Shown here: in pieces, positions 1 through 64,000 of the stretch
Position numbering within the stretch: position 1 is the first letter of the stretch
How the letters are laid out: every line of letters starts with the position of its first letter
Source of the DNA: Cerasicoccus sp. TK19100
GTDB lineage: Bacteria > Verrucomicrobiota > Verrucomicrobiia > Opitutales > Cerasicoccaceae
Direction of reading: 5' to 3'
DNA length: 64,000 nt
Assembly (NCBI RefSeq): GCF_027257155.1
Contig: NZ_JAPWDU010000004.1
Coordinates: forward strand, 186,001 to 250,000
Made by a program: the position numbers and the translations under genes
The notes under the pieces: generated by a model
Told to the model about the DNA's origin: nothing
What the model saw: only the letters and a program-made list of their open reading frames with translations
Database searches by the model: none

Positions 1-11
1 ATTTACTGCAC

Positions 12-986
12 ATGGAGTTTAAAGATTACTACCAGACCCTCGGCGTCCCCAAAGGCGCCACGGCCGACGAAATTAAGAAAGCTTTCCGCGGCTTGGCCCG
101 CCAACACCACCCGGACAAAGCCAAGCCGGAGGATCGCCCCGCCGCCGAAACCAAATTTAAGGAAATCAGCGAGGCCTACGATGTCCTCGGCGACGCCGAA
201 AAGCGCCAAAAATACGACCAGCTCGGTGCCAACTGGGACCAATACGGTTCCGGCGGCCGCGCAGGCGGCTACCCCGGCGGCGGCTTCCGTCGCGCAGGTG
301 GCATGGGCCCTGGCGGCTACGAGGAATTCCACTTCGGCGGCACCGGCTTCAGCGACTTCTTCGAACAATTCTTCGGCGGCGCTGGCCGGGGCGGCGATCC
401 CTTTGGCGGTGCCGGAAATCCCTTCGGTGGGGCCGGCGGCTACCAGCGCGCACCCGCCCGCGGGCAGGATGTGGAGGCCGAGATCATGGTCCCGCTCCAC
501 GAGGCCTACGCCGGTGCCGAGCGCACCGTTCGCCTCGAGCGCGTCAACCAGCAGACCGGCGAGCGCAAGGAAAACAGCTACAAGGTTAAAATCCCCGCAG
601 GCGTCAAAGACGGCCAACGCATCCGCCTCGGCGGCCAGGGCGAGACCGGCGGCGCTGCGACCGCAGGCGACCTCTACCTGATCGTCCGCCTCGCCGCGCA
701 TCCGGACTACGAGGTCACCGGCAAAGACTTGATTTACACGCTGGAGCTCCCCGCTTGGGACGCCGCTCTCGGCGCCGCGAAGGAAATTCCGCTCCCCAAC
801 GGCAAACGCGTCCGCATCAACGTACCTTCAGGGGCCAAGACCGGCACGCGAGTCCGCCTGCGCGGCCTCGGTCTCCCCGGCAAAACGGCCAAGGGCGACC
901 TCTTCGTCGAATACGTCATCACTGCCCCAGCCCCGGCCACCGACACCGAGCGCGAACTCTGGGAAAAGCTCCGGGACGGCGCGTAA
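12..986 (+). CDS. cbpA: DnaJ-family co-chaperone, CbpA type
   Basis: Cytoplasmic Hsp40 co-chaperone expected to stimulate the ATPase of DnaK and hand it unfolded clients. The J domain is at residues 1-70 with the HHPDK motif near 32-36. A Gly/Phe-rich linker runs from about 75 to 150 and a two-lobed DnaJ C-terminal substrate domain from about 150 to 318. The four CxxCxGxG zinc repeats of true DnaJ are absent, which makes it the CbpA/DnaJB1 class; 324 residues is close to the roughly 300 of that class. The ATG lies 11 bases from the window edge, so its promoter is not visible. It is followed by a repeat-rich gap, so it looks monocistronic at its 3' end. Confidence 0.93.
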   Translation: MEFKDYYQTLGVPKGATADEIKKAFRGLARQHHPDKAKPEDRPAAETKFKEISEAYDVLGDAEKRQKYDQLGANWDQYGSGGRAGGYPGGGFRRAGGMGPGGYEEFHFGGTGFSDFFEQFFGGAGRGGDPFGGAGNPFGGAGGYQRAPARGQDVEAEIMVPLHEAYAGAERTVRLERVNQQTGERKENSYKVKIPAGVKDGQRIRLGGQGETGGAATAGDLYLIVRLAAHPDYEVTGKDLIYTLELPAWDAALGAAKEIPLPNGKRVRINVPSGAKTGTRVRLRGLGLPGKTAKGDLFVEYVITAPAPATDTERELWEKLRDGA

Positions 987-1026
987 AGCAGCGGCTCACT
1001 GAAGATTAAAGGCGCACCCGCTCAAG

Positions 1027-1203
1027 CTGGAGGGCGACGCTTCGTCGTCGCCGCCCCTCGCCCGCAAACAACAAACCTTACCGCCTCCACTGGAGGGCGA
1101 CGCTCTGTCGTCGCCGCTCCATGCCCGCAAATCTTATCGTGTACTGGCAAGATTAGTGATGTGTTCCATAGGGCGGCGACGACGGAGCGTCGCCCTCCAA
1201 ATC
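1027..1203. repeat. Three copies of a GC-rich REP-like unit
   Basis: A unit of about 30 bp with the core GGAGGGCGACGCT followed by GTCGTCGCCGC occurs at about 1028-1056 and 1091-1116 in direct orientation, and inverted at 1171-1200. Each copy is itself partly palindromic (GGCGACG/CGTCGCC), so single copies and the direct/inverted pair can both fold into stems. This is typical of a REP or small non-autonomous element left between genes. No enzyme gene accompanies it here. Confidence 0.75.
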
Positions 1204-1215
1204 ACTCCGTAAGCT

Positions 1216-1310
1216 TTGGCCACGAAGAGGCACAGAAATCACAAAACAATGCCTAGCTCATGCTTCTGGCATCCTTTTTTTCTGTGATTCTTGTGCCACT
1301 TCGTGACCAA
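1216..1310. repeat. Imperfect inverted repeat, REP-like
   Basis: The left arm (1216-1243, TTGGCCACGAAGAGGCACAG...) and right arm (1281-1310, ...TGCCACTTCGTGACCAA) are imperfect reverse complements around a loop of about 37 bp. Similar CACGAAG/CTTCGTG sequence returns at 2320-2380 and 2566-2600, so this is one member of a dispersed intergenic family. Confidence 0.65.
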
Positions 1311-1358
1311 ATGATGCCTACTGCGCTTTTCAATGTCGCTTTTAAGCGCCTACGTGTA

Positions 1359-1532
1359 ACTTATTCGTTTGCGTTGGCTACTTATTAATTTTTGTCCTTA
1401 ATTAATTTACTGTCGTCTATGACTTATTTTTAAATGTCTGCGTCTTATTCTAAATTATTCGATACTTATTGAATATTGGTGGTAACTTATTGATTTTCAT
1501 CTATAACTTATTTAATTTTGTTGGGACTTAAC
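1359..1532. repeat. 21-bp-periodic ACTTATT heptamer array
   Basis: The heptamer ACTTATT starts at exactly 1359, 1380, 1422, 1464, 1485 and 1506. One-base variant TCTTATT lies at 1443, and a weaker ATTAATT occupies the expected slot at 1401. A partial copy, ACTTAAC, is at 1526. The start-to-start distance is 21 bp throughout (20 for the last partial unit), so all copies face one side of the DNA helix. The 14-bp spacers differ from one another. The array ends 17 bp before the ATG at 1550. It looks like a multi-site protein-binding array or an unusual promoter, not a CRISPR. Confidence 0.9.
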
Positions 1533-1549
1533 TTTGCCATAGTATCATC

Positions 1550-2224
1550 ATGCCGATTACTTCACCACAGTCATATCTTCCTACTATTAATGAGTTTATT
1601 GCTCATTGGGAATTGGTGAATGAGGCGCTGCCTCCGACGCAGCCATTGACCGTCGCCAATGGGCGCGGGATCAATAATCTGTGCGCCTTGGCCGCCACAT
1701 TGCTTGCCACGATCGACGCGGTGGAGGCTGCGCTCGTCGGGATGCGCACCGAAAGCGCCCAGGTCCGCGAGCTGAAGCGCGCGTTGAACCGTCGATTTGC
1801 CGAGTTCGCGCATCTGATCCGCGCATTGGACACCGCAGGCGTGTTTGTGAACTCCCTGCCCAGCGCGCCGAAGGTCAATCACATCGCCAGCAAATTTCGT
1901 GAGCCCTTGTTGAAGGCCGAAAATATCTGGGCAAGCGCCAATGCCGAGCTGGGCGTCATTGAACTCGCCAATGGTTACGGCCTGGCCGACTTTTCTGCCG
2001 ATCTCGCCGCGTTCCAAGGTGCCGAAGCCCTCTGGCTCAAGGCCAAGGCCGAAGTGAAAAGTAAACGCGCCGACCGCAACGGCCTTCAGCGCGACATTTA
2101 CCCGATTCTCCGCGAGTATCGCCGTGTCGTGCAGGGCCGGATGAGCGCCGACAGTGTCTATGTCGCCAGTCTGCCCAAGCTGACCTTATCCAAGCGCCGC
2201 TCGAAAGCCGTTGCCGCCGGGTAG
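1550..2224 (+). CDS. Unrecognised protein with internal duplication
   Basis: I do not recognise this 224-residue protein. It has no signal peptide, membrane segment or Cys cluster and looks mainly helical. It consists of two diverged copies of one unit of about 105 residues. The first has W20, N24, ANGRG (36-40), a charged helix with L/R and then SLP (102-104). The second has W127, N131, ANGYG (140-144), a similar helix and SLP (207-209). The C-terminal tail is basic (KLTLSKRRSK). The start is the first ATG after the heptamer array; no clear Shine-Dalgarno sequence precedes it. It is a single-gene unit flanked by repeat-rich gaps. A nucleic-acid-related or structural role is possible but not shown. 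Confidence 0.8.
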   Translation: MPITSPQSYLPTINEFIAHWELVNEALPPTQPLTVANGRGINNLCALAATLLATIDAVEAALVGMRTESAQVRELKRALNRRFAEFAHLIRALDTAGVFVNSLPSAPKVNHIASKFREPLLKAENIWASANAELGVIELANGYGLADFSADLAAFQGAEALWLKAKAEVKSKRADRNGLQRDIYPILREYRRVVQGRMSADSVYVASLPKLTLSKRRSKAVAAG

Positions 2225-2595
2225 ATGCGCGGTGACAGGCTCGCGTTGCGCGGTGGCAGGCGCGGGTGTCGTGATGATAACAAGTGGTGGCGCGATGGTA
2301 GGTGTGGGTTTAACCTTGAAGGCCACCGAGAACACGAAGCCAGCGAGGCGCGTGGGCATCATGCGAAGATGCGCAGACGCGAAACCAACTGATTGAAGGT
2401 AGGACGGCGGATGAAGATGGTTGGAAGGATGATGTCGAAGCTTGTACGGCTGATTCCTTGGGGCCTTGGGGTCTTGGCGTGAGATAAAATTGGCTAAACT
2501 CGCGGTATTATTAGCCAAGCGCACGGTGAATTTGGCTAGGCTTGCGGTGAATGCGGCTGCCCGAACCTTCGTGGCCTTCGTGCTCTTCGTGGTTT
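2225..2595. other. Repeat-bearing gap without a credible gene
   Basis: This stretch contains CACGAAG/CTTCGTG REP-like sequence (about 2320-2380 and 2566-2600) and two related segments around TTGGCTAAACTCGCGGT (2490) and TTGGCTAGGCTTGCGGT (2533). Possible reading frames on either strand translate these repeats and have no protein-like composition. No terminator for either neighbour is obvious. Confidence 0.55.
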
Positions 2596-4893
2596 TTAAA
2601 TAATGCCTGCTGGCTGCCCCTGTTGCGCCGCCGCCACCGTCACTACGACGCCTTTGGACGTGGGGGTGTTGCTTTTTTCCGCGGTGCTGTCGATGGGGAC
2701 CAGGAGATTGGCCTCCGGGAAGTAGGCGGCGACGCAGGCGCGCGGCATGTCGTAGGGAATCGCCAGGAAGAGGCGCGCCGTGCGCGTTTGGCCGCGGTGG
2801 TGGCTGGTGATGTCGACCGGTTGCTCCGGCTGGAGGCCCGCTGCCGCCATGTCGTCGGGGTTCATCAGGAGGATGCGGCGCTCGCCGGCGATGCCCCGGT
2901 AGCGGTCGTCCATGCCGTAGACCGTGGTGTTAAACTGGTCGTGGCTGCGGATCGTCATCAGCAGGTATTGGCCCGGCTCGAGGGGCTGCGATTCCAGGCG
3001 GTTGAGCGAGAACGGCACGTGGCCGCCGAGCTTGGAAAAGTCGCCCTCGCGCGCGTGGTTGGGCAGGTAGAATCCCCCCGGCTGAGCCGCGCGTTCGTTG
3101 TAGCGGTTGAAGCCTGGAATCGTCTTTTCGATTACGTCGCGCAGTTGGGCGTAGTCCTCGGCCCACTCGGCCCAGGGTAATTGCGTGCGCTCGCCCAGCG
3201 TGGCCTGCGCGATGCCAGCCACGATCGCGGGCTCGCTCATTAAATGCGCGGAGGCGGGCGGAAATTTCCCGCGCGAGGCGTGCACGACGCCCATGGAGTT
3301 CTCCACGGTTAAAAACTGCGGCTGCCCACGCGGCGCATCGAGCTCGGAGCGGCCGAGGCAGGGCAGGATTAGCGCCTGCTGGCCCGTTACGAGGTGCGAG
3401 CGGTTAAGCTTGGTCGAGACGTGGACCGTTAGCCGGCAGTTGCGCAGCGCCTGCGCCGTGAAGTCCGTGTCCGGCGTGGCCGAGAGGAAGTTGCCACCCA
3501 GGCCAATAAAGACCTTGCCCGGCTCGGCGTGCATGGCGCGGATCGCGTCGACGGTGTCATGCCCGTGTTTGCGCGGCGGCGCGAACCCGAAAACCTGCTC
3601 GATCCGGTCGAGGAAGCTGTCGGGCATTTTCTCGAAGATGCCCATCGTGCGGTCGCCCTGCACATTGCTGTGGCCGCGCACCGGGCACAGCCCGGCGTGG
3701 GGTTTGCCCAGAGCGCCGCGCAGCAAATGCAGGTTGACGATCTCCTGGATCGTCGCGACGGCCCGCTTGTGCTGCGTGAGCCCCATTGCCCAGCAAGTGA
3801 TGATCTTTTCCGTGCTGGCCAACAGCGTGGCGACCGCCTCGATCTGCGCTCGCTCGATGCCGCTCTGCGCCTCCAGCGTGGGCCAGTCCAGTGCGGCCAG
3901 CTGCTCGCGGTAGGCGGCGAAGCCGGTGGTCGATTTTTCAATAAAGTCCGCTGCCACGGCCCCCTGCCCGACCAGTGATTTCGCCAGGGCGAGCAGCAGC
4001 GCGTGGTCGCCGGCGGGCTTGACCTGCAGGTAGTGCGAGGCGAGCGGCGTGCGCGCGCCCAGCATCCCCTTGACCTCCTGCGGGTGCGAAAATCCGAGCA
4101 GCCCGGCCTCCTTGAGCGGGTTGACGGCCACCACTTTGCCGCCGTTGCGCACGCATTGCTGCAGTGCGGAGAGCATGCGCGGGTGGTTGGTGCCGGGGTT
4201 TTGCCCGAAAATCAGGACGACGTCGGCCTCGTAGAAGTCCTCGAGCTTTACGGTGCCCTTGCCAATGCCAATCGTCGAGCCGAGCGCCACGCCGCTGGAC
4301 TCGTGGCACATGTTGGAGCAGTCGGGCAGGTTGTTGGTGCCGAAGTGCCGCGCGAAAAGCTGGTAGAGGAACGCTGCTTCGTTGCTGGCGCGGCCCGAGG
4401 TGTAGAAGATGGCGTCGTCCGGCGTGGGCAGCGCATTTAGCTCGCGCCCAATCAGGTCGAAGGCCGCCTGCCACGAGATTGGCTCGTAGTGGCTGGCGCC
4501 TGCGGGCAAGTGCATGGGCTCCGTCAGCCGCCCCTGGAGCTCGTGCCAGTGGTCGGTCTGGGCGGCAAGCGCCTCGACGGAGTGCGCGCGAAAGAAGTCG
4601 GGCGTTATCCGCTTGCGGGTGGTCTCCGAGGCGATGGCCTTGGCCCCGTTTTCGCAGAACTCGGCCGATGCGCGGTGGCCGTCGGGGTCTGGCCACGCGC
4701 AGGACGGGCAGTCGAAACCGTCTTTTTGGTTTAACTTCAGCAGCGCCTTGGCCCCATGCACGAGACCGGCCTCCCGCTGAATGTGCTTGAGGGAATTGGC
4801 CACGGCTTTGACCCCTCCGGCCGTCTGGGCGGGGTCTGATTTCGTGAGGTGCTCGAGTGTTTCCGGGCAGCGTTGGTTGGAATCCGAGGGCAT
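2596..4893 (-). CDS. FdhF/YdeP-family molybdopterin oxidoreductase
   Basis: Large cytoplasmic molybdopterin-guanine-dinucleotide oxidoreductase of the YdeP/FdhF-alpha-like family, 765 residues (family about 760). The N-terminus has the family pattern CPSCAWPDP (Cys62, Cys65) and FCENGAKA (Cys80), which replaces the usual four-Cys iron-sulfur motif. FYTSGRASNEAAFLYQLFAR and CHESSGVAL near residues 165-205 lie in the cofactor domain, and the C-terminal molydopterin-binding domain contains NTTVYGMDDRYRG. The physiological substrate of this family is not established; E. coli YdeP is linked to acid resistance. fdhD lies just upstream on the same strand and would supply sulfur to the molybdenum. 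No electron-transfer subunit is adjacent. Confidence 0.9.
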   Translation of the reverse strand: MPSDSNQRCPETLEHLTKSDPAQTAGGVKAVANSLKHIQREAGLVHGAKALLKLNQKDGFDCPSCAWPDPDGHRASAEFCENGAKAIASETTRKRITPDFFRAHSVEALAAQTDHWHELQGRLTEPMHLPAGASHYEPISWQAAFDLIGRELNALPTPDDAIFYTSGRASNEAAFLYQLFARHFGTNNLPDCSNMCHESSGVALGSTIGIGKGTVKLEDFYEADVVLIFGQNPGTNHPRMLSALQQCVRNGGKVVAVNPLKEAGLLGFSHPQEVKGMLGARTPLASHYLQVKPAGDHALLLALAKSLVGQGAVAADFIEKSTTGFAAYREQLAALDWPTLEAQSGIERAQIEAVATLLASTEKIITCWAMGLTQHKRAVATIQEIVNLHLLRGALGKPHAGLCPVRGHSNVQGDRTMGIFEKMPDSFLDRIEQVFGFAPPRKHGHDTVDAIRAMHAEPGKVFIGLGGNFLSATPDTDFTAQALRNCRLTVHVSTKLNRSHLVTGQQALILPCLGRSELDAPRGQPQFLTVENSMGVVHASRGKFPPASAHLMSEPAIVAGIAQATLGERTQLPWAEWAEDYAQLRDVIEKTIPGFNRYNERAAQPGGFYLPNHAREGDFSKLGGHVPFSLNRLESQPLEPGQYLLMTIRSHDQFNTTVYGMDDRYRGIAGERRILLMNPDDMAAAGLQPEQPVDITSHHRGQTRTARLFLAIPYDMPRACVAAYFPEANLLVPIDSTAEKSNTPTSKGVVVTVAAAQQGQPAGII

Positions 4894-4954
4894 GGGCTAG
4901 GCAGGCGTGAGGGTGGGCAATGTAAATTTAAGGATGAAGGGAGCCAGCGAGGCG

Positions 4955-5050
4955 TGGAGGTTCTCACAGAGACACGGAGACACAAAGACGACTGACTTAG
5001 AAATGAAAATTGGAGTGGCTTGGTGCCTCTTTGTCTTGGTGAGAGATAAT
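4955..5050. repeat. REP-like inverted repeat
   Basis: Between fdhD and the oxidoreductase, TCTCACAGAGACACGGAGAC (from about 4962, continuing to about 4988) and CCTCTTTGTCTTGGTGAGAGA-like sequence (5025-5046) form an imperfect inverted repeat. It belongs to the same general class of small intergenic palindromes found at 1216 and 2320. Confidence 0.5.
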
Positions 5051-5058
5051 TACGGTGG

Positions 5059-5910
5059 TTAAGACGATGCAGGCGTGAGGCGTTGCGGGTGGGTGTAGAT
5101 GTTGTAGCGCTCGGCGCTGAGGAAGCCGACCAAGGTGATGTTCGTCCGGTCCGCGAGCTCGACGGCCAGGCTGGAGGCCGCGCCCATCGCCAACACGAGC
5201 CCGATACGGGCGCGCGCGGCCTTCTGCACGATCTCGAAGCCCAAGCGGCTGCTGACTAAAAGCGCGTGGCCGGCTGGCAGATCACCTTGGAGCAGCGCTG
5301 CGCCGATGGCTTTGTCCACCGCGTTGTGGCGGCCGACGTCTTCCATCGGCGGGTGGATGTCTCCCGTCGGCGCGACGAGGGCGGCGGCGTGGTTGCCACC
5401 GGTTTGGGCGAACTGAGGGAGACGCGCATTGAACGTGGCGGGCAGCAAACGCGGGTCCACGGGGAATCTGGTAAAGTGCTCCGGCAGCGGCGTGATGTCG
5501 GCCAGCCCCAAAGCGCGCAGGTCGTTTTTTCCACACGCTCCGCAGGCGGCGTTACTCGTGTGGCGCATGGCCAGATCCGGCAGTTCGCGGAGGGAAATCG
5601 TGACGGCGTTGGGCGAATCCCAGCGGATGGCCAGCAGCTCGGCGGGCGTCTGGATCACGCCCTCGGCAAAGAGCAGCCCGGCCAGGAATGCCTCGCCGTT
5701 GCCAGGCGTCCACATGGCCACCATCCAGTCGCGGGTGGTGATTTGCGCCGGGGTGGTGAACCGGATCGCGAGGGGCTCCTCCGCAATGACGTTGTCTTCC
5801 CGCGCGGTGGTCTCGCGGCCCGTCACGCTCACGATGCGGCAGCGCCGGGTCGCTGGCACGAGGGAGTCGGAAGCAAGCGCGGGGTCAGAGTTCATGGGTT
5901 CTAATGACAA
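5059..5910 (-). CDS. fdhD: FdhD sulfurtransferase for molybdoenzyme maturation
   Basis: FdhD transfers sulfur from a cysteine desulfurase to the molybdenum cofactor of formate-dehydrogenase-like enzymes. The conserved CGACGK motif with the two catalytic cysteines is at Cys123 and Cys126 of 283 residues. The C-terminal half carries the family's nucleotide-like fold (DVGRHNAVDKAIG, then SSRLGFEIVQKAA). It is transcribed towards the YdeP-like oxidoreductase and is 60 bp downstream of priA, so the three genes may share a transcript; the likely client is the oxidoreductase. Confidence 0.95.
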   Translation of the reverse strand: MSLEPMNSDPALASDSLVPATRRCRIVSVTGRETTAREDNVIAEEPLAIRFTTPAQITTRDWMVAMWTPGNGEAFLAGLLFAEGVIQTPAELLAIRWDSPNAVTISLRELPDLAMRHTSNAACGACGKNDLRALGLADITPLPEHFTRFPVDPRLLPATFNARLPQFAQTGGNHAAALVAPTGDIHPPMEDVGRHNAVDKAIGAALLQGDLPAGHALLVSSRLGFEIVQKAARARIGLVLAMGAASSLAVELADRTNITLVGFLSAERYNIYTHPQRLTPASS

Positions 5911-5970
5911 CGATTAAATACCGAGCGGCGCGGAAGATCAAATCCCAAGCGCAATTGGCCGGGCACGCGG

Positions 5971-8202
5971 CTACATCATGTCGACGGGGTCCACGTCGAA
6001 CACGTCGATAACGTCTTCGTCCATCGGAAACTCTTTGCGCAGCTTGAGGATGTCGGGGAGTATCTTGCTGACGTTGCCGAGAAAATACCAGATGTGGTAG
6101 CGGTAGGTGTCTTTCATCTTTTCCAGCGGCGCGGGGGCCGGACCCCGGATTTCGACGGGGTGCTCGAGCTTTTCCTCCAGCAAGTCGGCCCACTTCTCGG
6201 CGTAGAATACGACTTTGTCCGGGTTGCGCCCGCGGAAAAGGTGCCGCACAATATGGCGAAACGGCGGGTAATGAAACTCGCGCCGCTGCTCCAGCTCGAC
6301 CTCCAGGTAGCCGTCGAAATCGCCACGCCGCGCAAACTGAATCGGCTCGTGGTGCGGCATGTAAGTCTGCACGATCACCTCGCCAGCCAGGTCACCCCGC
6401 CCCGCGCGGCCCGATACCTGCACCAGCAGCTGGAAACAACGCTCGCCGGCGCGGAAGTCCGGCACGTGCAGCGAGATGTCGGCATCGACCATGCCCACGA
6501 GCGTGACATTGGGGAAGTCCAGCCCCTTGGCGATCATTTGCGTGCCGACGAGGATGTCGATTTTGCCCGCCCGGAAGTCGCTCAAGATGTGGCGGAAGAG
6601 GTTTTTCTTCGTCATCGTGTCCGTGTCCATGCGGACGATTTTTGCGCGCGGCACGATGCGCTGCACGGCCTCTTCAATGCGCTGCGTGCCGGAGCCGCGC
6701 TTGCGAATTTCCACCGAGGAGCACTTCGGGCAGCGCGGCGGGAGGCGCTCGAAGTAGCCGCAGATGTGGCACTTAATGCGGTCGTCCGTCTTGTGGTAAG
6801 TGAGCGTGACGGCGCAATGCGGGCACTCCGGCGTGAACCCGCAGTCGGGGCATAGCACAGAATTGGAGTAGCCGCGGCGGTTGAGGAAAAGGATCGATTG
6901 CTCCTTTTTCTCAAAGCGGTCCACGAGCTTCTCGGCCAAAGTTTGCGAGATGCCCTGCATGCCGTCGGCGCGGAGCTTTTCGCGGCGCATGTCGATGATG
7001 TGGACCGTCGGCAGCGAACGGTCGTCCACGCGCTTATTGAGTCGGTTGAGCTGGTAGCGCTTTTGCTGGACGTTGTAGAGCGTCTCCAGTGAGGGCGTTG
7101 CCGAGCCAAGGATGCACGTCGCGCCAGCGAGCATCGCACGGTAGACCGCGACATCGCGGCCGTGGTAGCGCGGCGTCTCCCCCTGCTTGTAGGCGGGCTC
7201 GTGCTCCTCGTCGACCACGACCAGGCGCAGATTGCGCACCGGGGCAAAGATCGCCGAGCGCGCGCCGACCACCACCTGTGCCTCACCCTTGGCCAGCGCA
7301 AACCAGGCGTCAAAGCGCTCACCCGCCGAGAGGTGACTGTGCCAGACGACGATCTTTGCGCCGTCGCGCTCCAACCGCGAACGCAGGCGGCCAACGGTCT
7401 GCGGAGTCAGCGCGACTTCGGGCACCAGAAAAATGCAGCCCCCGCCCTGCTCCATCACCGCGCGCATGGCGTCGAGGTAGACCTCGGTCTTGCCGGAGCC
7501 AGTCACCCCGTGGAGCAAGTGCGGGCGAAACTTCTGTGTAGCCAGGCTGGCGCGAAAGTCGTCCGCCGCCGCCTGTTGCTCTTCATTGAGCGTGACCTCG
7601 TGCGCAGCCACGGTTTCCGCACCGGCCAAATCGTCTGCATAAACCACGCGCTCTTCGCGCTCGGCGAACTCACGGACCAGCCCCTTTTTGACCAGAGTCT
7701 GACAACTGGCGGCGTTGACCTTAAGCCGCTGCAACACCATTCCCTTCGGCAGCGGTTTGATCTGCTGTTGCAGGAACCGGTATAGCTCTGCCTGCTTGGG
7801 TGCGCGCTTTTCGAGCTTGGCCATTTCCTCGTCCGGCAGGAGCTGCCCGACCTCCAGCAATGAACGCATTTTGGGCGCAGTCTGCTGACGCACGGCACCG
7901 GGGATCATGGTCTCGAAGACGGTCTCCGCCGTCGCTGCGTAGTAGCGCTGCATCCATTGGCCGAGCTGGATCAACTGGCCATCAAGCACCGGTGTGGGAT
8001 ACAGCACTTCGAGGATAAACTTGATCTTCTTGGCGGGAACATCCTCCTGCGAGCCGAGCTGCTTGACAACGCCCAGCTCCGTGCGATTCAGCAGTGGCAC
8101 CCGCACCAGCGAACCCACATGCACCTGCGACTGCATCGCCTCAGGGACCGCATAGGCAAGGCTGCGGTCAAGGCCGGTCAAGGGCAGGACTTCGATGAGC
8201 AT
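5971..8202 (-). CDS. priA: Primosomal protein N' (PriA helicase)
   Basis: PriA restarts stalled replication forks by binding forked DNA and loading the DnaB helicase. An N-terminal DNA-binding domain precedes the helicase core. Walker A GVTGSGKT is at 232-239 and the DEEH box at 331-334. Eight zinc-binding cysteines are at 451, 454, 460, 463, 478, 481, 491 and 494, followed by helicase motifs (TQMIAKGLDFPNV, QVSGRAGRGD). The length of 743 residues matches the family. It is the first gene of a minus-strand run with fdhD and the YdeP-like oxidoreductase. Confidence 0.97.
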   Translation of the reverse strand: MLIEVLPLTGLDRSLAYAVPEAMQSQVHVGSLVRVPLLNRTELGVVKQLGSQEDVPAKKIKFILEVLYPTPVLDGQLIQLGQWMQRYYAATAETVFETMIPGAVRQQTAPKMRSLLEVGQLLPDEEMAKLEKRAPKQAELYRFLQQQIKPLPKGMVLQRLKVNAASCQTLVKKGLVREFAEREERVVYADDLAGAETVAAHEVTLNEEQQAAADDFRASLATQKFRPHLLHGVTGSGKTEVYLDAMRAVMEQGGGCIFLVPEVALTPQTVGRLRSRLERDGAKIVVWHSHLSAGERFDAWFALAKGEAQVVVGARSAIFAPVRNLRLVVVDEEHEPAYKQGETPRYHGRDVAVYRAMLAGATCILGSATPSLETLYNVQQKRYQLNRLNKRVDDRSLPTVHIIDMRREKLRADGMQGISQTLAEKLVDRFEKKEQSILFLNRRGYSNSVLCPDCGFTPECPHCAVTLTYHKTDDRIKCHICGYFERLPPRCPKCSSVEIRKRGSGTQRIEEAVQRIVPRAKIVRMDTDTMTKKNLFRHILSDFRAGKIDILVGTQMIAKGLDFPNVTLVGMVDADISLHVPDFRAGERCFQLLVQVSGRAGRGDLAGEVIVQTYMPHHEPIQFARRGDFDGYLEVELEQRREFHYPPFRHIVRHLFRGRNPDKVVFYAEKWADLLEEKLEHPVEIRGPAPAPLEKMKDTYRYHIWYFLGNVSKILPDILKLRKEFPMDEDVIDVFDVDPVDMM

Positions 8203-8214
8203 GTGAAGGAAAAA

Positions 8215-8343
8215 GGAAAAAGATTAAAGGAAAAAGACCGATAAGTGATTCTGCGAATGACGAGAAAGCAATCAGCGAGCGGCAGAACACACAGCATCCG
8301 AAACGAAGGCCGCGGTAACAACTTTTTCCTTTAATCTTTTTCC
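8215..8343. repeat. Perfect 22-bp inverted repeats
   Basis: The A/G-rich 22-mer at 8215-8236 (GGAAAAAGATTAAAGG...) is repeated exactly, inverted, at 8322-8343, with 85 bp between. The interior has no ORF. It lies just upstream of priA and just beyond the terminator of the OmcB-like gene, and looks like a small non-autonomous element or the remains of one. Confidence 0.8.
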
Positions 8344-8346
8344 TCC

Positions 8347-8383
8347 CAAAAAACAAAAGAGCCCGCAGCGAACTGCGGGCTCT
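8347..8383 (-). terminator. Rho-independent terminator of the OmcB-like gene
   Basis: Perfect 11-bp stem AGAGCCCGCAG (8358-8368) and CTGCGGGCTCT (8373-8383) with loop CGAA. Read on the minus strand it is followed by TTTTGTTTTTT. It lies about 30 bp after the stop of the gene at 8413. Confidence 0.9.
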
Positions 8384-8412
8384 CGAAAGCTTGGTTAGTT
8401 AACCGTATCGAC

Positions 8413-10038
8413 TTAGTAAATCGTGGTGGATTCCTGGTCGACGATCGGCACCGTGCGGAAGTTGGTCATGGTTTCCATCGGGATGGTAACCGTGCCGCCT
8501 TGAGCACCGGTAGCGGTGATCGTGCGGGTAACTTCCTTACCCGGAGCAAGGTCAACTGCACCGAAGGTAACCGTCTGGCCGGAAACCGTGCCACCAGCGC
8601 TGACGCTGTTGATCTTCAGGTTAGCCGGGAAGGTGATGACCTGAGAGGTGACCGTGATGCCTTCATACGGGGACTGGTTGAGAGCCTTGATGGTGTAAAC
8701 CGTTTGCTGGCCGATTTGGATCGGGTCAATGGAGTCAGCAATCGTAGTGTGAACACCTGGAACTGCCTTCCAAACGGTCTTGGCCGAAGCGCTGTCACTC
8801 AGACCGCGGCTGGTCTTGACGTCAGCAACGTTGGTGAGGGTGCCTGGCTTAGCCGAGGTGTAGGTGAGCTTGAAGCTCTGAGAAGCACCGGGAGCAAGGG
8901 AAGCGATCTTCCAAGTGACGAGGTCAGCATGGTCGTCGGCTTGCGGGTTGGTGCTGCCTGGGCGCCAGTAACCGTAAACGTTGCGTGTCGGGTCGTGGGT
9001 CGGCTTGATGAACACGGTCTTACCGGTGTCTACGTCGTAAACTTCACCGCTCTTTTCAACCTGACCGTGGATAACGGCACCGGCTGGGAGCTTGTCACTG
9101 ACGAGGAGGTCCGTGAGGGTGGTGTTACCATCGTTGGTGACGGTGATCGTGTAGTCAGCCGGAACAAAGATGTATTGTTCAGCAGGGCCAGTCTTGGTGA
9201 TGGAAACTGCGGAGCTGACAACTTCAATCGGAGCGGAAGCAGTGACTTCGTCGCCGCCAGCGAAGTTGGCGGTAGCAACGTTGGTGAACTTACCAACCTT
9301 GGTGGACTTACCGGTGACCTGGAAGGTCGCGGTGTCACCCGGCATCAGCGTGCCAGCATTCTTGGTAAGAGCGCCAGCCGGAGTAAACTCAGCAGGCATT
9401 GCATCCTTGATGGTGGTCATGTCCGCAGCGGCGTTACCGGTGTTCTTAACAGCGATATTCCAGGTAGCGGATTCACCGAGCTCAATGAGGGCCGGACCGG
9501 TCTTGGTGATGGACAGCTCAGGCTGGCCGACGAAGAGCGGAAGGCAGAGCAGTGGGTCAGCCTTGATGACGGAGCAAACGTCGAAAGTGCCGGTGGTGCT
9601 GGGCACAACCATAACCTTGATCGTTTCGGTCTTGCCGCCTTCGATTGCTTCCAGATCCCAGCTCGGCATGCCGAACTGATTCATGGATGCCTTCGGAGTG
9701 GCGTCCTTGAACTTAACGGAGCTCGGGAGGAACTCGTCAATTTCAACATTGGTGACCGGCTGCTTCGCCAGGACATCGATGTCGTACGTGTATGTCTGAC
9801 CGACTGTGGAGCCGGAGCCATAGCGTTTGGTGACCTTAACCAGATGGTCTTCGTAGACCACATAGCCATCACCGGAAGTACGTTGGTAATTCGGTGCTGG
9901 TGCTGCTTTAGCAGGAGCCGCAGTCTGCGGTTGTGGCGCTGGCTTATCACCGGCTGTGGTGCCACAACCGGAAAGCAGAGCCGCAAGAGCAAGACCCGGA
10001 ACCATAACGGTTTTTAGGAGGGACTTAGTGCGCTTCAT
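8413..10038 (-). CDS. OmcB-like DUF11 repeat lipoprotein
   Basis: Predicted envelope lipoprotein of 541 residues. The chosen ATG at 10038 gives MKRTKSLLKTVMVPGLALAA and a lipobox LLSGC with Cys25; an in-frame start 14 codons earlier would bury this signal. After a Pro/Ala linker come several DUF11-type beta-sandwich repeats (SITKTGPA..., DYTITVTNDGNTTLTDL...), with an N-terminal part resembling the chlamydial cysteine-rich OmcB (TYTYDIDVLAKQPVTNVEI). Unlike OmcB it has only two cysteines after the lipobox, so it cannot form a disulfide-cross-linked coat. It is probably a cell-surface or periplasmic structural protein. It is monocistronic with its own terminator. Confidence 0.85.
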   Translation of the reverse strand: MKRTKSLLKTVMVPGLALAALLSGCGTTAGDKPAPQPQTAAPAKAAPAPNYQRTSGDGYVVYEDHLVKVTKRYGSGSTVGQTYTYDIDVLAKQPVTNVEIDEFLPSSVKFKDATPKASMNQFGMPSWDLEAIEGGKTETIKVMVVPSTTGTFDVCSVIKADPLLCLPLFVGQPELSITKTGPALIELGESATWNIAVKNTGNAAADMTTIKDAMPAEFTPAGALTKNAGTLMPGDTATFQVTGKSTKVGKFTNVATANFAGGDEVTASAPIEVVSSAVSITKTGPAEQYIFVPADYTITVTNDGNTTLTDLLVSDKLPAGAVIHGQVEKSGEVYDVDTGKTVFIKPTHDPTRNVYGYWRPGSTNPQADDHADLVTWKIASLAPGASQSFKLTYTSAKPGTLTNVADVKTSRGLSDSASAKTVWKAVPGVHTTIADSIDPIQIGQQTVYTIKALNQSPYEGITVTSQVITFPANLKINSVSAGGTVSGQTVTFGAVDLAPGKEVTRTITATGAQGGTVTIPMETMTNFRTVPIVDQESTTIY

Positions 10039-10209
10039 AGTGTTAGTGTGAGAATTCAGTTTAGCGTAACATCGGAACATACCGATCTGTAAGTAAGCAT
10101 CTTGTGTGCAATACGATGCGCGTCAACTACCAAACGCAAATTAGCATGCGAGGGCGTTCATGGATTTTTTACAGTTTACGCATTGACCTGAGGCGCTCAG
10201 TTCTCAAAT

Positions 10210-10232
10210 TAGTCTCAATAAAAATAAGACTA
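10210..10232. promoter_or_regulatory. Possible operator at the Fur-like gene start
   Basis: TAGTCT (10210-10215) and AGACTA (10227-10232) form an inverted repeat across an A-rich 11-bp centre, ending on the first base of the start codon at 10232. The position suits autoregulation by the Fur-family protein encoded there; this is inference from layout only. Confidence 0.35.
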
Positions 10233-10690
10233 TGAGCGTAGAAAACACCAGTGAACTGACCTTGGACAGCCCCCGCGAAACTTTTCAGCAGTTTCTCACT
10301 AGCAAGGGTTTACGCGTGACCAATCAACGCATTGCCATCTTTGACGCCGCCTATGGCGCTGACGACCACTACACCGCGGAAGACCTGCTCGACCGCTCTC
10401 GCAAGATCGACTCCTCCGTCTCCCGCGCTACCGTTTACCGCTCCCTGCCGATCCTGGTGGAAAGCGGCATGATCCGTGAAGTGGACGTGGGTTTGGATAA
10501 TAAATACTACCTTGCCAATCGCGAGACGCGCACTTTCCAGGCCCAGGTAATCGACACCGACAATGACAAGATTTACGAAGTCGATGCTCCCTTCATGGAA
10601 TGGTATGGCAAAACCGTCTGCGAACGTTTGGGCATGGAGCCCGTCGCGATGCGTTTGCAGGTGACCGCGCGCAAAATTGCCAAGAGCTAG
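10232..10690 (+). CDS. Fur-family regulator lacking metal ligands
   Basis: A 152-residue protein whose N-terminal 90 residues are clearly a Fur winged helix ([19 protein letters not shown], then [20 protein letters not shown]). The C-terminal dimerisation part does not carry the canonical HHHDH and CxxC metal motifs. Where those should be it reads [20 protein letters not shown], and only one Cys remains ([10 protein letters not shown]). So it is unlikely to sense iron or zinc in the standard way. It could be a metal-independent repressor or respond to another ligand. A TPR gene follows 9 bp downstream, probably co-transcribed. Confidence 0.88.
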
Positions 10691-10699
10691 CCCGCCGCC

Positions 10700-11071
10700 A
10701 TGGCCGAGGAAGATCATAGCTTCGAGATTGATTTCTTCGAGGGGGTTCACCGGCGTAATCCCACGGACCCGGATGTGGTGGAAATCCTTGGTAGTCTCTA
10801 TTCAGACCTCGGACAGGTAGATAACAGCCTGCGCATGGATAGCTGCCTGGTGGACCTGCAGCCGACCAATGCCAACGCCCATTACAACCTCGCCTGCTCA
10901 TTCGCGCTCAAGCACCGATTCGACGAAGCCCTGCAATCCCTGCGTCAAGCGGTCAAACTTGGCTACACGGACATAAAATGGCTACTCGGCGACCCGGATT
11001 TTAGTCAACTACGCGAGCACCCCGCCTTTCTGGCCATCGTCACCGACCTGAAAAACAAGGCCGATATCTAG
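10700..11071 (+). CDS. Small TPR protein
   Basis: A 123-residue soluble protein with about two tetratricopeptide repeats: DPDVVEILGSLYSDLGQVDN followed by ANAHYNLACSFALKHRFDEA. The C-terminal part ends LREHPAFLAIVTDL, a common ending of small TPR proteins in this group. It probably mediates protein-protein contact; the partner is unknown. It lies 9 bp after the Fur-like gene on the same strand and faces der convergently. Confidence 0.8.
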   Translation: MAEEDHSFEIDFFEGVHRRNPTDPDVVEILGSLYSDLGQVDNSLRMDSCLVDLQPTNANAHYNLACSFALKHRFDEALQSLRQAVKLGYTDIKWLLGDPDFSQLREHPAFLAIVTDLKNKADI

Positions 11072-11139
11072 AGCAACCTCAACGTTTTCGAAGTGGGTTA
11101 ACTCTTCAAATCGCAACGAAGCTGCCCAAGAACGCGATG

Positions 11140-12618
11140 TTATTTTTTCCCGCGCCTGGCGGTTTTGCGGGAGACGCCCTTACCGTGCTTGTTGAGCGTG
11201 TTGTTACCCTTGTTTTGTGAGGTGTTCGGCGTGTAATAGGGATTTTTCTCGGACTTGCCGCGCAAGTCGAAGCGCACCGGGCAACCTTCCAGGCGGAAGG
11301 CTTTATGGAAGCCATTCTCCAGATAGCGCAGGTAGCTGTCGTCCAGTTTTTCCTCGCGATTGCAAAACAGACGAATCTTGAACGGACGCTGCGCGACCTG
11401 CAAACCGTAGTAAACCTTGAAGCGGCGACCTTGTACGATCTTCGGCTTCTGACGCTCCAGCAAATCGGAGAGGACCTTGTTGACCTTGGCTGTCGGCAGC
11501 TCCATGCCGAGCGTGGTATCGACCATGACGCCGCTCTTGAGAATCTCCTCAATGTTGTAGCCGGTCTTGGCCGAGGTAAACAGGATCGGTGAGTCCGGCA
11601 GGAAGAAGAGCTCTTCGCGCACGGCCTCGGCAAAGGCTTTGCGGAATTCCTTCTCGCTCTCGTAGCCTTTGATCGGGTTTTGCTTCCACTGCTCCAAGGC
11701 GAGGTCCCACTTGTTAACCACGACCACGAGCCCTACCCCGGCCTCGGCGATATCACCCGCAATCTTCTTGTCGTGCTTGGCAACGCCGGTCAGCGCATCG
11801 AGCACGAGAAAGGCGACATCGGTCCGCTCGATCGCACCCGAGCTACGCAGGTTGGAAAAGTAATCCAGGGACGAGCCCAGCTTGCGGTTCGGCTTCATCC
11901 CGGCGGTGTCGATCAGTCGGAAATGCCATTTCTCCCCCGTGCGCGCGGTGTAGTCGAGCTCGTGCTCAATCGCGTCGCGCGTGGTGCCGGCGATGTCGCT
12001 GACGATTAACCGCGGTGCCTTGAGCAGCGCATTGCCCAGCGAGGACTTGCCCACATTCGGACGGCCACAAAGGCAGATCTTGATGCGGCGTTCTTCGTCT
12101 TGCTCCACCTTCTCAGGCTTGGGGCCAAAAAACTCGCAGATCGCGTCAAAGAGGTCGCGCGAGCCCTGCCCGTGCTCAGCAGAGACGCCCATCACGTCGC
12201 GGAAGCCCAACCGGTGGAACTCGGCGTAGCTGTGCTCGCGCATGTTGTCGATCTTGTTGACCACCGTCAGCACCTGCTTGCCGGAGCGACGTAGCTTGTC
12301 GGCGATGTCGATATCGATCGGCGTCACACCTTCCGGGCCTTCCAAGACAAACAGCACGAGCTCGGCAGCCTCGATCGCGAGATCGACCTGTTCCTCGGTG
12401 GCGTCGTGAATGGCGGCGGGCGTCATCTCCGGCTTGATGCCGATGCCCCCGGTGTCGATGAGCAGGAAATTCTCGTCCACCTCGGCCATGGCGAGGTCAC
12501 GCGTGACGCCGGGCATATCGTGCACGATGGCAATGCGTTTGCCGAGGATCCGGTTAAACAACCGGCTCTTGCCAACGTTAGGACGGCCGACGAGGGCCAC
12601 GGTGCGGGTGGGATGCAT
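11140..12618 (-). CDS. der: Ribosome-assembly GTPase Der (EngA)
   Basis: Essential double GTPase acting in 50S subunit maturation. The first G domain has GRPNVGKS at 11-18, DTGG at 55-58 and NKID at 121-124. The second has GRPNVGKS at 185-192, DTAG near 239 and NKWD near 297. A C-terminal KH-like domain follows, then a basic tail. The length of 492 residues is typical. It is transcribed alone, convergent with the TPR gene. It is followed upstream by a GxxExxY gene that appears inserted between der and the aminotransferase. Confidence 0.97.
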   Translation of the reverse strand: MHPTRTVALVGRPNVGKSRLFNRILGKRIAIVHDMPGVTRDLAMAEVDENFLLIDTGGIGIKPEMTPAAIHDATEEQVDLAIEAAELVLFVLEGPEGVTPIDIDIADKLRRSGKQVLTVVNKIDNMREHSYAEFHRLGFRDVMGVSAEHGQGSRDLFDAICEFFGPKPEKVEQDEERRIKICLCGRPNVGKSSLGNALLKAPRLIVSDIAGTTRDAIEHELDYTARTGEKWHFRLIDTAGMKPNRKLGSSLDYFSNLRSSGAIERTDVAFLVLDALTGVAKHDKKIAGDIAEAGVGLVVVVNKWDLALEQWKQNPIKGYESEKEFRKAFAEAVREELFFLPDSPILFTSAKTGYNIEEILKSGVMVDTTLGMELPTAKVNKVLSDLLERQKPKIVQGRRFKVYYGLQVAQRPFKIRLFCNREEKLDDSYLRYLENGFHKAFRLEGCPVRFDLRGKSEKNPYYTPNTSQNKGNNTLNKHGKGVSRKTARRGKK

Positions 12619-12644
12619 GGAAATGTGATCGATTAATTATTCTT

Positions 12645-12679
12645 TAGCCGCGGATTGACGCGGATAAAACGCGGATGCC
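12645..12679 (+). repeat. Left 35-bp inverted repeat around GxxExxY gene
   Basis: This 35-bp sequence, starting TAGCCGCGGATTGACGCGGA, is the reverse complement of 13125-13159 with only two mismatches. It contains three GCGGAT motifs. The pair encloses the GxxExxY gene symmetrically. Confidence 0.9.
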
Positions 12680-12710
12680 AGCAGGTGATACGGATGGAAA
12701 TGAAAATACG

Positions 12711-13091
12711 TTAGGGTTTTTGCGAACGAACGAAACGCTTAAATTCTACCTTGGATTTTCCAAAATTGATCAGGAGACCGACTGGAATACCGGTAGCTTT
12801 GAGTTCATTCAACAGCTGAGGCTCGTCATTGGGATTATATTTTTGCGCCACTTTCAGCTCAACGACAACGGATTCATTCACGAATAAATCTGCAAAATAC
12901 TCGCCAACCATTTCGCCTTTGTAGCGCACGGTAATCGGCGCTTCGGCCGCCACCTTCATACCGCGTTTTTCGAGCTCCACCAGCATTGCTCGCTGGTAGA
13001 CCTTCTCCAGAAAACCATAGCCAAGCTCATTGTATACCTCGAATGAAGCTCCAATAATTTCTTTGGTAATCTCTTCAAATTCCAGCTCCAC
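12711..13091 (-). CDS. GxxExxY protein, PD-(D/E)XK-like
   Basis: Member of the GxxExxY family (TIGR04256/PDDEXK_3), 126 residues. The signature is GFLEKVY at 26-32. A nuclease-like core follows: Asp68 in GEYFADLFV and Glu78-x-Lys80 in VVELKV. The GTG at 13091 was chosen because it gives the usual family N-terminus (VELEFEEITKEIIGASFEVY) and has AAGGAG just upstream; the reading frame stays open further upstream into the aminotransferase without similarity. The biological role of the family is unproven. It is boxed between 35-bp inverted repeats, which suggests it moved in as a unit. Confidence 0.88.
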   Translation of the reverse strand: MELEFEEITKEIIGASFEVYNELGYGFLEKVYQRAMLVELEKRGMKVAAEAPITVRYKGEMVGEYFADLFVNESVVVELKVAQKYNPNDEPQLLNELKATGIPVGLLINFGKSKVEFKRFVRSQKP

Positions 13092-13124
13092 AATACTCCT
13101 TAAATAATCCGAACTCGCCTCGCT

Positions 13125-13159
13125 GGCATCCGCGTTTAATCCGCGTCCATCCGCGGCTA
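13125..13159 (-). repeat. Right 35-bp inverted repeat around GxxExxY gene
   Basis: Partner of 12645-12679 (33 of 35 positions complementary). Its outer edge is 11 bp from the stop codon of the aminotransferase gene. Confidence 0.9.
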
Positions 13160-13170
13160 AAAACAGCGTC

Positions 13171-14361
13171 CTATTTCGCCGCGGCCTCCGCGGGCTGTAG
13201 CGTGCCCACGAAGCGCTCGATGGCGTCGGTGGCGCGGATGAGCTGCTCGTAACTATTGGAGAAGCTGGCGCGGAAGAAACCTTCGCCACTCGGGCCAAAG
13301 GCGGTGCCGGGGACGACGGCCACTTTCTCGGCTTTGAGCAGCTGTTGGCAGAAATCCATCGACTTCAGGCCCGTGCTTTGCAGCGAGGGAAAGGCGTAGA
13401 AGGTCGCGTTGGGCACGTGGCACTTCAGGCCGATCTCGTTGAAACGGCGGGTAATGAAGTCGCGGCGCTGTTGATACTTTTCCTTCATCATCAGCACGGA
13501 TTCCTCGCCGTTTTTCAGTGCCTCAAGAGCTGCTTCCTGAGAAAGGATCGGGGCGCACATCATGGCGTATTGGTGGACCTTCATCATGGCCTCGACCAGC
13601 TCGGGCGTGGAGCAGGCGTAACCAATGCGGAAGCCCGTCATCGCGAAAGCCTTGGAGAAACCGTGGAGGAAAATCGTGCGCTCCTTCATGCCGGGAAAGG
13701 ACGCAATGGAGACGTGTTCGCCGTCGTAAGTGAGTTCAGCGTAAATTTCGTCGGCCAAGACGACGATGTCCTTCTCGGCGGCAAACTTGGCGATGCGCTC
13801 CAGCTTGTCGCGACCGGTGACACCACCCGTCGGGTTCGTCGGGAAGTTGAGCAGGATAGCCTTCACGCCCGGCTCCCAGGCGGCGATCAGCTTGTCCGGG
13901 TCGATGGCAAAATCGTCCTCCGCGCTCGTGGCGACGGGGATGGCCTCAGCGTGGCAGAGCTTGATGCTCGGGCTGTAGCTGACGTAGCACGGCTCGTGGT
14001 AGATGACCTTGTCACCCGGGTTCAGGATCGCGCGCAGGGCGATGTCCAACGCTTCACTGACGCCGACGGCGACGAGGATTTCGTTGTCCGGATTGTAGCC
14101 GATCCCGAAAAAGCGCTCCACGTATTTGGAGATTTCGCGCCGCAGCGTGATGAGGCCTTTGTTGTCCGTGTAAGACGTTTTGCCCTGCTCCAGCGCGTAG
14201 ATCGCCGCTTCCCGGATGTGCCATGGGGTCACAAAATCCGGTTCGCCAATCCCGAGGGAAATGGCGTCCTTCATCTGTGATACGATCGCAAAGAAATCAC
14301 GGATACCGGACTTCGGCAGCCCGGCCACGTGATTGGCGACGAATCTTTGGGAGGAGGACAT
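13171..14361 (-). CDS. PLP-dependent class I/II aminotransferase
   Basis: Fold-type I aminotransferase of 396 residues, transferring an amino group between an amino acid and a 2-oxoacid. It shows NPTG at 176-179, ADEIY at 203-207 and the PLP-binding Lys237 in HGFSKAFAMTGFRIGY. The N-terminal SLGIGEPDFVTP and YTDNKGL resemble aspartate/aromatic (PatA/AspC-like) enzymes, but the substrate cannot be fixed from sequence. The Lrp-type regulator gene is directly upstream on the same strand, separated by a terminator-like hairpin. This pairing suggests amino-acid-responsive control. Confidence 0.92.
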   Translation of the reverse strand: MSSSQRFVANHVAGLPKSGIRDFFAIVSQMKDAISLGIGEPDFVTPWHIREAAIYALEQGKTSYTDNKGLITLRREISKYVERFFGIGYNPDNEILVAVGVSEALDIALRAILNPGDKVIYHEPCYVSYSPSIKLCHAEAIPVATSAEDDFAIDPDKLIAAWEPGVKAILLNFPTNPTGGVTGRDKLERIAKFAAEKDIVVLADEIYAELTYDGEHVSIASFPGMKERTIFLHGFSKAFAMTGFRIGYACSTPELVEAMMKVHQYAMMCAPILSQEAALEALKNGEESVLMMKEKYQQRRDFITRRFNEIGLKCHVPNATFYAFPSLQSTGLKSMDFCQQLLKAEKVAVVPGTAFGPSGEGFFRASFSNSYEQLIRATDAIERFVGTLQPAEAAAK

Positions 14362-14397
14362 AATTCTCTAATGCTAAATTATAAATTCAAAATGCAA

Positions 14398-14437
14398 AAA
14401 GGACTGGCAGATGCTTCATCGATATGGCCAGTCCTTT
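14398..14437 (-). terminator. Terminator between Lrp and aminotransferase genes
   Basis: AAAGGACTGGC (14398-14408) pairs with GCCAGTCCTTT (14427-14437) around an 18-base loop, with T/A tracts on both sides. It would end the minus-strand Lrp transcript about 30 bp after its stop, or work as an attenuator for read-through into the aminotransferase. Confidence 0.7.
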
Positions 14438-14464
14438 AATTTTTAATTTGCTCACTTTAATCTT

Positions 14465-14947
14465 CTAAGGACTAACCGCTGGCTTGGCGTCGGCTTCTTC
14501 GGGGCGCGCGATCAGGTGGCCCTGCTCTTTGTAGGCGCGCAGCATGAAGTGAGTCGCCGTCGCGTTGACGCCCGCCACCGTGGCCAGCTTTTCAAAAACA
14601 AATGAGGCCACGCGCTGTAGGCTCTGGGCCTTGATCACGACCAGCAGGTCGTAGGCGCCGCTCATCAGGTAGCAGCTTTCCACGCGGTCAAATTTGCTAA
14701 TGCGCTCGGCAATGCGGTCGAAGCCACCTTCGCGCTCGGGGCTGATCTTCACCTCGATCACGGCGCGCACCTGGCCTTCGTTGTCGAAGTCGGGGTTGAG
14801 CACCGGGCGCCAGCCCAGCAGGACGCCCTCATCGCGCAGCTTGTCCAGCTCGGCGTCGACTTCATCCCGCGACATGCCCAGCACCGTGCCCATTTGCGCG
14901 GTGGTTAATGGTTCGCCTTCGAGGATTAGTTTGAGTACGGGATTCAT
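14465..14947 (-). CDS. Lrp/AsnC-family transcriptional regulator
   Basis: A 160-residue Lrp/AsnC regulator. The N-terminal HTH is at about 10-55 (TTAQMGTVLGMSRDEVDAEL...) and the C-terminal RAM ligand-binding domain follows (VRAVIEVKISPE, VESCYLMSGAYDLLVVIKA). Such proteins bind DNA as octamers and respond to amino acids. It is divergent from the secreted protein gene at 15077 and upstream of the aminotransferase, its most plausible target. Confidence 0.92.
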   Translation of the reverse strand: MNPVLKLILEGEPLTTAQMGTVLGMSRDEVDAELDKLRDEGVLLGWRPVLNPDFDNEGQVRAVIEVKISPEREGGFDRIAERISKFDRVESCYLMSGAYDLLVVIKAQSLQRVASFVFEKLATVAGVNATATHFMLRAYKEQGHLIARPEEADAKPAVSP

Positions 14948-15076
14948 GGAAAACTGGGCACGCTAGCAGCCTGCGCGCGAATGTCCATTGCAATCTATGG
15001 GCGTTTAACCAGACATTTACCCGGCGAAGCCGCAGTTTGATTTGCCTCATCGGTCGGATTCCATAAGCTATAAGTC

Positions 15077-15655
15077 ATGAACAAACAACTTCGCCCCTAT
15101 GTCTTCTCCGCGCTGACCGGCACCCTGCTCTGTTCCATTGCCCTGGCGGACAAGCCCGCTAAAACCGGCAAGCCCGAGAATCCAGGCAACTCCGCCAACC
15201 AATCCAGCTACCAGTACGTGGAAGATGAGATCAAGCAGGCGCAGGAAAATCTCAACGCCGAAGCCGCCAAAGAGAAGGCGAATCTCCAGGACAAGCTCGT
15301 CAAAGAGATGCAGAAAAAGGACGGCTTCGACGCCCAATCCCGCGAGGTCCTTGGCAAATACGTGAGCGAAAACAAGGGCAGCTGGAAAAATCACAGCAGC
15401 CTGCCACCCGGTCTGCAAAAGAAGGTGGCCCGCGGAGGCGACCTGCCCCCCGGCTGGCAAAAGAAGCTCCAGCTCGGTCAACCGATTCCCAAAGACATCT
15501 GGGAATACTCGCGACCGCTCCCGGAGGACATCGCCAAGAAAATTCCACGCCCTGAAGGCACTGAAGACGTCATGATCGAAGACGAAATCTACCGTGTGAC
15601 TAAGAAAACCCGGCAGATCATCGACATTCTCAGCAGCCCGACAACTAGCAATTAG
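15077..15655 (+). CDS. Secreted RcnB/CigR-like protein, copy 1
   Basis: A 192-residue protein with an N-terminal signal peptide (MNKQLRPYVFSALTGTLLCS, cleavage near Ala25) and a charged helical middle. The C-terminal part has the RcnB/CigR-like pattern LPPGLQKK...LPPGWQKKL...GQPIPKDIW, then the shared ending LPEDIAKKIPRPEGTEDVMI. RcnB-type proteins are periplasmic and of varied or unknown role. It has a paralogue 229 bp downstream with the same ending. Confidence 0.75.
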   Translation: MNKQLRPYVFSALTGTLLCSIALADKPAKTGKPENPGNSANQSSYQYVEDEIKQAQENLNAEAAKEKANLQDKLVKEMQKKDGFDAQSREVLGKYVSENKGSWKNHSSLPPGLQKKVARGGDLPPGWQKKLQLGQPIPKDIWEYSRPLPEDIAKKIPRPEGTEDVMIEDEIYRVTKKTRQIIDILSSPTTSN

Positions 15656-15883
15656 CGGCCATTGATACCCTATAGAATTTGCCGCGAAAAAGTGGCAATT
15701 GGGCATCCTGCATTGGCGTATTTTCCCCGATATTGCAAAGGGCAGCATTCGCGCGGCAAAATACCAGTGCCAAGTCGGCAAAACTAGGCTATATAGACTA
15801 ATTTTGCATTCATGCGTGCTGCATAACCCGCTATTGTTCCGTGATTTGCGCAATGGTGACAATCGGGCTACCTTACGGGCACC

Positions 15884-16441
15884 ATGAAAAACAAAACCAA
15901 CTACATTGCCATCGCGGTTAGCGCGCTTTCCATCAGCGCCGTTCCGCTCTTCGCTGAATCTTCAGAAAAAGTCACTGATGTCGCCGGAGGCTCTGCTGCC
16001 TACGAAGTAACGCAATCGGATCTCCGCGCGGATCAAGCGAAGTCCACCAATATGCAGACGCGCTCCATGGACTCCGATGCCGCAGCAAATGCCAGCGAAC
16101 TTCAAGCGCAGCTGGACATGATTCGCAAGCAGCGCGGCTTCAACGCCAGCGCCCTCAAGTCCCTCAATGCATACGTGGACCAACACGATGGCTGGGGTGT
16201 CCCGAGCAACAGTGAAGCCGCCAAAGATTTGCCCAAAGGATGGGACGAGGATTTAACCCTTGGCGCGGTGTTGCCAGCTGATGCCTATCACGCCGCCCAC
16301 AAGCTGCCGAAAGACGTAGCCACCAAAATCCCAACCCCGCCTGGCACGGAAGACATCCTAATCGAAGAAAAGCTGTTCCGCATTGATTCCAAGAGCCGCG
16401 TGATCATCGACATGTTCACGCCATCAGCCAACATCAGCTAA
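15884..16441 (+). CDS. Secreted RcnB/CigR-like protein, copy 2
   Basis: A 185-residue exported protein (MKNKTNYIAIAVSALSISAV signal) paralogous to the gene at 15077. Both have a coiled middle segment ending KQRGFNASALKSLNAYV / KKDGFDAQSREVLGKYV. Both also have LPKGWDEDLTLGAVLP / LPPGWQKKLQLGQPIP and the final LPKDVATKIPTPPGTEDILI / LPEDIAKKIPRPEGTEDVMI. The leading Pro-Gly repeat is reduced to one copy here. The separate upstream gap of 228 bp suggests its own promoter. No function is assigned. Confidence 0.75.
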   Translation: MKNKTNYIAIAVSALSISAVPLFAESSEKVTDVAGGSAAYEVTQSDLRADQAKSTNMQTRSMDSDAAANASELQAQLDMIRKQRGFNASALKSLNAYVDQHDGWGVPSNSEAAKDLPKGWDEDLTLGAVLPADAYHAAHKLPKDVATKIPTPPGTEDILIEEKLFRIDSKSRVIIDMFTPSANIS

Positions 16442-16450
16442 GCGCAGGCC

Positions 16451-17365
16451 CTAAACCGCTTCGCCCACCCGCTCGCACGCACCTTCAAAGTAGCGCTGGA
16501 AGTCGAGGTGGTCGAGGCGGAGGTTGGCGCAGATCTGCATGATCTCGTCCGTCTCGCGCTCGGCCAATTCTCCGTCGCAGATGGCGACCTCGAACAGCAA
16601 CTCCAGGAAACGTCGGCGCTCGCGCAAAGTCGTTTCTTCAAAGAGCCAGCGGCTCACGCGCAGCGAATCAATTTCGCAAATCGAATCCGACAGGGAAACG
16701 ATCATAACAAACTCGGCTTGCTCGCGCTTGAGGTGCCATTGCTCGATCAGGAAGTCTATCGAGATGGAGAGTTCACGCTCGTCAATCACGTCATCTGAGT
16801 GAATGACGCGAGCCAGGAGAATACCGGCCAGACACAGACGTCGCAGCTCGCGCGGTGAACGCTTTTCCAAGCCGATTCCGCCCACCAGCCAATCGTCAAC
16901 GCGCCCGGAAATCACGTCATCCACCGGAGCCAGTTCACGTTCCGTATTATTGGCGGCGCGCTCACGTCGCTGCATGGGCTCTTCAAGTAGCTGCAGAAGC
17001 AGCGTCACGGAATCCGCCGGGAAAGCACCGACCTTGTCCACAAATTCGCGAATCAGCCTTCGTTCGCTTTCGACGATAATCCCGTCGGCCTGGACCATTC
17101 GCTCCAGCGCATAAAGGGCTGAGCGCTTCACCTTGTCGGTATCAACCAGGGACACCAGATCGTTGACATACCGCGTGCGCCAGCTGGCGCTGATCGGCTG
17201 ATCAAGCAGCTTTTGAATCTTCCGCCAATCCGGCAAAGCCAACCCGGGCAATTGGTAAAGCAAATCCATCAAACAATCACGTTCCTCGGGCGTAACCTTG
17301 TTATCAGCCCAAGCGGCGACAGCGACGACTTTCGCCAACGCCAGCGATAATGACGATTCGTGCAT
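16451..17365 (-). CDS. Tandem TerB-like domain protein
   Basis: A 304-residue soluble protein with repeated TerB/DjlA-N-like helical units. The N-terminal ALAKVVAVAAWADNKVTPEE is matched by ALYALERMVQADGIIVESER and by LFEVAICDGELAERETDEIM at the C-terminus. Each has the D(N/G)xxxxxE pattern typical of TerB, where acidic residues can bind metal. It is monocistronic and convergent with the RcnB-like gene (9 bp between stops). Its role is unknown. Confidence 0.75.
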   Translation of the reverse strand: MHESSLSLALAKVVAVAAWADNKVTPEERDCLMDLLYQLPGLALPDWRKIQKLLDQPISASWRTRYVNDLVSLVDTDKVKRSALYALERMVQADGIIVESERRLIREFVDKVGAFPADSVTLLLQLLEEPMQRRERAANNTERELAPVDDVISGRVDDWLVGGIGLEKRSPRELRRLCLAGILLARVIHSDDVIDERELSISIDFLIEQWHLKREQAEFVMIVSLSDSICEIDSLRVSRWLFEETTLRERRRFLELLFEVAICDGELAERETDEIMQICANLRLDHLDFQRYFEGACERVGEAV

Positions 17366-17495
17366 TCGCAGGTATTGGTATGTGGTGGGGGGAAAGGAAA
17401 CAGCGTTGTGCTGCGTAATTGAGATTACTCAGGGATGGGTAAATTAAAAGCAAAAAACGCCAACTACACAATGAACCTTAGCTGCGCTGGCACCT

Positions 17496-18947
17496 TTAGC
17501 CCATGTTTCCATCAGATCGCCTTCTAAGGCTTAGTGGCGCTGGTTTTGACGACACTTTTTCCGGCTCAACCGCGGCAACTGGCTGAGGCTCAACCGCTGG
17601 AAATGTCAGCCGGAAACAGGTCCCTATTTTCTCGCCGGGCAGGCATTCCACCGTGCCGCTCATGGCTTCGGTAATGCGCTTTACAATGGATAGTCCCAGA
17701 CCAGTCGAGCTCTCCCCTCCAGTCGGTCGAGCGCTCAGTTTCGCAAAACGTTGGAAGAGCTTTTTCCGATCCTCATCCGTAAAGCCGGGCCCATCGTCGA
17801 TGACCTCCAAGATCGACGCCTGCCCCTCTTGCCGGCTGACGATCCTTACCGTTGAGGCCTTGGGTGAATACTTCACGGCGTTGGAAATTAAATTGTCGAG
17901 TACCTGCCCCAATGCGCGCTCATCAATCACGGCCTGATTCAACGCGGAGGCGATCTTCACCTGGATGACGGTGCCCTTCTCAGTGGCCTTGAGGCGGGCG
18001 CGCTCCGCACATTCCTCCGCCACCGAGCCCAGCTCGTAAACATCCATGCTCAGCGGGTAGTTGCCCTGCTCGATCGCGTTAAGATTCAGGAGGTCGTCGA
18101 GAATGCCGGCCATGCGCTTGCTGGAACGCAGAATGGTGTCGATCTGCTTCAGCGCATCGCCGGGGATGTCATCGCGCATGGTCAGCATTTGCGCATAGGC
18201 GTCGACCAGCCCCAGCGGATTGCGCAAGTCATGTGCAACGATGCCGAGAAAATTGTCCTTCTCCTCATTCGCGTGCTTAAGCTTCGAATTGGCGACGGCC
18301 AGGTTGCCCATCGCGCGTTCTTTGGCGGCGACCGCGCGACCACGGGTCAGCTCAAAAGTCAGGGCAATGGCGAACAGGAAAGGCCCCAGCCCGAGGAAGC
18401 CCAACCCAGCGACCAGCGTGTGCCACTCCGCCGCATAGCGATACGGGAATTTCATGCCCAGCATTTCCAGGGCGAAGAAGATCGTGAGGATTGAAACCGA
18501 GATGAACGCCCACGCCCACGCTGCACGGGAGCTGATCATCATGAGCCCGCACAACGGAGCCGCTGCCAGCCAAGCCGCCGCATGCGCCGTGACCCCGCCT
18601 TCGCCGTACATCATCGCGGTAAAACCAAAGACAAGCACCCCCGTTAACCAGTTGCCCGTAAAAGAGATAGATACCCCGGCACGCATCATGGGGATCGCCG
18701 CGCCAATGGCCAGCGAGCTCACGAGAATCGTCCACACGGCATACCAGAAATCGATCGCCATGTAGAAGAAGACATAGCTCCCGCCAAAGATGAAACCCAG
18801 CAGCGCGAAGCCGCACTGAATGCGATGCAGGCGACGCTTCTCCGTCGTCTCGTCCTGATCACTCTTAGCCAATACGTCCAACAGATGACGCCATATCTCG
18901 GCCGTCTTCAACGTGGTTGGTGCGATTTGTTCTTCTCCCTGATTCAA
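17496..18947 (-). CDS. Membrane sensor histidine kinase
   Basis: Hybrid-free sensor kinase of 483 residues. Six or so hydrophobic segments fill residues 45-200 and form an integral-membrane sensor of unknown ligand. A short coiled linker leads to HisKA with phospho-acceptor His239 (GIVAHDLRNPLG). HATPase_c follows: N box NLISNAVKYSP, G1 DDGPGF, G2 GLGLSIVKRI. The C-terminus has a Pro/Ser-rich tail. No response regulator gene is adjacent, so the partner is encoded elsewhere. Confidence 0.93.
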   Translation of the reverse strand: MNQGEEQIAPTTLKTAEIWRHLLDVLAKSDQDETTEKRRLHRIQCGFALLGFIFGGSYVFFYMAIDFWYAVWTILVSSLAIGAAIPMMRAGVSISFTGNWLTGVLVFGFTAMMYGEGGVTAHAAAWLAAAPLCGLMMISSRAAWAWAFISVSILTIFFALEMLGMKFPYRYAAEWHTLVAGLGFLGLGPFLFAIALTFELTRGRAVAAKERAMGNLAVANSKLKHANEEKDNFLGIVAHDLRNPLGLVDAYAQMLTMRDDIPGDALKQIDTILRSSKRMAGILDDLLNLNAIEQGNYPLSMDVYELGSVAEECAERARLKATEKGTVIQVKIASALNQAVIDERALGQVLDNLISNAVKYSPKASTVRIVSRQEGQASILEVIDDGPGFTDEDRKKLFQRFAKLSARPTGGESSTGLGLSIVKRITEAMSGTVECLPGEKIGTCFRLTFPAVEPQPVAAVEPEKVSSKPAPLSLRRRSDGNMG

Positions 18948-19080
18948 TCCTGCCCTGTGACTAAAGTCTTAATGCGTTTAGTGACGAAAAACCCCTCTAA
19001 TAAGAGTGACAATTCCCAAACGGCAAGTTCTGCCGCAGATTAAGAGTAATCACATCTTTAATTCACACCAGACCCAAGAC

Positions 19081-19914
19081 TCAACTGACCAAATCCCTTG
19101 GATTGCCGCGGATTTTCAAGCGCGGCTTTGCAATATGGACCGATTTCAGCTCGCCGTCCTTGCGGATTTCGTAATCCACCGGCTTAGGCGAATAGCCCCC
19201 GGCGAGCAGCTTTCTAAAGCGATACACCCGCTTGGCGCGCTTGAGCTGCGAGCGCGAAAAAGTGACGCTGTCCATGGCGTTTTCCGAGGATGTTTTGCCC
19301 TCGGTGCTGCTCAGGTTTTCGCCATGCCAGGCGAAGATGCCGATCGGCTCGCGGACCACGCCCAGCCGCACGCCCAGCTCCATCTGTCGGCGAAACCAAA
19401 GGTGGTCGGCAATCAGACGATAGCTGCTGTCGTAGCCATGGCGCTCCCACAGCGCTTTGCGATAAATGAATGAGCAAGTCTGCACCGGCATGTGCCAGGA
19501 GGCATCAATCAACCTGGGCGTGATTACCTGCTTAAAGAGCTGCAAAAACTGCCCCTTGCCGTCGACCATCACCGTGGGCCCGAGCACGGCGTCCAGTCCG
19601 TCCGCCTCGATCAAATCCAACGCGGCCAGCACGCCTTTGCGGTTCAGTTGCTCATCGGTGTTCAGGTGGATGATGACCTCGCCCGTCGCGCGGCTCGCGG
19701 CCTTGTTGAGCGCGTCATACATACCCTTGTCTGGCTCGGATTTCCAGTTCACGCCGGGCTGCCCAGCCAGGAAGTCCAGCGTGCCATCGTTGCTGCCACC
19801 ATCGGCGATCACGTGCTCGAAATCACGCCCCGCCAGCGCATGCTGCACCGACGCCACGCAATCCGGCAAGAATCGCATTCCGTTAAAGCTGGGGGTGATG
19901 ACACTGACCTTCAC
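19081..19914 (-). CDS. Family 2 glycosyltransferase
   Basis: GT-A type glycosyltransferase of 277 residues from the GTG at 19914, which gives the standard start VKVSVITPSFNGMRFLPDCV. The frame remains open upstream, but that part is not family-like and would overlap the divergent peptidase gene. The nucleotide-sugar site includes ADGGSNDGT and a NTDE motif in the DxD position. It is similar to short WcaA/colanic-acid-like transferases (WKSEPDKGMYDALNKA is diagnostic of this group). It probably adds a sugar to surface polysaccharide; donor and acceptor are unknown. Confidence 0.88.
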   Translation of the reverse strand: MKVSVITPSFNGMRFLPDCVASVQHALAGRDFEHVIADGGSNDGTLDFLAGQPGVNWKSEPDKGMYDALNKAASRATGEVIIHLNTDEQLNRKGVLAALDLIEADGLDAVLGPTVMVDGKGQFLQLFKQVITPRLIDASWHMPVQTCSFIYRKALWERHGYDSSYRLIADHLWFRRQMELGVRLGVVREPIGIFAWHGENLSSTEGKTSSENAMDSVTFSRSQLKRAKRVYRFRKLLAGGYSPKPVDYEIRKDGELKSVHIAKPRLKIRGNPRDLVS

Positions 19915-19988
19915 GCCCCATTTCTTCGCCCATAAATCCGCCACATGCAACTGGAGATTTCGCCATCGTCGATGTGATATATCTCCCC

Positions 19989-20984
19989 ATGGCAAAATCC
20001 TGGTTGCGCGCACTGAGCAAGGCGCTGTTTCGAATCGTAATCGTCGTGGGCCTTTTTCTCGCCGCCACCTGGTATGTAATCGCGCAGCCGGTGTGGACAC
20101 ATCAACCCGCTGCCACCCTGACCGCCGACCCCGTCAAGCTACGTCAACACGTCGAAAAGCTCGCGGTGGATTTTCACCCGCGCAACTTTACCGAAGTGGA
20201 AAACCTCAACGCCTGCGCCGACTACATTGCCGCGCAGTTTAAGGCCGCCAGTGGACAAGTCCGTGAGCAGACCTTCACCGTTCAGGGCAATGACTACCGC
20301 AATGTCAGCGCGTTCTTCGGGCCAGCTAATGGTCCGCTCTGGATCGTCGGCGCGCACTACGACACCTGCGAGGACACCCCGGGTGCCGACGACAATGCCA
20401 GCGGCGTCGCCGGCCTCCTGGAGCTGGCCCGCCTACTCGGCGAAAACCCGCCCAGCGTGCCTATTGAGCTCGTGGCCTACCCGCTGGAAGAGCCGCCCTT
20501 TTTCTCCTCGCAGAGCATGGGCAGCGCACATCACGCCAACGCGCTCGACCTTGCGACCGAGCCGGTCTTGGGCGTCATCGTCCTGGAAATGATCGGCTAC
20601 TACTCCGACGCGCCGGGCTCCCAGGAGCATCCGTCGAAGCTGCTGGAGTTTGTTTACCCAAGCACAGGCAACTTCCTCGCCGTGGTGGGCAACTGGGAGC
20701 AGCGCGGCTTTGTCAAACAAGTCAAAGGGCACCTGCAAGGCGTCACCGATCTGCCCATCGAGTCCATCGCCGCGCCGCCCGTGGTGCCCGGCATCGATTT
20801 CTCCGACCACCGCAACTACTGGCCGCTGGGCGTGAACGCCGTCATGGTCACCGATACCGCCTTTTACCGAAACAAAAATTACCACCGCGCCACCGACACC
20901 CCGGACACGCTCGACTACGAACGCATGGCCATGGCCGTAACCGCGGTTAACTCGGCACTGGGTAGCATGGCATCAAAAAAGTAG
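19989..20984 (+). CDS. M28-family metallopeptidase, membrane-anchored
   Basis: Zinc aminopeptidase-like protein of 331 residues with one N-terminal membrane segment (about 14-32), so the catalytic domain is periplasmic. Metal ligands are visible: His123 and Asp125 in GAHYDT, Asp134 in GADDNASG, Glu168/169 in LEEPPF, a Glu at 200 in LEMIGYYSD, and a His in YHRATDTPD near 302. The ATG at 19989 was preferred to a GTG five codons earlier because it gives a clean positive-then-hydrophobic anchor. It is divergent from the glycosyltransferase. Confidence 0.9.
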   Translation: MAKSWLRALSKALFRIVIVVGLFLAATWYVIAQPVWTHQPAATLTADPVKLRQHVEKLAVDFHPRNFTEVENLNACADYIAAQFKAASGQVREQTFTVQGNDYRNVSAFFGPANGPLWIVGAHYDTCEDTPGADDNASGVAGLLELARLLGENPPSVPIELVAYPLEEPPFFSSQSMGSAHHANALDLATEPVLGVIVLEMIGYYSDAPGSQEHPSKLLEFVYPSTGNFLAVVGNWEQRGFVKQVKGHLQGVTDLPIESIAAPPVVPGIDFSDHRNYWPLGVNAVMVTDTAFYRNKNYHRATDTPDTLDYERMAMAVTAVNSALGSMASKK

Positions 20985-21011
20985 GACCATAATACCCCAT
21001 TAAAATAATTA

Positions 21012-21026
21012 AATATACAGTATATT
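21012..21026. promoter_or_regulatory. Perfect palindrome upstream of PEP-CTERM gene
   Basis: AATATAC-A-GTATATT, a perfect 7-1-7 palindrome, lies 42 bp before the start at 21068 and just upstream of a TTGACA (21034-21039). It is a candidate operator or promoter-region site; no regulator is identified. Confidence 0.35.
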
Positions 21027-21067
21027 GATTAGATTGACATTTAGGCGCTTCAAGCCATGCTTGCTTC

Positions 21068-21715
21068 ATGCGTTTCACTACTACTGCATCATTGCTGGCC
21101 ATCAGCGCATCACTTTTGATTCAATCCGCCCAAGGTGCTGTCACTTGGCGCTTTTCAGGCACCATCGCCACGGTGGATCCAGCCCTGGGCACCGAGGTCG
21201 TGCCTGGTGATGCGTGGCAGATTGATGTCACCTTTGACGATAGCGCAGGCCCGATTGGTAACTTTGGCAGCAGCGCATTTTACGGAATTCAACAATCAAC
21301 CCTCACCTACTTTGCCACCGGCGGTGATCTGGTAGCGACATCGACGCTCAACGACCTGAACCACTCCATTAGCGTTCAGAACGACAGCGGTGGCCGCGAC
21401 TTTTTTACGGTAGATTTCTCACATGGGGGCGGCACACCCGGTCTGGTTCCATTCAGCCTAAATGGCGAAGAGATCTTTGATTTTAATCTCAGCCTCTCCG
21501 ACTTCACCCAAACCGCTTTTAACAGCACCGCTCTGCCGACGTCGATTGACCTGAATGACTTCAGCTTGCGCCAAGGCCGATCCCAATTTGGCGACAGCGG
21601 CTTTGACGTCACCTACAATGTCTCCGACTTCACCATCGTGCCCGAGCCACAGACTTTCGCAATTCCCGCCCTGATTGCAGCGGGTGTCTTCTACATTCGT
21701 CGCCGCAAACAGTAA
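21068..21715 (+). CDS. PEP-CTERM exported protein
   Basis: A 215-residue secreted protein. The signal peptide is MRFTTTASLLAISASLLIQS with cleavage after AQG. A beta-rich body follows (VTWRFSGTIATVDPALG...) and then the C-terminal sorting signal VPEPQTFAIPALIAAGVFYI followed by RRRKQ. PEP-CTERM signals are recognised by exosortase (EpsH/XrtA), which is not encoded here. The body resembles other small PEP-CTERM proteins of unknown role. Confidence 0.85.
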   Translation: MRFTTTASLLAISASLLIQSAQGAVTWRFSGTIATVDPALGTEVVPGDAWQIDVTFDDSAGPIGNFGSSAFYGIQQSTLTYFATGGDLVATSTLNDLNHSISVQNDSGGRDFFTVDFSHGGGTPGLVPFSLNGEEIFDFNLSLSDFTQTAFNSTALPTSIDLNDFSLRQGRSQFGDSGFDVTYNVSDFTIVPEPQTFAIPALIAAGVFYIRRRKQ

Positions 21716-21738
21716 GTCGTTGGACCTTCCGCCGGCTC

Positions 21739-22476
21739 TTAGATCTGGAAGTCGACGCGGTTGCTGACCTCGTGCAGGCCGCATTCGCGCTTCATGCCGT
21801 TGAAGCGGGTTTCTTCGGCCGTCATGCCTTCGCCGAGCTTACTCGTGCTGTGGACATCGCCCACCGACACGTAGCCTTCGTCCCAGAGCGGGTGGTAGGG
21901 CAAGTTGTTCTGCGTCAAATACATGTAGATGTCGCGATCAGTCCAGTCGATGATTGGGTGGACTTTAAACATCTTGTTCTGGCGCTCCAGCGGGCGCAGA
22001 TGCTGGCGCGTCGAGGACTGCTGGCGTCGCAGACCGCTCATCCAGCCCAGCGCGTTGTGCTCGATCAAGGCGCGGTTCATCGGCTCCACCTTGTTCTCTA
22101 AATTATAGGCCTCCAGCGACTCGACATCCTTCTCCCAGCGTTTGCCGAAAAGGGCCTCCTGCCAGGCAGCGGTGCGCAGCGGACTATACACTTTGAGGTT
22201 CAGATTCAGGTCGTCCGCCAGATGCTGGGCAAAGCGATACGTCTCCGGAAAGAGATAACCAGTGTCGACGAAGATCACCGGTAGGCCGGGGGCCACCGTG
22301 TTCGCCAAATGCAGCAAGGCCGCCGACTGGACGCCAAAGCTCGTGCTCATCACCAAGCGCTCACCAAAGGTTTCGAGCGCCCACTTGATACGGGCATGCG
22401 CGGAGTCGTTTTCCAAGCGCTGGTTAATCGCTTGCAAGTCTTCGAGTTCCTCTAACATGCTGGTTTTGTCGTCCAT
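21739..22476 (-). CDS. cysH: Phosphoadenylyl-sulfate reductase
   Basis: Reduces PAPS to sulfite using thioredoxin in assimilatory sulfate reduction. The 245-residue protein has the PP-loop core ([20 protein letters not shown]), the substrate segment [16 protein letters not shown], and the C-terminal redox motif KRECGLHEV with the catalytic Cys. The extra CC...CxxC set that binds an iron-sulfur cluster in APS reductases is missing, which points to PAPS rather than APS as substrate. No other cys gene is adjacent. It is convergent with the PEP-CTERM gene. Confidence 0.93.
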
Positions 22477-22552
22477 TAGATCTTTTCCTTACTAAATTAG
22501 GTCAGTTACTAAAGAAAACGAATCAGCGAAAGTCAATCGCCGACTCCATTTT

Positions 22553-23977
22553 ATGACGGAAAATACCACACGCCCGGACCTGATCTCGCTCGACTCCCCG
22601 AGCGGGCGCGCCATCCACGCCATCGCCAGCGACGTCGCCGCCGCGGGTGGGCGTGCCGTCATCGTCGGCGGAGCGGTGCGCGACGCCCTGCTGGGCATCA
22701 CCCCGAAGGACATGGATGTCGAGGTATTCGGCCTGCCCGCGGACAAACTTGAGCCGCTGCTCAAGGCCCGCCACCGCATCGACCAGGTGGGGCGCTCCTT
22801 TGGCGTGTTCATCGTTAAGGGGTTGGACATCGACGTGGCCCTGCCCCGCCGCGAACGCAAATCCGGCCAGGGGCACAAGGCGTTCGCCATTGAGGGCGAC
22901 CCGGAAATGACCTTTGCCGAGGCCGCCGCGCGCCGCGATTTCACGCTCAACGCGATCTCGTGGGACCCCTTAAATGGCGCGCTAATCGACCCCGCCGGCG
23001 GCGAGCAGGATTTACAAAACGGCCTGCTGCGACACGTCTCGCATCAGTTTGCGGAGGACCCGCTGCGCGTGCTGCGCGCCATGCAGTTTCTCGCGCGGTT
23101 TGAGCTGCGCATCGCCCCCGAAACGCTCGAACTCTGCCGCACGATTGAGGCCGAAGATTTGCCCAAGGAGCGGCTCTTCGAGGAGTGGTCGAAGCTGATC
23201 CGCAAAGGCCGCCAGCCCTCGCTCGGGCTGAACTTTTTGCGCGACTGCGGTTGGCTCCGCTATTACCCGGAGCTCGTCGCGCTGACCGACTGCCCGCAGG
23301 ACCCTAAGTGGCACCCTGAGGGCAACGTCTGGGTCCACACCCTGCATTGCCTGGACGCCTTTGCCCGCGAAAAGATCGACGACGACTGGGAAGACCTCGT
23401 GGTCGGCTTGGCCGTGCTCCTGCATGACATCGGTAAGCCAGTGACGACCTACACTGACGACAACGGGCGCATCCGCTCGCCCGCGCACGACGTCGAGGGC
23501 CTACCGCTAGCCGAGATATTTCTCCGCCGTCTGACCAACCACCGCGAGCTGATCGAGCAGGTGCTGCCGCTGATCGAGACCCACATGCGCCCGGCCGATT
23601 TCTATAAGAACAAGGCCTCCAGCGCCGCGATCCGCCGCCTGGCTGGCCGCGTGGGTCGCATCGACCGCCTGCTCCGCGTTGCCGCAGCCGACATGGCGGG
23701 CCGCCCGCCCCTGCCCGCGGATTTCCCCGCCGGCGAATGGCTCCGCCAAAAAGCTGAGGAGCTCGCCGTCCGCGACAGCGCGCCCAAGCCAATTATCCTG
23801 GGCCGCCACCTGATCGACCTCGGGCTCAAGCCCGGCGTGCAGTTCAAGCCTATCCTCCAAGCTTGCTTTGAGGCGCAATTGGATGGCGAGTTTGACGATT
23901 TGGACGGCGGCGTTTCATTAGCAAAGCGGCTAATCGCACAATCCAGCGCGCCCGCAGGCGACCATTCCGAAAAGTGA
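22553..23977 (+). CDS. cca: CCA-adding tRNA nucleotidyltransferase with HD domain
   Basis: Class II nucleotidyltransferase that completes or repairs the tRNA 3' CCA end. It has the GGAVRDALLG motif at 39-48, catalytic DMDVEVFG with Asp53 and Asp55, and RRDFTLNAI near 127. The RNA-binding helices include LRVLRAMQFLARF. A C-terminal HD domain (VLLHDIGKP near 289, with THMRPADFYKN) is present as in E. coli-type enzymes and may hydrolyse phosphates. The length is 474 residues. A poly(A) polymerase-only activity cannot be excluded from sequence. Confidence 0.9.
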   Translation: MTENTTRPDLISLDSPSGRAIHAIASDVAAAGGRAVIVGGAVRDALLGITPKDMDVEVFGLPADKLEPLLKARHRIDQVGRSFGVFIVKGLDIDVALPRRERKSGQGHKAFAIEGDPEMTFAEAAARRDFTLNAISWDPLNGALIDPAGGEQDLQNGLLRHVSHQFAEDPLRVLRAMQFLARFELRIAPETLELCRTIEAEDLPKERLFEEWSKLIRKGRQPSLGLNFLRDCGWLRYYPELVALTDCPQDPKWHPEGNVWVHTLHCLDAFAREKIDDDWEDLVVGLAVLLHDIGKPVTTYTDDNGRIRSPAHDVEGLPLAEIFLRRLTNHRELIEQVLPLIETHMRPADFYKNKASSAAIRRLAGRVGRIDRLLRVAAADMAGRPPLPADFPAGEWLRQKAEELAVRDSAPKPIILGRHLIDLGLKPGVQFKPILQACFEAQLDGEFDDLDGGVSLAKRLIAQSSAPAGDHSEK

Positions 23978-24066
23978 CTTTTGCACCATTGACAGGCCCG
24001 CGCGAGACGCCAATTTAGAAGCTTTTTGGATCACTCCGCTCTAATCGTTTAATAGACACCTGAAGT

Positions 24067-25380
24067 ATGGCTGAAATCATCAATATGCCCAAGCTGTCCG
24101 ACACCATGGAAGTCGGCACCATCGCCAATTGGCGCAAACAGGAGGGCGACGAAGTCTCCCAAGGCGACATCCTCTGCGAAGTCGAAACCGACAAGGCCAC
24201 CATGGACTTGGAAAACCTCGTGGCGGACGGGGTCATCCTGAAAATTTACGCCCAGCCCGGTGACGAAGCCCCCGTGGGCGCGCCGATCTGCGCCATTGGC
24301 GAAAAGGGCGAAGCCGCTCCTGACGCCCCCTCCCCCAAGAAGGAGGAGAAGGCGTTCGACACCGAGGTGAAGGAGCCCGAGGAAGACAAGGAAGTCAGCA
24401 AAGACACCGGCAGCGCCGAAGGCCGCAAGCAGGAAACCCTGCAAGCGCCGGAAACGTCAGACAGTGACGATGGCTCCCGCATCAAGGCCTCCCCGCTCGC
24501 CAAGAAGCTAGCCGCCTCCAAGGGCATCCCGCTGAGTGCGATCAAGGGCACCGGCCCCGGTGGCCGCATCGTGAAGAAGGACGTGCTTGCCGCGGAAGAA
24601 AACGGCGTCTCGGGCCCCGAAGAGTCCGCTCCTGCCGCCAGCGCCCCGGCGCTGCAAGCCCCGGCCCCCGGCCTGGAAGAAAAGACCATCAAGGTCTCCC
24701 AGATGCGCAAGGTCATCGCCAAGCGCCTCCTCCAGTCCAAGACCGAAGTACCGCATTTTTACCTCGAAACCGAGGTCGACGCCGCCGCGCTCATCAAGAT
24801 GCGCGCCGAGCTCAACGCCACCCTGGCCGATCTGCCACCCGAAGCCGGCGGCATTAAGTTCACGGTCAACGACTTCATTCTCAAGGCCAGTGCTGAAGCG
24901 CTCCGCCGCGTGCCACAGGTCAACGCCAGCTGGCAGGGCGACACGATCCAGCAGTCCGGCTCGGTGAACCTCGCCTTCGGCGTGGCACTGGAAGACGGCC
25001 TCGTAACACCCGTCATCCGCAATGCAGAGTCCAAGAGCCTCCGCACCATTTCTGCCGAAGCCAAGGCCCTCATCAAGAAGGCCCGCAGTAAGAAGCTCGG
25101 CGCGGACGAGATGTCCGGCAGCACCTTTACCGTGACCAACCTCGGCATGTATGGCGTGACCGGATTCTACGGCATCATCAACATGCCTAACGCCGCGATC
25201 CTCTCCGTGGGTGCCACGATCAAGAAGCCCGTCGTTAACGACGCTGGCGAGATCGTTGTCGGCCAGCGCATGAGCATCGGCATGGCCGGTGACCACCGCA
25301 TCATCGACGGTGCAGTCGGCGCTGAGTTCCTCATGGCCCTCAAGGAAACCCTCGAAAAGCCAGCCCTCATGCTCGTCTAG
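24067..25380 (+). CDS. pdhC: Pyruvate dehydrogenase E2 (dihydrolipoyl acetyltransferase)
   Basis: Core of a 2-oxoacid dehydrogenase complex, 437 residues. The single lipoyl domain is at 1-80 with lipoylated Lys43 in ETDKATMD. An acidic/Pro linker precedes the E3/E1-binding domain at about 138-175 (SPLAKKLAASKGIPLSAIKG). The catalytic domain ends with DHRIIDGAVGAEFL. Similarity to LSDTMEVGTIANWRKQEGD-type E2 proteins favours pyruvate as substrate. E1 and E3 genes are not adjacent in this window, so the complex is encoded in pieces. A conserved structured repeat begins directly after its stop. Confidence 0.92.
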   Translation: MAEIINMPKLSDTMEVGTIANWRKQEGDEVSQGDILCEVETDKATMDLENLVADGVILKIYAQPGDEAPVGAPICAIGEKGEAAPDAPSPKKEEKAFDTEVKEPEEDKEVSKDTGSAEGRKQETLQAPETSDSDDGSRIKASPLAKKLAASKGIPLSAIKGTGPGGRIVKKDVLAAEENGVSGPEESAPAASAPALQAPAPGLEEKTIKVSQMRKVIAKRLLQSKTEVPHFYLETEVDAAALIKMRAELNATLADLPPEAGGIKFTVNDFILKASAEALRRVPQVNASWQGDTIQQSGSVNLAFGVALEDGLVTPVIRNAESKSLRTISAEAKALIKKARSKKLGADEMSGSTFTVTNLGMYGVTGFYGIINMPNAAILSVGATIKKPVVNDAGEIVVGQRMSIGMAGDHRIIDGAVGAEFLMALKETLEKPALMLV

Positions 25381-25454
25381 CCAACCAGCCTCCGGCTGGA
25401 CCGGGGACTTTGCCGCATTGCGGCAAATGGTAGGGCGCAGTCTCTAGACAAGCC
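25381..25454 (+). repeat. 3'-end structured repeat, copy 1
   Basis: This repeat begins right after the E2 stop codon. In order it has ACCAGCCTCCGGCTGGACCGG-like hairpin sequence, a perfect hairpin TTTGCCGC-ATT-GCGGCAAA, and GGTAGGGCGCAGTCTCTAGA then CAAGCC. The same elements in the same order and orientation relative to the gene follow the stop of the minus-strand gene at 28925. The middle hairpin differs by compensating changes between copies. Confidence 0.8.
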
Positions 25455-25482
25455 GCGTTTCAACTGACAATAAATTTAAACC

Positions 25483-25656
25483 ATGGGCGACTTCGGAATA
25501 GTTGGCATTCTCGGAGTCGCCCTTTTTATTGCCGGAGTGGCCCTGCTGTATAACCGCTGGGCCAACCGCAAGTTGAACAAGGAATACAAGGACGCCCGCT
25601 TCATGAAGGGCTCCATGCTCGGCCGCCGCGCCTACGACGAAGACGAGGACGACTGA
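25483..25656 (+). CDS. Small single-pass membrane protein
   Basis: A 57-residue protein, MGDFGIVGILGVALFIAGVA onward. It has one membrane segment at about 4-23 and then a basic stretch (YNRWANRKLNKEYKDARF), ending in an acidic tail (YDEDEDD). The positive-inside rule puts the C-terminus in the cytoplasm. It starts about 100 bp after pdhC and is followed by a strong terminator 10 bp after its stop, which supports it being real. No function is known. Confidence 0.7.
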   Translation: MGDFGIVGILGVALFIAGVALLYNRWANRKLNKEYKDARFMKGSMLGRRAYDEDEDD

Positions 25657-25665
25657 ATCAGACAC

Positions 25666-25697
25666 AAAAAAAGCAAGGCCCGTGAGCCTTGCTTTTT
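25666..25697. terminator. Bidirectional terminator
   Basis: Stem AAAAAGCAAGGC (25668-25679) and GCCTTGCTTTTT (25686-25697) with loop CCGTGA, flanked by an A-run on the left and a T-run on the right. It serves the small membrane gene (plus) and the PEP-CTERM gene at 25720 (minus). Confidence 0.9.
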
Positions 25698-25719
25698 GGA
25701 TGCCAAAATGTGCTCGCGC

Positions 25720-26538
25720 TTAGCGGCGTCGACGACGCAGGAAGACGCCCAAGCCAACCAATGCGCCAAAGATCATGGCGTAAGTCGAGGGCTCTGGAAC
25801 AACCGTCTGCAACTGCACATTGTCGAGCGAGAACAAGGTCGCATCGGTTGTGTCAATGTTACTGGAAAGCGATAAATAGCGGATGCTAGTTGGGTTCGTT
25901 CCGTAAGTATAGCTCATCGACACTGAGCCAGAATCCAAGTCCAACTGGCCACCATCAATATACGCACTGACCACCCAATTGGTCTGAGTCGTGTCTAAAA
26001 GCAGGCGCACTGTGTGCGTGACGTTTTCCGCATAGGCACCTTCGTCATAAAGAATACCAGCCTCCTCTGCGTTCACTAGGGCACCACCACTGCCGCGCAG
26101 ACCGATTGAGGGCGCGCCATACAAACTTGTCGTGTTGCTGCTAATGTGCGTGCGATTTGCGGTCTCACTGGAGTTATTGCTATTGGTAAAACCAATCGAC
26201 ATGAAGTCAGATGGCGTGCTGAAGGCAGAGGTATTAAAGGTCATTTGCGCCGTGATCTCATAGATCGCCGGGTTACTGGCGATGTAGCCCGCGCCTAAAT
26301 CAATCGCTTCATAATGCCCCGAGCCGATGCACGCGCTGTTCACAGCGTTGCTGTTGATCAAAAAGTTATCCGAACCTGCCCAAGTATTGCTGTTAATGTT
26401 GTTAACGTTGGGCGAAGTATTACGGAGCTGTCCATCGGCGCGATCAAAGTTATCGCTGATTAGAACTACGGCAGAAAGCTGAGTGCAAACGGCAAACGCC
26501 AACGAGGTCGTGAGAGTATATTTTAGGGATTTAGACAT
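25720..26538 (-). CDS. PEP-CTERM protein with LamG-like body
   Basis: A 272-residue exported protein. The signal peptide is MSKSLKYTLTTSLAFAVCTQ with cleavage after LSA. The body resembles a concanavalin/LamG-like beta sandwich (ISDNFDRADGQLRNTSPNVN..., WVVSAYIDGGQLDLDSGSVS). The C-terminus is VPEPSTYAMIFGALVGLGVF followed by LRRRRR, a textbook PEP-CTERM signal. It probably binds or belongs to extracellular polysaccharide. It is transcribed alone, between terminators. Confidence 0.87.
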   Translation of the reverse strand: MSKSLKYTLTTSLAFAVCTQLSAVVLISDNFDRADGQLRNTSPNVNNINSNTWAGSDNFLINSNAVNSACIGSGHYEAIDLGAGYIASNPAIYEITAQMTFNTSAFSTPSDFMSIGFTNSNNSSETANRTHISSNTTSLYGAPSIGLRGSGGALVNAEEAGILYDEGAYAENVTHTVRLLLDTTQTNWVVSAYIDGGQLDLDSGSVSMSYTYGTNPTSIRYLSLSSNIDTTDATLFSLDNVQLQTVVPEPSTYAMIFGALVGLGVFLRRRRR

Positions 26539-26583
26539 GGGTGATTTATCTATTAATCATTTTAGCGTGTCAAACCTGTAATC

Positions 26584-26621
26584 AAAAAAAAGCAGCGCAG
26601 GGCGATCGCCTCTACACTGCT
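26584..26621 (-). terminator. Terminator of acs
   Basis: The 31-base near-palindrome at 26591-26621 (AGCAG...CTGCT with G-U pairs in the stem) is followed, on the minus strand, by eight T residues at 26590-26584 (seven A plus adjoining bases on the plus strand). It sits about 30 bp after the acs stop. Confidence 0.85.
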
Positions 26622-26652
26622 TGATCAACAGGTTTTTGGATGATTAACCGAA

Positions 26653-28599
<1,947 letters not shown>

Positions 28600-28797
28600 A
28601 AATGAGTAACGAGTATTTGGGGTTCAGGCCACAATCAGCAGCCGTGGATAAACTGAAGCAGTCAGTAAAAGGGAATCCCGCCAGCAGGCAATAGCGGGAT
28701 TAGAAATTATTCGTGTAATGATAAGCCAGGAGGTGGGCTGACATCAGGTGGCGGCCGATGTCCCACTGCACTTGAGGGAGGAGGGAGGCAGCGGGGA
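28600..28797. other. Gap upstream of acs
   Basis: No ORF, RNA or clear repeat seen; it should contain the acs promoter. The remainder of the gap (28798-28924) is the structured repeat and terminator listed separately. Confidence 0.5.
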
Positions 28798-28924
28798 GGC
28801 TTGTCTGGAGACTGCGCCCTACCCTTTAAAATGAAAAGGCCGACGTTAAAACGTCGGCCTTAAAAGTTATTTGCCTCTCTTTGCCCAATGGGCAAACACT
28901 CCGGTCCAGCCGGAGGCTGGTGCC
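28798..28924 (-). repeat. 3'-end structured repeat, copy 2, with insertion
   Basis: Reading on the minus strand from the stop of the 28925 gene, this carries the same ACCAGCCTCCGGCTGGACCGG-like hairpin as at 25381. A hairpin TTTGCCC-ATT-GGGCAAA follows, then an extra segment of about 55 bp containing a terminator, then GGTAGGGCGCAGTCTCCAGA and CAAGCC. The outer parts match copy 1 closely. Confidence 0.8.
28836..28861 (-). terminator. Terminator of the acidic membrane protein gene
   Basis: Perfect stem AAGGCCGACGT (28836-28846) and ACGTCGGCCTT (28851-28861) with a four-base loop. On the minus strand it is followed by TTCATTTTAAA. It lies within the second copy of the 3'-end repeat. Confidence 0.85.
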
Positions 28925-30094
28925 CTAGGCCTGCTTCTTATCCGTGCCGGCTTCTTCCTCGTCGTCGTCTTCGAGCTGGTCGTAGAAGTCTTCGAGGTAG
29001 TCGACGTTTTCGTCGATGTCTTCATCGCGCTCATCGAAGTCGGGGCGGTCGAAGTCGTCGTCTTCCCACTCAGGGGCAAGGTAGATCACGGCCGGCATTG
29101 GCTCGGTAATTTCGGCAATACGGCGGCTACGGAGATTGATGGGGAGCGTTGTGTTGAAGCGCTCGAAGAGCACCAGCACGGAGTCTTCGTGCGTGTTGCA
29201 CATGTCCTCGAAATCGGCGAAATACTTTTGGTTGCCCTCGTCACCGGAGTCGACGAAGGACTCGATGATTTCCGGCAGGTCGGAAAGCTGGATCTTGCTG
29301 TGCAAGGCGAAGATGCGCTCCTGCCCGGCCTTGACCTCGGCATTTTCGTTGTCCTTCAGGTAAGCTTGGACGCACTTAACGATCAGCTCGTCGGCTTCCT
29401 TGCGCTTGGAGACGTGGAACTCCTGGCTGAGGCTTTCGTCCTTGAAGGCCTTCTTCACCTCCGGGGAAACGCGCGGGAGGGTCGGGCCGTTCCAGTTGTC
29501 CGCGTATTCAATGTCGCTGTCGCCTTCGCTGCCCCAATCATCATCGTCGTCCTCGCTCGAACGGCGGTCGACCATCTTCTTGGGCTTAGCTTCGGCTTCT
29601 TCCTGCTGGGCCTTAACGCCGGCGGAAAATTCGTCTTCCTCGCTGGTCACGCCAATGGAGTCGAGGTCGGCGGAACCGGAGGGTTCGATGTCCCATGCGT
29701 CGTCATCGCCCCACTCGTCTTCCTCTTGGACAACGGGCTTTTTGGCAACCGGCTCCACCTTCTTGGGAGCGGGCTCAGCCTTCTTGGGCTCTTCTTTCTT
29801 AGCAGGCTCTGCCTTGGCGGCGGGAGCAGCGGCCTTAACCGGCTCGGCCTTGGTCGGAGCTGCCTTTTCCACCGGCTTCGCCTTGAGCGGGCTGGAAACC
29901 TCGGCCTTTTTCTCCGCGGGCTTGGCGGGTGCCTCAGAGGTGGCTGCCTTGGAGCCGCCGTAATTGGGATTTCGCTCAACAAGAGGTCGTGCGCCACCCT
30001 GATTCTTGGGCTTGCGTGTCAAAATGAAGAGCGCAACCGCGAGAGCCGCAATCACGACTCCTACGATAATGGCAATGATAGGTGCGTTTTGCAT
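28925..30094 (-). CDS. Acidic membrane-anchored protein of unknown role
   Basis: A 389-residue protein. One membrane segment (about 5-25, IIAIIVGVVIAALAVALFIL) precedes a low-complexity Lys/Ala/Pro/Glu linker (45-125) and very acidic stretches (EDEWGDDDAWD, SSEDDDDDWGS). A folded helical domain lies at about 205-335 (SPEVKKAFKDESLSQEFHVS...). The tail is again highly acidic and ends EEEAGTDKKQA. The basic residues after the membrane segment place the bulk in the cytoplasm. I do not recognise the domain. It is monocistronic. Confidence 0.75.
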   Translation of the reverse strand: MQNAPIIAIIVGVVIAALAVALFILTRKPKNQGGARPLVERNPNYGGSKAATSEAPAKPAEKKAEVSSPLKAKPVEKAAPTKAEPVKAAAPAAKAEPAKKEEPKKAEPAPKKVEPVAKKPVVQEEDEWGDDDAWDIEPSGSADLDSIGVTSEEDEFSAGVKAQQEEAEAKPKKMVDRRSSEDDDDDWGSEGDSDIEYADNWNGPTLPRVSPEVKKAFKDESLSQEFHVSKRKEADELIVKCVQAYLKDNENAEVKAGQERIFALHSKIQLSDLPEIIESFVDSGDEGNQKYFADFEDMCNTHEDSVLVLFERFNTTLPINLRSRRIAEITEPMPAVIYLAPEWEDDDFDRPDFDERDEDIDENVDYLEDFYDQLEDDDEEEAGTDKKQA

Positions 30095-30365
30095 GGAAAG
30101 GACGAGAAATCTGACAGCTGGGAGTAGTGAAATTGGCGCGAAGTTTCACCAAGATCAATACTTTAGGGGGTTCTTTTTAAAGTTTCGAGTTTGGCAGAAA
30201 AATTAAGGGTGGAGTAGCACAGCTTGTGCCGCAAACTGATGGCCTCAAGGAATAAATCGACCATCGGTGATTTAACCTTTGAAAGCTTTAATTTACGATC
30301 GAGGGTAAAGTATAGAACTTTTTTGCTGAATTTGCCGCCCTAAGAGAGGGTTTTATTTTATTTTT

Positions 30366-31448
30366 ATGCAGACCGAGGAATTCAACTACCCGCTTCCTGA
30401 AGAGCTGATCGCCCAGGCACCGGCAGACCGCCGTGACCACTCCCGGCTAATGGTCGTTAACCGCCAAAGCCGCGAAATCACCCACGCGCACTTTCACGAC
30501 CTGCCTGACTTCCTCCCGGCCAGCCGCATCTTTCGCAACAACGCCTGCGTCTTCCGCGCAAGGCTGCCCGCGCGGCGCCCAACCGGCGGTGCCGTCGAGT
30601 GCCTGCTGCTCCACCCCGCCGAGAAGCCCTGGGAATTCTGGTGCCTGCTCAAGCCCGGCCGACGCCTCCCCGAGGGCACGACCTTTGGCGTGGAAAACGT
30701 CTTTAGCGCCGAAGTCGTTGAAAAACGCATCGACGGCGAGAACCGCGTGCGCTTCACCCCGCTGGCCGGGCAGGACAGCGTGACCGCCATTGCTGAGCAG
30801 GCGGGTAACCTCCCCCTGCCCCCCTACATTGAACAAGCGCGCAAAGAGGCCGACGCCGCCAAGGACTGGTCGGACTTCGACCGCGAGCGCTACCAAACCG
30901 TATACGCCGACCCGGCACGCAAGGTAGCCGCCGCCGCACCCACCGCCGGCCTGCACTTTACTCCGGCGCTCATTGAGCAGCTCAAGGGCGCGGGCTCAAC
31001 GTTTCACGACGTCACCCTGCACGTCGGGCTGGACACGTTTCGCCCCATCAACGTCGATCGAATCGAAGACCACGAGATCCACCGCGAGTTTTACGAGATC
31101 GCCGAATCAACCCGGCAAGCGCTTGCCGCCAATACCGGCGGACCCCGGGTCGCCGTTGGCACGACGTCCCTGCGTGCGGTGGAAGACTACGCCCGCAAGG
31201 CACCCGGCGAAACCGGCCCTTTTGCCGCCGAGGCCGACATTTTTATATACCCGCCGGCGCAGTTCCAGCTCGTCGACAGCCTGATCACCAATTTCCACCT
31301 GCCCAAGTCCACCCTACTCTGTCTGGTGAGCGGTTTTTTAACGCCCGGCAGCCTCGACGGAATTAAATGGTTGAAGGAGCTCTACCGGGAAGCTATCTCC
31401 CTGCGGTATCGATTTTATAGCTATGGCGACGCAATGCTACTTATCTAA
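30366..31448 (+). CDS. queA: tRNA queuosine ribosyltransferase-isomerase
   Basis: Transfers and isomerises the ribosyl moiety of S-adenosylmethionine onto preQ1 in tRNA, giving epoxyqueuosine. The 360-residue length matches the family. It has the characteristic N-terminus FNYPLPEELIAQAPADRRDH, the central AAPTAGLHFT and the C-terminal TNFHLPKSTLLCLVSGF. It stands alone, with 271 bp upstream in which I see no riboswitch or repeat. Confidence 0.97.
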   Translation: MQTEEFNYPLPEELIAQAPADRRDHSRLMVVNRQSREITHAHFHDLPDFLPASRIFRNNACVFRARLPARRPTGGAVECLLLHPAEKPWEFWCLLKPGRRLPEGTTFGVENVFSAEVVEKRIDGENRVRFTPLAGQDSVTAIAEQAGNLPLPPYIEQARKEADAAKDWSDFDRERYQTVYADPARKVAAAAPTAGLHFTPALIEQLKGAGSTFHDVTLHVGLDTFRPINVDRIEDHEIHREFYEIAESTRQALAANTGGPRVAVGTTSLRAVEDYARKAPGETGPFAAEADIFIYPPAQFQLVDSLITNFHLPKSTLLCLVSGFLTPGSLDGIKWLKELYREAISLRYRFYSYGDAMLLI

Positions 31449-31564
31449 AAGCTTGGCTTGGGGAGATTTTCCCTATGACATACCGGGCGATATTGCCTAT
31501 TCCGCCAGGAAAAGCGTTAAAGGTGTGATTTTAAAGGGAATAAACCAAAACTTAGCCGACTCGC

Positions 31565-32062
31565 ATGTCTGAAAACCCGGATATAGACTTCCGCCAACTA
31601 GTGGCCGACTACTACCAGCCACTGTACCGGTTCGCCTATAGCCTTGCGAAGAATGAAGATGAAGCATGCGACCTCACCCAGCAGACCTTCGTGGTCTACG
31701 CCGAAAAAGGCGACTCCCTCCGGGACTCCGGCAAGGTTAAGTCATGGCTGTTCACCACGCTCTACCGTGAGTTTCTCCGTATCCGCCGACGCGGTGCCAC
31801 CATGTCCGTCCAAGAGCCGGAAATTATCGAAGCCGAAGCACCCGCCGTCGACCCCGGCCTCGTCAACAAGCTTGACGGGCGAAGCGCTGTGGAAGCTCTT
31901 GAAAAAATCGAGGAGACTTACCGCGAGCCCCTCATCCTCTTCTACCTCAAAGACCTTAGCTACAAGGAAATCGCCGACGTGCTCGACATCCCGATCGGCA
32001 CCGTCATGTCCCGCCTTTCGCGCGGCAAGATTCAGCTGAAAAAAGCACTACTCAGCGCCTAA
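31565..32062 (+). CDS. ECF-type RNA polymerase sigma factor
   Basis: A 165-residue sigma-70 family factor of the ECF type. Region 2 is at about 8-80 (YQPLYRFAYSLAKNEDEACD, then TLYREFLRIRRR). Region 4 is at about 108-160 (LEKIEETYREPLILFYLKDL, SYKEIADVLDIPIGTVMSRL). Region 3 is absent, as expected. The next gene begins 20 bp downstream and encodes a single-pass membrane protein in the usual anti-sigma position. Confidence 0.93.
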   Translation: MSENPDIDFRQLVADYYQPLYRFAYSLAKNEDEACDLTQQTFVVYAEKGDSLRDSGKVKSWLFTTLYREFLRIRRRGATMSVQEPEIIEAEAPAVDPGLVNKLDGRSAVEALEKIEETYREPLILFYLKDLSYKEIADVLDIPIGTVMSRLSRGKIQLKKALLSA

Positions 32063-32082
32063 CTCTCTCAACGAAGACATCC

Positions 32083-33045
32083 ATGGACATCAATAAGATC
32101 AAAGAACGCTTGGCCGCCCTCCGCGCCGAGGACCTCGACCCCGAGGATCCCGAAATCGGAGAGCTGCTCATGCTGGTTGAGGAAGACCTTGAACTGGCAG
32201 AGTGGTTTGCGCAGGAGCAGGTCTTTGATCAGGCATTCGCCGAGAAACTCCAGGAAATCACGCCGCCCGCCGATCTGGATGAGCGCATTATCGCGGCCAT
32301 GGAAAAGACGCAGTCCGGCGACACGCCGCCCGTCCCCGCCGCCACCGGCAACCAGCCCACCGAATCCCAGCCCATTAAGGTACCTGTCGCGAAAGAACCC
32401 GTTCCGGAAGAAGACGACAGCAAAGTTACCGAGTTTTCGACCGACGTCCCCACCCAACCCATTTCCACCGTCGAGGCCGACAAGGAACCCGAAGAACCGG
32501 CCAACTGCACCGCGGTACCATTTAACCCCGCCTCGACCAAACGCCCTTGGTGGCAGAACCCGAGCCTCATCTCCGCCGCCGCAGCCGTCATCCTGCTGCT
32601 CGTCGTCGGGGTGACGATGTTCAACGGCCCCGAGCTACAAGCCTCGGAAGATCTGAACCAGTTTTACGAAGACATCAGCAAGCACCATAGCTCACACCCC
32701 GACCTGAGCCTTGAGTCCGCCGACCTGAGCGAGATCAACAACTACCTGGAGCAGCAGGGCGCGCCCACGGCCAAGCGCCTGCCGCCCAATATCGATATGC
32801 TGCCCGAAGTCGGTTGCTCCGTCATGCAGTGGGGCGGCCGCGTGGTTTCCGTGATCCGTATGAACGAAGATGAAAGCGTCGATGTTTACATCGTCCACTC
32901 AGACCTCTTCCCGGACTTTTCCAGCAAGCCTCAGCCCCAGACCGTGACGCTCGACCAGATCGTCGTCCTTGGCTGGTCCGACGGCGACCTGCTCTACTTC
33001 CTCGTCCGCAGTGGCGACATCCACGAGATCGAGAGCCTGCTGTAG
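32083..33045 (+). CDS. Membrane protein in anti-sigma position
   Basis: A 320-residue protein with a cytoplasmic N-terminal region (about 1-155: helical, then Pro/Thr/Glu-rich), one membrane segment at 161-180 (SLISAAAAVILLLVVGVTMF) and a periplasmic C-terminal domain. The zinc anti-sigma motif HxxxCxxC is absent. Placement 20 bp after an ECF sigma gene and the topology support an anti-sigma role. The periplasmic part (MLPEVGCSVMQWGGRVVSVI) resembles a domain seen in other sigma-linked membrane proteins of this phylum. Function is inferred from position. Confidence 0.75.
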   Translation: MDINKIKERLAALRAEDLDPEDPEIGELLMLVEEDLELAEWFAQEQVFDQAFAEKLQEITPPADLDERIIAAMEKTQSGDTPPVPAATGNQPTESQPIKVPVAKEPVPEEDDSKVTEFSTDVPTQPISTVEADKEPEEPANCTAVPFNPASTKRPWWQNPSLISAAAAVILLLVVGVTMFNGPELQASEDLNQFYEDISKHHSSHPDLSLESADLSEINNYLEQQGAPTAKRLPPNIDMLPEVGCSVMQWGGRVVSVIRMNEDESVDVYIVHSDLFPDFSSKPQPQTVTLDQIVVLGWSDGDLLYFLVRSGDIHEIESLL

Positions 33046-33094
33046 GCCGATCTAAACTCATCGGAGTTGGGGTCCCGCCAAGGGACATTCACAC

Positions 33095-33339
33095 TGAGCG
33101 CCAAAGGCACGGTCTCATATTAGCCTAGGGTCAGCGTAAGTCGCAGGGCGACTGGAGCGCAGCCCTAGGTATTGCCAAAAATCAGTCGCCTGAGCCCTGA
33201 AGGGGCGGCCGCAAGAAGCATGATGAAGCCGTGCTTTCAGCACTCCAATAATGAGTGGATCACTATTCCCAGGGCTGCGCTTCTTCGCTACGCTCCTCGC
33301 TTACCCTAGGCTAATATGAGACCGCACCTTTGGTGCTCA
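33095..33339. repeat. Inverted-repeat element, about 245 bp
   Basis: Outer 40-bp arms at 33095-33134 and 33300-33339 (both containing GGTCTCATATTAGCCTAGGG or its complement) match at about 36 of 40 positions. The complementarity continues more loosely inward (GCGCAGCCCT at about 33155-33165 and AGGGCTGCGC at 33271-33280). The centre has GCCCTGAAGGGGC-type palindromic sequence. No transposase is encoded. It is most like a non-autonomous MITE or REP-pair element. Confidence 0.8.
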
Positions 33340-33438
33340 TTTTCATGGACTTATGGTAATCCAGCTTGAGGCTGATACATTAATCTTGAATATCCGTTGA
33401 CCTACCAACCGAAGCAACTGAGCCAAAATAAGAAAGCC

Positions 33439-33599
33439 CTATGCTGTGTTGTCGAAAAGCCTACTGGGGCTTTTTGAAAAAGACCTATGCTGTGTTTTGG
33501 AAAAAGCACCACTGTTGTTTCCTCAACATAGCCACTGTTGTTGCTCCGACATAGCCACTGTTGTCGACGCAACACAGCCTCGGGTGTTTTTCGCGGACT
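33439..33599. repeat. 23-bp-periodic repeat tract
   Basis: Units recur every 23 bp. CTATGCTGTGTT starts at 33439 and 33485 (46 apart), CCACTGTTGT starts at 33509, 33532 and 33555, and AACAYAG/GACATAG starts at 33525, 33548 and 33571. A TGTT core keeps the 23-bp phase through six of seven units. The tract ends about 175 bp before the giant gene's start. It could bind a regulator at multiple sites; it is not CRISPR-like because the conserved part is only 10-12 bp. Confidence 0.75.
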
Positions 33600-33774
33600 C
33601 TGGGGCACGATTTTGCGCGCAAGCCGCGGGCTTCAATCGCGATGTCCGCAGACAGTCGTTTTTTATCCGATAGAATAATTAGAGATCGACCTGATGCAGA
33701 AAGAATGAGAAAATAGGGATACAAACCCATCCATCAAATGGGATGAACAACCCTTCAACTGCAGCCAGCCTCCA

Positions 33775-36700
33775 ATGATGGAAAATCGTATCTTAGCCCA
33801 TCGCTCAACTTTCTCCAGCAGCGCCCGGAGAATCTCCATTTCTTGCTCCCTCGGTTGCCTGATGATACCAGCCTGGCTTCTGGCAACAGACCCCTATCTG
33901 GCCAGCGGCTTCAAAGTAACGCTGGATACCAGCACGACCCCGCCCAACATCACTGCAACCGGCTCGGTGAGCGGGACGGTTACGCAGCCCAGCTACATTC
34001 AGGCCATCGAAAGCCTGGAGTTCCAGCAGGTGACTCTGAGCTCGAATTCCACGCTGGCCTCGTTCACTGATTCCACGGATGCCAGCACCGCCAAAGGCTA
34101 CTTCATCGGACTGCTTTCGCAGGATTATTCTCTTACCTTCGATAACCATGGCGACCTGAGCTATAGCATCAGCACCTCGCCATCGAATCTTGAAAATAGC
34201 TTCCTCCAAAGCCTGGGTGCCGTCTCCGCCGGGCAGCAGTTGTTGTCACCGCCGGATCAGGATGGTGCCAGCTTGGCCGTCACCGTCAACCATTACGGGA
34301 GCATCAAGCTCGACAGCACACTCAATGAATACGCGCTGGAAACGGAAGGCTATCAACCGGTGGTCAGCGGACTGGTCGTCTACTCCGCGACCTATGCGGA
34401 CGGCCTGGCACCCAGCGAAGTAAAAGTGACGACCTATGAAGGCAGCGATATCCAAGTCACCAGCACCGGCGAGGAGGCCACGGGTGGCATCACGGCGGGC
34501 AGTTTTTTCAATGCATCCACCAACAATCAGGCACAGACGAACAACCCGGTTGAGGTCGTACATGGCGGCTCGATAACAGCCGACGTTAACTTCGGTGCCG
34601 GCATTTCGGCCAGCTCCACCGGTGCGCCTTTTTCCAGCAGCGATGCCTACACTGCCGTTGGCAATGACGTGCACGTCACGGTGTCGGACACCGGCAAAAT
34701 CGCCGTCAACACGCAGGACAACACCCAGTCCAACATCGGTGTGGGCGTGCTCGCCGTGAGCGACGGCTTCGTCCCGGAAACGGCCAAGTCCGACACCAAC
34801 ATTACCGGTGGCGCGGTCAAGGTCACGCTGGAGCAGGCATCCGAGCCGTCGGACACTTCCTCCACGCTCCAGGTTGGCAACGACAACACCAAGCTGGGCA
34901 TCGGCGTGCTCGCCATCAGCTCTGGCAGCGGCGGCGGGCTCAGCCTCTACAGCGAATCGCTCGTTTCCAGCAAGGGCAACGACGGCAGCGGCGGCGCAGT
35001 CACGGTGGACAGCAGCCGGGCCATTGAAACCAAGGGTGAGATGTCCATTGGCATCGCGGCGCTGAGCTTGGGCGGGCAAAACGCGGTCACCACCGTGAGC
35101 TCCAGCAGCACCGGCATTGCGAGCGTTGGCAACGTCGACTCCGACTTCGCCCCCGGCGGCGGCGACACCGTGAAAGTTACCCTCAACGAAGGTGGCGACA
35201 TCACCACGCTGGGCACGACGGCGCACGGCGTGGTGGCCATCAGTGCCAGCGGCGGCGGCCTCGTCGTCAATGAATTTGAGCAAAGCATCCAATCGCCGGA
35301 CCTGTCGTCCTCCTCCGGCACCCAGTTGGGAGATGCCTCGGGCGCATCCAGCAGTGACAAGGGCAAAGGCAAAGCCGGCGGCACCATCGAAGTCGTCAAC
35401 AACGCCACGATCACCACGGGCGACGGCACCGGCAAAGGCGTGGCGTCCATTGGCGTGGTCGCCCAGTCGATCGGCGGCGGGGGTGGCTCCGCGGGCGGCA
35501 AGCACGCCTCGCTTTTTGTTGGCGGCTCGGGTGATGCAGGCGGGGCCGGCGGCGCAGTCGGCATCGAGCAGGGAAGCAAGGGTGTAGTCCAAACCAACGA
35601 CGCCCACTCTGTCGGTATTCTGGGCCAGTCCGTTGGCGGCGGCGGGGGCAACGGTGCCAACGCCGAGGGCCTCTTCATTGCCATTGGCGGCAAGGGCGGT
35701 GAAGGCGGCGAAGGTGGTAACATCGCAGCGGATCTCGATGGCCAGGTAACGACCAAGGGGGACTTTGCCAGCGGCGTCATCCTGCAAAGTGTGGGCGGTG
35801 GCGGCGGCCACGGCGGCAACAGCACGGCCTGGGGCAAATACGTCTCCCTCGGCATTGGCGGCAGCGGGGGCAAAGGCGGCACGGGCGGCGACGTCGTGGC
35901 CTACGTCGATAGCGACGCCACCATTACGACCGCGGGTAAGGACTCCTCCGGCCTGCACCTTCAGTCCATCGGCGGAGGCGGTGGCACGGGCGGCACGGTG
36001 ACCAGCAAGGAAGACGGCTCGACCTTTACCATTGCCACCGCCATCGGCGGCAGTGGCGGCGTGAGCGGCGATGGCGGCGACATCATTGCCGGTAACGCCG
36101 GCACGATCAAGCTGACCAACGCCAGCGGCAATGCCAGCGCCCTTTATGCCCAGTCCATCGGCGGCGGCGGCGGCCACGGCGGCTCCACCACCGCCAAATC
36201 GCATGACGACGGTGGCGACCCCGAGGACCTCAATGTCGACATGACGCTCAGCATCGGCGGCTCCGGCGGTGCCTCGGGCCACGGCGGGGACATCGCCCTG
36301 GAAAACACGGGCAACCTCAGCGTCGCGGGTGACCTCGGCGTCGGCATGTTCGCCCAGAGCATCGGCGGCGGTGGCGGCGCGGGCGGTAAGTCTTCCCTCG
36401 CGGCCTCACTCAAGGACGCCACCGGCGACTATGCCCAGTTCAACCTTTCGGCCGGCGGCAGTGGCGGCCACGGGGGGAACGGCGGCGACGTTGCCCTGGT
36501 CAATGGCAGCATTACCCGCAAAGAGGCGTTGATCACCACGACCGGCCATTCCTCCATCGGCATCCTCGGGCAGTCCGTGGGCGGCGGCGGCGGCCACGGC
36601 GGCAGTGGCAATGTGGATGTCGACGACAAAGACCCCGACGACGACGATGGCGGCGACAGCGGCGCGGCCACTGGCGGGGATGACGACGAAAAGCCACAGG

Positions 36701-39700
36701 TTTATCAACTGACTATGCAAATTGGCGGCACGGGTGGAACATCCGGCGACGGCGGTTACGTCGCTGCCGAAAACCACGGCGTCGTCACCACCGAGGGTGA
36801 CACCTCTTCCGGCCTCACGGTGCAATCCATCGGAGGAGGCGGCGGCGTCATTCGTGGGACCGATTCCAAGCTCACCGCCAAGCAAAACACCGTCGACATC
36901 ACAGTCGGGGCCAACGACAAAGGCTCGGGCGGCAATGGCGGCAAAGTCGAAGCGGTTAATCATGGCCTCATCACCACCACCGGCGGAGACTCGGCTGGCA
37001 TCGTGGCGCAGTCCATCGCCGGAGGCGGCGGGGACATCGGCAAGGCGGATTCCCACACCGTCCTGAAGGAGCTGGAATCGCTCGGCAAGAAGATCATTAA
37101 CAACGACAACAGCTGGAATGGCAGCATCAACATGGGCTCCAGCTCATCCGATAAGACCTCCAGCGGCGACGCATACGTGGTCAACGAAAGCGAGTCCAAC
37201 ATCCTGACCACCGGCCATCGTTCCATGGGTATCCTGGCGCAGTCCATCGGCGGCGGCGGGGGCAAGGCAGGTATTTCCAGCGCCGTGAGCAACGCGGCCT
37301 ATGTCGACAATTACGACCCGTCCACCGTCCACAATGCCACGCTGCACCTGGGCCTCTGGCAAGATGGCACCAGTGATCGCGAAAGCGCCTCGTCGGATAA
37401 CAAAGGCCTGGCCAACGTTACCAACGAGGGCTACGTGGAAACGCTGGGCTACGCCGCACCGGGTGTCATTGTGCAAGGCATCAACGGCGGCGGCGGCGTA
37501 GCGGCCAATGGCGCGGTGGACGTCAACACCACGATGACGCTGGGCACGAGCGCCGAGGGCACCAACTACGGCAACCCCATCTTTTACACGCAAGAGTCCG
37601 GCACCGTGATCACCAGCGGTGACCACTCCATCGGCGTTCTGGCGCAGTCCATCGGCCTGGGTGGCGGATATGCCAGCACCGGCGACATCCCCCAAACCGA
37701 CGCCAAATACACAGGAGATGCCTTTTACCGCAAGACCAACGCCCAACTGGGCGTCACCTACACCAACCAGCATCACGACTCGGTGGTTGGCGCCGGCATC
37801 GAAACGCAGGTGACACTGAGCAACGGTGATGGCGATAAAAGCACCATCGCAACCGCAGGCAACTGGGCCCACGGCGTCGTCAGCCAAAGCATTGGCGGCG
37901 GTGGCGGCGTGGCCCAGAGCATCATCGGTGAGAACAGCACCGCCTACGAGATCATCACCGCCCAGCTCGGCGCACAAATCGGTGATGGCCAAAACATCGG
38001 CGGCCCCATGGTTCTGACTTCCGGGGCTGGAACGGAAATCGTCACCGAAGGCTTCGGCTCCGCGGGGATTATTCTCCAGTCCATCGGTGCAGGGGGCGGC
38101 ATTTTCACCTCCGGCTCAAGCGACTACCAGGGTGCCGACCACTCGGATACGCCCACCAATGGCTACGGCTACAACTACAAAGATGTGGTGCTCGGCGCGG
38201 GCGACCAGTCCAAATCCGGTGGCGACCAGCAGGACATTGCGGGTGCGGGTGGCAGCTTCCAGATGGACAATGCCGCAGCGACCATCACGACGAAGGGTAT
38301 GTATGCCCATGGCGTCGTGTTGCAGTCCATCGGTGGCGGTGGCGGCATCTTCGGGGCCGGTCAGCAAGACGGCGCGAACACCGGCCGCAAGCTCCGGGTG
38401 CAGCTCGGCGGCTCCACCGATGCCAACCTCGGCATAGGCATGGCAGACCAATCCTTGAGTAATCTAAACTTCGACATCCACACCTCCGGTGACCAAGCCC
38501 ATGGCCTGATCGTGCAATCGATCTCCGATGGCGGGGGCATCGCCATGGGGGAAAACATCGACGACAACATCAACAACTCCCAACTCGGATCCAACCAAAA
38601 GGGCGACAGTGACCACAACGCGGGCAACGTCGCCGTCAGCCTTGGTGCGGATTCCAAGATCGTGACCGAGGGTAACCAATCCCACGGCGTCATCGTGCAG
38701 TCCATTGGCGGCGGCGGCGGCATCATTGCCAACGTCACCTCCACCAGCCAGTTCAAGGCCAACACTACTGAGTTTGTGCAAAAGAACACCCACGGCTACA
38801 GCGGCGATGTCCAAGTTGACAATTCCGGCGAAATCACGGTCAAGGGCACCAGCTCGGTCGCGCTGATTGCGCAGTCGATTTCCGGCGGAGGCGGCATCTT
38901 TGGGCACACCGCCGGCAGTTGGGGCGGCGACGGTTCCTCAACCGGCAAGGGTGGCACAGTCCTCGTGCAAAATCTCGCAGGCGGCGTCATCGACGCCTCG
39001 GCATCGAGCAACGGCATTGGCATCTTCGCCCAGGCCGTCGCGGCAAGCGGCAACGGCGGGCAAACCATCAGTGTCTACAACGAAGGCACCATCAATGTCC
39101 ATACCGACACCGGAGTCGGCGTCATGGTAAGTGGCGGCAACAGCGACAACGTCATCCCGACAGGCACACTTGGTGCTACGGCGGAATCAGCCAACAACGC
39201 GGTGGTCAATCACGGAACCATCACCGGCAAAACGTCGGTCCATTATTCGGGCAACGCCCTGGTCGATGTCCACAACCACGGCCACATGCAGGGCAGCCTC
39301 TGGCTCTCGCCGGACAACGCCGAAGCGGCCTCGGGGTCACTTTACAACTACGGCCTCTACAAGGCTGGGTTGGACGTGGGTGGCGTCGTCATCAACGAAG
39401 GCGATTTCTACATCGGTGCCGACCACCAATCCGGCGGCATTCAAACGACGTTCCACGAAAACTTTATCAACGAGAGCACCGGCGCGCTGTATTTCGATAT
39501 TCTCGCGCTCGAAAACCACGATGCCATGATCTTCCTACCCGGGAATCACAACCAATTCGCCGGGTCGCTGATCGCTGTCATGCAGGACGGCTATCTGCCC
39601 GAAGTCGACAGCGAGTTCCAGCTCATTGGCGGCAACGACGGGCATACCTTCGAAAAAGAGTTCCTCGAATCGCTCGTCATTCAGGCCGGCTTTGAAGGAC

Positions 39701-39840
39701 TGGCCGGGGAGCTTTTCCTCAAGAGCGACAACTCCCTTTGGCTGCAAATTACCCAGGTGCCCGAACCGGAGACCTATGCCCTGCTCGTCGGTCTGGCCAC
39801 GCTCGGTGCCCTCCTCTATCGTCGCCGACGTGCGGAATAA
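33775..39840 (+). CDS. Giant SIGGGGG-repeat PEP-CTERM protein
   Basis: A 2021-residue exported protein. The N-terminal signal (about 15-36, ISISCSLGCLMIPAWLLATD) is followed by about 500 residues of beta-rich sequence. Then come at least 18 repeats of the form (V/I)xxQSIGGGGGxxGG, spaced about 45-100 residues apart, each followed by a beta segment and often an ITTxGxxSxG motif. The C-terminal part has no autotransporter barrel and instead ends VPEPETYALLVGLATLGALL with YRRRRAE, a PEP-CTERM signal. The QSIGGGGG repeat is known from long proteobacterial autotransporter-like adhesins. This is most likely a surface adhesin or fibre. Two adjacent ATGs (33775, 33778) are possible starts. Confidence 0.9.
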   Translation: MMENRILAHRSTFSSSARRISISCSLGCLMIPAWLLATDPYLASGFKVTLDTSTTPPNITATGSVSGTVTQPSYIQAIESLEFQQVTLSSNSTLASFTDSTDASTAKGYFIGLLSQDYSLTFDNHGDLSYSISTSPSNLENSFLQSLGAVSAGQQLLSPPDQDGASLAVTVNHYGSIKLDSTLNEYALETEGYQPVVSGLVVYSATYADGLAPSEVKVTTYEGSDIQVTSTGEEATGGITAGSFFNASTNNQAQTNNPVEVVHGGSITADVNFGAGISASSTGAPFSSSDAYTAVGNDVHVTVSDTGKIAVNTQDNTQSNIGVGVLAVSDGFVPETAKSDTNITGGAVKVTLEQASEPSDTSSTLQVGNDNTKLGIGVLAISSGSGGGLSLYSESLVSSKGNDGSGGAVTVDSSRAIETKGEMSIGIAALSLGGQNAVTTVSSSSTGIASVGNVDSDFAPGGGDTVKVTLNEGGDITTLGTTAHGVVAISASGGGLVVNEFEQSIQSPDLSSSSGTQLGDASGASSSDKGKGKAGGTIEVVNNATITTGDGTGKGVASIGVVAQSIGGGGGSAGGKHASLFVGGSGDAGGAGGAVGIEQGSKGVVQTNDAHSVGILGQSVGGGGGNGANAEGLFIAIGGKGGEGGEGGNIAADLDGQVTTKGDFASGVILQSVGGGGGHGGNSTAWGKYVSLGIGGSGGKGGTGGDVVAYVDSDATITTAGKDSSGLHLQSIGGGGGTGGTVTSKEDGSTFTIATAIGGSGGVSGDGGDIIAGNAGTIKLTNASGNASALYAQSIGGGGGHGGSTTAKSHDDGGDPEDLNVDMTLSIGGSGGASGHGGDIALENTGNLSVAGDLGVGMFAQSIGGGGGAGGKSSLAASLKDATGDYAQFNLSAGGSGGHGGNGGDVALVNGSITRKEALITTTGHSSIGILGQSVGGGGGHGGSGNVDVDDKDPDDDDGGDSGAATGGDDDEKPQVYQLTMQIGGTGGTSGDGGYVAAENHGVVTTEGDTSSGLTVQSIGGGGGVIRGTDSKLTAKQNTVDITVGANDKGSGGNGGKVEAVNHGLITTTGGDSAGIVAQSIAGGGGDIGKADSHTVLKELESLGKKIINNDNSWNGSINMGSSSSDKTSSGDAYVVNESESNILTTGHRSMGILAQSIGGGGGKAGISSAVSNAAYVDNYDPSTVHNATLHLGLWQDGTSDRESASSDNKGLANVTNEGYVETLGYAAPGVIVQGINGGGGVAANGAVDVNTTMTLGTSAEGTNYGNPIFYTQESGTVITSGDHSIGVLAQSIGLGGGYASTGDIPQTDAKYTGDAFYRKTNAQLGVTYTNQHHDSVVGAGIETQVTLSNGDGDKSTIATAGNWAHGVVSQSIGGGGGVAQSIIGENSTAYEIITAQLGAQIGDGQNIGGPMVLTSGAGTEIVTEGFGSAGIILQSIGAGGGIFTSGSSDYQGADHSDTPTNGYGYNYKDVVLGAGDQSKSGGDQQDIAGAGGSFQMDNAAATITTKGMYAHGVVLQSIGGGGGIFGAGQQDGANTGRKLRVQLGGSTDANLGIGMADQSLSNLNFDIHTSGDQAHGLIVQSISDGGGIAMGENIDDNINNSQLGSNQKGDSDHNAGNVAVSLGADSKIVTEGNQSHGVIVQSIGGGGGIIANVTSTSQFKANTTEFVQKNTHGYSGDVQVDNSGEITVKGTSSVALIAQSISGGGGIFGHTAGSWGGDGSSTGKGGTVLVQNLAGGVIDASASSNGIGIFAQAVAASGNGGQTISVYNEGTINVHTDTGVGVMVSGGNSDNVIPTGTLGATAESANNAVVNHGTITGKTSVHYSGNALVDVHNHGHMQGSLWLSPDNAEAASGSLYNYGLYKAGLDVGGVVINEGDFYIGADHQSGGIQTTFHENFINESTGALYFDILALENHDAMIFLPGNHNQFAGSLIAVMQDGYLPEVDSEFQLIGGNDGHTFEKEFLESLVIQAGFEGLAGELFLKSDNSLWLQITQVPEPETYALLVGLATLGALLYRRRRAE

Positions 39841-39957
39841 GCGCCCTCTCCATCGGGCCGCCAATTCTTTTAAAAATATTGCTTACGGTGATTTGCATTT
39901 TGCCCAAACATGCATTTATCTTGACGTGAAGACATCAATTAACCAACACTCCACATC

Positions 39958-40536
39958 ATGAAAAAAGCCACCTTACTCCTCGCAGGATTGTTTGCTGCGA
40001 TCAGTGTTAACGCCGAGCAGAACACTTACGAGATCGATCCGAATCACTCGGGTGTCACGTTTGCCGTTCGCCACTTTGTGAACGACGTCAATGGCAGCTT
40101 CGGCAAGTTCAGCGGCACGGTCACGGTCGACACCGAAGACCCAACCAAGAACACCGCCAAGGCCACGATCAACACCGCCAGCGTCAACACCAACAACGAC
40201 AAGCGCGACGGTCACCTCCTCAAGGACGACTACTTCAATGTGTCCAAGTTCCCGGAAATGACCTTCGAGACGATCAACTGGGAAAAGACCGATGATGAAG
40301 ACAAATACGAAGTCACCGGCAACCTGACCCTGCTTGGCGTCACCAAGCCCGTCACCCTCGAAGTGGAATACCTTGGCGCGATGAAGGGCACCGGCCACTA
40401 CGAAGGCATGGAAATCATCGGCTTTAAGGGCGAAGGTAAGATCAAGCGCTCCGAATGGGGCCTCGACTCCGGCGGCCCGATCGTGGGCGACGACGTGGAG
40501 ATCGAGATCTCCGTCCAGGGCCACCGCAAGCTGTAA
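39958..40536 (+). CDS. YceI-family periplasmic lipid-binding protein
   Basis: A 192-residue secreted protein with signal peptide MKKATLLLAGLFAAISVNAE. The YceI lipocalin-like beta barrel follows: YEIDPNHSGVTFAVRHF, GSFGKFSGTVTVD, GHLLKDDYFNVSKFPEMTFE and NLTLLGVTKPVTLEV. The family binds polyisoprenoids or other amphiphiles in the periplasm. It is a single gene closed by a terminator. Confidence 0.93.
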   Translation: MKKATLLLAGLFAAISVNAEQNTYEIDPNHSGVTFAVRHFVNDVNGSFGKFSGTVTVDTEDPTKNTAKATINTASVNTNNDKRDGHLLKDDYFNVSKFPEMTFETINWEKTDDEDKYEVTGNLTLLGVTKPVTLEVEYLGAMKGTGHYEGMEIIGFKGEGKIKRSEWGLDSGGPIVGDDVEIEISVQGHRKL

Positions 40537-40557
40537 GCTTCGGCCAACGACTTTTCG

Positions 40558-40593
40558 AACCCGATCGCGCAATGCGGTCGGGTTTTTGTTTTT
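40558..40593 (+). terminator. Terminator of yceI
   Basis: Stem AACCCGATCGC (40558-40568) and GCGGTCGGGTT (40574-40584), loop GCAAT, then TTTGTTTTT. One G-U pair lies within the stem. It sits 22 bp after the stop. Confidence 0.9.
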
Positions 40594-40629
40594 CATATGC
40601 CCGGAAATCCGCATGATACCCACTTCGTG

Positions 40630-42111
40630 ATGCTTCGTAACGCTTGCCAATGCCGTCTTTTTACCCTGCTCGGGCTAATCCTGTTGTTGACCGGTTGCTC
40701 CAGCTACAAGGACGAAACCCAGGCGCTGCGCCAAGCCTGGCAGGCCGGTAACGACCAGTCTGCCGCCAGCATTGCCGCCGCCGCCGCCAACGATAAAGAC
40801 GACGGCGTGGATCAGATTGTTTTCCGCCTGGAAGAAGGCTCAGCCCTGCGCGCCGCGGGTGACTACACCGGCAGCATTGTCGCCTTCCAGGAGGCTGATG
40901 CTGAGATGAGCCAATACGATGCCGGGGCGGAAATCCGCCTGGCCGCCGAGGCCGGGGCCACGCTGACCAACCAGAGTTACCTGCCCTACACCGGCACGGC
41001 CTACGACAAGATCATGCTCAACACCTATCAGGCGCTCAACTACCTTCAGCTGGGCCAGTATGACGACGCCCGGGTGTTCCTCAACCGCGCGCTCGAACGC
41101 CAGCGCGAAGCCGTCAACGCCAACGCCGAGCGCATTGCCGAGGCCAACGCTGCCGCCAAAGAATCCTCCAACAAGGCCAAGAGCTCGAGCTCCGCCAGCG
41201 AGAAGAATTACGACGTCGAACGCGCCGAGCGCGATCCGAACTTTCAGCGCCAGCTGAGCTCTGTTTACGGCTACCTGGACCAGCTCAAGGCCTACGCGCC
41301 CTACGTCAACCCGTTCACGGTTTACCTCGACGGCGTCTTCCACCTAGCCCAGGCGACGGACCTGCCCGATGTCGAGCGCGCGGCCAAAAGCTTCCAGCGC
41401 ACGGCGTCCATGATCGGGCCCAATGACTACCTCGCCGGCGACGATGCCGCCGTCCAAGCCCTGCTTTCCGGCCAGCCGCTGGAGCCGACGACCTACGTTT
41501 TCTTTGAGACCGGCATGGGCCCCTATCGCGACGAGACCCGCATCGACATCCCGGTGTTTATCTTTGGGGCCAACGGCGTGCCTTACGTTGGCGCAGCCTT
41601 TCCGAAGTTGAAAATGAGCGGCCAATACGTGCCCTACTTGGACGTCGGCGCGGCGGGGAAAAACTTCCGCACCAAGACGCTGTGCAGCATGGACTCCGTC
41701 GTCGCGCAGGAGTTCGACAACGAACTGCCGATCATCGTGACGAAAACGCTCATCAGCGCCGGGGCCAAAGCCGCCATCACCTACGGACTTTACGAGGCCA
41801 CCAAGAGCAACGACAGCCTCAGCACCGCAGTTATGATTGCGAGTACGATCTACCAGGCCGCGATGAACAAGGCCGACCTGCGCAGTTGGATCACCCTGCC
41901 CAAGGAAATCCAGTTCGCCCGCTTTCCGACGCCTGCCGACCGGAAATTGACGTTGACCCAACCCACCGGCGGCCAGAAGATCACACTCACGCTGGAACCG
42001 GGCTTGGTCAACGTAGTCTACGTGAAAAGCAACAGCAACGCCGCCCCCCTCCGCGCCAGCCAATTTGTCCTTAAAACCGCACCGACCACGAATGAAAACC
42101 GTTTGTTATAG
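40630..42111 (+). CDS. COG3014-family lipoprotein
   Basis: A 493-residue lipoprotein. The ATG at 40630 was chosen because it starts MLRNACQCRLFTLLGLILLL with lipobox LTGC. The N-terminal half has TPR-like helices (LRAAGDYTGSIVAFQEADAE, TYQALNYLQLGQYDDARVFL). The C-terminal half is the conserved COG3014 region (IDIPVFIFGANGVPYVGAAF, WITLPKEIQFARF). This family is regularly found with ycfL and lpoB, as here, and is thought to act with the peptidoglycan synthase activator; its own role is not established. Its stop overlaps the ycfL start by 20 bp. Confidence 0.87.
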   Translation: MLRNACQCRLFTLLGLILLLTGCSSYKDETQALRQAWQAGNDQSAASIAAAAANDKDDGVDQIVFRLEEGSALRAAGDYTGSIVAFQEADAEMSQYDAGAEIRLAAEAGATLTNQSYLPYTGTAYDKIMLNTYQALNYLQLGQYDDARVFLNRALERQREAVNANAERIAEANAAAKESSNKAKSSSSASEKNYDVERAERDPNFQRQLSSVYGYLDQLKAYAPYVNPFTVYLDGVFHLAQATDLPDVERAAKSFQRTASMIGPNDYLAGDDAAVQALLSGQPLEPTTYVFFETGMGPYRDETRIDIPVFIFGANGVPYVGAAFPKLKMSGQYVPYLDVGAAGKNFRTKTLCSMDSVVAQEFDNELPIIVTKTLISAGAKAAITYGLYEATKSNDSLSTAVMIASTIYQAAMNKADLRSWITLPKEIQFARFPTPADRKLTLTQPTGGQKITLTLEPGLVNVVYVKSNSNAAPLRASQFVLKTAPTTNENRLL

Positions 42112-42556
42112 CCTACTCGCAGTAATCACCCTGGCCGTTTTGTCCGGCTGTAACTCGGTCAACACCGTTGAGCCTGCCAACCCGAAGGCCGAGCCCAACC
42201 TGATCGCAATTAAGAAGGTGGAGACCGATCCTGCCCTCGCGCGCAAGGTGTCCGTGGTCGACGTCAATGAAGGCAGCCGCGGCGACCTGCTCTTCGTGCA
42301 AGTGCAGCTCGAAAACGAAAACTACGGGCCCGAAGACTTCAATTATCAGTTCACCTGGATCGAGCAGGACGGCTTCGAAGTGCAGAGCCCGCCAGCGATC
42401 TGGAAAAGCGGTGTCATCCTCGGCCGCGAAAGCATTTACCTGCAAAACATCGCTCCCAACCCGCGCGTCGTCGACTTCCGCCTGAAGCTCCTCGCCCGCG
42501 AAACCTACAACGCCACCGTTGGCCAGGGCACTCGCCCTCGCGGCCGCAGCTACTAA
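42092..42556 (+). CDS. ycfL: YcfL-family lipoprotein
   Basis: A 154-residue lipoprotein of the DUF1425/YcfL family: MKTVCYSLLAVITLAVLSGC with lipobox LSGC. A beta-sandwich follows with VQVQLENENYGPEDFNYQFT, the usual YcfL pattern, and RESIYLQNIAPNP. The start at 42092 overlaps the end of the COG3014 gene, which implies translational coupling. It is part of a three-lipoprotein cassette with lpoB. Confidence 0.85.
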   Translation: MKTVCYSLLAVITLAVLSGCNSVNTVEPANPKAEPNLIAIKKVETDPALARKVSVVDVNEGSRGDLLFVQVQLENENYGPEDFNYQFTWIEQDGFEVQSPPAIWKSGVILGRESIYLQNIAPNPRVVDFRLKLLARETYNATVGQGTRPRGRSY

Positions 42557-42567
42557 ACGCTTTTTCT

Positions 42568-42672
42568 TAACTACGGATATCGCGGATCGACGCAGATAAT
42601 TTGTTAGTCATCGAATAATTCAGACCCCTAATTCGTTCAACCATCTGCGCCTATCTGCGCTATTCGTAGTTA
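42568..42672. repeat. Empty inverted-repeat element related to GxxExxY ends
   Basis: Arms at 42568-42598 (ACGGATATCGCGGATCGACG...) and 42643-42672 are imperfect reverse complements around 44 bp with no ORF. The segment CGCGGATCGACGCAGATAAT matches the 12645 repeat (CGCGGATTGACGCGGATAAA) at 17 of 20 positions. It lies between ycfL and lpoB. Confidence 0.7.
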
Positions 42673-42696
42673 AAAATCTTCATCCATTCTAGCACC

Positions 42697-43311
42697 ATGA
42701 AAACTTGCATCACCTTGATCAGCCTCACCGCCCTGACCGCCATTTTCTCGGGTTGCGCCAGCTCCGGCACGCCGGGCCGCGACGCGCGCTACGTCGACTC
42801 CGAGGGCACGCAGACTATTGTCAGCCTGGACAAGATTAACATCCAGGACTGGTCCAATGCCGCCGATCAGATGGTGCAAAGCATGCTCATCAGCGGGGTG
42901 CTCGACCGCGCGCCCACCCAGCCCGCCGTGCTCGGCATCGGCCGCATCACCAACAAGACCACCCAGCAGGTCGACACCGACTATTTGACCAAAAAGATCC
43001 GCGTCGCGCTAAACCAGAGCGGCAAGGTCGTCACCACAACGACCTACGGCCTCGGCGACTACGCCGAAGACGAACTGGCCCGCCAGACCATGGAGATCCA
43101 GAAGTTCGAGAACAACGACACCAGCCGCCAGCCGTTGCCCTACTTCACGCTGACTGGTAAGCTGCTCGAAGACCGCGCCTCCGCCGGCAAGACCAACCAG
43201 GTCACCTACACCTTCCAGCTCAGCCTCACCCAGACCAACAACGGCCTCGCCGTCTGGGAGGACGAAAAGAACATCACCAAGCAGGGCGAACGCAACGCCG
43301 TCGGCTGGTAA
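42697..43311 (+). CDS. lpoB: LpoB-like penicillin-binding protein activator
   Basis: A 204-residue outer-membrane lipoprotein (MKTCITLISLTALTAIFSGC, lipobox FSGC) that would stimulate a bifunctional peptidoglycan synthase. Its folded domain has WSNAADQMVQSMLISGVL, PAVLGIGRITNKTTQQVDTD and the C-terminal LSLTQTNNGLAVWEDEKNIT, all family features. The repeat element at 42568 separates it from ycfL, but the order COG3014-ycfL-lpoB is conserved. Its stop TAA overlaps the next start (TAATG). Confidence 0.88.
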   Translation: MKTCITLISLTALTAIFSGCASSGTPGRDARYVDSEGTQTIVSLDKINIQDWSNAADQMVQSMLISGVLDRAPTQPAVLGIGRITNKTTQQVDTDYLTKKIRVALNQSGKVVTTTTYGLGDYAEDELARQTMEIQKFENNDTSRQPLPYFTLTGKLLEDRASAGKTNQVTYTFQLSLTQTNNGLAVWEDEKNITKQGERNAVGW

Positions 43312-43763
43312 TGAAAACTGCGGCATCCATCGCACTTTTCTTCGCAACGGTCCTCGCCGGATGCGATGAAGGGGCCGATGCCAATTACATCAGCGAGCAG
43401 CGCGGCTTCCAAGATTGCGAGCTGCGTCTGATCGTCCATGAAGGAAAAATTGCGACGGAAAATCTCTCGGTGAAGTCCATTCTCGTCGATCCAATTCAGG
43501 TCGGCGCACTGAAGCATTCCAGCAGTAGTTCGATGGACTACGCGGGAGAGAACGGAACTATCAAACTCGCTGATAATCAACTACAAGTGAATTGGCAATT
43601 CCTTGGTCGCCAACCAAAGGGTGACCATTATCGCCTAGAGCTTTCCACGTCTGGGCAGCCGTCTGTAATGCGTGAAGTCCATTTTCATGGAAATCCCATC
43701 GAGGTGTATAGAGATGTGGAATATTTGGTGGTTTTGACCCCCAACGCTTCACCTCAAGGATAA
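43311..43763 (+). CDS. Small hypothetical lipoprotein
   Basis: A 150-residue protein with signal MKTAASIALFFATVLAGCDE and lipobox LAGC. The body is beta-rich, with one further Cys and a conserved-looking YRLELSTSGQPSVMREVHF. I do not recognise it. Its start overlaps the lpoB stop (TAATG), so it is the fourth gene of the lipoprotein operon and may work at the cell envelope with it. Base composition is somewhat lower in GC than its neighbours. Confidence 0.7.
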   Translation: MKTAASIALFFATVLAGCDEGADANYISEQRGFQDCELRLIVHEGKIATENLSVKSILVDPIQVGALKHSSSSSMDYAGENGTIKLADNQLQVNWQFLGRQPKGDHYRLELSTSGQPSVMREVHFHGNPIEVYRDVEYLVVLTPNASPQG

Positions 43764-43839
43764 CTTCCCCACGAAGCTAGCAATCATTCCTCAGAAAATT
43801 AATCTTGGCGAAACGCCTTGATGGGTAGAAGGTTGCGAC

Positions 43840-44769
43840 ATGGCCAAATGCCGCCCCGATGATTTTAGCCAACGCCTGAGCTGGGACGATCTCGATATCG
43901 ACTGGCTGCGACGCCTGATCGATATGGCCTGGCGCGAAGACCTCGCCGGCGGCGGGCTCTCCCACGCGCCCAACGGCATTGGTGACGCCACCACGGAAAC
44001 CGTCATCCAGCCCGGCAGCGGCGCGGCGCGGCTCATCGCCCGCCAACCCATGACCCTTGCCGGCCTGCACCTGATCCCGCTGATCCTGGAGCGCTACGGC
44101 AACATCAGCCAGCGCGCGGTTTTCAAACACGAGTCGCGCGACGGCGACACCGTCGCCAAGGGCGACTGCATCGGCGAACTGGTCGGCGAAAAAAGCGTCA
44201 TCCTCACCGCCGAGCGCGTGATCCTCAATTTCCTGCAGCACCTGACCGGCGTCGCCACCGAGACGCAAAAATACGTCGCAGCGCTGGGCAGCTCCCGCAC
44301 CCGTCTGCTCGACACCCGCAAGACGACGCCCGGTTATCGCACGCTGGAAAAATACGCCACGGCCTGCGGCGGCGGCTGGAACCACCGCATCGGTCTCTAC
44401 GACCGCATCATGCTGAAAGACAACCACTTGGCCGCCGAGGGTGCCACCAAGGGCGAACGCCTTGCCGAGGCCATCCGCGACGCCAAGCAACAGCGCCCCG
44501 AGCTGGGTATCGAGGTGGAAGTCGATAATATTGAGCAAATCCCGCCCGTCATCAAAGCCGGCGCGGATATCATCATGCTCGATAATTTTTCCAACGAACA
44601 GCTCATCGAGGCAGTCGCGTTGATCAGCGATAAAGTGCTCACGGAGGCCAGCGGCGGCATCACCATTGAGCGCATGGCGAGCCTCGCCAACCTGGGGCTG
44701 GACTACATTTCAACCGGCGCGACCGTCCACCAGGCTACCTGGGTGGATATCGGCCTGGACTGGCAATGA
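43840..44769 (+). CDS. nadC: Nicotinate-nucleotide pyrophosphorylase
   Basis: Quinolinate phosphoribosyltransferase that makes nicotinate mononucleotide in de novo NAD synthesis. The 309-residue protein has the family motifs LLDTRKTTPGYRTLEKYATA, GGWNHRIGLYDRIMLKDNHL, VEVDNIEQIPPVIKAGADII and ASGGITIERM. The stop overlaps the birA start by four bases (ATGA), so the two are translationally coupled. Confidence 0.96.
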   Translation: MAKCRPDDFSQRLSWDDLDIDWLRRLIDMAWREDLAGGGLSHAPNGIGDATTETVIQPGSGAARLIARQPMTLAGLHLIPLILERYGNISQRAVFKHESRDGDTVAKGDCIGELVGEKSVILTAERVILNFLQHLTGVATETQKYVAALGSSRTRLLDTRKTTPGYRTLEKYATACGGGWNHRIGLYDRIMLKDNHLAAEGATKGERLAEAIRDAKQQRPELGIEVEVDNIEQIPPVIKAGADIIMLDNFSNEQLIEAVALISDKVLTEASGGITIERMASLANLGLDYISTGATVHQATWVDIGLDWQ

Positions 44770-45767
44770 ACGCATCCCTCAACGAGGACGACCTGAGCCT
44801 GCTCGCCGCCTTGCGCGAGGCACGCCCCGGCTTTGTATCCGGCGAAGATCTGGCCGACCGCCTTGGCGTGTCACGGGTCAGCATCAAAAGCCGCCTCGAC
44901 AAGCTGAAGGCCGAAGGCTTTGCCATTGAGGCCGTCCGCAAGCAGGGCTACTCGCTGACCGCCGAGCCCGAGGCACTCCACCCCCTCTTGCTGGAGCTGG
45001 AGCTGCGAGCGTTAGGTGCCGGCGTGGACTGGATTTTACTCGACGAATGCGCCAGCACCAACGACGAGGCGATGCGTCGCCTGACCGATGGCGCACCCTG
45101 CCCGCTCGTAGTCATGTCGCGCAAGCAAAGCGCGGGCCGCGGTCGCCTGGGCCGCCGTTGGCACAGCGACGATGCGGGAAACCTCATGCTCAGCTTTGGC
45201 GTGCGCCCGGATAAGCCGCCCGCCTTCATGCAGCGCTTCACGGTGTGGGTCGGCCTGCGGCTGGCCGCGCGCTTGTCTGAGTTTTCCAGCGTTGCGGTTA
45301 AAGCCAAGTGGCCGAACGACCTGCTCATCAATGGCCGCAAGCTGGCAGGGATCTTGACCGAAGCCCGCCTCGATGCCGACCGTATGCGCGAGCTGATCCT
45401 CGGGCTTGGTCTGAATATAAACAGTGCGGTCGATACCTGGCCGGTCGAGGTGCGCAGCATTGCCACCAGCCTGGCCTCCGCCAGCGGCCGGGCTTTTTCC
45501 ATGAGCCAGGTCACTGCGCTCGTGCTCGCCGAGCTGGTCAACGCCTACACCGACTACCAAAACGGCGCGATCGACACCGAAATGGAGTGCCTGTGGGGCG
45601 AGTTTTCCGCGATCAACCAACAGCCGGTGACCATCACCACGTACGACGGCGAGATCGAGGGTGAAGTCGTCGGCATCGACACCACCAGCGCCCTGCAACT
45701 GCGGCTGGCCAACGGCGAAATCAAAACTTTTGCCGCGGGCGACGTCAGCCTGAGTGGCAATTACTAA
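44766..45767 (+). CDS. birA: Bifunctional biotin ligase / biotin repressor
   Basis: Attaches biotin to the AccB carrier protein and, through its HTH, may repress biotin genes. The 333-residue protein has an N-terminal winged helix (about 8-55, SGEDLADRLGVSRVSIKSRL), so it is the class with DNA-binding ability. The ligase core includes GRGRLGRRW at 124-132 and KWPNDLLINGRKLAGIL. A C-terminal SH3-like domain follows. It overlaps nadC, with coaX 9 bp downstream; its substrate accB is encoded about 12 kb away. Confidence 0.95.
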   Translation: MNASLNEDDLSLLAALREARPGFVSGEDLADRLGVSRVSIKSRLDKLKAEGFAIEAVRKQGYSLTAEPEALHPLLLELELRALGAGVDWILLDECASTNDEAMRRLTDGAPCPLVVMSRKQSAGRGRLGRRWHSDDAGNLMLSFGVRPDKPPAFMQRFTVWVGLRLAARLSEFSSVAVKAKWPNDLLINGRKLAGILTEARLDADRMRELILGLGLNINSAVDTWPVEVRSIATSLASASGRAFSMSQVTALVLAELVNAYTDYQNGAIDTEMECLWGEFSAINQQPVTITTYDGEIEGEVVGIDTTSALQLRLANGEIKTFAAGDVSLSGNY

Positions 45768-45776
45768 ACGCGAGTC

Positions 45777-46529
45777 ATGCCGGAAATATTGGTCATCGAT
45801 GTCGGCAACACCCGCGCCAAGTGGGCAATTCTCGACGGCTATCAAGTGACCGATCACGGTGCCGTGCCGACGAAGTCCGTGGTCGATTCACTGCCCGACA
45901 TTTTGGCAAAGTCCGCGGCTCCAATCAGTTGGTGCAGCGTGGTCCCGCCCATCGACGCAGCGCTCACGGCGGCGCTGGACGCCTCGAGTCGCGCGCATTT
46001 CCGGCTCACCTGCCAAGACGCGCCGGGGCTGTCGATCACCTACCCGCACCCGGAGCAAGTCGGCCAGGATCGCCTGGCCAACGCCATTGCCGCCCAAGCG
46101 CTGGTGGGCGCGCCGGTGACCATTATCGACATCGGCACGGCGACCACGTTTGAAGTTGTCAGCGAAAAATTGGGCTTCATCGGCGGCATCATCGCCCCGG
46201 GTTTATCGGCCATGACCGACTACATGCACGAAAAGGCCGCCATGCTGCCGCAGCTCACCGAAGCCGACATGCAGCCCGGCCTGCGCATCGGCCGCAGCAC
46301 GAAACAGGCGATGTCCGTCGGCTGCACGCGCGGCTACCCGGGCATGATTCGCGCACTGCTGGAGGGCGTTTACGAGGAGTTTGCCGCACTGGGCGAGAAT
46401 CAGCCCACCGTGCTCTTAACCGGCGGTGCCGCACAGGGATTCCTCCGCGAGGCGTTGAACGAATTTCGCGCCGAGCCGGACCTGACACTCATCGGACTAG
46501 CCGAGGCGCATCGTCGCCGGATCGGTTAG
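45777..46529 (+). CDS. coaX: Type III pantothenate kinase
   Basis: Phosphorylates pantothenate in the first step of coenzyme A synthesis. The 250-residue ASKHA-fold protein has DVGNTRAKWA at 6-15, YPHPEQVGQDRLANAIAA, TIIDIGTATTFEVV and VLLTGGAA, all type III hallmarks. It is the last gene of a cofactor operon nadC-birA-coaX and faces the methyltransferase gene with a 2-bp gap. Confidence 0.95.
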   Translation: MPEILVIDVGNTRAKWAILDGYQVTDHGAVPTKSVVDSLPDILAKSAAPISWCSVVPPIDAALTAALDASSRAHFRLTCQDAPGLSITYPHPEQVGQDRLANAIAAQALVGAPVTIIDIGTATTFEVVSEKLGFIGGIIAPGLSAMTDYMHEKAAMLPQLTEADMQPGLRIGRSTKQAMSVGCTRGYPGMIRALLEGVYEEFAALGENQPTVLLTGGAAQGFLREALNEFRAEPDLTLIGLAEAHRRRIG

Positions 46530-46531
46530 CA

Positions 46532-47158
46532 CTATCGCTTGCGCGCCAGCAAGATCATCGATTCCCACAGGTAAGGCGCGCGCCCGCATCCGCGAAAATC
46601 GGTCACCGCAAAGCCTTCTTCCTCCAGCAATTGCGTGAGCGTCTGGCGCGACCAGAATTTTACGTGACCGCCGTCCCAAAGCACCGTGTGGTGCTTGTCC
46701 CACTTGTTCAGCACGGAGATCGCGACGTTTTTCAACCAGCCATGGTAAGGCGTCGTGAGCAGCAGTTGCCCGCCGGGAGCCAGCTTTGCCGCCGCAAAAC
46801 GCGGCAACGCACGGGGGTTAAACAGGTGCTCGATGACCTCCGTCGAATAGGCGAAATCGAACGCCTTTTCCTCAACGTCGTCGGGATTATCGTAAACTCC
46901 CAGTTGATAAAAACGGCCGTCCGGGCAGTTCTCACGACACTGCGCCAGCCCGCTCTCGCTGGGCTCGACGCCGACCACGGAAATGCCCCGGCGGCTGACC
47001 TCGCGCGCGATCGAGCCATTGCCACAACCGATATCCATGACCCGCTTCGCCCCGGCGCGTTGGATAAAATCCATGATGTGCGGCAGCAGCAGACGCGTCG
47101 TATGCGGCTCGTAGCCCTCGTGGAATTGATACTCAACTGCTGCCGGCGAATCGCTCAT
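46532..47158 (-). CDS. Class I SAM-dependent methyltransferase
   Basis: A 208-residue methyltransferase of the UbiG/Methyltransf_11-23 type. The SAM site is RVMDIGCGNGSIAREVSRRG, then VGVEPSESGL and the STEVIEHLFNP motif. A C-terminal part, LLLTTPYHGWLKNVAISVLN, suggests a substrate bound to a larger glycan or lipid. The ATG at 47158 was chosen over an in-frame TTG six codons upstream. The substrate is unknown. Confidence 0.85.
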   Translation of the reverse strand: MSDSPAAVEYQFHEGYEPHTTRLLLPHIMDFIQRAGAKRVMDIGCGNGSIAREVSRRGISVVGVEPSESGLAQCRENCPDGRFYQLGVYDNPDDVEEKAFDFAYSTEVIEHLFNPRALPRFAAAKLAPGGQLLLTTPYHGWLKNVAISVLNKWDKHHTVLWDGGHVKFWSRQTLTQLLEEEGFAVTDFRGCGRAPYLWESMILLARKR

Positions 47159-47347
47159 GGGTGAAGATTCAACCAAATAACCCAGCCACCATCAAGACAA
47201 GCCCGATTCCTTAGCGCCGGACACTAGAATTGTGTTTGGCAGGACTCGGTTAATAGGATAACCAAATCTTTCGTGGAGCGACTGATTTTCGTTTCTATAA
47301 CCGTTTAACTTTACAACCAAGACCAGCGCACGCGCTCGAATAGCAAT

Positions 47348-48958
47348 ATGTCTTCCCCTTCCAAGCCACATTATTTCAAACCAGAATGGGTCCAACCGAC
47401 CACCGAACGCCTCCAGGCCGATGTGGCCATCTACGGTGGCACGGCAGCCGGCGTGATCGCCGCCAAAGCATTGGCCAAGCGGGGCCGCAGCGTCGTTATC
47501 CTGAACCCGTCGCCCATCCTGGGCGGCATGACTACGGGTGGCCTTGGCTGGACGGATTTTGGGAAAAAAGACGTCATCGGCGGCATGTCCCGCCAGTTCT
47601 ATCTGGACCTCGGTGCCAGCTACGGCAGCGATGAACCTGCCTGGACCTTTGAGCCCAAGGCCGCACAAAAGCTGATCGACGCCTACGCCGACCACGAGAA
47701 AATCACCGTGCGCCACAAGCAATTCCTGGCCGCCGTCAGCCTGGAAGGCAGCCGCATTAAATCCGTTGAGATGCTCGGTGGCCTCGTCGTCGAGGCGCAG
47801 TGCTTCATGGATTGCACCTACGAGGGCGACTTGTTTGCCAAAGCCGGTGTCCGCTACACCGTCGGCCGCGAAAATAACGACGTTTACGGCGAAACGATCA
47901 ACGGCGTGCAGATCCGCCCGAAGCATCAGTTTGCCAGCCCTGTGGACCCGTATGTCGTCGAGGGCGACCCGACCAGCGGCGTCCTGCCCTACGTTAACGA
48001 AGGCGACGCGGCCCCGGAAGGCACCGGCGACCACCGTATTCAGGCTTACAATTTCCGTGTCTGCATGACCGACGACCCCGAGCTGAAAGTTGATTGGGTC
48101 AAGCCCGACAGCTTCGACCCGCTCGACCACGAGCTGGCCCGCCGTTGGTTTAACAGCACGCCGGACGACTACAACGCCCACCTGCCCAACGCGAAGAACA
48201 ACAACCTGCCCGACCCGGATTCCATCCTGCGCAAGTTCGACGTGATCGACCCGAAGACGCCGGGCGGCTATTTAAAGACCGACACAAACAACCACGGCCC
48301 GGTCTCCACGGATTTCATCGGTGCCAACTACGCCTGGCCCGAGGCAAGCTATGCCGAGCGCGAGGTGATGTTCCAGGAGCACTACGATTACATCATGGGG
48401 CACTTCTGGTTTATGGCCAACGACCCGTCGATCCCCGAGGTTTACCGCAAGGGCTATGGTCGCTTCGGCCTGCCCAAGGATGAATTCCCCGAGAGTGGGC
48501 ATTGGCCGCACCAGCTCTACGTCCGCGAGGCACGCCGTATGGTCAGCGACTACGTGCTCAGCGAGCAGGACGTGCAGCATTTCCGCCAACCGGAAGACCC
48601 GGTCGCCATGGGCTCCTATGCCATGGACAGCCATAACTGCCAGCGCTTTGTCCGCGACGACCGCGTTTACAACGAAGGCGACGTCCAGCTCAAGCCCAAG
48701 GCCCCCTATGGCATTAGCTACCGCTCAATCGTCCCCTCGGCCGATCAATGCGAGAATCTGCTGGTGCCGGTTTGCCTGTCGGCCTCACACATCGCCTTTG
48801 GCTCAATCCGCATGGAGCCGGTCTTTATGGCCCTTGGTGAAAGCGCGGCCATCGCGGCCGACATCGCCATGACCGCGCAATGCGCGATCCAACAAGTCGA
48901 CTACGCCAAGCTGGCCAGCGAACTCCAGGCCGCCGGGCAAGTCTTGTCGTCGAGCTAA
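47348..48958 (+). CDS. FAD-dependent oxidoreductase (FAD_oxidored family)
   Basis: A 536-residue enzyme of the PF12831 type. The N-terminal Rossmann segment is VAIYGGTAAGVIAAKALAKR, then SVVILNPSPILGGMTTGGLG. The C-terminal flavin segment includes NLLVPVCLSASHIAFGSIRM and ALGESAAIAADIA. No signal peptide is seen. Members of this family are common in polysaccharide-degrading Verrucomicrobiota and Planctomycetota, but substrates are mostly unproven. It is a single-gene unit. Confidence 0.88.
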   Translation: MSSPSKPHYFKPEWVQPTTERLQADVAIYGGTAAGVIAAKALAKRGRSVVILNPSPILGGMTTGGLGWTDFGKKDVIGGMSRQFYLDLGASYGSDEPAWTFEPKAAQKLIDAYADHEKITVRHKQFLAAVSLEGSRIKSVEMLGGLVVEAQCFMDCTYEGDLFAKAGVRYTVGRENNDVYGETINGVQIRPKHQFASPVDPYVVEGDPTSGVLPYVNEGDAAPEGTGDHRIQAYNFRVCMTDDPELKVDWVKPDSFDPLDHELARRWFNSTPDDYNAHLPNAKNNNLPDPDSILRKFDVIDPKTPGGYLKTDTNNHGPVSTDFIGANYAWPEASYAEREVMFQEHYDYIMGHFWFMANDPSIPEVYRKGYGRFGLPKDEFPESGHWPHQLYVREARRMVSDYVLSEQDVQHFRQPEDPVAMGSYAMDSHNCQRFVRDDRVYNEGDVQLKPKAPYGISYRSIVPSADQCENLLVPVCLSASHIAFGSIRMEPVFMALGESAAIAADIAMTAQCAIQQVDYAKLASELQAAGQVLSSS

Positions 48959-49110
48959 TCAACAGCCGGAGGGGAAAATCATTCTTCGGCATTTTGGATT
49001 GATACTTGATTCCGAGGGGAACTTTCCCTTTGCTCTGCCGGTTTAAAATCTAGGCCGAAATGGATTTCCGGTGAACGGAAACGTCGTTTTGGCTGTCAGA
49101 AGTTCGCAAA

Positions 49111-50148
49111 GTGCCAGAGGAGCAAGCAAAAGAGTCCCCACCACCCGCAATTGAAGTCGTCGGCCTGACCAAGCGCTATGGGCGCGTCAAGGCGATTGAC
49201 GGCGTGTCCTTCCGCGTGGAGCCGGGGCAGATCGTGGGCTTTCTGGGGCCCAACGGCGCTGGCAAGAGCACCACGATGCGCATCCTTTGCGGCCTGCAAC
49301 CGGCGAGCTCCGGCGTGGTGAAAATCTGCGGCATCCCCGTGGCCAGCAACCCCTACGAGACCAAGCGCCACATCGGCTACATGCCCGAGCACAACCCGCT
49401 GCCCGAGGACATGCGCGTGCTGGAATACCTCCGCTACCGCGCCCGCCTGAAGGAGGTGCCGATGCGCAAGGTGAAAGCCCGCGTCGACGAGGCCATGGAA
49501 ATTTGCGATTTGCAGCGCAAAGCCCGCCGCAAGGTAATTGGCGCTCTGTCCAAGGGCTACCGCCAGCGTGTGGGCATCGCCGACACCATCCTGGCCGAGC
49601 CGGACCTCATCGTGATGGACGAGCCCACCATCGGCCTCGACCCGCACCAGATCCTTTCCATCCGCAACCTGATCGATAGCCTGCGCGGCCGCATGAGCGT
49701 GATTATCTCCAGCCATATTTTGCCGGAGATCGAGAAATCCTGCGACCGCGTGATCATCATCAACCAGGGGCGCATCGTGGCCAATGGCAACTCCGCAGAC
49801 CTACGCAAGGAGTTCCTGCCCAAGACGACCTACCGGCTCAACGTTAACATGAACAAGGGCGACCTGATGCGCGTGATGAAGGGCGTCCACCATGAGCTGA
49901 CCATCGACACCAGCACCCCGCTGGAGGATGAATACTGGGAGCACCGCCTCAAGGCACCGTCCGAGCTCGTGCTGACCGAGCCTATTTTGGAGGCCCTGCA
50001 AAAGTGCAACGCGCGCATCCGCGAACTCGCCCGCCTCCAGCCCAACCTCGAAGATATTTTCATGGCCGCCACACGCCGCAGTTGGGACGAAACCGCTGCG
50101 CCGTTCAAAGGCCGCACCCGCCCGGGCGTCCCCATGCCCAAGCACTAA
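49111..50148 (+). CDS. ABC transporter ATPase, GldA-like
   Basis: A 345-residue ATPase. It has Walker A GPNGAGKST at 46-54, signature LSKGYRQRVG near 147, Walker B LIVMDEPTIGLD near 167 and the H-loop SSHIL. A C-terminal extension of about 100 residues ends in a basic tail. It starts at GTG; the next ATG lies inside the Walker A region. With the following permease and GldG-like genes it matches the GldA/GldF/GldG set, which outside gliding Bacteroidota is found in many non-motile bacteria with unknown cargo. Confidence 0.9.
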   Translation: MPEEQAKESPPPAIEVVGLTKRYGRVKAIDGVSFRVEPGQIVGFLGPNGAGKSTTMRILCGLQPASSGVVKICGIPVASNPYETKRHIGYMPEHNPLPEDMRVLEYLRYRARLKEVPMRKVKARVDEAMEICDLQRKARRKVIGALSKGYRQRVGIADTILAEPDLIVMDEPTIGLDPHQILSIRNLIDSLRGRMSVIISSHILPEIEKSCDRVIIINQGRIVANGNSADLRKEFLPKTTYRLNVNMNKGDLMRVMKGVHHELTIDTSTPLEDEYWEHRLKAPSELVLTEPILEALQKCNARIRELARLQPNLEDIFMAATRRSWDETAAPFKGRTRPGVPMPKH

Positions 50149-50150
50149 GC

Positions 50151-50915
50151 ATGCGTCATTTTTTCACCCTTTTACTGCACGAGATCCGGATGCTGTTGAT
50201 AGCGCCCGCCAGCTATGTGGCGGCGGTGCTCTTCCTGATGCTCATGACGTTCGTGTATTACTTTTACCTGAATGCGGCGGCGTCCGAGCCGAGCGACCAC
50301 ACCGTGGGCGTGTGGTTTTTCCAGGCATTCTGGATTCCGGTGTGCTTCATGATTCCGCTGCTCACGATGAAGTCCATCGCCGAGGAGCGCCGCCTGGGCA
50401 CGCTGGAAACACTGATGACCACGCCCGCAACCGCGCTCCAAATCGTCCTTAGCAAGTTCCTGAGCAGCTACTTCTTTTATATTTTCCTGTGGGCGCTGAC
50501 GATTCCGTTCCCCTTCATCGTCCACTACTACATTGGCGAGAGCGTGCCCCTGAGTTTGCTGTTTAATCACGCCTCGATGATCGGTGGCTACAGCTTCATC
50601 GCGATCAGCGGCTTGCTCTACATTGCTGTAGGCATCTTTGCCAGCAGCATGACGCGCAACCAGCTCGTGGCCGGGATGCTGAGTTTCTGCATTTTGTTTG
50701 TGATGATTCTCGCCGGCGCATTGATGCTTAAGGTGCCGATCATTGATACGCAGTGGATACTACAGTCCTACGACATCGTCAATTACATCAATTCGTTTGA
50801 GCACCTTGAGGACTTCAGTCGCGGCGTGCTCGATTCCCGTCCATTGTTCCTCTACGGCAGTATGACCATGCTGCTGCTCGGCATCACCACCCTCATTGTT
50901 GAAAGCAAGGCATGA
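50151..50915 (+). CDS. ABC-2 type permease, GldF-like
   Basis: A 254-residue integral membrane protein with about six hydrophobic segments (from LLLHEIRMLLIAPASYVAAV to SMTMLLLGITTLIVESKA). The conserved ABC-2 loop is KSIAEERRLGTLETLMTTPA. It begins 2 bp after the ATPase stop and its own stop overlaps the next start (ATGA), so it is tightly coupled to both neighbours. Confidence 0.9.
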   Translation: MRHFFTLLLHEIRMLLIAPASYVAAVLFLMLMTFVYYFYLNAAASEPSDHTVGVWFFQAFWIPVCFMIPLLTMKSIAEERRLGTLETLMTTPATALQIVLSKFLSSYFFYIFLWALTIPFPFIVHYYIGESVPLSLLFNHASMIGGYSFIAISGLLYIAVGIFASSMTRNQLVAGMLSFCILFVMILAGALMLKVPIIDTQWILQSYDIVNYINSFEHLEDFSRGVLDSRPLFLYGSMTMLLLGITTLIVESKA

Positions 50916-52396
50916 GCGCACTGGATGATTTTCGCATAGCCCGCTGGGTCAAGCGGCTCAACCGCACGATCCAAATCCTGCTGTCGCTGACGCTGGCCAT
51001 CGCGCTCAATCTGATCGCAGCCAAGCACTTCATGCGCGAGGACATTACCCGCAACCACCGTTATTCGCTGGCACCGGAAACCCTCGCCTACCTCCAGCAA
51101 ATCGAGGAACCGATCCGCATCATCGTCACCGAGCCGACCAACGCCAACTCCCCCGAACTGGCCGAGATCTTTGCCGACATCCAAAACCTGCTTCGTGAGT
51201 TCCAGTATGCCTCGCGCGTCAACGGAAAGCAGATGCTGAGGGTGGACTACATTAACATCTACAAGGACAGCCTCGCGACCGAGGAACTCGTCCGGAAATA
51301 CAACGTCAAGCCAGCCGAAGAGGCACAAATCGTTGTCGTCGTCACCAGTGGCGATGAATACACGGAAGTTTACCTGACCGACATGTATCGCGACACGGCC
51401 GTGGACGAAAAGGTCTTCACCGGCGAACAGGCCATCACCACGGCAGTGCTCGATGTGATGCGCCCGGACAAGACGATGCTCTACTTTACTACCGGCCACA
51501 GCGAGATGAATCTGGAAGATGTCGGCGAGCGCCGTGGCCTCTCGCAGATGGCGACCTTTTTGCGCAAGCGTAACTACCGCGCCAAAGAGCTGGATTTGAC
51601 CCAGGTCGCCGAAGCGCCGGAAGACGCCAGCGTCATCATTGTCGCAGCGCCCCAGCTTGGCTTTCTTCCCGAAGAACAGGAAATCCTTCGCCAATACCTC
51701 GATAAAGGCGACGGCCGGCTCATCGTGCTACTCGACCCGGCGATTCCCCACGGGCTCGATGACCTGTTTTACGACTGGGGCGTTTTGGCCGACGACATGA
51801 TTGTGCTCGAAGCCTCGGACAACTTCGTCGCCTCCGGGGGCGACATGCTCGTAGCCAAGTTCGCCGAGCACCCGACCACGGACTATATTTTGAAGAACCA
51901 GCTCAAGGGCAAATTCGGTCTGAGCCGCCCGGTCCGCATCGATCCCGGCTCCCCGCTGGATGACCGCTTGCAGGCCGTAGAGCTGGTCGGCTCCTCTGCG
52001 ATGAGCTGGGGTGAGCGCAACTACCGCAACGAGTCCTCCAAGTATGATCAGGCCAGCGATTTGGCCGGCCCCGTCAGCCTGGCCGTCGTTTCAGAGCGCG
52101 TCACGGGCTCAGACCTTGGCCTCGACTTACAGGGCGGAAAGCTGGCCGTCTTTGGCAACTCAACCTGGCTCGGCAACTCGAAGTTTAACATCGGGGCCAA
52201 CCCGATCCTCTTTAACAATGTGCTCAACTGGATGCTGGAGCGAGACGAGATGGTCAACATCCCGCCCCAGGTGATCGAGCGCCATCAGCTCTTGATCAGC
52301 CAGGATGAAGCCTTTCAAATCTATCTACGCCTGCTGACGTTGCCCGGAGGGGTCGCGCTGGTCGGTATGTTGATCCTTATGCTACGCCGCCGATAA
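50912..52396 (+). CDS. GldG-like ABC-associated protein
   Basis: A 494-residue protein with N- and C-terminal membrane segments (about 22-42 and 465-490) enclosing a periplasmic ABC_transp_aux domain (TTGHSEMNLEDVGERRGLSQ, LLDPAIPHGLDDLFYDWGVL). This architecture fits GldG. Its start overlaps the permease stop, and the DUF4340 gene follows after 2 bp. Confidence 0.88.
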   Translation: MSALDDFRIARWVKRLNRTIQILLSLTLAIALNLIAAKHFMREDITRNHRYSLAPETLAYLQQIEEPIRIIVTEPTNANSPELAEIFADIQNLLREFQYASRVNGKQMLRVDYINIYKDSLATEELVRKYNVKPAEEAQIVVVVTSGDEYTEVYLTDMYRDTAVDEKVFTGEQAITTAVLDVMRPDKTMLYFTTGHSEMNLEDVGERRGLSQMATFLRKRNYRAKELDLTQVAEAPEDASVIIVAAPQLGFLPEEQEILRQYLDKGDGRLIVLLDPAIPHGLDDLFYDWGVLADDMIVLEASDNFVASGGDMLVAKFAEHPTTDYILKNQLKGKFGLSRPVRIDPGSPLDDRLQAVELVGSSAMSWGERNYRNESSKYDQASDLAGPVSLAVVSERVTGSDLGLDLQGGKLAVFGNSTWLGNSKFNIGANPILFNNVLNWMLERDEMVNIPPQVIERHQLLISQDEAFQIYLRLLTLPGGVALVGMLILMLRRR

Positions 52397-52398
52397 TT

Positions 52399-54360
52399 AT
52401 GCGTTGGAAACTGACATTCGTGCTTCTGCTGCTCAATGTGGCTGCGTTCTACTATCTCTATCATCTGGAGAACCGGGATGATCCGCGCGATGGCAACGCT
52501 GGCCAGAGCTCGCTCGTTCTGCCCGAGTCAGGCGACATCGTTGGCATCACCGTGACCAATCGCGCTACCGACGGCCAGGAGCAGGTGCGCGAGTTGAAAA
52601 AGAAAGACCGCGGCGGCTGGCAACTCGTCAAGCCAGTCCACTGGCCCGCCAATGAAAACGCCGTGCAGAAAATTTTGGACCAGTTGCGCTTCCTCGAAAA
52701 GGAAGTGCGCATCCCGCTGTCGGACATTGAAAAGCACAGCCAGGGCCTGGCCGACTTCGGCCTCGACCCCGCGCAATTCGAGCTGGTGCTGATCTCTCGG
52801 AATGGCGAACGCACCAAGCTGGAAATTGGCGCACCAACCAAGATGGGCAACCGCCTTTACATCATGGCACCCGGCGGCAAAGAAGTGCTCGTCGTGGGTG
52901 ATGAGCTGTTGAGCTCCATTGCCGTGCCGATCTCAGAACTGCGCAATCAGCGCATTTTCGATATCCCGGTCTTCGAGCTGGAAAGCCTGTCCATCCAGTC
53001 CCAGGCGCAGCGCATCCGCCTCGTCAAGGGCACCGATGGCTGGTCCTTCGAGACGCCGATTCCCGCCAAAGCGGATGACCAACTCGTCCAAAACACATTG
53101 GCGCTCATCGTCGGCTTACGCGTGATCCGGCTAATCCCGACGGGCGAAATCAGCCCTGAGCTTGCCGGCCTAACCGCGCCCTCGCTCCGCGTCACCCTCG
53201 GTGGCAACAACCGCCGCCAGACACTACTGCTCGGCGGCGATGTGCCCAACCTCCCCGCAGACGCCCCGGCCCAGGTTTACGCCCGTTTGGAAAATGGCGG
53301 CGACGACACGACGATTTTTACGGTGGTTAAAAAGCCGTTCGAGCACATCACCCGTGCCCAGGAAGAGCTGCGTGAACGCCGCATTCTGCGCTTCGATCCG
53401 AGCAAGGTGACCGCTCTGGAAATCAACCGTGCCGGCAGAAGCCTGACCCTGCAACGCCTGGAGTCGAGCACGCCGGACGCCGCACCCGCCTGGCAAAGCG
53501 TGGCCAAAGGCTCCAGCGGCGGAGAAGTCAAAACCGAGGCCGCCTCCACCGACCTCGTCGATAAACTGATCAGCGAACTGCACCACTTGGAAGTCGTGGC
53601 CTTTGTCAGCGATGCACCGGCACCGAGCGACCTCGAAGCCTGGGGCCTCACTGACCCGATTGCCAAAGTGACGATCAACGCCAGCCGCGACTGGACGCTC
53701 CTGCTCGGGAACAATATTTCCGCGCCCAAGGGCGACGCCAACGCCCCGCACTGGGCCAACCCGCGCAACCTTTACGCCAAAACGGCGAGCAAGGCCTCAG
53801 TTTATGCACTCGATCTGGGCATCCTCAGCGCCTTGCGCGCAGACTCCCTGGCCTACCGCAGCCGCACGCTCACCAGCCTGCCCAAAGACGCCCGGGTTGA
53901 GTCGATCAAGATCACGGACCTGAAAGACAACAAGGTGCTCTTCGATCAAAGCATTAAAACCGATTCGGAAACCTGGCCCACCGCCCTACCCGAGGACAAC
54001 GTGGACCGCGCCGAAATCCTGACGCTCGTTGACACGCTGAAAAACTTCCAAGTGCAGGAATACCTGCTCCCCGAGTTCAAGGAGCTGCCCAACCTACCAT
54101 GGCGCTACCAGCTCGACGCCGCCATCATCGTGCCCGGTGGTGACGGAGCCAGTGAGAAGCGCTCCTATTACTTTACGCTTCGCGACGGCGTGAAGCAAAT
54201 CGGCGGTTCGCCGCAGCAGAACGTAACCTTCATGCTGACCTCCAATTTGATCGACGCACTTTTCCCACTAACGCTGGCGAAGAATCCCCCTGCCGCGCCA
54301 CGCAGCCCGGAAGAAGTCATGCGTGAACCACTCGACGCCACGCAAGCTCCCAACAAGTAA
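52399..54360 (+). CDS. DUF4340 protein
   Basis: A 653-residue protein with one N-terminal membrane segment (LTFVLLLLNVAAFYYLYHLE) and a long periplasmic part with repeated DUF4340 units, recognised by KPVHWPANENAVQKILDQLR and LADFGLDPAQFELVLISRNG. A second similar unit lies in the middle (SDLEAWGLTDPIAKVTINAS). DUF4340 proteins commonly follow GldG-like genes. It lies 2 bp after the GldG-like gene, so all are one operon; a role in the same envelope complex is inferred. Confidence 0.87.
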   Translation: MRWKLTFVLLLLNVAAFYYLYHLENRDDPRDGNAGQSSLVLPESGDIVGITVTNRATDGQEQVRELKKKDRGGWQLVKPVHWPANENAVQKILDQLRFLEKEVRIPLSDIEKHSQGLADFGLDPAQFELVLISRNGERTKLEIGAPTKMGNRLYIMAPGGKEVLVVGDELLSSIAVPISELRNQRIFDIPVFELESLSIQSQAQRIRLVKGTDGWSFETPIPAKADDQLVQNTLALIVGLRVIRLIPTGEISPELAGLTAPSLRVTLGGNNRRQTLLLGGDVPNLPADAPAQVYARLENGGDDTTIFTVVKKPFEHITRAQEELRERRILRFDPSKVTALEINRAGRSLTLQRLESSTPDAAPAWQSVAKGSSGGEVKTEAASTDLVDKLISELHHLEVVAFVSDAPAPSDLEAWGLTDPIAKVTINASRDWTLLLGNNISAPKGDANAPHWANPRNLYAKTASKASVYALDLGILSALRADSLAYRSRTLTSLPKDARVESIKITDLKDNKVLFDQSIKTDSETWPTALPEDNVDRAEILTLVDTLKNFQVQEYLLPEFKELPNLPWRYQLDAAIIVPGGDGASEKRSYYFTLRDGVKQIGGSPQQNVTFMLTSNLIDALFPLTLAKNPPAAPRSPEEVMREPLDATQAPNK

Positions 54361-54422
54361 AGTTTCCGCACAGACTGCACTGAGGTTTGCAAATGCCGCT
54401 TCACCACTGATCATGTAACACC

Positions 54423-57236
54423 ATGCGTTGGCTCAACTTACTCGGGCGGGGAATCCATTACGTGATCAACACGTTTTTGGCCCTGCTGTTTTGCCTACTC
54501 GCATGCACTGCGGTCGCCCTGCTCAAGTATAACGAGCTGCCCGTGCCCCCGCAGTTGGTGGAACTGCTCAACAAAGAAGCGGACAAAGTCGGGCTGAAGA
54601 TAAAATACGACCGCCTGGAGCTCGATGTGCGCGGCATGCTCTTCGCGCACGGCCTGAAGGTTTTCGCCAAGGGCAACTCCGAAGCCGTGATTGAGTGCGA
54701 CTCGCTCATGGTAGAAATCAGCCTGCTGAGCGCATTACTGGGCGACATCACGCCGACCGAAGTTTCCCTGGAGAATGGCACATTTTACTCGCCCGCGGTT
54801 ATCTCCCCAACCGGCCAGCGCGAAGAGCTCATCAAGAAGCTATACGTCAACTTAACGCGCAAAGCACAAAACTGGTCCATCAATACCTTTATCCTGGAAG
54901 CCCTCGGCGCGCGGGCGCAGCTCTCGGGTAACTTCTTTACTCCACTGCCCGGTCTGGATTCGGACCCCAAGAGTGACGAGCCACCCAACATCACCGGCCT
55001 CTATGTCGAAACTTGCCGGGAGATGTTTGACCTGCAGGACGTTTTTAAGCGCTTTGAAAACTGCATCCTCACCGTCGAACTGGAAAACGAGCGTAACGGC
55101 CCCCTGTTGATTAGCGCCCAAGCCTACATCGATGGCTACTTTGATCAAGCGACCAAGGTCGAGTACGGTGCAGCCAATATCCTGGCCAAAGCCAGCCTCG
55201 GTGAAGACGGCATCTTGCGCGCAGATGGCCCGGGGCGGCTCATTCTCGACGGCCTCAAGTGGCGCGACGACGTGAAAACCGGCTTTACCGAAGCGCACAT
55301 CCGACTGAATAACGGCGTGAAGGGCTTCTCCGAATTGCCCATCTACGCCGAACTTTACTCCTATAATATCGAGGCGTGGGGCATGCCGTTTGACGGTGCC
55401 TTCGCGGTGCTCGACATGAATGATTTTGAGCAAACCGGCCGCGTCAAAGGCGATGTCATGGTAAAAGCCGAGCGCAACTGGATGGCGTTCAAAGGGCACT
55501 TCAACCCCAAGGACGAATCCGGCCACATTAAGATGCGCGCGCGCTGGAACCCGAAATTCATCCTGCTATGCAGTGCCTTGCCCAAGGACGACATCCCGGA
55601 TAATGTCGACGTGAAAGGCCGCCCCTACTGGCAGGCCGAGGTTAAGCTGGAGCCCGGCCTAAAGCCCACGCACTCCCAGTTTGAGGTGACCATGGATGAC
55701 GTCGTTTACGAAGACATCATCCTGGAAGCCGCGCACATCGAGGGCAGCATCACCAAAGAGGCGCTCAATCTGTATCAGGTAGATTTATACGCCGCCGAGT
55801 ATCAGGTAACGGGCAACTACTACCAGCGCTTCGCCGACAGCTACTACCACTTTCAAAGCGAGGGCACCGTCTGGCCGCACCTGCTCAACGAGCTCATCGA
55901 CGAAGACTGGTGGACCGAACTCTGGCAGGAAATCAAGTTCAACGGCCCTCCCCCGCACGCTGCCATCGAGATGTCGGGCAAGTTCGGCATCGACGGTGCC
56001 GAAAACCGGATCTACGGCTCGGCCAGCCTGGAAAATGCGACCTACATGGGCCAGACTGTCGACCAAGCCTTTACCCGTATCTGGCAAACGCCCAAGACGC
56101 TCGACCTCTTCGACTTCGCAATCAAAACCCCCAACGGCGACGCCTCAGTCAATATCCACTGGACCTATTTGCCCAACGACGAGGAGAAGTTTCTCTCCTT
56201 CCTCGCTCACACACACGTGCCGCTGGTGGAAGGTGCGACCATCGCCACGGAGGACGCAGTCCCGATCGCCAAGATGTTCCCCACCAAGGTGACGCCCTCC
56301 CTCGCGTTGGCCGGCCTCGTCTATGGTGACCACTCCGAGCATCCGGGCGATTTCTACTTAAAAACACACGCGCTGTTCCCCGGCCGCTTTGAGTTCGAAG
56401 ATATCTATTTCGACAGCGGCAACTTCATGGTCGAGGTCACTCCACAGGAAATCATCGTCACCGATGGCGATTTCAGCCTCGCTGGCGGCAAGGCGCTTCT
56501 GGAAACCACCGTCGAGCGCCAGCCCAAGGACGAGTATTACGTCAAAAGCGCCAAGATCGACATCCAGGACGCCACGCTTTATAAACTCTACCAGGCGATC
56601 CCCTTCCTCCGGGTGGCCAAGGCGAAGCAAGACGCAGTAGAGCGGATCCAGCAGGCAAAGCAGAAGGATAAAAAAGACAAACAGAAGCCCTTCGAAGAAC
56701 GCTACGCGGGCAATGTCAACCTGACCTTCAATACTCATGGCCAACTGCCGGAGTTGAGCTCATTCATCGGCAAAGGCCGACTGGAACTAACCGATGCAAA
56801 CCTCGGGCAGCTCCACCTCCTCGGCGGCCTTTCGAGCTTCCTGTATTCGATTGGTCTGCATTTGGGCACGCTGAACTTCAACGCCGCCAGCGCCGACTTC
56901 ACCCTCGCACGCAGCAACCTCTACATTCCCAATGGACGCATCACCGGTGCCACGGGGGAAATCGCCGCCAATGGGAACTTCGACGTCGATAACGAAAACC
57001 TCAACGTCATGTTGACGGTTCACCCGTTGGGCAATGTGCAACTACCCATCGTCAGCCAGATGCTTTACGTGCTCAGCCCGCTGGCCAACACCTTCGAAGT
57101 CGAGCTCTCGGGCACATTGACCGCGCCAAAATACAATGTCAAAGTCCAGCCTCTGGGGATCTTCACCGGCCAGGAAAAAGTCCAAGACAAAAACGCGGAC
57201 TTGATTCAACCCGCCTCGGAGAAAGATTCACAATAG
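54423..57236 (+). CDS. AsmA/YhdP-like envelope protein
   Basis: A 937-residue protein with an N-terminal membrane anchor (about 15-37) and a very long periplasmic beta-rich part. The C-terminal 200 residues have the AsmA_2/DUF3971-like pattern (LSSFIGKGRLELTDANLGQL, GEIAANGNFDVDNENLNVML). Such proteins are proposed to bridge inner and outer membrane and carry lipid. It starts 62 bp after the DUF4340 gene, possibly in the same operon, and its last 31 bases overlap the end of the convergent gene at 57206. Confidence 0.82.
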   Translation: MRWLNLLGRGIHYVINTFLALLFCLLACTAVALLKYNELPVPPQLVELLNKEADKVGLKIKYDRLELDVRGMLFAHGLKVFAKGNSEAVIECDSLMVEISLLSALLGDITPTEVSLENGTFYSPAVISPTGQREELIKKLYVNLTRKAQNWSINTFILEALGARAQLSGNFFTPLPGLDSDPKSDEPPNITGLYVETCREMFDLQDVFKRFENCILTVELENERNGPLLISAQAYIDGYFDQATKVEYGAANILAKASLGEDGILRADGPGRLILDGLKWRDDVKTGFTEAHIRLNNGVKGFSELPIYAELYSYNIEAWGMPFDGAFAVLDMNDFEQTGRVKGDVMVKAERNWMAFKGHFNPKDESGHIKMRARWNPKFILLCSALPKDDIPDNVDVKGRPYWQAEVKLEPGLKPTHSQFEVTMDDVVYEDIILEAAHIEGSITKEALNLYQVDLYAAEYQVTGNYYQRFADSYYHFQSEGTVWPHLLNELIDEDWWTELWQEIKFNGPPPHAAIEMSGKFGIDGAENRIYGSASLENATYMGQTVDQAFTRIWQTPKTLDLFDFAIKTPNGDASVNIHWTYLPNDEEKFLSFLAHTHVPLVEGATIATEDAVPIAKMFPTKVTPSLALAGLVYGDHSEHPGDFYLKTHALFPGRFEFEDIYFDSGNFMVEVTPQEIIVTDGDFSLAGGKALLETTVERQPKDEYYVKSAKIDIQDATLYKLYQAIPFLRVAKAKQDAVERIQQAKQKDKKDKQKPFEERYAGNVNLTFNTHGQLPELSSFIGKGRLELTDANLGQLHLLGGLSSFLYSIGLHLGTLNFNAASADFTLARSNLYIPNGRITGATGEIAANGNFDVDNENLNVMLTVHPLGNVQLPIVSQMLYVLSPLANTFEVELSGTLTAPKYNVKVQPLGIFTGQEKVQDKNADLIQPASEKDSQ

Positions 57237-57592
57237 CGGATGGCCTCGTTCATCCGGGTCACGTTGATCTTGCGGATGGACTTAAGATGAAACTGATCAG
57301 TGATCTTCGTCCCCTGGTCATCCCAATCGTCCTTGAAGATACGAATAATCTGCCCAACCGACGTCCGCTCGTAGTCCGCCCATAGCTGCCGCAGCTCATC
57401 AATGGCGTCCAGAACATTGCCCGTCATTTCCCGCGTATCGACGATGAGGCTGATCGGTTCGTCGAACAATTCAAGCAGCGGAATAATCTCTAACCGTAGT
57501 TCATTCACGGCCTGCCCGTTAATGTGCCCGCAAAGATTCAGAAGAATGTATTTTTTCTCCAGATTGCTGGTGATGAGGAACTGCTTTTCCAT
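57206..57592 (-). CDS. Hypothetical STAS-like small protein
   Basis: A 128-residue soluble protein starting MEKQFLITSNLEKKYILLNL. The pattern (YILLNLCGHINGQAVNELRL, PISLIVDTREMTGNVLDAID) resembles a STAS or SpoIIAA-like alpha/beta fold, but the assignment is weak. The ATG at 57592 was chosen; the frame extends 21 codons upstream without a better signal. Its 3' end overlaps the AsmA-like gene by 31 bp in convergent orientation. Confidence 0.65.
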   Translation of the reverse strand: MEKQFLITSNLEKKYILLNLCGHINGQAVNELRLEIIPLLELFDEPISLIVDTREMTGNVLDAIDELRQLWADYERTSVGQIIRIFKDDWDDQGTKITDQFHLKSIRKINVTRMNEAIRYCESFSEAG

Positions 57593-58015
57593 CGTAATAA
57601 AGGTATGACATGCAGTTAGCGATTTCCCTTCCAATTTTTTCACGTTCCATGCCACCGGGATGCAGACTTCAGTCTAGCCTTGAGCAAAACGCCCCAGATG
57701 AACGAACCAATCAAACCCTTCCACGCTAAAATCGTTACCAAAAGTGCGAAAAATAAGCCATCTAGCCCAGCAATGGCCCACACGGGATTCGCCCCAATCT
57801 ATCGTGCAAAAACGTGCCCCAGCCTGCACCTTGCACGAGTCCGGGCAGGAAAATGGCGGGCATTTTTAGGATTTTCCCCAGCAAAATAGCTCGGCTCTAA
57901 GTGTATTTTCTGTGAAAAATAGTCATTGCGCCATCTGCAAAGGCTAGCCTAGTCTTTGGCGCTTTTACATCCCCAGGATCTAGCCGCGACCTGTTCGCAC
58001 ACTATTCAATTGCTT
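57593..58015. other. Gap upstream of accB
   Basis: No confident gene, RNA or repeat seen. It must contain the accB promoter. A 69-codon frame at 57680 on the plus strand has unspecific composition and was not accepted. Confidence 0.5.
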
Positions 58016-58474
58016 ATGGACATTAAGGAGATCAAACAGATCGTTGAACTGATGAAGCGTTCGGACCTCACCGATTTCGAAATCGAGGAAAAAGACCTGA
58101 AGCTTCGCATCAGCCGCAACTCTGGCGTTGTGGTAAGCGCTCCGGCGCCTGCCCCGATCGCCGCCGCACCCGCGCCGGTCGCCGCCGCACCGGCCGACAG
58201 CCAAGCTCCTGCCGCCGCTCCCAAAGACGAGCCCGGCGTCACGATTATCAAGTCGCCCATGGTCGGCACCTTCTACCGCTCGCCGAATCCGGACAGTAAG
58301 CCGTTCGCCGATGTCGGCACGAAGGTAAAGGCTGACTCCGTCGTCTGCATCATCGAGGCGATGAAGGTCATGAACGAGATCAATGCCGAACTCTCCGGCA
58401 CGATCGTCGACATCCTCGTGGAAAACGGCCAGGCCGTCGAATACGGTCAGCCACTGTTCAAGGTAAAGGCTTAA
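58016..58474 (+). CDS. accB: Biotin carboxyl carrier protein of acetyl-CoA carboxylase
   Basis: A 152-residue carrier that shuttles carboxybiotin between AccC and the carboxyltransferase. The N-terminal helical part is [20 protein letters not shown], an Ala/Pro linker runs at 40-70, and the biotinyl domain is at 75-152 with biotinylated Lys117 in EAMKVMNEI. The ATG at 58016 gives the standard family start. accC follows 54 bp downstream. The biotin is attached by the BirA encoded at 44766. Confidence 0.97.
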
Positions 58475-58528
58475 CGAATTCCCCGGAAGCGCGCCGTTGG
58501 CAAATGTCTTCGGCGTGCGCATTTACCC

Positions 58529-59908
58529 ATGATTCAAAAGATACTCATTGCCAACCGTGGCGAAATTGCACTGCGCGTCGTCCGCGCCGCGCGCGAACTC
58601 GGCATCCGCACCCTGGCGGTTTACTCCGAGGCGGACGAACAATCGCTGCACGTCCAACTGGCCGACGAAGCCATTTGCATCGGGCCGGCACCCTCTTCGG
58701 AGAGCTACCTGAAGGCCGACCGCATCATCAGCGCGGCTGAGATTGCCGACGTTGACGCCATTCACCCGGGCTTCGGCTTCCTCTCAGAAAACGCTGAATT
58801 CGCTGAGCAGTGCGAGAGCTGCAATATCAAGTTTATCGGGCCAAAGTCGGAAACCATCCGCCTGATGGGAGACAAGGCTATGGCCAAGGAAGTCGCCAAG
58901 CGCGCCAAAGCCCCCATTATTCCGGGTAGCGATGGCCCAATCAGCGACGAAAAAGAAGCCATCAAGATCGCCAAGTCGATCGGCTTTCCAGTCATTATCA
59001 AGGCAGTCGCTGGCGGTGGTGGTAAAGGCATGCGCTTGGCCCACAACGCCATGGCATTCGCCAAGGAGTTCAATGCTGCGCGCATTGAGGCTGAAAAAGC
59101 CTTCGGCAACGGCGATGTTTACATTGAAAAATACATCGAGGAGCCGCGCCATATCGAGTTTCAAATTCTCGCCGACGAGCACGGGAAGGTCATACACCTG
59201 GGTGAGCGCGATTGCTCCGTGCAGCGCCGTTACCAGAAGCTGATCGAGGAATCACCCTCCCCCTATTTAACCGAAAAGCTCCGCGCCAAGATGGGTGCTG
59301 CCGCCGTGCGCATTGCCCAGGAGTGTGACTACCAGAACGCTGGCACGATCGAATTCCTCGTCGATAAAAACGGCGACTTTTACTTCATCGAAATGAACGC
59401 CCGTATTCAGGTAGAGCACGGCGTCACCGAAGAAGTCACTGGCTTTGACCTCGTGAAGCGCCAGATCCGCATCGCCAGCGGCGAACCGCTTGAGCTGGAG
59501 CAAAAGGACGTCAAAATCCTCCGCCACTGCATCGAGTGCCGCATCAACGCCGAGGACCCGACCCGCAATTTCGCGCCCAGCCCGGGTGAGGTAAAATTCT
59601 ACTACACCCCCGGCGGCCACGGCGTGCGAATCGACTCTCACGTCTATCAGGGCTACATTGTCCCGCCGTATTACGACAGCATGGTCGCCAAGCTGATGGT
59701 GCACGGCAAGACGCGTGAGATCGCCATGGACCGCATGTATCGCGCGCTCAACGAATACATGATCCGCGGCATCAAGACCACCATTCCGTTCTGCGCCGCC
59801 GTCATGAAAGACCCCGTCTTCCGCAGCGGCGACGTCACCACAAAATATATCGAAGAGTTCCTCAGCCGCACGCCGCGGGACGTCTTCACCATCGACGATT
59901 CGATGTAA
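58529..59908 (+). CDS. accC: Biotin carboxylase subunit of acetyl-CoA carboxylase
   Basis: Carboxylates biotin on AccB with bicarbonate and ATP, the first half of malonyl-CoA formation. The 459-residue protein has [20 protein letters not shown], the ATP-grasp Gly loop [32 protein letters not shown] and [20 protein letters not shown]. It is a canonical length. The carboxyltransferase genes accA and accD are not in this window. Confidence 0.98.
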
Positions 59909-60011
59909 ATAATCGGGAGCAAAGTCCAATTCCACCGGTCGCATTTTTCGTGATCAGGGATTGAACACCCGCCGTTTTTCCGTAAACATTTGGATATAAA
60001 CCAATAATATC

Positions 60012-60470
60012 ATGCCAGCGAAAAAGAAAGCCGAAGCGCCGGTAGACGAACCGGATCCACACACCATTCCCGTCCCGACTGAAGAAAGCGATGCAGTCGA
60101 CGAGATTAAAATCACCTTCCAGGTCGTCGCCAACATCGTGAAAATGTCCACGATGGAGGTCGATGGCGTCTATTCCGTCAAGGACGGCTCCGACGGCATT
60201 TGGGAAACCTTTGGCGGTCGCAAGAGCGAAAAAGGCGTCGAAGTCATCGAAGACGAGGCTGGCGAGTATGTCATTAAAATCCACGTCGAGTTGCTCTTTG
60301 GCGTGAAACTCGCTGAAACTGCTAAGATCATCCAGCAGCACGTTCGCGATCAGGTCGAAACCATGACCGGCAAGAGCGTCAGCAAGGTGGATGTTTATAT
60401 TGACGGCGTTCGCGAAGTGGCGGCCAAGGTCGAGGAAAAGGATTCCTGGAACCCACCCCACACCGACTAG
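60012..60470 (+). CDS. Asp23/Gls24 family envelope stress protein
   Basis: A 152-residue cytoplasmic protein with the Asp23 core IKITFQVVANIVKMSTMEVD, GVEVIEDEAGEYVIKIHVEL and VDVYIDGVREVAAKVEEKD. In Gram-positive bacteria this family forms a layer under the membrane through the anchor AmaP. The next gene, 6 bp downstream, encodes an AmaP-like protein, so a similar pair is likely here in a didermic cell. Confidence 0.88.
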   Translation: MPAKKKAEAPVDEPDPHTIPVPTEESDAVDEIKITFQVVANIVKMSTMEVDGVYSVKDGSDGIWETFGGRKSEKGVEVIEDEAGEYVIKIHVELLFGVKLAETAKIIQQHVRDQVETMTGKSVSKVDVYIDGVREVAAKVEEKDSWNPPHTD

Positions 60471-60476
60471 TAATTT

Positions 60477-61289
60477 ATGGATATCGACATCAAGCAAAAG
60501 CTGCTCGACTTATACCACGCGACTTTCTCGATCGAGAATCCGCAGTGGTGGTATTGGTGGCTGGGCGCTGCAGGCGTCATTCTGGTGTTGATTCTCCTGT
60601 TCCGCATTCGCAATTCCGGGAAGAACTTTCGTGTTTTCCGGGACGAAAGCGGTGTGGCGGAAACGACGAACGCCGCATTGCGCGACCTGGTCCGCATTGC
60701 GTGTGATGGCGTCGAAACCGCCAGCAAACCGAAGATTCATTTTAAAAAGAAGCACGGTCGCATCAATGTCGACATCCGCGCCAAGCTCTATCAGGGCCAG
60801 CGCCTCGGCGAAGTGCGTGACCAAATGCGCCGCCGCGTAACCAAGATTTTCCAGGACACGCACGGCATCCTCGTAGGCGACGTAAGCTTCACTGCTACCG
60901 GCTTTAAAAAGAGCAGCAATGCACCGGCACTTGGCCACGACTTTGACGAACCGGAGCCCAAGCCAGTCGTCATCACCGAGGCCCCCAAGGCTGAGCCTAA
61001 AGCCGAGCCGGCTCCAGAGAAAAAGCCTGCCTTTGGCAGCGCTTCACTCAAGCAGCCCGAAGGCCCCAAGCCCAGCAAAGAAGAGCCGAAGGACGAACCT
61101 GCTGAAGAGGCTGAACCCAAGAAAAAGGGTGGCCTGTTCGGCGGCTTCGGCAGCAAGAAAAACCAGCCTGCCTTCATCGAAGAAGCGCCCAAGAAAGATG
61201 CTGGTGACCCGCTGGAAGATGACGAGTTTTCAGCACTGTTGGCCGAAAACGATGACCTTGCGGACAAGAAGTCCGAGGACAAAAAGTAG
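60477..61289 (+). CDS. AmaP-like membrane anchor protein
   Basis: A 270-residue protein. A single membrane segment lies at about 22-42 (WWLGAAGVILVLILLFRI) and an Asp23-like alpha/beta region at about 50-150 (VAETTNAALRDLVRIACDGV, INVDIRAKLYQGQRLGEVRD). A long Pro/Lys/Glu/Ala-rich tail follows, ending in an acidic stretch. Canonical AmaP has two membrane segments and a short tail, so this is a variant. It follows the Asp23 gene after 6 bp and precedes thiE by 2 bp. Confidence 0.78.
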   Translation: MDIDIKQKLLDLYHATFSIENPQWWYWWLGAAGVILVLILLFRIRNSGKNFRVFRDESGVAETTNAALRDLVRIACDGVETASKPKIHFKKKHGRINVDIRAKLYQGQRLGEVRDQMRRRVTKIFQDTHGILVGDVSFTATGFKKSSNAPALGHDFDEPEPKPVVITEAPKAEPKAEPAPEKKPAFGSASLKQPEGPKPSKEEPKDEPAEEAEPKKKGGLFGGFGSKKNQPAFIEEAPKKDAGDPLEDDEFSALLAENDDLADKKSEDKK

Positions 61290-61291
61290 GC

Positions 61292-61936
61292 TTGGCCATG
61301 CAATCCCTCTGGCCGACGCCACCGCGTGTCTACGGTATTCTCGACACCGGCTATGTAACTCCGCAGGACTGGGTTACCAAATGTCAGGCACTGCTCGATG
61401 GCGGCGCGGACATCATTCAACTCCGCGCCAAGGGAACCACTCGCGCCCTGCGCCGTGAGCTGCTGGAATCGATATTACCTCTTATCGCACTAAGCCCGAC
61501 CCCGCTCGTGCTCAATGACGATTGGGAGCTCGCGCTGGAGTATGACCATATCGGCGTCCATGTCGGCCAGGACGACACGCCTGTTGCGGAGGTCCGCTCA
61601 GCGCTCGGCCCCGACCGCGTGCTTGGACTTTCCACGCACTCCCCTGCTCAAGCCGACGCCGCAATAGCCATCGCCGAGCAGCTAACCTATTTCGCCGTTG
61701 GCCCGGTGTTCGCCACCCAAACCAAGCCGGACTACACACCGGTTGGGCTTGAGCTGGTTAGCTATGTCGCCGGGCGCAAGCCGTCCCTACCGTGGTTTTG
61801 CATCGGCGGCGTAAGCCGCGCCAATGCAAAGCAAGTCATTGCGGCGGGAGCTGAAGCGCTTGTCGCGGTGTCCGATCTGCTCTGCGCCGAAAACACCGCG
61901 ACCGCCGTCCAAGAACTGCGAGCAACGTTCGCTTAA
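61292..61936 (+). CDS. thiE: Thiamine phosphate synthase
   Basis: Couples the thiazole and pyrimidine phosphates of thiamine. The 214-residue TIM barrel has IIQLRAKG, LVLNDDWELA, HIGVHVGQDD, GLSTHSPAQA, FAVGPVFATQTKP and WFCIGGVS, which match ThiE closely and TenI less well. It is the last gene of the asp23-amaP-thiE run; no other thiamine gene is adjacent. It overlaps the convergent galM stop by 4 bp. Confidence 0.88.
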   Translation: MAMQSLWPTPPRVYGILDTGYVTPQDWVTKCQALLDGGADIIQLRAKGTTRALRRELLESILPLIALSPTPLVLNDDWELALEYDHIGVHVGQDDTPVAEVRSALGPDRVLGLSTHSPAQADAAIAIAEQLTYFAVGPVFATQTKPDYTPVGLELVSYVAGRKPSLPWFCIGGVSRANAKQVIAAGAEALVAVSDLLCAENTATAVQELRATFA

Positions 61937-62976
61937 GCCTCAACGCCGAAGCGGTAAATCGTCGTCGAGGTAAAGTTCTCCCCGGGGCGAATTACCCCCA
62001 CACCAAGCTCCGGACTGTTGACCGAATCCGGGTATTCCTGCGCCTCCAGGCAAACGCCGCTGTATTGGACGTAGCTGCCAGTCTTGCCTGGCTCGCCATC
62101 TTCCATTTGGGCGCTGGTGTAAAACTGCAGATAGGGCTCCGTCGTGAGCGCTTCGAGCGTGCGGCCACTTTTTGGCTCGCGAACGCGGGCCACCAGACGC
62201 GGTTCAGCCGTGCGCCCCTCGGGCAGGAAGTAACCGTCGCCGTGCCCCTCATGCAGCCCGCTCAATCGGTCCGCGATCACTGCCGGCTTGCGAAAATCAT
62301 TGGCCTGCCCTTCCACGGAACGCTTCTCACCAAGCAGAGTCATCTCCTGGTCACATACCGCAACTTCATTAGCGAGAATCTGGATTTCGTGGTCCAAAAT
62401 GGTCCCCTCGCCCTGGCCCTTCAGGTTGAAATAGCTATGATTGGTCACCACCAGCGGCGTCGCCTTATCGGTGCTGAACTGGTAATCAATGACCAGCTCG
62501 TCCTCATCGGTCAGAGAATAATCCACGCGGCAGTCAACATTGCCCGGATAGCCATTAGCACCATCCGGATCACGGTGCGTCAGGCGGAGCTTGTCCTGTC
62601 CGCTTTCAGAAACGACCTCGGCATTCCACAGGATTTTGTCGAATCCAACGAGCCCGCCGTGCAGGTGGTTGGGCTCGTTGTTAATCACGAGAGAATAGTC
62701 CTCACCGTCGATCGAGAATTTGCCATGCGTCACCCGCCCGGCCACGCGTCCGGTGATCGCGCCAAAATACGGATGCCCCGCCAGGTAACCAGCCAGATCG
62801 GCCTTGCCCAGCGCGATGTCAGCAAAATTGCCGTCGCGATCCGGTGCCAGGATCGACACCACGATACCGCCGTAATTGGTGATCGTGACCTTAAGGCCGT
62901 GACTGTTCGTTAGCGTGAAAAGCTGAGCGGTTTCGCCGGTTGGCAAATCGCCGTAGGGGCTGGATGAGATAGGCAT
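61933..62976 (-). CDS. galM: Aldose 1-epimerase (mutarotase)
   Basis: Interconverts alpha and beta anomers of glucose or galactose. The 347-residue protein shows FTLTNSHGLKVTITNYGGIV, FGAITGRVAGRV, NNEPNHLHGGLVGFDKILWN, TNHSYFNL with catalytic His, and the C-terminal CLEAQEYPDSVNSPEL with catalytic Glu. The N-terminal portion is cytoplasmic-type with no signal peptide. It is 9 bp downstream of cstA on the minus strand. Confidence 0.95.
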   Translation of the reverse strand: MPISSSPYGDLPTGETAQLFTLTNSHGLKVTITNYGGIVVSILAPDRDGNFADIALGKADLAGYLAGHPYFGAITGRVAGRVTHGKFSIDGEDYSLVINNEPNHLHGGLVGFDKILWNAEVVSESGQDKLRLTHRDPDGANGYPGNVDCRVDYSLTDEDELVIDYQFSTDKATPLVVTNHSYFNLKGQGEGTILDHEIQILANEVAVCDQEMTLLGEKRSVEGQANDFRKPAVIADRLSGLHEGHGDGYFLPEGRTAEPRLVARVREPKSGRTLEALTTEPYLQFYTSAQMEDGEPGKTGSYVQYSGVCLEAQEYPDSVNSPELGVGVIRPGENFTSTTIYRFGVEA

Positions 62977-62985
62977 GATCGTAAA

Positions 62986-64000
62986 TTAATTGGCGGGGGC
63001 CGGTGGTGTTGGTGTGGCGTTGTTGTTGAAGACAAACTTCAATGACATACCGGCAACAAATATTCCGAGGATGAACATGGCGATGCTAATTGACGGTATC
63101 AGCCAGTTATCAGCAGAGAAATTCATCGCCATAAACACGAGCGCGGTCAGCGGACAGATCATCATGAACAGCGCGGGGATCATGACGAAATGGTAGCCGA
63201 TCCGCCGGTCCTTGAGAAAAACCATAAAAGTCACCAATGCCAGGCCCGCGATGAGTTGGTTCGTAGCTCCGAAGAGTGGCCACAGCGCCTTCCAGGCGGG
63301 CATTCCGTCAAACGACTGCAGCGCCACCAGCGCTGGCACGATGACAACACCCAGCGTGCCAAGATAACGCGCGGCCGGGCCATCCCAGCCAAACATCTCC
63401 GAGATCATAAAGCGCGTCAGCCGCGTGCATGTGTCGAGAGTCGTCAGCAAAAAAGTACTTACGGTCAGCGCCGTGAACTCTCGGCCGATCTGCTCCGGGA
63501 TGCCAAATGTGCTCATGAACACCGCCGCGCCACTGGAGAAAATTTCCACTGGCCCTTTTCCCGCCAAGTCATCTTGGCTGAAAATTGCAATCGTCGCCAA
63601 CGCAAACACAGCCAGCAATCCCTCCACCAGCATACTACCATAGGCAACCGGCTTAGCATCACTCTCGCGCTCGATCTGTTTGGAGGTCGTGCCGCTGGCA
63701 ACGAGGCTATGAAACCCACTGCAAGCCCCACAAGCTACCGTGATAAAAAGCACGGGAAACAAATAACCCACATTGGGCACGGCTGAAGAAAATCCCGTAA
63801 ACAGCGGAGCCTGTAGCGTTCGACCACTGAACAGCAGCCCCAACACCCCAACGAGCATCATGGCATAGAGAAAAATAGAGCTCAGGAAGTCCCGAGGTTG
63901 TAGTAATACATTGACCGGCAAAACAGCTGCTCCAAAGCAATAGACGACGATCAATGTGAGCCAGGTGTTCTTACCGATCCCCTCAGCCGGAAAGAAATGC
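62986..64000 (-). CDS. cstA: Carbon starvation protein CstA, N-terminus beyond window
   Basis: Partial gene: the reading frame stays open to the right edge of the window, so only the C-terminal 337 or so residues are seen. It is a polytopic inner-membrane protein with LPVNVLLQPRDFLSSIFLYA, ACGACSGFHSLVASGTTSKQ and FGATNQLIAGLALVTFMVFL, which are CstA features. CstA-type proteins import pyruvate or peptides. It appears to be upstream of galM in one transcript. Confidence 0.95.
   Translation of the reverse strand, partial: HFFPAEGIGKNTWLTLIVVYCFGAAVLPVNVLLQPRDFLSSIFLYAMMLVGVLGLLFSGRTLQAPLFTGFSSAVPNVGYLFPVLFITVACGACSGFHSLVASGTTSKQIERESDAKPVAYGSMLVEGLLAVFALATIAIFSQDDLAGKGPVEIFSSGAAVFMSTFGIPEQIGREFTALTVSTFLLTTLDTCTRLTRFMISEMFGWDGPAARYLGTLGVVIVPALVALQSFDGMPAWKALWPLFGATNQLIAGLALVTFMVFLKDRRIGYHFVMIPALFMMICPLTALVFMAMNFSADNWLIPSISIAMFILGIFVAGMSLKFVFNNNATPTPPAPAN

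Follow-up and report, generated by a model that had tools for sequence, protein, structure and literature searches.

We found that a gene encoding a 224-residue protein in the window (the whole 64-kb stretch of DNA analyzed) belongs to a protein family whose genes are, at most loci, preceded by an array of short words repeated every 21 bp. The conserved feature of these arrays is the 21-bp register and not the heptamer. ACTTATT is the word of the window locus only, and the words differ between most loci and between most paralogues. Regulatory DNA is usually recognized by its sequence, whereas distantly related genomes keep the spacing of these arrays and mostly not the sequence. At a probability of roughly 0.4, we favor the explanation that each array is a self-specific operator- or centromere-like site, bound cooperatively every two helical turns, most likely by the product of the adjacent gene.

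An earlier sequence-only reading described the array of the window locus (L001) as seven copies of ACTTATT, one of them changed, at a 21-bp step that stops 17 bp before the start codon at 1550. Both parts of that description held. There are six exact copies (at 1359, 1380, 1422, 1464, 1485 and 1506) and, searching both strands, none elsewhere in the window; the slot at 1443 reads TCTTATT, one change from ACTTATT. The distance from the end of the array to the gene is 17 bp. A weak and a partial copy had also been noted. The weak copy is at 1401 (ATTAATT, two changes from ACTTATT), and the partial copy (ACTTAAC, starting at 1526) exists and lies one base off the 21-bp grid.

What is remarkable about the ACTTATT copies is their spacing, not their number. 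By itself the count is unremarkable: 2.25 copies are expected in the window, and 3 of 100 shuffles of the window contained at least 6. We then counted any 7-mer recurring in phase, at spacings of 8-60 bp, in the region 1301-1549. Six in-phase identical 7-mers occurred in 0/2000 dinucleotide shuffles of this region, in which the maximum was 3. Upstream of the window gene, lag 21 was the best of 56 lags and its score was matched at any lag by 0/200 shuffles. The pair ACTTATT-14N-ACTTATT has three exact occurrences in the host genome (5.07 Mb), all inside the window array.

Because 21 bp is seven codons, a tandem heptad in coding sequence was a candidate explanation. It was ruled out, as 10 of 12 arrays have a stop in every frame (L006 and L022 each have a stop-free frame). 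The window array has at least three stops per reading frame.

The features of the window locus are listed in Table 1. The weaker periodicity 3' of the gene may not be a non-coding array; our filter counted it as within a long open frame. By eye, there is more 21-bp periodicity 3' of the gene at about 2227-2300, in words unlike those of the upstream array. Inverted GC-rich intergenic repeats with a REP-like look, GGAGGGCGACGCT...GTCGTCGCC, lie at 1030-1200 of the window, between a DnaJ-like gene and the array.

Table 1. Coordinates of features at the window locus (positions in the window)
Feature	Position	Strand	Basis or description
Upstream 21-bp array	1359..1532	+	7-mer positions, shuffle test
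Extent of lag-21 self-similarity	1315..1562	+	126-bp windows at least 0.50, best 0.58
Family-protein gene, 224 aa, ATG start	1550..2224	+	ORF; AlphaFold2 mean pLDDT 91.6
First helical repeat, about residues 1-105	1550..1864	+	Predicted helices 6-26 and 41-93, FxAHW motif
Second helical repeat, about residues 106-215	1865..2194	+	Predicted helices 113-134 and 145-197, YR motif 190-191
Weaker 21-bp periodicity, other word	2390..2567	.	3' of gene; lag-21 identity 0.52, rank 1 of 56 lags

We found that the array accompanies the gene family. When the upstream DNA of other members was read in 21-bp lines, the majority of loci had an array of their own. In the first nine loci, lag 21 was the top of 55 lags in eight and tied with lag 42 in the ninth, and every lag-21 score exceeded the best of 100 shuffles. 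The larger test (56 lags, 200 shuffles) covered 38 loci with at least 200 bp of upstream DNA. Lag 21 ranked first in 22/38 and was equalled at any lag by 0/200 shuffles in 25/38. Under a looser test (equalled by at most 1/200 shuffles) the count was 30/38, with L022, L038, L062, L063 and L064 added. The sequence-only reading had tied the array to the gene and proposed a check of homologues for phased repeats; as these counts indicate, most homologues do have lag-21 arrays. A lag-21 identity threshold of 0.50 was reached by 21 of the 38 loci. L075, which has a run of N, failed the upstream test and had lag-21 places of 0.66 and 0.75 in the place scan. Seven loci (L048, L049, L050 and L051-L054) are without a clear array, so the array is not needed for a family protein to exist.

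The set of 38 was defined as follows. L044 was left out of the upstream test (180 bp upstream); its array is visible by eye. We dropped L032 and L036 (5' end lost at a contig edge), L039 (a remnant), partial or weak matches (L056-L061, L065-L070, L074 and L076), matches without a fetched locus, and duplicates of the same place (e.g., L010-L021, L029, L031 and L034). L038 is not included in the table of proteins, in the tree or in the comparison of words.

Three controls addressed the 21-bp period. In the 500 bp downstream of the genes, lag 21 came first in 3/37 loci (L001, L053 and, weakly, L022) and second in 5/37. The surroundings of 20 loci, the window among them, came to 425 kb and contained 31 lag-21 places, of which 22 were at most 900 bp upstream of a family gene. 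Such a place was present in 17/20 loci, with none at threshold in L088, L094 and L095. The background sample totaled 864 kb and consisted of the window and 40 control stretches, each 20 kb long, drawn from three genomes. It contained seven lag-21 places at or above 0.50. Six were within long open frames, including the one at window 2390-2567, and the window array was the only one outside them. We also observed a second lag-21 stretch in genome G1191 (L086:2031-2266), about 8 kb from the family gene and in front of an unrelated gene. That gene encodes 430 aa from an inner start, open frames partly overlap the stretch, and no relative of the gene was found in the other 200 genomes of the draw.

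The 21-bp step is strict within arrays. We set array limits by eye for the register, palindrome and word tests. Across 19 arrays, mean self-match was 0.50 at multiples of 21 bp (m=1-7, to 147 bp) versus 0.25-0.28 at each offset of 1-10 bp. A slip of about one turn (10 bp) was not detected in these 19 arrays; slips beyond the eye-set limits would escape. A 14-mer scan showed more than one phase in L003. That every copy faces the same side, as had been proposed, agrees with a step of two turns. Since one-turn slips were undetected, same-face placing may not be the whole constraint.

Conservation within the 21-bp unit is clustered. The ten most conserved adjacent columns scored 0.65 versus 0.52 for the remainder (32/39 loci with a segment), compared to a difference of 0.05-0.08 for random columns. 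This test pooled both arms, blurring the words.

We compared words within and between arrays. Within an array (half versus half, at zero shift), the median similarity was 0.63 in 30 arrays, ranging from -0.13 (L028) to 0.93 (L006). Between loci the mean was 0.30 (best of 42 alignments) and the 95th percentile was 0.44. By eye, no word was common to all loci. Among six pairs of proteins that are 60-76% identical, words were above the 95th percentile in two (L026/L043 and L008/L009) and not in four, and unrelated pairs were equally alike in word (L042/L075, 0.56; L004/L073, 0.55). Four of 30 within-genome pairs exceeded the 95th percentile, all of them in G006 (L005/L008, L005/L009, L004/L009 and L008/L009). 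The words of G006 are thus not fully private, as these are 4 of its 15 paralogue pairs. Similarity of word and similarity of protein were weakly correlated (Mantel r 0.116; 29/2000 permutations as high; 30 loci). The earlier view that only the heptamer and its phase are kept is supported for the phase and, across loci, not for the heptamer, the words being mostly locus-specific.

These measurements bear on the possibility that the array is a tandem satellite with a 21-bp unit, generated by slippage or unequal crossing-over, bound by nothing, and hitch-hiking with the gene. In its favor, words turn over quickly, and in L045 the central copies are near-identical and the edges decayed. Satellites are harder to reconcile with a single period beside one gene family across several phyla, with clustered conserved columns and undetected slips, and with control stretches in which every lag-21 array fell inside a long open frame. 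We regard this explanation as improbable.

Some arrays contain words in both orientations. Inverted arms with centers 10.5 bp apart were found in 6/17 loci (L005-L009 and L033) in a scan run without a shuffle control; they were weaker in L035 and L022, and were seen by eye in L044 and L075. In L001, L028 and L030 the scan picked up ordinary palindromes too. Palindromic units were considered as the cause of the inverted arms and were ruled out (3/24 at p<0.05).

It might be that the array is transcribed to short guide RNAs, in the manner of CRISPR or TIGR-Tas, with the protein as the RNA partner. TIGR-Tas is the closest array format among the systems that we compared. According to the part of the published description available to us, TIGR arrays have 8-12-nt repeats and 9-nt spacers; the repeats are of two kinds that alternate, and the system uses box C/D motifs and a protein with a Nop domain (PMC12045711). 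The arrays described here resemble them in having a short conserved core, short variable spacers and a single adjoining gene. In contrast to TIGR-Tas, no Nop match was found in 17 family members (E <= 0.1), and alternation is absent from most loci: lag 42 exceeded lag 21 in just 5/30 array loci (L022, L030, L043, L055 and L062), where alternation is possible. The regular spacing of repeats is also CRISPR-like. Unlike CRISPR, the conserved core is far shorter and orientation is mixed in some loci; no Cas match was found in the 17 members. Among the 25 listed of 40 PADLOC families in 118 neighboring frames there was no Cas entry. A search of the arrays of 20 loci against 4227 Rfam families at gathering thresholds gave no match inside any array. 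A step equal to two turns of B-DNA, inverted arms and the lack of an all-locus word by eye also argue against a guide RNA, and we consider it distinctly unlikely that the arrays encode one.

The 224-aa protein is a member of an unnamed family with two duplicated helical hairpins, usually followed by a fibronectin-III (FN3) domain. The internal duplication suspected from the sequence was borne out when profiles of the two halves, built from 28 of the 38 members, were compared by hhalign (probability 99, E 4.6e-18). A typical full-length member has about 320 residues, modeled as two hairpins, each of a short and a long helix, and an FN3-like domain (pLDDT 93.2). The FN3-like domain matched pectate lyase PelI (Foldseek E 1.7e-4). 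Most members thus end like bacterial FN3 proteins; the window copy stops short of this C-terminal domain, and for the N-terminal double hairpin no named family was found. Fold searches with the modeled N-terminal part gave a best Foldseek E of 0.11 and a best VIA Z of 9.3 (McpS ligand-binding domain). These matches fall in the range of generic helical bundles and none is clear. Such a weak match proves neither novelty nor prior knowledge of the fold.

Sequence searches gave no convincing named family for the members in Pfam, NCBIfam, PHROGs or PADLOC. The weak matches were to one member each, including restriction and methyltransferase models in PADLOC (E 0.016 and 0.036). The window protein had no Pfam match and one weak NCBIfam match, far under its cut-off. 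No DNA-binding family was matched by 17 members in Pfam (E <= 0.1) or by the window protein in Pfam and NCBIfam. A sequence search of the PDB returned TAL-effector matches (E 0.011 to 0.2) over 27 residues at the FN3 linker, which we judged to be chance. The window protein has a pI of 9.7, and 18/38 family proteins are acidic (pI <= 5.7).

The acidic proteins and the lack of a matching DNA-binding family would suit a general host factor, for example a nucleoid protein or a polymerase-associated one, that recognizes the array by its phase or shape, with the gene product merely being controlled and having some other job. Different words at most paralogues in a genome, together with a conserved phase, are also consistent with such a factor. 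Reading of shape alone, however, needs neither a word maintained within each locus nor clustered conserved columns, and it sits poorly with 800 kb sampled from three genomes, where arrays of this kind were not found except in long open frames. We think that a general host factor is unlikely to be the explanation.

Based on these results we suggest that each locus may be a self-contained unit of one gene and its own upstream DNA array, with oriented words on a 21-bp register. A DNA-binding factor would bind cooperatively along one face of the DNA, with one word occupied per two helical turns. Once bound, it would control the gene or build a nucleoprotein assembly, in the way that ParR acts on parC and Rep on iterons. 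The binder is most likely the product of the adjacent gene, since this is the only gene found to be common to the loci, and the gene may then be autoregulated. A single sequence-specific host factor is unlikely because most paralogues of a cell have different words. Spacing between neighboring protein molecules would set the register, and the word would drift with the protein, keeping paralogues from cross-reacting. By standard geometry, a 53-residue helix measures about 80 angstrom and 21 bp of DNA about 71 angstrom, so it is conceivable that a rod-like protein tiles the DNA. The sequence-only reading suggested a protein that polymerizes along the array. The encoded protein may do so, with the reservations that 18/38 members are acidic, that sequence searches matched no DNA-binding family and that the N-terminal fold has no clear match.

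We hold our confidence in the self-specific array at the level given above because of the 18 acidic proteins and the lack of a recognized DNA-binding domain. Further points count against it. If the helical face were the sole constraint, slips of one turn should be tolerated, and none was seen; the second lag-21 stretch of G1191 precedes an unrelated gene; the N-terminal fold has no clear match; seven homologues lack a clear array; and words stand out from background in only two of the six close protein pairs, while some unrelated pairs and some paralogues of G006 have similar words. A broader proposal is more doubtful, and we offer it tentatively: that the loci form a class of self-specific array-protein units over several phyla, in which the two-turn register is invariant and word and protein change together to give several largely orthogonal assemblies in each cell. 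If true, the specificity known from plasmid centromeres and iterons would have a counterpart on chromosomes, based on a fold without a known DNA-binding relative. If the arrays are bound by the local protein, they are a natural set of array-protein pairs and a test case for the evolution of DNA-binding specificity. If they are not, they expose a strict, unexplained constraint on upstream DNA. In either case, lag-21 self-similarity in front of the gene is a rule for finding further members.

Known systems resemble these loci in part. In plasmid replicons, iterons are repeats specific to the replicon, spaced by about two helical turns and adjoining the gene for the protein that binds them. The arrays are similarly locus-specific and at two-turn spacing beside a gene. 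Unlike iteron systems, there was no Rep match in Pfam (17 members and the window protein) or NCBIfam (window protein only), no relative was found in the plasmid collection, some arrays have inverted arms, and there can be several copies per genome. ParR-parC is the closest known system in the way it works. In the portion of the source available to us, parC has direct repeats upstream of the system's genes, repeats of 10, 11, 17 and 20 bp are named, homologous systems differ in their repeats, and each ParR homologue binds the parC of its own system (PMC9426499). The family loci share the upstream direct repeats and the system-specific words, apart from the partly shared words of G006. They cannot be placed in ParR-parC on account of the protein and the partner gene. 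ParR is typically a ribbon-helix-helix protein, whereas 17 members had no such Pfam match (E <= 0.1) and the confident family models have long helices plus FN3. ParR-parC has a ParM partner gene, whereas no non-family gene was found in more than 3/20 loci (blastp, 1e-8). ParR-parC is usually plasmid-borne, whereas the family loci, with a period of 21, are on contigs of up to megabases.

The defining protein of no known system was found among the systems compared. The accessible part of a paper on conflict systems with FNIII and helical proteins contained no match (PMC7159879). Neither the family nor the arrays were described in the literature that we searched, in part, with most subscription journals and bioRxiv outside the search. 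We rate the array class and the family as new because neither matched anything found; how they work may still turn out to be familiar.

We examined the neighboring genes. From reading the sequences, we take the genes flanking the window locus to be DnaJ-like and molybdopterin oxidoreductase-like. No other gene family was common to more than 3 of 20 loci in the blastp comparison, which misses divergent families: even of the 20 family genes it connected no more than 15. Conflict-type genes were found near several loci, encoding NB-ARC-TPR (L082:10578-12746), TIR-TPR (L092:31-2463) and TPR-rich (L079:5592-8063) proteins, each located 5' of the family gene and pointing the same way, and a Type ISP restriction enzyme (L078). 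Sub-threshold neighbors were nSTAND-HEAT (L081) and SIR2-like (L089). These neighbors could indicate that the array serves to trap or sense the DNA-binding proteins of invaders, as a decoy or a tripwire coupled to the conflict genes beside it. Against this, the TPR group is present in only 3/20 loci, the flanks of the window gene are presumably of the two kinds just named, and restriction genes occur in the control set as well (118 neighbor frames versus 111 of 157 listed control frames). For the last reason we do not claim an enrichment of defense genes, and we consider a decoy very unlikely.

By eye, TPR genes seem also to be beside L025 and L039. The latter (L039:1501-1638) is a remnant FN3 domain, directly 3' of a TPR-like gene, with the rest of the family gene missing. 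A DUF3800-VII RNA (Rfam RF02967) is located at L045:452-540, outside the array and close to the family gene, and was the sole match of the Rfam search; from its sequence, a gene near this RNA is presumably DUF3800-like. Three same-genus genomes without a gene match have different sequence after the DnaJ-like gene, and so no clean empty site was found.

The family is sparsely distributed. The genomes that carry it are labeled Verrucomicrobiota, Armatimonadota and, once, planctomycete. The labeled genomes are MAGs, so misplaced contigs are possible, chiefly in the single planctomycete case. The host genome has two paralogues of the window gene (39-42% identity), and a genome of the same family has six. 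With the center genome counted, matches were found in 2/54 relatives, 2/372 genomes of the order and 3/387 of the phylum (one of them a remnant). One verrucomicrobial family had matches in 6/68 genomes, two of them weak or remnant. In the phylum of the Armatimonadetes MAG, 21/201 genomes had a match, 6 of them partial or weak only; in that of the planctomycete-labeled MAG, 1/294 had a match, which was the MAG itself. A tree of 38 proteins has long branches (2.4 changes per column for L051-L054 and 2.3 for L048-L049). Family relatives were not found in viral contigs (pattern-based), the plasmid collection or phages, and we set aside phage or plasmid cargo as an explanation.

A separate class of arrays, with a period of 23 bp, is present in the host genome. 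There were 8 in the 400 kb sampled and one in the window (33403-33642; the others are L098, L103, L104, L105, L111, L112, L113 and L114), all outside long open frames, and none at the same threshold in samples from two other genomes. By eye, words of these 23-bp arrays, such as CTACGTCCATGGACGTAG or GGCTTTTNGAAAACANAGC, recur between loci.
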